Assembly: GCA_035528375.1 (NCBI GenBank)
Contig: DATKYS010000050.1
Location: 1-16,689 of the forward strand
From: a bacterium
GTDB lineage: Bacteria > RBG-13-66-14
Length of the DNA: 16,689 bases
Direction of reading: 5' to 3'
Part shown: one piece after another, positions 1-16,689 of the stretch
Layout: each line of letters begins with the position of its first letter
How positions within the stretch are numbered: the stretch's first letter is position 1
Made by a program: the position numbers and the translations under genes
Notes under the pieces: model-generated
What the model saw: the letters and a program-made list of their open reading frames with translations, nothing else
Database searches by the model: none
Told to the model about the DNA's origin: nothing

Positions 1-40
1 CCTCACCCTTAATCCCTCTCCCACGGGGAGAGGGAGACAG
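1..40. repeat. Family B intergenic repeat, copy 1
   Basis: A CTCACCC-type lead is followed by a perfect hairpin, CCCTCTCCC (14-22), loop ACG, GGGAGAGGG (26-34). It is the first of three copies in the 207-base stretch before the PHP phosphatase gene, which holds no credible gene. Confidence 0.8.
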
Positions 41-72
41 GGTACCGCCGCGTTCTCTTCTATCTCGACCTC

Positions 73-122
73 GACCCTCACCCTAGCCCGTAGGCGCGCC
101 TCTCCCTAAAAGGGAGAGGGGG
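73..122. repeat. Family B intergenic repeat, copy 2
   Basis: The same CCTCACCC lead is separated by about 15 bases from a CTCTCCCT / AGGGAGAG hairpin with an AA-rich loop. Same orientation as copy 1. Confidence 0.75.
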
Positions 123-133
123 ACCGTTTCGCC

Positions 134-201
134 CCCCACCCTAACCCGTAACCGCGCTTCCCCCCAGAGGGGAGAGGGGACATGCGGCAGCCCTCACACC
201 G
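134..201. repeat. Family B intergenic repeat, copy 3, with extension
   Basis: A CCCACCCTAACCC lead is followed by a degenerate C-run / GGGGAGAGGGG hairpin and then the extension GACATGCGGCAGCCCTCACAC. The same extension recurs in inverted orientation near 11404-11435 and, diverged, near 13779-13814. The unit ends about 7 bases from the stop codon of the PHP phosphatase gene. Confidence 0.75.
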
Positions 202-207
202 GCCCAC

Positions 208-1035
208 TCACCGGGCCAACAGGTCGGCGACGACCAACTCCACCGGCTCCCGCTCCCGCCAGTAGCACACCCGCTCGTAACCGACTTCACTCAGCAACCC
301 CAGACCGCGGCGTATCTGCGCCGGACCGAAACGCGCCAGGTCGTGCGCGTCGGACCCCACGGTGACGAAACGGACCCCTTCCTCCCGCGCCATGACCAGC
401 GCCTCGGGACCGGGGTAGGGCTCGCCGGGGGCCTGGCCCCAACCGGCCACGTTGAGCTCGACACCCGTGCCGGTGTCGGCGCAGGCGCGGAAAACCGCCC
501 GCAATTCCTTTTCCCAGCGCCGGGCCTCGAAGGGGCCGTAGTAGAGCACCCCGTACCGCTTACAGATGTCGGCGTGGCCCAGGACGTCGAAAATCCCCGA
601 GGCGGCGGCCCCGAGGAGAATCTCGAAGTAACTCCCGTAGGCCTCCTCCACCGGGGTTTTCTCGAAGTACAGCCGGGCCTTCTCCCGGGAGCTGATGGTG
701 GCCCCGATGTCGTCGAGGTAGTGGACGCTGCCGATGAGCATGTCGTAGGGCAGCCGGGCGCACGCGGCGGCTGTCTCGGCCTCCCGGCCCCGCTGGTAGG
801 AGAGCTCCACCCCCAGGCCGACGTAGGTGTCCGGGGCCAGGGGGCGGGCCTCGGCCACGGCGGCCAGGTGCCGGGCGGGATCGTAGAAGCCGTAGGAGTA
901 ATCGCCGGGGTCCAGGTCCAGGTGCTCGGCGGTGACGAGGGCGACGTATCGGTGCCGGCGGGCCAGGCGGGCGTATTCCGCCAGCGGCACCTTGGAATCC
1001 CGCGACAGGTCGGAGTGGAGGTGGCAGTCCAGCAC
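208..1035 (-). CDS. PHP-domain phosphoesterase, histidinol-phosphatase-like
   Basis: A 275-residue PHP (polymerase and histidinol phosphatase) metallohydrolase, probably cytoplasmic. Visible metal-ligand motifs are HLH at residues 5-7, TAEHLD near 36, GVELSY near 74, SVHYL near 105, GHADICKRYG near 155 and GSDAHD near 227, in the order typical of the class. Length and layout resemble the HisJ/HisK-type histidinol phosphatases that dephosphorylate L-histidinol phosphate, but no his genes lie nearby, so the substrate is open; a general PHP phosphoesterase is equally possible. I start it at GTG 1035, which gives MLDCHLHSDLS. The open frame continues upstream, but only inside the preceding phosphoesterase gene in another frame. 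The GTG lies 2 bases after that gene's stop, which suggests translational coupling in one operon. Confidence 0.85.
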   Translation of the reverse strand: MLDCHLHSDLSRDSKVPLAEYARLARRHRYVALVTAEHLDLDPGDYSYGFYDPARHLAAVAEARPLAPDTYVGLGVELSYQRGREAETAAACARLPYDMLIGSVHYLDDIGATISSREKARLYFEKTPVEEAYGSYFEILLGAAASGIFDVLGHADICKRYGVLYYGPFEARRWEKELRAVFRACADTGTGVELNVAGWGQAPGEPYPGPEALVMAREEGVRFVTVGSDAHDLARFGPAQIRRGLGLLSEVGYERVCYWREREPVELVVADLLAR

Positions 1036-1037
1036 GG

Positions 1038-1907
1038 TCAGATTTCGATGACCCGGATCGCGGCGTCCAGCGCCTTTTCCGGGTCCGGTTCGCTCCAGTG
1101 GCGGGCGTAGCCCAGGCAGGAGGTCACCAGCGGTCGTCCCGCCGGCGTCTCGCGGGAGAACTTCATGTGCACGTGGCCGAAGAGGACCGCGGCCAGGCGG
1201 CGCTCCGTGTCGAAGAGCCTGCCGAAGCGCCCCGAGCCCGCGTAGGCCAGGAAGAAATCCCAGGGCAGCCGCCCCGGGGGCCGGATGGCGTCGTAGGGCA
1301 TGTGGTGCGAGCATCCCACCACGGCCCGCACGTCCCACCGCGCCACCTCGGCCAGGTGCTTCCGCAGCCGCCCCTCGAGGAGCCGGCAGACACCCTCGTC
1401 GGAGAGCCGCTCCCCCTCGCCGTCGGTGAAGAGGGCGTAGACGGCGTCCCCCCAGCGCCAGCGCCGGAAGAACTTGCGCCGGTAGACGTCCATGGAAATC
1501 TCGCCGTCCCGCGCGCGGTTCCGCAGCGAGTAGTCGTACCAGCCGATGCTCCCCACGAAGCCCACGTCCCCCACCCGCACCGGCCCGCCGTCCAGGTAGC
1601 CCCAGCCGTGGCGCGCGCACATCTCCGGCAGCAGGCGGTCCAGCCGATCGTAGCTCGTCTCGCCCCGGGACTGCCAGTAGAGCGGAACCCACACGTCGTG
1701 GTTCCCGGCGACGAAGAGTTTCGGGAAGGGCAGCTCGCCGATTTCGGCGAAGGACTCCTCCAAAACCTCCAGGTGCCCCGCCAGGTCGCCCAGCAGTACG
1801 AAGACGTCGGGCGAAATGGCGCGCAGCCGGTCCCCCAGCAGCTTGGGCACCCGACGGGCGGCCTCCGAGTTGTCGGCGTGGATGTCCGAGGTGAAGGCTA
1901 TGCGCAA
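1038..1907 (-). CDS. Calcineurin-like metallophosphoesterase
   Basis: A 289-residue dinuclear metallophosphoesterase. All signature blocks are present: SDIH (residues 7-10), GD (40-41), GNHD (68-71), a paired histidine in CSHHMPYD (199-206) and GHVH (244-247). No signal peptide is seen, so it is probably cytoplasmic. The substrate cannot be inferred; the family includes phosphodiesterases, nucleotidases and protein phosphatases. The start is TTG at 1905-1907, because the conserved strand MRIAFTSDIH begins there and no ATG or GTG lies in frame upstream. An AGGTGG sequence sits just upstream with short spacing. It leads a two-gene unit with the PHP phosphatase, so the pair may act on related phosphorylated substrates (inference). 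Confidence 0.88.
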   Translation of the reverse strand: MRIAFTSDIHADNSEAARRVPKLLGDRLRAISPDVFVLLGDLAGHLEVLEESFAEIGELPFPKLFVAGNHDVWVPLYWQSRGETSYDRLDRLLPEMCARHGWGYLDGGPVRVGDVGFVGSIGWYDYSLRNRARDGEISMDVYRRKFFRRWRWGDAVYALFTDGEGERLSDEGVCRLLEGRLRKHLAEVARWDVRAVVGCSHHMPYDAIRPPGRLPWDFFLAYAGSGRFGRLFDTERRLAAVLFGHVHMKFSRETPAGRPLVTSCLGYARHWSEPDPEKALDAAIRVIEI

Positions 1908-1937
1908 CGGCCACCTGCCGGTCGAAGGGAAAAGGGA

Positions 1938-1967
1938 ATTTTACCGGAGTCCGACCCGTGAGCGCAA
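1938..1967 (-). promoter_or_regulatory. Sigma70-type promoter for the phosphoesterase pair
   Basis: On the minus strand, TTGCGC (1962-1967) and TAAAAT (1938-1943) are separated by 18 bases, with the -10 box about 30 bases before the TTG start at 1907. Confidence 0.55.
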
Positions 1968-2249
1968 GCCGGGCAGAGAAAGGGCGGGACCTCTCGATCC
2001 CACCCGTCAGGCCGAGCGGTTCCCGTCGCCGGAGGACCGACCGGGGGAAGCTAGATTCCGTGCTCGCCGACCGCGTATCAACCCGGGGGTTGCGGCCGAC
2101 ACCATCGGCTCCCCTCCCCGCGAGCGCCGACCGTTCCCCGGGGCGGAGAACCTACGGTACGGGTGGTCGAGGTTCCGCACCCCCGGCTGCGACCCGGCGT
2201 CATATCCACGGAACCGCCCCCCGACCGGCGACCACGCCCCGGTGATGGC
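1968..2249. other. Intergenic stretch without a recognised gene
   Basis: Together with 1908-1967 this makes a 342-base gap. Beyond the promoter at 1938-1967 I see only GC-rich sequence. Short open frames exist on both strands but lack ribosome-binding sites and protein-like composition. No convincing terminator with a T-tract is visible after the stop at 2250. Confidence 0.6.
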
Positions 2250-2780
2250 CTACTTGCTCAGGGCCAGCGCGTTCAGGATGCTCTTCAGGGTATCCTGGAC
2301 CGCGCTCTTCTGCGCCTTGGGAACCTTGGCGTAGAGAAGCACCCCGCAGGTGCCGGTGCCGGAGACGCCCACGAAGTACACGTTGCCGCCCGACTCGTAC
2401 GAGCGCAGCGCGTAGGTGACGCCCGCGGAGTTCTTGCTCACCACGACCTTCGTGCCCGTGGTCAACGCGTTGGACTTCTCCGCCAGCTTGTCCTTGCAGA
2501 GCGCGTCCATGTCGTTCTTGCCCAGGCCCACGGCGGAGGCCAGCGAGGTGACGGTTATAGCAACGCTGTTCGGCCCGTTGATGGTGAAGCTGTTGGGGGA
2601 AACGGCACCCCTGCTCCAATCGCCGTTGGGCAGGACGACGTCCACCGCGACGCCGCCGATGGTGGCCTGGAAGGTGGGCGTGGTGGAGCCTCCGCCCGTG
2701 GGCGTCCCGGTGCCGCCGCCCGTGGTGGTGGCCAACGCCGCCAGAACCAGGGCGAGCAGGATGAGGGTCGTATTGCGCAT
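2250..2780 (-). CDS. Small exported protein of unknown function
   Basis: A 176-residue protein with a signal peptide: MRNTT, a hydrophobic core and a likely cleavage after ALA at residue 17. A Thr/Gly/Pro-rich linker (about 18-36) follows, then one compact domain beginning ATIGGVAVDVVLPNG and ending in an amphipathic helix (about 156-176). Cysteines at 95 and 145 could form a disulphide in the periplasm. I recognise no family. The C-terminal half aligns by eye with the next protein (2863-3354): a GG-x-Y strand, a Cys-containing strand and a final helix. ATG 2780 is preceded by GGGAGG at 7-base spacing, and a near-consensus promoter lies just upstream, so it is probably transcribed on its own as well as by read-through. 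The longer open frame upstream of this ATG runs into the neighbouring gene and is not used. Confidence 0.85.
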   Translation of the reverse strand: MRNTTLILLALVLAALATTTGGGTGTPTGGGSTTPTFQATIGGVAVDVVLPNGDWSRGAVSPNSFTINGPNSVAITVTSLASAVGLGKNDMDALCKDKLAEKSNALTTGTKVVVSKNSAGVTYALRSYESGGNVYFVGVSGTGTCGVLLYAKVPKAQKSAVQDTLKSILNALALSK

Positions 2781-2820
2781 GACGAAACCTCCCGGAAAAA
2801 AGTAAGACCAGAATTGAATG

Positions 2821-2849
2821 ATTATAGCCGGACTCGGGGGGGATGGCAA
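2821..2849 (-). promoter_or_regulatory. Near-consensus sigma70 promoter
   Basis: Minus strand TTGCCA (2844-2849) and TATAAT (2821-2826) are separated by exactly 17 bases. The -10 box is about 40 bases before ATG 2780. The promoter lies between the stop of the upstream gene (2863) and the small exported protein. Confidence 0.8.
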
Positions 2850-2862
2850 GTTTATCCCGGTC

Positions 2863-3354
2863 TCAATCCGACGGGCGGAAATCCAGCGCCGACAGGGCCA
2901 CCACCGCCTCGGACCGCGGGGCCGTGGCGGCGAAGTCCACCACGAAGCACCCGGCGGACGTGGAGTAAGCCCCGACCACCCGGCAGGTGTAGAAACCGCC
3001 CTTGGGGTAAACCTCCAGCCGGAAGAGGCGCCCCCCCTCACCGCCCGTGCGCGCGTCGGTGAGCGACTCCGGCTTGAGCGAGGGGAACCGCCGCGCCAGG
3101 AGCCCCGCGAGGTCCGCCTGGTCCGGGGCGACCTCGTAGTCCGGCCCCTCCTCCACCGCCCCCGAGGCGAACGGCTTCCCCGACCCGCTGTAGGAGAGCT
3201 CCACGATGGCCAGCGCGTCGCCGTAGCCGGGGTAGAGCTCGGCGGAGAGGCCCTCCGGCAGGATGAGGGTCACGGTGGGCGAGAGCTCCACCTCCCCCGC
3301 CCGGGCGGGTAAAATCAATACCAGAAAACCCAGCGCCGCGATGCGCCACCGCAC
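2863..3354 (-). CDS. Small exported protein, possible paralogue of its neighbour
   Basis: A 163-residue protein with a signal peptide: MRWR, a hydrophobic core and a likely cleavage after ARA or AG around residue 19. The mature domain opens with a strand ending in LPEG and closes with a strand resembling SALDF, a pattern seen in small periplasmic alpha/beta domains. Two cysteines (124, 136) flank the central strands. By eye the segment from about 108 to 160 aligns with residues 122-170 of the downstream gene, so the two may be diverged tandem duplicates. The start is GTG 3354, 2 bases after the TAG of the acetyltransferase gene, which implies translational coupling. Function unknown. Confidence 0.8.
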   Translation of the reverse strand: MRWRIAALGFLVLILPARAGEVELSPTVTLILPEGLSAELYPGYGDALAIVELSYSGSGKPFASGAVEEGPDYEVAPDQADLAGLLARRFPSLKPESLTDARTGGEGGRLFRLEVYPKGGFYTCRVVGAYSTSAGCFVVDFAATAPRSEAVVALSALDFRPSD

Positions 3355-3356
3355 GG

Positions 3357-3905
3357 CTACCCCCCGAAATATTCCTCGGCCAGGACTCCCATCAGCACCA
3401 CGTCGTGCCAGCGGCCGCCGTACCCGTAGGCCCCCCGCAGCCGCCCCTCCTCTTTAAAGCCGCACTTGGCGTAGGCGCGGATGCCGCCCTCGTTGAACTC
3501 GTACACCCGCAGCCAGATGCGGTGGAGGTTCAGCTCCCCGAAGCCGTACTTGAGGGTGAGGGCGGTGGCCTCGGTGCCGTAGCCCTTCCCCCGGAGCTCG
3601 GGCGGACCGATGAAGACGCCGAACTCGGCGGAGCGGTGGATGCGGTCTATGCCGTGCAGGCCCACGTTGCCCGCCAGGCGGTCATCGGCGGCGAGGCGGA
3701 CGGCGAGGACCACGTCGTCGGGGTTTTTGCCCACGCCGCGGACCCACTCCTCCTCCTGGCCCCGGGTCAGGGGCAGGCACATGGTGAGGTTTCGGCGGGT
3801 GTCGGCGTCGTTGATCCAGCGGGCGTAGAGCGGGGCGTCCTCGGCGCGCACCGGCGAGAGGTACACCAACTCCCCCGCGAGGAAAACGTCCGGTTTGTCG
3901 TCCAT
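3357..3905 (-). CDS. GNAT-family N-acetyltransferase (RimJ/RimL-like)
   Basis: A 182-residue acetyl-CoA-dependent N-acetyltransferase. The pattern fits the RimJ/RimL-type branch: an N-terminal strand GELVYLSPVRAEDAP, the acetyl-CoA pyrophosphate loop RGKGYGTEA at 105-113, then LNLHRIWLRV, a FNEGGIRAYAKCGFKEEG segment (138-154) and HDVVLMGVL near the C-terminus. Substrates in this branch include ribosomal protein N-termini, spermidine and amino sugars; the sequence does not choose between them. I start at ATG 3905. The open frame extends to 3941, but that part is translation of a family A palindrome and lacks protein character. The gene heads a run with the two exported proteins. The ribosome-binding site is weak, and its promoter would have to lie in or beyond the repeats upstream. 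Confidence 0.88.
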   Translation of the reverse strand: MDDKPDVFLAGELVYLSPVRAEDAPLYARWINDADTRRNLTMCLPLTRGQEEEWVRGVGKNPDDVVLAVRLAADDRLAGNVGLHGIDRIHRSAEFGVFIGPPELRGKGYGTEATALTLKYGFGELNLHRIWLRVYEFNEGGIRAYAKCGFKEEGRLRGAYGYGGRWHDVVLMGVLAEEYFGG

Positions 3906-3923
3906 GGCCGTAGTCCGTTTCCC

Positions 3924-3950
3924 GTAGGGGCGGGTGTCCACACCCGCCCG
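3924..3950. repeat. Family A palindromic repeat, copy 1
   Basis: GTAGGGG followed by the hairpin GCGGGTGT / ACACCCGC. The closing CCCCTAC end is missing. It lies 18 bases upstream of the acetyltransferase ATG. Confidence 0.8.
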
Positions 3951-3974
3951 CCATTTCCACGTTCCCTACCCCGC

Positions 3975-3995
3975 CCCTCACCCCGGCCCGTGCCT
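3975..3995. repeat. Half copy of family B repeat
   Basis: CCCCTCACCCCGGCCCGTGCC matches the lead of the family B units, but the CCCTCTCCC hairpin does not follow. Confidence 0.45.
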
Positions 3996-4007
3996 CGTTG
4001 CGATGTC

Positions 4008-4073
4008 GTAGGGGCGGACATTCAGGTCCGCCCGCGGGCCGACCTAAACGGCACGCCGTCGGTCGGCCCCTAC
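4008..4073. repeat. Family A palindromic repeat, copy 2 (double hairpin)
   Basis: Bounded by GTAGGGG and CCCCTAC. It holds two hairpins: GGGCGGAC / GTCCGCCC, then GGCCGACC / GGTCGGCC around a core ACGGCACGCCGT. The second half is nearly identical to the copies at 5867-5907 and 13941-13975. Confidence 0.85.
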
Positions 4074-4097
4074 GGGTCGGATTTGCGACGGATGGCC

Positions 4098-4124
4098 GTA
4101 GGGGCGGGTGTCCACACCCGCCCG
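4098..4124. repeat. Family A palindromic repeat, copy 3
   Basis: Near-identical to copy 1 at 3924-3950, in the same orientation, again without the CCCCTAC end. Confidence 0.8.
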
Positions 4125-4155
4125 TGGGACGCCGTATTTTCGCTCCCGACCCAGA

Positions 4156-4190
4156 CCCTCACCCCGGCCCTCTCCCACGGGGAGAGGGAA
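4156..4190. repeat. Family B intergenic repeat, copy 4
   Basis: Lead CCCTCACCCCGG, then CCCTCTCCC (4168-4176), ACG, GGGAGAGGG (4180-4188). It ends 5 bases from the stop codon of the NAD(P)HX repair gene, so it would lie at the 3' end of that transcript as a strong hairpin without a T-tract. Confidence 0.8.
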
Positions 4191-4195
4191 AGCAA

Positions 4196-5734
4196 TCAGG
4201 CGTTGCAAACCGCCTCGATGGCCTCCGGGATCGCCTCCAGGATGTCCTCGGGCGAGACGCTCCAGTCACCGGCCGATTCCGCGGCCAGCTCCCCGGCCGA
4301 CCCGTGGAGGTACGCCCCGGCGACGGCGGCCGAGAACGGCTCCACCCCCCGGGCCAGAAGCGCCCCGATGACCCCGGCCAGCACGTCCCCCGACCCGCCC
4401 ACGGCCATGCGCCAGTCCCCAGCGGGGATGAAGCAGGCCGTCCCGTCGGCGGAGGCCACCACGGTGCGGTAGCCCTTGAGGAGGCAGACGCCGCCCACCT
4501 CGGCGGCCAGCTTCCGCGCGGCGTCCAGACGGTCCGCGTTGACCTCCGCGGCGCTCAAGCCCAGCAGCCGCCCCGCCTCACCGGGGTGCGGGGTGATGAC
4601 CAAAGGGGCCTGCACCCGCTTGAGCACGTCCAGGCCGGTGGTGTTCAGCCCGTCGGCATCCACGACCAGGGGAACGCGAATACCGGGCAGGACGGCCTCG
4701 AGGGTCCGCCCGACGCACTCGTCGGCGCCCAGGCCCGGACCGACGACGCACGCGTCCCCCGAGTTGAGCTGCGCCAGGGCCGTCTGCGCCCCGTAGTGGG
4801 AGACGAAACCGGCCTCGTCGGGCAGCTCCACCGAGGTGACCCCCAGCATGGCCGGCTTGACCAGGAGGAGGGTGGAGGCGGTGGTGCAGAGTGTGACCAG
4901 TCCCGCCCCGGCCCGGCAGGCCGCCAGGCAGGAGAGCCCCGCCGCCCCCGAGTAGTCCCGGCACCCGGCTAAAAGGTTCACCGTCCCCCGCCCGCCCTTG
5001 TGCGTGTCCGGGGGAAGGGGGTCGAAGTAGGGCGCAACGTCGCCGGGCTCGGCGTGGAACGTCCGCAGCTCGGCGAACCGCTCGGGGTTGACACCGATGG
5101 GCGCGGTGACGACCTCCCCGGCCAGGAGATACCCCGGCGGGAGGAAGAGGCCGGTCTTGGGGCAGGCCAGGGTCACGGTGAGATCGGCGGAGACCGCCAG
5201 CTCCGCGGCGCCGGTGGTCGAATCCAGCCCCGAGGGGACGTCCACCGCGACGACGAAGGCGGGACCGTCGTTGAGGGCCCGAATCACCGGGGCGAAGAGT
5301 CCCCGCGGCTCGCCCGACACCCCCGTTCCCAGAAGGGCGTCCACCGCGACGGCGGCCCGCTCCAGGGCGCGCTCCAGCTCGGCCACGTCCTCCTCTCCCT
5401 CGATCACCCAGGCCCCCCGCCCCCCGGCCCGGAACACGTTCCAGTTCACCAGGGCGTCGCCGGTGAGCTCACCGGGGTCGCCCACGGAAAAGACCAGCGG
5501 CTCGACGCCGGCCCCGGCCAGGTGGCGGGCGACGACCAGCCCGTCGCCGCCGTTGTTCCCCTTCCCCACGACCACCACCACGTCGCCGGGTCCGAGGTCG
5601 GGGAAGCGGGAGAGAATCTCCCGGGCGACGCCGCGCCCGGCGTTCTCCATCAGGGCCGTCCCGGGCAGGCCGTCGCCCTCGATGGCCGCCTGGTCAATCC
5701 GTTTCATCTCGTCGGTGGTGGCCACCGGTCGCAT
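4196..5734 (-). CDS. nnr: Bifunctional NAD(P)HX epimerase / ADP-dependent dehydratase
   Basis: A 512-residue fusion that repairs NADHX and NADPHX, the damaged hydrated cofactors. The N-terminal YjeF_N-type epimerase (about 1-230) shows MENAG (29-33), GKGNNGGDG (57-65), DALLGTG (132-138) and DVPSGLD (165-171). The C-terminal ribokinase-like (S)-NAD(P)H-hydrate dehydratase shows HKGGRG (245-250), DADGLN (359-364), TPHPGE (381-386) and GGSGDVLAG (446-454), the ATP/ADP-binding glycine loop. Both halves look complete, and the length matches bacterial fusions. ATG 5734 is preceded by GGAGG at good spacing; the open frame further upstream is not protein-like. It stands alone, with repeats on both sides. 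A GGGGGA / TCCCCC hairpin lies in its leader. Confidence 0.95.
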   Translation of the reverse strand: MRPVATTDEMKRIDQAAIEGDGLPGTALMENAGRGVAREILSRFPDLGPGDVVVVVGKGNNGGDGLVVARHLAGAGVEPLVFSVGDPGELTGDALVNWNVFRAGGRGAWVIEGEEDVAELERALERAAVAVDALLGTGVSGEPRGLFAPVIRALNDGPAFVVAVDVPSGLDSTTGAAELAVSADLTVTLACPKTGLFLPPGYLLAGEVVTAPIGVNPERFAELRTFHAEPGDVAPYFDPLPPDTHKGGRGTVNLLAGCRDYSGAAGLSCLAACRAGAGLVTLCTTASTLLLVKPAMLGVTSVELPDEAGFVSHYGAQTALAQLNSGDACVVGPGLGADECVGRTLEAVLPGIRVPLVVDADGLNTTGLDVLKRVQAPLVITPHPGEAGRLLGLSAAEVNADRLDAARKLAAEVGGVCLLKGYRTVVASADGTACFIPAGDWRMAVGGSGDVLAGVIGALLARGVEPFSAAVAGAYLHGSAGELAAESAGDWSVSPEDILEAIPEAIEAVCNA

Positions 5735-5758
5735 GGTCGCTCCTCCGCACGGTTGGAT

Positions 5759-5775
5759 GGGGGAAAATCTCCCCC
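5759..5775 (-). other. Small hairpin in the nnr leader
   Basis: A perfect 6-bp stem, GGGGGA (5759-5764) and TCCCCC (5770-5775), with a 5-base loop. It begins about 24 bases before ATG 5734 and just outside the GGAGG site. On the minus strand TAAACT lies just upstream as a possible weak -10 box. No known riboswitch is recognised. Confidence 0.35.
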
Positions 5776-5866
5776 AGTTTACCAGATTCCGGACCTCGGC
5801 GGAACGGGGGACCGTTTCGCCCCGGAATCCGTTGACGCTGAAAGGGTCGCGCAACCATGCGATGAC

Positions 5867-5907
5867 GTAGGGGCCGACCGACGGCGCGCCGTTTAGGTCG
5901 CCCCTAC
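5867..5907. repeat. Family A palindromic repeat, copy 4
   Basis: GTAGGGG and CCCCTAC bound a core GACCGACGGCGCGCCGTTTAGGTC. Including the preceding GCGATGAC it is almost identical to the inverted copy at 13941-13983, so the two are recent relatives. Confidence 0.85.
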
Positions 5908-5923
5908 GAGGGTCGAGTTATAC

Positions 5924-5945
5924 AAAAAAGCCGCCCGGCGGCGGC
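5924..5945 (-). terminator. Rho-independent terminator of the outer-membrane protein gene
   Basis: On the minus strand a GCCGCC / GGCGGC stem with a 4-base loop is followed directly by six T. It lies about 20 bases after the TAA at 5964-5966. Confidence 0.85.
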
Positions 5946-5963
5946 GAGGCGGTGCCCGTTTTT

Positions 5964-6548
5964 TTAGAAGAAGAAGCTCACCCCGGCGCCCGCGGTAATC
6001 CCGGAGAACCGCTCCTCCTCGGGGGTGAAGGGGTGGATGTAGTGGCAGCCCACCTCGATAATCACCGACGGCTGGAGGGGGAACTCGGCCCCCACCTCGA
6101 CGAAGACGGCGAAGTTCTGGGCGTTCTGGAAGTAGTTGAAGAGATCCCCGCTCTGACGCTCGATGTCCAGGGAGGTTGTCCGGAGCGTGAACGCCGGTCC
6201 GGCCCCGAAGTACGGCGAAATCCACGTGGTGGGCGAGAAACTGATGCGCGGGGAGATGCCGAAGGTCACCAGGCTGCCGGTCGGGTTCGGGTCCCAGCGT
6301 TGCCAGATGTCGGTCATCAGGAGGTTCGTGTACTCGAAGAAGCCGTATATCTCGAGCTCTCCGGGCTTGAAACGGTACCCGACGCGGAGGGACCCGCCGG
6401 CGCCGTCGTTGAATAAGTAGGAGGGTCCGGAATAAACCCAGTAGCCGCCGAAGAGCCCGACGGCGAATCCGGAAATGGGCTTGCGCGGTGCCTCGGCGAG
6501 AGCCGCCACCATCAGCAGCAAAAGCAGCACCACGAGAACTTTACGCAA
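5964..6548 (-). CDS. Outer-membrane beta-barrel protein
   Basis: A 194-residue protein with a signal peptide (MRKVLVVLLLLLMVAALAEA, cleavage near residue 20). An all-beta sequence follows, with alternating hydrophobic and aromatic residues and many glycines: FAVGLFGGYWVYSG, LRVGYRFKPGELEIYGFFEY, ISPYFGAGPAF. It ends in FFF. A terminal phenylalanine is the usual signal for insertion by the BAM machinery. Length and pattern fit an eight-stranded OmpW/OmpX-like or outer-membrane-protein-beta-barrel domain; no specific ligand can be named. The start is TTG 6546-6548, preceded by GGGAGGGAGCC, a strong ribosome-binding site. The gene is a single unit with its own consensus-like promoter and terminator. 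Confidence 0.85.
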   Translation of the reverse strand: MRKVLVVLLLLLMVAALAEAPRKPISGFAVGLFGGYWVYSGPSYLFNDGAGGSLRVGYRFKPGELEIYGFFEYTNLLMTDIWQRWDPNPTGSLVTFGISPRISFSPTTWISPYFGAGPAFTLRTTSLDIERQSGDLFNYFQNAQNFAVFVEVGAEFPLQPSVIIEVGCHYIHPFTPEEERFSGITAGAGVSFFF

Positions 6549-6582
6549 GGCTCCCTCCCGCCGGGGACCCCATTTTGTCGGC

Positions 6583-6612
6583 AGTATAGCAGGCCGGTCG
6601 GATAAGTGTCAA
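6583..6612 (-). promoter_or_regulatory. Strong sigma70 promoter of the outer-membrane protein gene
   Basis: Minus strand TTGACA (6607-6612) and TATACT (6583-6588) with an 18-base spacer. The leader to the TTG start is about 30 bases. Confidence 0.85.
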
Positions 6613-6978
6613 CGAATCCAACATTTTGGGAGCAAAAAGCGGACCAGGGAACCGGCGGGACCTTCAGGGGCCGTGCGCTCAAAGCAAACCCGGCCTTTCC
6701 AACGCCGACGTCCACCTACCGGAGCATAGAAAAGGTAGGATATAGGAGCGTAATGGCCTCGACCAAACACTCACACGGCTTGGAGCCGAATTTCATCCCA
6801 CCACGACCAGTATTGCAGAAAAACGACCGATTGGGCAACCCCTTATTGGTCGAATCTGAATCCCCACGGGCGCGATTCCAGCAATGGTGTGAGCCGCCGG
6901 AAATATGCTGCCGCCGGTAGTCCTCCAACGGCGGAGCGGCACGACAGTGACGATGACACCATGTCGTAGGACGCAGAG
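6613..6978. other. Lower-GC intergenic stretch, no firm gene
   Basis: This 366-base stretch between the barrel promoter and the sucD stop is near 50 percent G+C where I counted it, clearly lower than its surroundings. One plus-strand frame, ATG 6753 to TAG 6920 (55 codons, beginning MASTKHSHGLEPNF), has an AGGAG 5 bases upstream of its ATG; I cannot identify the peptide. A CCTACC / GGTAGG inverted repeat lies near 6716-6741 and a GGCT / AGCC one near 6779-6787. No terminator with a T-tract is evident after sucD. It may be decayed mobile DNA or an unrecognised RNA. Confidence 0.4.
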
Positions 6979-7848
6979 CTACCCCAGCCGCGCCTTCAGC
7001 AGGCCCGGCAACTGGCTGGGCAGATCGGCCACGGGAACCCCCACCGAGGTCAGCGCCTCGATCTTGCTCTCCGCCGTCCCCTTGCCCCCGGCGATGATGG
7101 CCCCGGCGTGGCCCATGCGCTTGCCCTTGGGTGCGGTGCGTCCGGCGATGAAGCTCACCACCGGCTTCGTCACGTTTTTTTGAATGAACTCCGCCGCCTC
7201 CTCCTCGTCGGTGCCGCCTATCTCGCCGATCATCACCACCCCGGCGGTCTCGGGGTCGGCCTCGAAGGCCGCCAGGGCGTCTATGAAGCTGGTCCCGATG
7301 ATCGGGTCTCCGCCGATGCCCATGCAGGTGGACTGCCCCAGCCCGGCCGCGGTCAAAGACCACACCACCTCGTAGGTCAGCGTGCCCGAGCGGCTCACCA
7401 GCCCCACGCCCCCCGGCCGGTGGATGTGCCCCGGCATGATGCCAACCTTGGCCTTGCCCGGCGAGATGATGCCCGGGCAGTTGGGGCCGATGAAGCGGAT
7501 CCCCCTCGCCCGGTAGTAGTGGTAGGCGCGCAGGACGTCCAGGGTGGGGAGGCCCTCGGAGATGCAGACGGCGAGCCTTATCCCCGCGTCGGCGGCCTCG
7601 AAGAGCGCGTCGGCGGCGAAGCGCGCCGGGACGTAGATAACGCTCGCGTCCGCCCCGGTTTTTTCCACCGCCTCGGCCACCGTGTCGAAGACCGGGATGC
7701 CGTGGACCTGTTGGCCCCCCTTGCCCGGCGTGACTCCGGCGACCACTTTAGTCCCGTACTCGGCCATCTGGCCGGCGTGGAAGGAGCCGTCGCGACCGGT
7801 GATGCCCTGGACGACCACTCTGGTGTTCTCGTCAACGAATACGCTCAT
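6979..7848 (-). CDS. sucD: Succinyl-CoA synthetase (ADP/GDP-forming), alpha subunit
   Basis: A 289-residue alpha subunit of the TCA-cycle enzyme that interconverts succinyl-CoA and succinate with substrate-level phosphorylation. It shows the CoA-binding Rossmann start [14 protein letters not shown] (11-24), [10 protein letters not shown] (121-130), SRSGTLTYE (152-160), [10 protein letters not shown] (177-186) and the phosphohistidine segment [13 protein letters not shown], with the catalytic histidine at about 247. Length is normal. ATG 7848 has GAGGGAGGGA just upstream and overlaps the sucC stop by 4 bases (ATGA), which implies coupled translation and subunit stoichiometry. Confidence 0.97.
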
Positions 7849-8984
7849 CGTCCCTCCCTCGCGGCTGCGACGACCTTTTGGACCGCCTCGTCCAGGTTCA
7901 CCCCGGCCTCGATGCCCGCCTCGGCCAGCATCGCCCGCCCCCGGTCCTCGTTGGTCCCAGTGAGGCGGACGACCAGCGGAATCTCCAGCGGACGCTGTTT
8001 GAGGGCCGCCAGGAGCCCCGCGGCGATGTCGTCGCAGCGCGTGATGCCCCCGAATATGTTCAACAGAATCGCCTTAACGTCCGGGTCGCCGGTGACTATC
8101 TCCATGGCGACGAGGACCTTGGCGGGGTCGGAGGAGCCGCCCACGTCGAGGAAGTTGGCCGGCTCGGAGCCGAAGTGCTTGATGAGGTCCATGGTGGTCA
8201 TGGCCAGCCCGGCGCCGTTGACGATGCACCCCACGTCTCCGGAGAGCTTGACGTAGGAGAGCCCCGCCCCTTTGGCCTTGAGCTCCAGGGGGTCCTCGGC
8301 GCTCTTGTCGCGCATGGCCTCCACCTCCCCCTGGCGGAAGAGGGCGTTGTCGTCGAAGTTGATCTTGGCGTCAATGGCCACCGCCCGGCCGTCCCGCGTG
8401 ATGACGCACGGGTTTATCTCGGCCAGGGAGGCGTCGGTGGCGATGAAGAGCCGGTAGAGTTTTTGCAGGAAGTCGGCGAGCTGCCTCTGGACGCCCGCGT
8501 CCCCGGTGAGGAAGCCGGCCAGCCGCCGCCCGTGGTGCGGCCAGAACCCCACCGCCGGGTCCACGGGGAGCTTCAAGATTTTCTCCGGCGTCTTGGCCGC
8601 CACCTCCTCGATGTCCACCCCGCCCGCCGCCGAGACCATGAACACCGGGAACTTCGACGCTCGGTCCAGGATGATGCCGAGGTAGAGCTCGTCGGCGATG
8701 TCCACCGCCTCGTCTATGAGCACCCGCTCCACGACGAGGCCCTTTATGTCCATGCCGAGAATCGCGCGGGCGTGCTCCGCGAGCTCCCTTTCGTTCTTGG
8801 CCAGCTTCACGCCGCCGGCCTTCCCCCGGCCGCCCACGTGGACCTGGGCCTTCACCACGCACGGGTAGCCCACCTCCGCAGCCGCCTGCGGGGCCTTCGC
8901 GGGGTCGGTGACCACCACCCCCCGGCTCGTGGGGATGCCGAACTTGCGGAAGAGCTCCTTGGCCTGGTACTCGTGTATCTTCAA
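7845..8984 (-). CDS. sucC: Succinyl-CoA synthetase, beta subunit
   Basis: A 379-residue beta subunit. The N-terminal ATP-grasp region shows [11 protein letters not shown] (2-12) and [14 protein letters not shown] (47-60). The magnesium and nucleotide site is at [12 protein letters not shown] (184-195). The C-terminal flavodoxin-like CoA-ligase domain has [26 protein letters not shown] (278-287) and [14 protein letters not shown] choose TTG 8984: it gives the family-typical [12 protein letters not shown], and GGGAG lies 5 bases upstream. The adjacent GTG at 8987 is only 2 bases from that site. GGSSD, where many orthologues have GGGAS or GGGAT, is a small variation. With sucD it forms a two-gene operon; no other TCA genes are in the window. 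Confidence 0.96.
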
Positions 8985-9031
8985 CACGTCTCCCTTCGCG
9001 TCGGAACCCGAGCTTTGCAAAAGACCGGTGC

Positions 9032-9060
9032 ATTTTATCACCGGCCGGACGCGCCCGCAA
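9032..9060 (-). promoter_or_regulatory. Promoter of sucCD
   Basis: Minus strand TTGCGG (9055-9060) and TAAAAT (9032-9037) with a 17-base spacer, about 48 bases before the sucC start. Confidence 0.65.
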
Positions 9061-9096
9061 GCTCAACTACGGCGTCAACGCACACGTCCGCCGAAT

Positions 9097-9150
9097 GTAG
9101 GGGCGGGTCTTTAGACCCGCCCGCGGGCTGACCCAAAGGTCAGTCCCTAC
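9097..9150. repeat. Family A palindromic repeat, copy 5 (double hairpin)
   Basis: GTAGGGGCGGGTCT / AGACCCGCCC, then GCTGACC / GGTCAGTCCCTAC. Same two-hairpin plan as the copy at 4008-4073, with different inner arms. Confidence 0.85.
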
Positions 9151-9182
9151 TTTCGTTGATCGAAACCAAACGAAGGATGAGA

Positions 9183-9202
9183 CAAGGGGCTTAAGCCCCT
9201 TG
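9183..9202. repeat. Perfect 20-base palindrome
   Basis: CAAGGGGCTTAAGCCCCTTG is fully self-complementary. It lies about 53 bases after the stop of the propeller/SH3 gene and could form a hairpin at the end of its transcript, but no T-tract follows. It differs in sequence from families A and B. Confidence 0.7.
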
Positions 9203-9255
9203 CACGTTATTAAACACGGGGAGGAGGTTTGGGGACCACGCCCGGCCCATCCGGT

Positions 9256-10446
9256 CTACCCCGGCGGCTCGAGGCTCACTTTGAACCCCTCGGCCACCGT
9301 GTCCGCGGGGACCCAGCCGACGACGCCCAGCGGAGTGTAAACCCGCCACCAGCCGTCCTCTTCGTCCAGGCGATACACCGGGTCGCGCGCCCGCAGCTCG
9401 CCGATCGCTGAGCCGTCCGGGGCATCGTAGACCTCCGTGCCCGCCTCCACGCAGTAGCCGAAGGCCTCGGGCAGACCCTCCGTACAAGCGGCCGCCGGGT
9501 CCGCCGTCCAGACAGAGTCCTCGGCGACGAGGTACAGCTTCTCACCGTCGGAGGCCAGCCCCTGCGCTATTACCACATGGGTGAACTCGTACCACTGCCG
9601 GAAGGTCCAGACGCTGTACACCACCCAGGGCAGCGGCAGCCAGCCGTCCACCTCCCGGGCTTCTACGTCTATCCGAAAGAGGTAGGCCAACTCCTCACCC
9701 TCGCCGTAGTAGTCGTGGGCCGAGGCCCACAGGCGCCCGGTGTCCCAAGCCAGCCCGGTGATCTTGTACCTCTCGTCCAGGGCCAGGATTTCCTCGAACT
9801 CCCGGTCTCGCCAGACGCCTATCACGTTGTGCCGGGCCGCGTAGAGATTCTCCCCGTCCGAGGCCAGCGGTCCCGAGTACTCCCCCCGGTAGACCCAGCC
9901 GTCGCCGATGCGCTGGAAGAGGAACTCCTCCCACTCGTCCACGGTGCGCCCGGAGCGCAGCGCCCCGGAGAACCAGAAATCGCCCTCGTGGAAGCAGATG
10001 CCGGAGAGATACGATGCCTCTCGGGGCAGTATGAACTCCGGCCAAGGCTCTTCCTCGCCGGTCTCCGGGTCCACCCGGACGATCTTTTCTTTTTCGACGA
10101 CGTAGAGCACGCCGTCGTGGAAGGTGGGCTCGGTGTAGTAGACGGCGTAGGGCCTTAAAAGACCGTAGAAGGACTGCCACGGCTCGTCGCCAAAAACCTC
10201 CTCGGCGTCCTGGTAAGCCGGTTCGATGTTCGCCCCCGCGGGTCCGGCGAGGAGGCAAACCAGCAAAAGTATGGAAAGCTTACGCGTTGAGACTGTTGCA
10301 CAAAAGGGGTGTTCGTAGGGGCGACCCTCTGCGGTCGCCCGCGGGCGGGGGCGGAGCCCCGCCCCTACGGGGAATATTCGTTTTTCGCTGACAGCTCTGC
10401 TAGCCATCAAATCACGCCAAAATGGCATTTTGCAACAGTCTCGCAT
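9256..10446 (-). CDS. Exported propeller-like protein with SH3-like C-terminus, start displaced by an insertion
   Basis: As it stands the frame encodes 396 residues from ATG 10446. Residues 1-53 are translation of an inserted element. From residue 55, RKLSILLLVCLLAGPAGA is a typical signal peptide, with cleavage after about 72. The body has repeated strands such as VLYVVEKEKIVRVDPETGEE, ITGLAWDTGRLWASA and AQGLASDGEKLYLVAED, like blades of a beta-propeller. The last 60 residues or so (VYDAPDGSAIGELRARDPVY to VGWVPADTV) look like a bacterial SH3 domain of the kind that binds cell wall or ligands. Without the insertion the gene would begin ATG CGT AAG CTT, 7 bases after GGAGG. The old start is now ACG at 10285-10287. 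Whether the extended form is exported is unknown. It follows the methyltransferase stop by 14 bases. Function unknown. Confidence 0.8.
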   Translation of the reverse strand: MRDCCKMPFWRDLMASRAVSEKRIFPVGAGLRPRPRATAEGRPYEHPFCATVSTRKLSILLLVCLLAGPAGANIEPAYQDAEEVFGDEPWQSFYGLLRPYAVYYTEPTFHDGVLYVVEKEKIVRVDPETGEEEPWPEFILPREASYLSGICFHEGDFWFSGALRSGRTVDEWEEFLFQRIGDGWVYRGEYSGPLASDGENLYAARHNVIGVWRDREFEEILALDERYKITGLAWDTGRLWASAHDYYGEGEELAYLFRIDVEAREVDGWLPLPWVVYSVWTFRQWYEFTHVVIAQGLASDGEKLYLVAEDSVWTADPAAACTEGLPEAFGYCVEAGTEVYDAPDGSAIGELRARDPVYRLDEEDGWWRVYTPLGVVGWVPADTVAEGFKVSLEPPG

Positions 10447-10447
10447 T
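10284..10447. mobile_element. 154-bp MITE-like insertion with terminal inverted repeats and 5-bp target duplication
   Basis: The element is 10289-10442. The ends are GAGACTGTTGCA on the plus strand at 10289-10300 and its exact complement TGCAACAGTCTC at 10431-10442, with AAAA tracts just inside both. The flanking 5-mers on the minus strand are AATGC (10443-10447) and AACGC (10284-10288), a target duplication with one substitution. No transposase is encoded. Removing the element plus one flank joins GGAGGATTGATA to ATGCGTAAGCTT. Element plus duplication is 159 bases, so the reading frame is kept. I do not assign it to a named transposon family. Confidence 0.8.
10315..10367. repeat. Family A palindromic repeat, copy 6, inside the MITE-like element
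   Basis: GTAGGGGCGACC / GGTCGCCC, then GGGCGGGGGC / GCCCCGCCCCTAC: the two-hairpin form. It occupies the middle of the 154-bp element, so either the palindrome inserted into the element or the element captured it. Confidence 0.85.
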
Positions 10448-10453
10448 ATCAAT

Positions 10454-10458
10454 CCTCC
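10454..10458 (-). promoter_or_regulatory. Ribosome-binding site that fixes the ancestral start
   Basis: GGAGG on the minus strand, 7 bases before ATG 10446 and 2 bases after the methyltransferase stop. It now drives the extended frame. Confidence 0.75.
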
Positions 10459-10460
10459 AT

Positions 10461-11372
10461 CTATTCATATACGCTGAGGTTCAAATCCACCAGCAGATCG
10501 GCGGAACTTGTAATCAACCGCTGCGCCTGGGTGAAGTACTCCTCGTCTATTTCCACACCCACGGCGTTCCTGCCGGCCCTGACCGCGGCAACCACCGTCG
10601 TCCCCGTCCCCATGAACGGATCGAGCACCGTGTCGCCGTGAAACGAAAACATCCTCACCAGGCGATCCGCCAGGACCAGCGGGAAAGGGGCGGGATGCGC
10701 GCTCGTCGAAGCCCCGCCCAGATGCCATATCTGCTGGAACCACTCGTTGAAGCTCTCCCGCTCGATCATGCTCAGCCGCCGCTGTTCGGTGGTGGGCCTG
10801 CGATACCCCCCCGATTTGCGCTGCATGAGGATGTATTCGATGTCGTTTTTCACGATGGCGTTCGGTTCGTAGGGCTTGCCGAGGAACCGTCCTCCTCCTT
10901 CCACCTCCGTCGTGGCGTTGGCGATTTTGTACCAGATGATCGGGTTCAGGTTGTCGAAGCCTATCTTTCGGCACCTGACGGCGATGTCGGAGTGCAGGGG
11001 CATTACCAGATGCCGTCCGTTCTTTCTCCGCGCCAGGCACACGTCGCCGACCACGCAGCACAGACGCCCGCCGGGGGTCAGCACGCGGTAAACCTGCCGC
11101 CATACCTTGTCCAGCTCGTCCAGGAACTCCTCGTAATCCGCGATGTGACCCAACTGACCCGGTGTATCGTTGTACCTCTTCAAGGTCCAGTAGGGCGGGG
11201 AGGTGACGACCAGGTGACAGCTTCCGTCGGAGAGCCAACTCAAGTCTCGCGCGTCCCCACGCTTCAAGAGAACTGAAACCTCGGCCTTCCCGTTTTCAGC
11301 CCTGGCCTTCTCCGCTTCCCTGAAGCGCTCGTCCACCGAGAGGGACTCGTAGCTTTTCGCCCTGGCTTCCAT
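10461..11372 (-). CDS. Solitary DNA methyltransferase (N4-cytosine / N6-adenine type, beta order)
   Basis: A 303-residue SAM-dependent DNA amino-methyltransferase of the N6/N4 family. The catalytic motif TSPPYW (57-62) comes first, the target-recognition part lies between, and the SAM-binding motif DPFMGTGTT (251-259) follows, so the order is beta-class. PAPFP (227-231) and VGVEIDEEYF (271-280) also fit. SPPYW is more usual in N4-cytosine enzymes, but specificity cannot be read. No restriction endonuclease is adjacent, so it is an orphan methylase or a remnant. By eye its G+C (roughly 55-60 percent) is below that of neighbouring genes. ATG 11372 is preferred over TTG 11375. GGGGAG lies 4 bases upstream and belongs to a family B repeat. 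The exported propeller/SH3 gene follows in the same unit. Confidence 0.92.
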   Translation of the reverse strand: MEARAKSYESLSVDERFREAEKARAENGKAEVSVLLKRGDARDLSWLSDGSCHLVVTSPPYWTLKRYNDTPGQLGHIADYEEFLDELDKVWRQVYRVLTPGGRLCCVVGDVCLARRKNGRHLVMPLHSDIAVRCRKIGFDNLNPIIWYKIANATTEVEGGGRFLGKPYEPNAIVKNDIEYILMQRKSGGYRRPTTEQRRLSMIERESFNEWFQQIWHLGGASTSAHPAPFPLVLADRLVRMFSFHGDTVLDPFMGTGTTVVAAVRAGRNAVGVEIDEEYFTQAQRLITSSADLLVDLNLSVYE

Positions 11373-11376
11373 CAAT

Positions 11377-11475
11377 CTCCCCCTCCCTGTGGGAGACTTT
11401 CGAGGACATGCTTGTGTGAAGGCTGCCGCATGTCCCCTCTCCCTTCTAGGGAGAGGGTTAGGGTGAGGGTCGAGG
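11377..11475. repeat. Family B intergenic repeat, copy 5, three-module form
   Basis: Module 1 is CTCCC / GGGAG (11383-11395). Module 2 is the perfect arm pair GGACATGC (11404-11411) and GCATGTCC (11428-11435). Module 3 is CCCTCTCCC (11435-11443) and GGGAGAGGG (11449-11457) with the tail TTAGGGTGAGGGTCGAGG. The same order occurs at 13757-13858. The end next to the methyltransferase supplies its ribosome-binding site. Confidence 0.8.
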
Positions 11476-11488
11476 CTGGGGACGGAGA

Positions 11489-11517
11489 TACGGCGGCCCG
11501 CAGAGGGGCCGCCCTAC
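11489..11517. repeat. Family A-like palindrome, copy 7
   Basis: GGCGGCCC / GGGGCCGCC around GCAGA, ending GCCCTAC. It lies 4 bases beyond the stop codon of the cysteine-rich gene and may act as a 3' hairpin. Confidence 0.65.
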
Positions 11518-11521
11518 ATTT

Positions 11522-11863
11522 TTAATCGAGTTGGTTCGCGTTCTCTTTTCGTTTAGCCTTCTCCGACAGGATGCGGATTGCTTCGGCCACCATCTCCTTC
11601 ACCTCAGGTGACGCCTCCGGATCGCGGAAGATTTCGAGGACGTCTCGTCCGAGCATGTCCTTGGTGGCATCTCTACTGGCACCATCTTTGGCACCTGCAC
11701 CCAAGGGAGTTCGTCTAGGTCTATCAGGATTTTCCTTATAATTACAGTCTTTACAAAACTCTTCTCCGCTACGAGGGCAAATACACTCGTCATTCACACA
11801 ACGAAAAGTAACTTTACCCCATCCTTTATCACATTCCACACTACCGCCTTTTGTCGCACTCAC
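11522..11863 (-). CDS. Low-GC cysteine-rich small protein, unknown
   Basis: A 113-residue protein with six cysteines (11, 22, 27, 29, 37, 40), including CVNDECIC and CKDC, which suggests a zinc-binding knuckle. A basic linker follows, then a predicted helix (about 85-105, SPEVKEMVAEAIRILSEKAK). No signal peptide or membrane segment. I do not recognise the family. GTG 11863 has AGGAG at 7-base spacing. However, the same frame stays open for 25 codons upstream with sensible residues (TYDEIWKKKANEDSFDHKR) until a TAA at 11939-11941, right beside a family A palindrome. The gene may therefore be 5'-truncated. G+C falls to about 37 percent (22/60) in 11701-11760 and 11881-11940, far below the surroundings, which suggests transfer from another genome. 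Confidence 0.6.
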   Translation of the reverse strand: MSATKGGSVECDKGWGKVTFRCVNDECICPRSGEEFCKDCNYKENPDRPRRTPLGAGAKDGASRDATKDMLGRDVLEIFRDPEASPEVKEMVAEAIRILSEKAKRKENANQLD

Positions 11864-11943
11864 AATGCTACTCCTTTTATGATCAAAACTATCTTCATTG
11901 GCCTTCTTCTTCCAAATTTCATCGTAAGTTTCGCACTCTTAGT

Positions 11944-11976
11944 GAGGGGCGGGCGGGTGTGGACACCCGCCCCTAC
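11944..11976. repeat. Family A palindromic repeat, copy 8
   Basis: GGGCGGGTGT / ACACCCGCCCCTAC, in inverted orientation relative to 3924-3950 and 4098-4124. It abuts the end of the low-GC segment. Confidence 0.85.
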
Positions 11977-12000
11977 GGGAGAGGATTGATACATTCCCCC

Positions 12001-13014
12001 TCACGGCACGATCTGGATGGTGTCGGCCCAGACGTGGGTCATCTCCTCGATGTAGGAGCTGGACCCGCCCACGGACACCCGCACCCGCCCCGAGGCCATC
12101 TCGCTCTTGATGTACAGAAGCTCGTTGGTGTGGCCGGTGAAGTGGCAGTGGACGTGGCGCCCGCGGTCGGTGACGAGCATGAGGCTGGCGTTGTCGCGGG
12201 CGACGACGTTGACCTCGATCACCTCGCCGGTGACGACGGTGGCGCCGCGGGGCGTCTCCCAGGTGAGGTCCCAGGCGAAGGTCCCCCCGCCGGTGTCGTA
12301 CTCGGCCAGGAGCCGCGCCGCGCGGTCCGAGGGGCTGGCCTCCAGCTCGCGTCGGACCGTCTGCCGCATCGCCTCGTCCGGCGTCTGCAAGAAGATGTGG
12401 TACAGGCAGTCCACCCCGTCCTCGCCCAGGTGGCCGAGCTCTGCTATCATCTGCTTTTTGGCCCCGGCCTGGGTGACGGGGTCGAAGAAGGCGTTGAAGA
12501 AGACGGGCACCAGGTCGGGGTCGCGCAGCATCCCCAGGGCCTTGACCGTCTCGGTCTGGATGCCGCCGTCGGCGGACTTGAGCCCCGGAATGTAGACTTG
12601 GGCGGGTACGTCGCCGAACTGCTGGAGGGCCGCGAGGGCCGCCTTGCGCATGGCGGGGTCTTCGTCGGTAATCATGGCCGCCAGCGGCTCGATGGCGTTG
12701 CGGGCGCCCATCCGGGCCAGCACCGGCGGAACGGCCAGACGCACCGTGGGGTCGGGATCGTTGCGCATGGCCGCCACCAGGGCCATCGTCGCCCCCTTGT
12801 CCCCTATCTCGTCCAGGGCGTCCACCACCGCCAGGCGCAGGTTCGCGTCGTCCAGGTAGCCCAGCGACTCGGTCAGCTCGAAGAGGTAATCCCGGTCGCC
12901 CAACAGCGCCTTCTGCTTGTGGTACTCGATGTCCCGGACGTCGTGGACGGCGCCGCAGCCGGCGATGACGAGCGCCAGGATGCCGGACGGAACGAGGAGA
13001 AACTTGCGCGGCAT
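12001..13014 (-). CDS. HEAT-repeat lipoprotein
   Basis: A 337-residue lipoprotein: the lipobox VIAGC puts the lipidated cysteine at residue 20. From about 45 to 225 there are four to six HEAT/PBS-type helical repeats, for example ANLRLAVVDALDEIGD, PTVRLAVPPVLARMG, PAMRKAALAALQQFGD and GIQTETVKALGMLRDP. These form a protein-binding solenoid. The last 110 residues or so are strand-rich (ATVVTGEVIEVNVVARDNAS) and end in VWADTIQIVP. It probably faces the periplasm on the inner or outer membrane as a scaffold; the partner is unknown. ATG 13014 is used because it gives the compact MPRKFLLV signal; GTG 13020 is an alternative. The frame continues upstream to 13533, but that is the complement of the divergent DUF2085 gene. 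Confidence 0.85.
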   Translation of the reverse strand: MPRKFLLVPSGILALVIAGCGAVHDVRDIEYHKQKALLGDRDYLFELTESLGYLDDANLRLAVVDALDEIGDKGATMALVAAMRNDPDPTVRLAVPPVLARMGARNAIEPLAAMITDEDPAMRKAALAALQQFGDVPAQVYIPGLKSADGGIQTETVKALGMLRDPDLVPVFFNAFFDPVTQAGAKKQMIAELGHLGEDGVDCLYHIFLQTPDEAMRQTVRRELEASPSDRAARLLAEYDTGGGTFAWDLTWETPRGATVVTGEVIEVNVVARDNASLMLVTDRGRHVHCHFTGHTNELLYIKSEMASGRVRVSVGGSSSYIEEMTHVWADTIQIVP

Positions 13015-13081
13015 ATCCACCCCACCTCGTGATACTGCCCGTTCATTATAAACCAAAACCGCCCGCAGAGGCGCGGGGGTG
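13015..13081. promoter_or_regulatory. Divergent promoter region
   Basis: Only 67 bases separate the two start codons. A TATAAT for the minus-strand lipoprotein (13045-13050) overlaps a plus-strand TATAAA (13047-13052). The -35 regions are poor on both strands. If both -10 boxes are used, the two genes cannot bind polymerase at once. Confidence 0.5.
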
Positions 13082-13744
13082 ATGACGACGGTAGGATTCC
13101 TGGAGGAGGCGGCGCGGGCCGTCTGCCACCAACTCCCCGGCCTGACGCCGACGGTGGGCGGCGCGGCGCTGTTGTGCTGGCGCTGCACGGGGATATACGC
13201 CGGCGCGGCCCTGGCGGCTCTCTTCGTCATACTGCGGCGCGGGCTGGGACGGGGGCTGCCTGGGGGATGGAGATCGGCGCCCCTATTCGTCTGGGCGGCG
13301 CCGTTGGTGGTGGACGAAATACTGGTCACACTGGGCGTCTGGGACCCGCCGGGGTGGTGGCGGCTGGCAACGGGGGCCCTGGGCGGCGCGGCGCTGATGC
13401 TCGTCGCTCTGGGCCTCCTGGGCGGGAGCTGGCGCCGGGCGAGGGCTCGGCGGTCCGGGGAGCATCTTGACACGTCGGAGGGCATTGTGGGCGGGGCGGA
13501 GGCGCTGATGCTGCCGCCGGCCGTCTGCGTCATTTTGACGGGATGCTCGTTTCCGGGCGAGGCGGGGCTGTGGGTGTTGGAGGCGTTGGGGCTTCTGGGG
13601 GTGCTGACGGCGTTCAGCCTGGCGGTGGCGCTTTTGATGTCGCCGTGGCCGCCGCTGACGAGGGGCGGATGGTGGTGGTACGGCGCGGGGGCGGTGGCCG
13701 TCGGCCTGGCGGTGTGGGCGGTTTTATGGATTTTACGCGGGTGA
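13082..13744 (+). CDS. DUF2085 integral membrane protein
   Basis: A 220-residue polytopic membrane protein and the only plus-strand gene. The N-terminal pattern CHQLPG (15-20) and LCWRCTGIYAG (31-41) matches the conserved CHQ...CxRCTGIYxG signature of the DUF2085 family, whose function is unknown. The CxxC plus CHQ cysteines could bind a metal. Five to six hydrophobic segments are visible: about 37-52, 66-84, 96-114, 142-155, 163-186 and 199-217. A basic loop (RRARARR, 118-124) lies between the third and fourth. ATG 13082 is preferred over the adjacent GTG 13079, and the ribosome-binding site GAGG/GGGGG is loose. A family B repeat begins 12 bases after the stop. Confidence 0.82.
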   Translation: MTTVGFLEEAARAVCHQLPGLTPTVGGAALLCWRCTGIYAGAALAALFVILRRGLGRGLPGGWRSAPLFVWAAPLVVDEILVTLGVWDPPGWWRLATGALGGAALMLVALGLLGGSWRRARARRSGEHLDTSEGIVGGAEALMLPPAVCVILTGCSFPGEAGLWVLEALGLLGVLTAFSLAVALLMSPWPPLTRGGWWWYGAGAVAVGLAVWAVLWILRG

Positions 13745-13756
13745 GGGCCGGCGCGG

Positions 13757-13858
13757 TCCCCTCCCCCCTTTGGGGGGAAGTGCGCTTACATGCCGGTGTG
13801 AGGGGTGAAGCGTCCCCCTCTCCCTTCTAGGGAGAGGGTGGGGGTGAGGGTCGGGGTA
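13757..13858. repeat. Family B intergenic repeat, copy 6, three-module form
   Basis: Module 1 is six C / six G (13763-13768 and 13772-13777). Module 2 is CGCTT...AAGCG (about 13784-13812) around ACATGCCGGTGTGAGGGGTG. Module 3 is CCCTCTCCC (13816-13824) and GGGAGAGGG (13830-13838) with a GGGGGTGAGGGTCGGGG tail. Same order as 11377-11475, but the module 2 arms differ while still pairing. Confidence 0.75.
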
Positions 13859-13887
13859 GGGAGCGTGAAAACGGCGACCAGCGGTTT

Positions 13888-13922
13888 CCCTCTCCCGGTG
13901 GGAGAGGGACCAAGGGTGAGGG
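13888..13922. repeat. Family B intergenic repeat, copy 7
   Basis: CCCTCTCCC (13888-13896), GGT, GGGAGAGGG (13900-13908), then ACCAAGGGTGAGGGC. It and its neighbours fill the 301-base gap between the DUF2085 gene and galT, which holds no gene. Confidence 0.8.
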
Positions 13923-13940
13923 CTACCTTATAAAAACTGG

Positions 13941-13975
13941 CCGACCTGAACGGCGCGCCGTCGGTCGGCCCCTAC
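13941..13975. repeat. Family A palindromic repeat, copy 9
   Basis: CCGACCTGAACGGCGCGCCG and TCGGTCGGCCCCTAC form the inverted near-copy of 5867-5907. The opening GTAGGGG end is absent here. Confidence 0.8.
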
Positions 13976-14045
13976 GTCATCGCAAATCGCACGGCACGGT
14001 TAGATTACCCGCGCTCCGAAAGGACCGGCCGACCCGCCCCGGCGG

Positions 14046-15068
14046 CTACTCGGTTATCTCCTCCAGCACCGCCTCGCGCAGATACCGCGCCGCGTCCTCC
14101 GGCTTCGTCGGGTTGATGTAAAAACCGGTCCCCCACTCGAAACCGGCCACCTTGGTCAGCTTGGGCATGACCTCGATGTGCCAGTGGTAGGCCAGCAGAT
14201 CGGTCCCGCGGCCGTTGGTGGGCGTGTTGTGGATGAGGTAGTTGTACGGCGGGGAATCCAGCGTGACCGCCAGCCGCCGGAGGGTCTCCGACAAAATCTC
14301 CGCCAGGAGGCCCAGGTCGTTGTCGCGCTCGAAGAGCGGCCGGTGCACCTTGGGCAGAATCCAGGTCTCGAAGGGGAAGCGCGGGGCGAAGGGCTCCAGC
14401 GAGATGAACTGCTCGTTCTCGCACACCACCCGCTCGGCCTGCTCCATCTCCTGGATGATGATGTCGCAGAAGACGCAGCGCTCCTTCCATCCGTAATAAA
14501 TTTTCGCCCCCTCGAGCTCCTCGGAGACGCGCTTGGGGACGATGGGGGTGGCGATGAGCTGGGAGTGGGAGTGGTGGAGGGAGGCCCCGGCCGCCTTCCC
14601 CTCGTTCTTGAACACCAGGATGTAGCGGAAGCGGGGGTCGCGGGTGAGGTCCACGATGCGCTGGCGGTAGCTGCCGACGACCAGCTCGACCTTCTTCACC
14701 GGAAGCTGGTGCAGCCGCCGTTCGTGGCGCGGGTTCTCTATGATGACCTCGTGGGCCCCCACGCCGTTCATCATGTCGTACATGCCCACGCCGTGTCGGT
14801 CCAGGTCCCCCTCGATGCGCAGCGCCGGGAACTTGTTCGGCACGACGCGCACCTGCCAGCCGGGCGTGTTGGGCTCCCGGCCGTCCGCGCCGTCGGCGTT
14901 GACGGTAAAAATTTCGGGCGGTGTCAGGCCCTCGTTGCCCTCGCAGAAGGGGCAGTTCGGGCCGCCGCTCTCCTCGTGGACGGGGGCGAAGTCGGAGGGG
15001 CGCTTGCCCCGCTCCGAGGAGATGATCACCCAACGGCCGATGACCGGGTCGCGCCGCAGTTCGGGCAA
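14046..15068 (-). CDS. galT: Galactose-1-phosphate uridylyltransferase
   Basis: A 340-residue HIT-superfamily nucleotidyltransferase of the Leloir pathway. It exchanges UMP between UDP-glucose and galactose 1-phosphate through a uridylyl-histidine. It begins MPELRRDPVIGRWVII, typical of GalT. CPFC (39-42) is a metal knuckle. The active site HHSHSQ (165-170) has the HxHxQ form, with nucleophile H168 by alignment; it is HSHSQ rather than the HPHGQ of E. coli. YHWHIEVMPKL (294-304) closes the family pattern. A second CVFC (198-201) is extra. The TTG start at 15066-15068 has GGAGG 5 bases upstream. Other Leloir genes are not nearby. Members of this branch may use related sugar phosphates, so galactose is the likely but not proven substrate. 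Confidence 0.92.
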   Translation of the reverse strand: MPELRRDPVIGRWVIISSERGKRPSDFAPVHEESGGPNCPFCEGNEGLTPPEIFTVNADGADGREPNTPGWQVRVVPNKFPALRIEGDLDRHGVGMYDMMNGVGAHEVIIENPRHERRLHQLPVKKVELVVGSYRQRIVDLTRDPRFRYILVFKNEGKAAGASLHHSHSQLIATPIVPKRVSEELEGAKIYYGWKERCVFCDIIIQEMEQAERVVCENEQFISLEPFAPRFPFETWILPKVHRPLFERDNDLGLLAEILSETLRRLAVTLDSPPYNYLIHNTPTNGRGTDLLAYHWHIEVMPKLTKVAGFEWGTGFYINPTKPEDAARYLREAVLEEITE

Positions 15069-15127
15069 GGGGCCCTCCGGGGTGACGCACGGGCGAGGTG
15101 ACGTTCAGCGGGCGGACATTTTGACGA

Positions 15128-15158
15128 AGTATAGCACAGGGCGGCCGGGTATAATCAA
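15128..15158 (-). promoter_or_regulatory. Candidate promoter of galT
   Basis: Minus strand TATACT (15128-15133) with TTGATT (15153-15158) 19 bases upstream. The -10 box is good; the spacing is long. The leader is about 55 bases. Confidence 0.55.
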
Positions 15159-15161
15159 GAG

Positions 15162-15187
15162 AACGGCGGTCCGTGTACCGCCGTTTT
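15162..15187. terminator. Hairpin between the TPR gene and galT
   Basis: A perfect 9-bp stem, AACGGCGGT (15162-15170) and ACCGCCGTT (15177-15185). It lies 27 bases after the stop at 15214 on the minus strand, where it is followed by a weak T-tract (TTCTCTT); the stronger TTTT is on the plus side. Probably ends the TPR transcript, just before the galT promoter. Confidence 0.55.
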
Positions 15188-15213
15188 AACAGAAGCAATA
15201 AACAGGCCAAACC

Positions 15214-16038
15214 TCACTGCGGGGGCGTCACGCCCTCCGCGGGGACGGTCGGCTCCGGTTCCGCCGCGCCACCGAGCGGGATGAGGTCCACCAGGTGGGT
15301 CAGGTACAGCCCCTGGTCCAGCATCCATTGGGCCATCTGCACGTCGGGGGCGTCCTCGGGCCCGGCCTCGACGATGCCTGAAAGGACCGCCTTCGATTCG
15401 TCGGGACGCCCGAGCCAGCCCAGGATGCGCGCTGTCTCCAGCTTCGCCGCGGTCGCCAGGTAGTTGTCCTCCTCGGCGCCCAGACCCTGATAGTACTCCA
15501 GCGCCTCGGGGAGCTGGCCCCGCTCGAGCATCACCGAGCCGAGGGTGAAGCGCGCCTGCTGCCGGAGCGGGTCGAACTCGCTCCCGGCGGCCTGGGTGAG
15601 CTTCTCGTCGGCCTGGTCCAGGTTCCCCAGGTGCAGGGCGCACATGCCCACGTAGAGGACGGCGGTGTCGCGGTCGAAATCGTTCCCCGGGTTCTGCGCC
15701 ACATCGTTGAAGATGGCCAGCGCCTCGGAGAGCCGCTGCTGCGTCTCCTCGGGGGTGGGCTCGACCCACACGGGCTGCGCGTTCTGACCCTCGGGGTACT
15801 CCTGGTGCCCCTCGAAGGCCAGGCCGTAGCTCTGGATGCCCTGGGCCAGCCGAAGCGCCGTGCGCGACTCCGGCGGGCCGGCGGTGATGACGAAGTAGGC
15901 GATGACCGCCAGCGCCACGATGCCGCCGACGATGATGTTGATGATGAGGTCGCGCCGCTTTTTGTCGTGCGCGTCCGCCTTGGAGTAGAGCTCGCGGAGG
16001 TCCTCGGCGCGCTCGCCCTGCGATTTCTGTTTTCCCAT
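15214..16038 (-). CDS. Membrane-anchored TPR-like protein
   Basis: A 274-residue protein with a charged cytoplasmic N-terminus (KKRRD at 26-30) and one transmembrane helix (about 31-53, LIINIIVGGIVALAVIAYFV). The exported part is built of helical tetratricopeptide-like repeats: ALAIFNDVAQNPGNDFDRDTA, LHLGNLDQADEKLTQAA, LERGQLPEALEYYQGLG and RILGWLGRPDESKAVLSGI. It ends in a Pro/Glu-rich tail. The layout resembles the YfgM/TPR_21 type of periplasmic scaffold tethered to the inner membrane; partners are unknown. ATG 16038 comes 1 base after the stop of the gamma-carbonic-anhydrase-like gene, with GGGGAG upstream, so the two are translated together. Confidence 0.85.
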   Translation of the reverse strand: MGKQKSQGERAEDLRELYSKADAHDKKRRDLIINIIVGGIVALAVIAYFVITAGPPESRTALRLAQGIQSYGLAFEGHQEYPEGQNAQPVWVEPTPEETQQRLSEALAIFNDVAQNPGNDFDRDTAVLYVGMCALHLGNLDQADEKLTQAAGSEFDPLRQQARFTLGSVMLERGQLPEALEYYQGLGAEEDNYLATAAKLETARILGWLGRPDESKAVLSGIVEAGPEDAPDVQMAQWMLDQGLYLTHLVDLIPLGGAAEPEPTVPAEGVTPPQ

Positions 16039-16039
16039 C

Positions 16040-16555
16040 TCAGCGCTCCCCGGCTGTGAACGTTTTCGCCAGGTCCACGTACCCGGCGGCGTGTTTTTTC
16101 TGACCGAGAATCTCGTCGGGGGTGAGGCGGCGGACCACCCGCCCCGGCACCCCCAGGACAACGGAGCCCGGCGGTATCTTCTTCCTCGGCGTGACGAGCG
16201 ACCCCGCCCCGATGAGCGATCCGGCGCCTATCTCGGCCCCGTTGAGGATTATCGCCCCCATGCCGATGAGACAGCCGTCCCCGATGGTGCAGGCGTGGAT
16301 GACCGCCCGATGGCCGATGGTCACGTCGGCGCCGATGATGGTGGGCTGGTCGTGATCCACGTGGACCACGGTGAGGTCCTGGACGTTGGTGCGCCCGCCT
16401 ATCTCGATGCGGGCGATGTCGCCGCGCAACAGGCAACCGTACCAGATGCTCGCGTCGGCGGCGGCCCGAACGTCGCCGATGACGTCCGCCGACGGGGCGA
16501 CGAAGACCGAGGGGTCGAGGTCCGGTTCCCGGCCCTGGTAGGCGTAGAGGGGCAT
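16040..16555 (-). CDS. Gamma-carbonic-anhydrase-like hexapeptide-repeat protein
   Basis: A 171-residue left-handed beta-helix protein of the YrdA/PaaY/gamma-CA group. Metal histidines are at 65 (VVHVD), 82 (GHRA) and 87 (VIHA), in the family spacing. R45 in RGD and NVQD (57-60) are the usual accompanying residues. Repeats of the IGAGSLIGAGS kind run to about 140, followed by a C-terminal helix. Many family members bind zinc, but carbonic anhydrase activity is proven for few, so the reaction is uncertain. ATG 16555 follows an A-rich AAGAAAAAA stretch without a real Shine-Dalgarno sequence, while the promoter is close to consensus. First gene of a pair with the TPR protein. Confidence 0.9.
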   Translation of the reverse strand: MPLYAYQGREPDLDPSVFVAPSADVIGDVRAAADASIWYGCLLRGDIARIEIGGRTNVQDLTVVHVDHDQPTIIGADVTIGHRAVIHACTIGDGCLIGMGAIILNGAEIGAGSLIGAGSLVTPRKKIPPGSVVLGVPGRVVRRLTPDEILGQKKHAAGYVDLAKTFTAGER

Positions 16556-16584
16556 TTTTTTCTTAAACGTGCACGGGCCGGGCG

Positions 16585-16613
16585 ATTGTACCCGCGACGT
16601 GGCGGTGTGTCAA
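16585..16613 (-). promoter_or_regulatory. Consensus-like promoter of the gamma-CA / TPR pair
   Basis: Minus strand TTGACA (16608-16613) and TACAAT (16585-16590) with a 17-base spacer, about 29 bases before ATG 16555. Confidence 0.85.
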
Positions 16614-16661
16614 CCGGGGCGGCGGTCCGGCCGGGTGACGCGGTGGACGACGCCCCGAAAT

Positions 16662-16689
16662 GTAGGGCGGGGATTTTAATCCCCGCCGC
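16662..16689. repeat. Family A palindromic repeat, copy 10 (cut by window end)
   Basis: GTAGGGCGGGGATT / AATCCCCGCC is complete as a hairpin; the right end lies beyond the window. Confidence 0.7.

What the first reader, a model, noticed from the sequence alone, without database searches (positions are those of the whole stretch)
10284..10447. A MITE-like element sits exactly in a start codon and extends the protein in frame by 53 codons
Seen: 12-bp perfect terminal inverted repeats (GAGACTGTTGCA), AAAA tracts inside both ends, and flanking 5-mers AATGC and AACGC. Deleting 154 + 5 bases gives GGAGG, 7 bases, ATG CGT AAG CTT and a classic signal peptide. The inserted length of 159 bases keeps the frame, so the original ribosome-binding site and ATG now start a protein with a 53-residue leader ahead of the signal sequence. 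The former ATG has become ACG. Inference: the insertion changed export or expression of the protein, or the leader is tolerated or cleaved.
Basis: partly seen in the sequence, partly recalled or inferred. Interest (0 to 1): 0.75.

Follow-up and report, generated by a model that had tools for sequence, protein, structure and literature searches.

The report
Mini-transposon inserted in a start codon
A 154-base non-autonomous transposon with a second kind of mobile repeat inside it jumped into the start codon of a probable exported-protein gene in an uncultured Coatesbacteria-lineage bacterium, and because the jump copied the ATG and landed in its one open frame, the gene still reads through with 53 extra codons; it is a clean example of a known kind of event.

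Summary
A 154-bp element (10289-10442) with perfect 12-bp terminal inverted repeats sits in the start codon of a minus-strand gene (10446-9256). A same-genus genome (G003, Candidatus Coatesbacteria CSMAG_1439) has the empty site: same neighbouring methylase gene, GGAGG, ATG, MRKLSILLL, and a clean 159-bp gap. G003 carries at least seven other full-length copies, the closest with 4 differences in 154. G001 has one good copy, and the own genome has one degenerate copy.

Sixteen TIR elements from four genomes show a target duplication at exactly 5 bp: 6 perfect, 10 with at most one mismatch, against 1.3 expected. The window's AATGC/AACGC fits. The TIR equals that published for ISPg4 (IS5 family) and MITEPgRS of Porphyromonas. 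No IS4/IS5-type transposase was found in the family, so the mobiliser is unidentified.

New: the element's core is a GTAG-tagged REP doublet. The genus holds dozens of solo copies, and its RAYT genes lie beside the same hairpins.

The duplicated ATG keeps the original ribosome-binding site, and only one of three frames through the element is open, so the leader was retained by luck. Predicted effects are lower translation initiation and an unchanged mature protein if exported. Neither is shown.

The parts
10289..10442 (-). MITE, 154 bp, given in the orientation of the gene it entered
   Evidence: Empty site in G003; other copies in G003/G001
10431..10442 (-). Terminal inverted repeat GAGACTGTTGCA, start side of the gene
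   Evidence: Sequence; identical to the published left TIR of ISPg4 (PMC4596501 Table 2)
10289..10300 (+). Terminal inverted repeat GAGACTGTTGCA, far end
   Evidence: Sequence
10443..10447 (-). Target-site 5-mer AATGC, first copy; holds the ATG now used
   Evidence: 5-bp duplications in sibling copies
10284..10288 (-). Target-site 5-mer AACGC, second copy; former ATG mutated to ACG
   Evidence: One mismatch at k = 5; empty site
10314..10369 (.). REP doublet (REPIN-like): GTAG-hairpin, short spacer, hairpin-CTAC, inside the MITE
   Evidence: About 90 BLAST matches in the own genome, both strands of the palindrome counted; same hairpins beside RAYT genes; paired changes in a hairpin stem
10454..10458 (-). 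Ribosome-binding site GGAGG, 7 bases before ATG 10446-10444
   Evidence: Sequence; conserved at the empty site
10288..10446 (-). 53-codon leader: ATGC of the first target 5-mer, the whole MITE and the first A of the second 5-mer
   Evidence: only open frame of the three on this strand
10231..10287 (-). Ancestral signal peptide TRKLSILLLVCLLAGPAGA, predicted cut before NIEPA
   Evidence: hydrophobicity; G003 orthologue RKLSILLLVGFLTGPALA-NIEPA; no predictor was run
9256..10446 (-). Interrupted gene: predicted exported protein with weak C-terminal bacterial SH3-like match
   Evidence: PF08239 E = 1.4e-4, below the Pfam cut-off
10461..11375 (-). Upstream N6/N4 DNA methylase gene, stop codon 14 bases before the ATG; synteny anchor

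Best explanation
[quoted passage not shown] Shown: mobility within the genus, the empty site, the target-duplication length and the open frame. The duplication left one ATG attached to the original ribosome-binding site. Inferred: initiation there gives a preprotein with a 53-residue basic leader in front of the old signal peptide, while the second ATG, deprived of a ribosome-binding site, decayed to ACG. Inferred: the 12-bp TIR stem starting just after the AUG and the hairpins of the REP core lower translation initiation, and signal peptidase, if it still acts, removes leader and signal peptide together and restores the original mature protein. The insertion is most likely a recent, near-neutral or mildly harmful event that survived because 154 + 5 bases is a multiple of three and the entered frame is open.
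For: Empty orthologous site with a clean 159-bp gap. Other copies in G003 and G001, nearest 150/154 identical. A 5-bp duplication in 6 of 16 elements perfectly and 10 of 16 with at most one mismatch, 0 of 5000 shuffles as good, no signal at neighbouring lengths. TIR identical to the left end of ISPg4 and of MITEPgRS. Only one of three frames on the gene strand is open. SD and ATG retained. Cost of opening -20..+15 rises from about 9 to 18-20 kcal/mol when the whole element is transcribed; the filled region folds at -77 kcal/mol, z -4.1. Signal peptide and NIEPA start conserved with G003.
Against: No autonomous partner: PF01609, PF05598 and PF13586 are absent from all seven genomes of the family. 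The window's own target duplication is imperfect (AATGC/AACGC), and six of the ten family copies show none. No expression or protein data. The gene could be silenced instead: nothing shows that the leader form is made. With short-range folding (60-90 nt each side) the initiation penalty nearly vanishes. Only one orthologue, truncated after 94 codons by a contig end, was available.
Confidence: 0.78

Rival explanations
1. The insertion has silenced the gene: the TIR stem and the hairpin core next to the AUG block initiation or destabilise the mRNA, and the open frame is a young pseudogene that has not yet collected stops.
For: Strong predicted structure beginning just after the start codon; loss of the second ATG without a replacement start; no ATG, GTG or TTG in frame between leader residue 14 and the signal peptide core (sequence).
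Against: The frame of the original gene is intact and the leader entered the single open frame. The 94 comparable codons have dN 0.089 and dS 0.31 against G003, so the gene was under constraint for at least part of the divergence, though this cannot date a loss.
Confidence: 0.3
2. The leader is a functional N-terminal extension that was recruited, for example to delay or redirect export.
For: The leader is basic (10 K/R against 5 D/E, pI 9.9) and sits directly before the signal peptide, as some extended signal peptides do (comparison from general knowledge).
Against: The sequence is simply the translated transposon; the orthologue has none; conservation cannot be tested because it occurs once.
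Confidence: 0.05
3. Assembly artefact: the element was joined wrongly into this locus during metagenome assembly.
For: The genome is a 144-contig assembly, probably from a metagenome, and the element is a repeat.
Against: The own genome holds no second near-identical copy that could cause such a join; both flanks are collinear with G003; the frame, the near-perfect target duplication and the exact ends fit transposition.
Confidence: 0.03
4. The whole repeat was moved by the REP-associated tyrosine transposase (RAYT) acting on the REP core rather than by a DDE transposase acting on the TIRs.
For: RAYT genes beside the same GTAG hairpins occur in the own genome and its congeners.
Against: The inserted unit starts and ends exactly at the TIRs and is flanked by a 5-bp duplication. 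G005 has elements with the same type of TIR and 5-bp duplication but no REP core.
Confidence: 0.04

Closest known systems
MITEPgRS / MITE464 and BrickBuilt of Porphyromonas gingivalis (PMC4596501)
   Same: MITEPgRS has the identical left TIR GAGACTGTTGCA and a right TIR with one difference; about 10-20 copies; BrickBuilt is described as a MITE that trapped another repeat
   Different: The P. gingivalis elements hold tandem repeats, this one a REP doublet; BrickBuilt is reported as intergenic with 2- or 4-bp duplications, here 5 bp and in a start codon
ISPg4 (IS5 family, as listed in PMC4596501 Table 2)
   Same: Left TIR identical, right TIR CGCAACAGTCTC differs in one base
   Different: ISPg4 is a full-length IS element; no transposase gene is present here or detected in the family's genomes
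Rickettsia palindromic elements (Ogata et al., cited in PMC10969869 and PMC5896051)
   Same: About 150-bp palindromic mobile repeats found in frame inside protein genes
   Different: RPEs recur in frame in many genes with a conserved peptide and are CGTC-tagged (PMC3733652); here one clear case, IS-type TIRs and target duplications
GTAG-tagged REPs / REPINs with RAYTs (PMC2817692, PMC3116915, PMC3733652)
   Same: Core has GTAG outside two inverted GC-rich hairpins; dozens of copies; RAYT genes beside the same hairpins. REP dimers inside longer palindromes are reported for Anabaena variabilis GTAG-15
   Different: Here the doublet is enclosed by IS-type TIRs and moved as part of a larger element

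Membership tests
MITE | Short (about 50-1000 bp), no transposase gene, terminal inverted repeats | tested here: met
   154 bp, 12-bp perfect TIRs, no own gene
MITE | Several copies at unrelated loci with target-site duplications | tested here: met
   At least seven other full-length copies in G003 and one in G001; 5-bp duplications
MITE | Filled and empty sites among relatives | tested here: met
   G003:C443 empty site
MITE | Parent transposon with matching ends in the same or a related genome (supporting feature) | tested here: inconclusive
   No IS4/IS5-type transposase (PF01609, PF05598, PF13586) in the family's seven genomes, but these assemblies are fragmented and only three models were tried
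IS5-family derivative (ISPg4 type) | TIR sequence | tested here: met
   Identical 12-mer in published Table 2
IS5-family derivative (ISPg4 type) | Target duplication length of the group | tested here: inconclusive
   5 bp here; the related Porphyromonas MITE shows 2 or 4 bp (PMC4596501)
IS5-family derivative (ISPg4 type) | Mobilised by an IS5-type transposase | tested here: inconclusive
   None found in the family genomes; the label rests on the TIR alone
REP doublet / REPIN (core only) | GTAG tetranucleotide outside a GC-rich hairpin, two in inverted order | tested here: met
   10315-10368; paired changes in a stem
REP doublet / REPIN (core only) | High copy number and a RAYT gene flanked by the same kind of repeat | tested here: met
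   About 90 matches, RAYT with GTAG hairpins around it, NF047646 109 bits against cut-off 80
Rickettsia palindromic element | CGTC tag and recurrent in-frame insertion with a conserved peptide | tested here: not met
   Core is GTAG-tagged; of 12 copies inspected only the window copy was accepted as lying in frame through a plausible gene, two other spanning ORFs were judged spurious by eye

The most novel reading that the evidence does not exclude
The element is a composite that can be spread by two unrelated transposition systems: a DDE transposase at its IS5-type ends and a RAYT at its REP core, so that MITE jumps seed new REP doublets that RAYT can later copy, and the other way round.
Probability: 0.2. 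Interest if true: 0.55.

Novelty: new member of a known kind. Interest (0 to 1): 0.4.

Why it matters
It gives a natural experiment: filled and empty alleles of one gene within a genus, differing by a 53-codon extension before a signal peptide. It shows how target-site duplication can rescue a gene when a transposon hits the start codon, because the ATG is copied. It also documents a MITE family with Porphyromonas-type IS5 ends and a REP doublet core in an uncultured lineage for which my one literature search returned no paper on mobile repeats.

Tried and rejected
Looked for the autonomous partner with three Pfam transposase models over 14 genomes of the phylum: only one short match in G009 for PF01609, none in the family. 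Scanned 84,980 genomes for the subterminal motif: 13 hits, 4 of them G003 contigs; the rest, one per unrelated organism, were taken as chance and not inspected. Looked for TIR pairs 400-3000 bp apart in fetched loci: none. Rfam: no RNA family above threshold. Promoter scan of the insertion region: none found, so a promoter carried by the element is not supported. NCBIfam gave no name for the gene. MAFFT of filled against empty site misplaced the gap; an affine-gap alignment replaced it.

Full report
WHAT IS THERE. The gene at 10446-9256 is on the minus strand. Its ribosome-binding site GGAGG and ATG are followed almost at once by a 154-bp element (10442-10289) with perfect 12-bp terminal inverted repeats GAGACTGTTGCA, then AACGC and the old signal peptide RKLSILLLVCLLAGPAGA. 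The window is contig C50 of a 2.63-Mb, 144-contig genome.

EMPTY SITE. Of 145 related genomes, one besides the own has a detectable orthologue: G003:C443, truncated at the contig end after 94 codons. There the DNA methylase gene is followed by GGAGG-ATTGATG-ATGCGTAAGCTTTCC and the protein starts MRKLSILLLVGFLTGPALANIEPA. An affine-gap alignment shows one gap of 159 bases (154 + 5) and otherwise collinear sequence. The comparable part of the gene has dN 0.089 and dS 0.31, the methylase dN 0.10 and dS 1.07. The gene was under some constraint, but this cannot tell the time before the insertion from the time after it.

COPIES. Exact TIRs occur only here in the own genome; one degenerate copy with a mismatched left TIR lies at C18:4297. 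G003 has full-length copies at C227 (two), C284, C395, C401, C403 and C57, and G001 has one at C115. The closest differs at 4 of 154 positions. A covariance model built from nine copies gives the same census and further weak candidates. Its many hits limited to positions 73-129 are solo copies of the core repeat. Weak full-length hits may be forced alignments and are not counted.

TARGET DUPLICATION. Flanks of 16 elements (ten of this family, five of a related 165-bp family in G005 and one short element) were compared at every length from 2 to 10. Only length 5 stands out: 6 perfect and 10 with at most one mismatch. Shuffled pairings give 0.37 and 1.31 on average, and none of 5000 reaches 10. 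The window's AATGC/AACGC is among the one-mismatch cases. Six of the ten family members have no recognisable duplication at length 5 (2-5 mismatches), so recombination or decay has been at work too. The set was assembled by hand from the search hits.

IDENTITY OF THE ENDS. A full-text search for the TIR found the P. gingivalis MITE paper PMC4596501. Its Table 2 lists ISPg4 (IS5 family) as GAGACTGTTGCA / CGCAACAGTCTC and MITEPgRS/MITE464 as GAGACTGTTGCA / TGCAACGGTCTC. The family label rests on the TIR alone. No PF01609, PF05598 or PF13586 protein was found in the seven family genomes. The mobiliser is therefore lost, unassembled or of another kind.

THE CORE IS A REP DOUBLET. Positions 10314-10369 account for most of about 90 BLAST matches in the own genome, mostly outside any MITE; because the unit is palindromic some places are counted on both strands. 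The unit reads GTAG-hairpin, short spacer, hairpin-CTAC. PMC3733652 and PMC2817692 describe REPs by the GTAG tag, the palindrome and association with RAYT genes, and the former calls a pair with GTAG outside a head-head dimer. Y1-type transposase genes occur in all four genomes of the genus. GTAGGG hairpins lie near both ends of those inspected where the locus extends far enough. The own one passes the NCBIfam cut-off for REP-associated tyrosine transposase. In the MITE copies the second hairpin keeps its pairing through changes on both sides at two positions. The alignment has only nine rows, several closely related, and the structure came from the same alignment, so this is supportive only. 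Elements in G005 with similar ends lack the core, so the core does not look necessary for mobility.

WHY THE GENE STAYED OPEN. Three conditions had to hold. The 5-bp duplication contained the ATG, so one ATG kept its ribosome-binding site. The inserted length, 159, is a multiple of three. The frame entered is the only open one of the three on that strand. Given an insertion at this place, the open frame has a one-in-three chance. Other family members have lengths of 134 to 155, so length does not look tuned. The event was picked out because it is legible, and no selection for the leader is implied.

LIKELY CONSEQUENCE (inference). Starts available in frame are ATG at codons 1, 7 and 14; the former start is ACG without an upstream Shine-Dalgarno sequence. 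With 150 or more bases of context on each side, opening the initiation region costs 18-20 kcal/mol with the insert against about 9 without it. With 60-90 bases the difference is at most about 2 kcal/mol for -20..+15. A penalty is thus expected mainly once the far TIR is transcribed. The predicted signal-peptidase site is downstream of the insertion, and the NIEPA start is conserved in G003, so export would yield the same mature protein. No signal-peptide predictor was run.

COMPARISON AND NOVELTY. In-frame capture of small mobile palindromes by genes is known, most clearly for Rickettsia palindromic elements (PMC10969869, PMC5896051). REP dimers inside larger palindromes are reported for Anabaena variabilis. 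MITEs with the same ends are known in Porphyromonas. What is new here is the family, the host lineage, the REP core and the exact start-codon event: a new member of a known kind. The idea that two transposition systems spread the same composite is open and untested.

Noticed in passing
L046 (G001:C115), element at 809-959, ORF 297-845 +: Another copy of the family supplies the last 12 or so codons and the stop codon of an upstream 182-aa reading frame, a C-terminal counterpart to the window case.
   Followed up: partly
L002/L035 (G000:C18, about 4223-4450) and L134 (G001:C104): An older, decayed insertion appears shared between two species at the same intergenic site; AGGAT precedes the left TIR in one and follows the right TIR in the other, as if different parts of one insertion survived.
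   Followed up: partly
L102-L107 (G005): A second family, about 165 bp, with ends GAGACTTTTGCATAA and 5-bp duplications but no REP core, in another genus of the same family.
   Followed up: partly
window 3922-3950, 4037-4074, 4096-4124, 9095-9123, 11949-11979, 13939-13976: Solo REP-type hairpins in the window, related to the core of the element.
   Followed up: partly
G000:C91:11809-12126 (L112): RAYT gene between GTAG hairpins; similar genes with such hairpins also in G001, G002 and G003.
   Followed up: yes
window 14-35, 4168-4189, 11434-11501, 13815-13882, 13888-13909: A different dispersed repeat of the type CCCTCTCCC...GGGAGAGGG, in part followed by GGGTGAGGGTC, also seen beside REPs in other contigs.
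   Followed up: no
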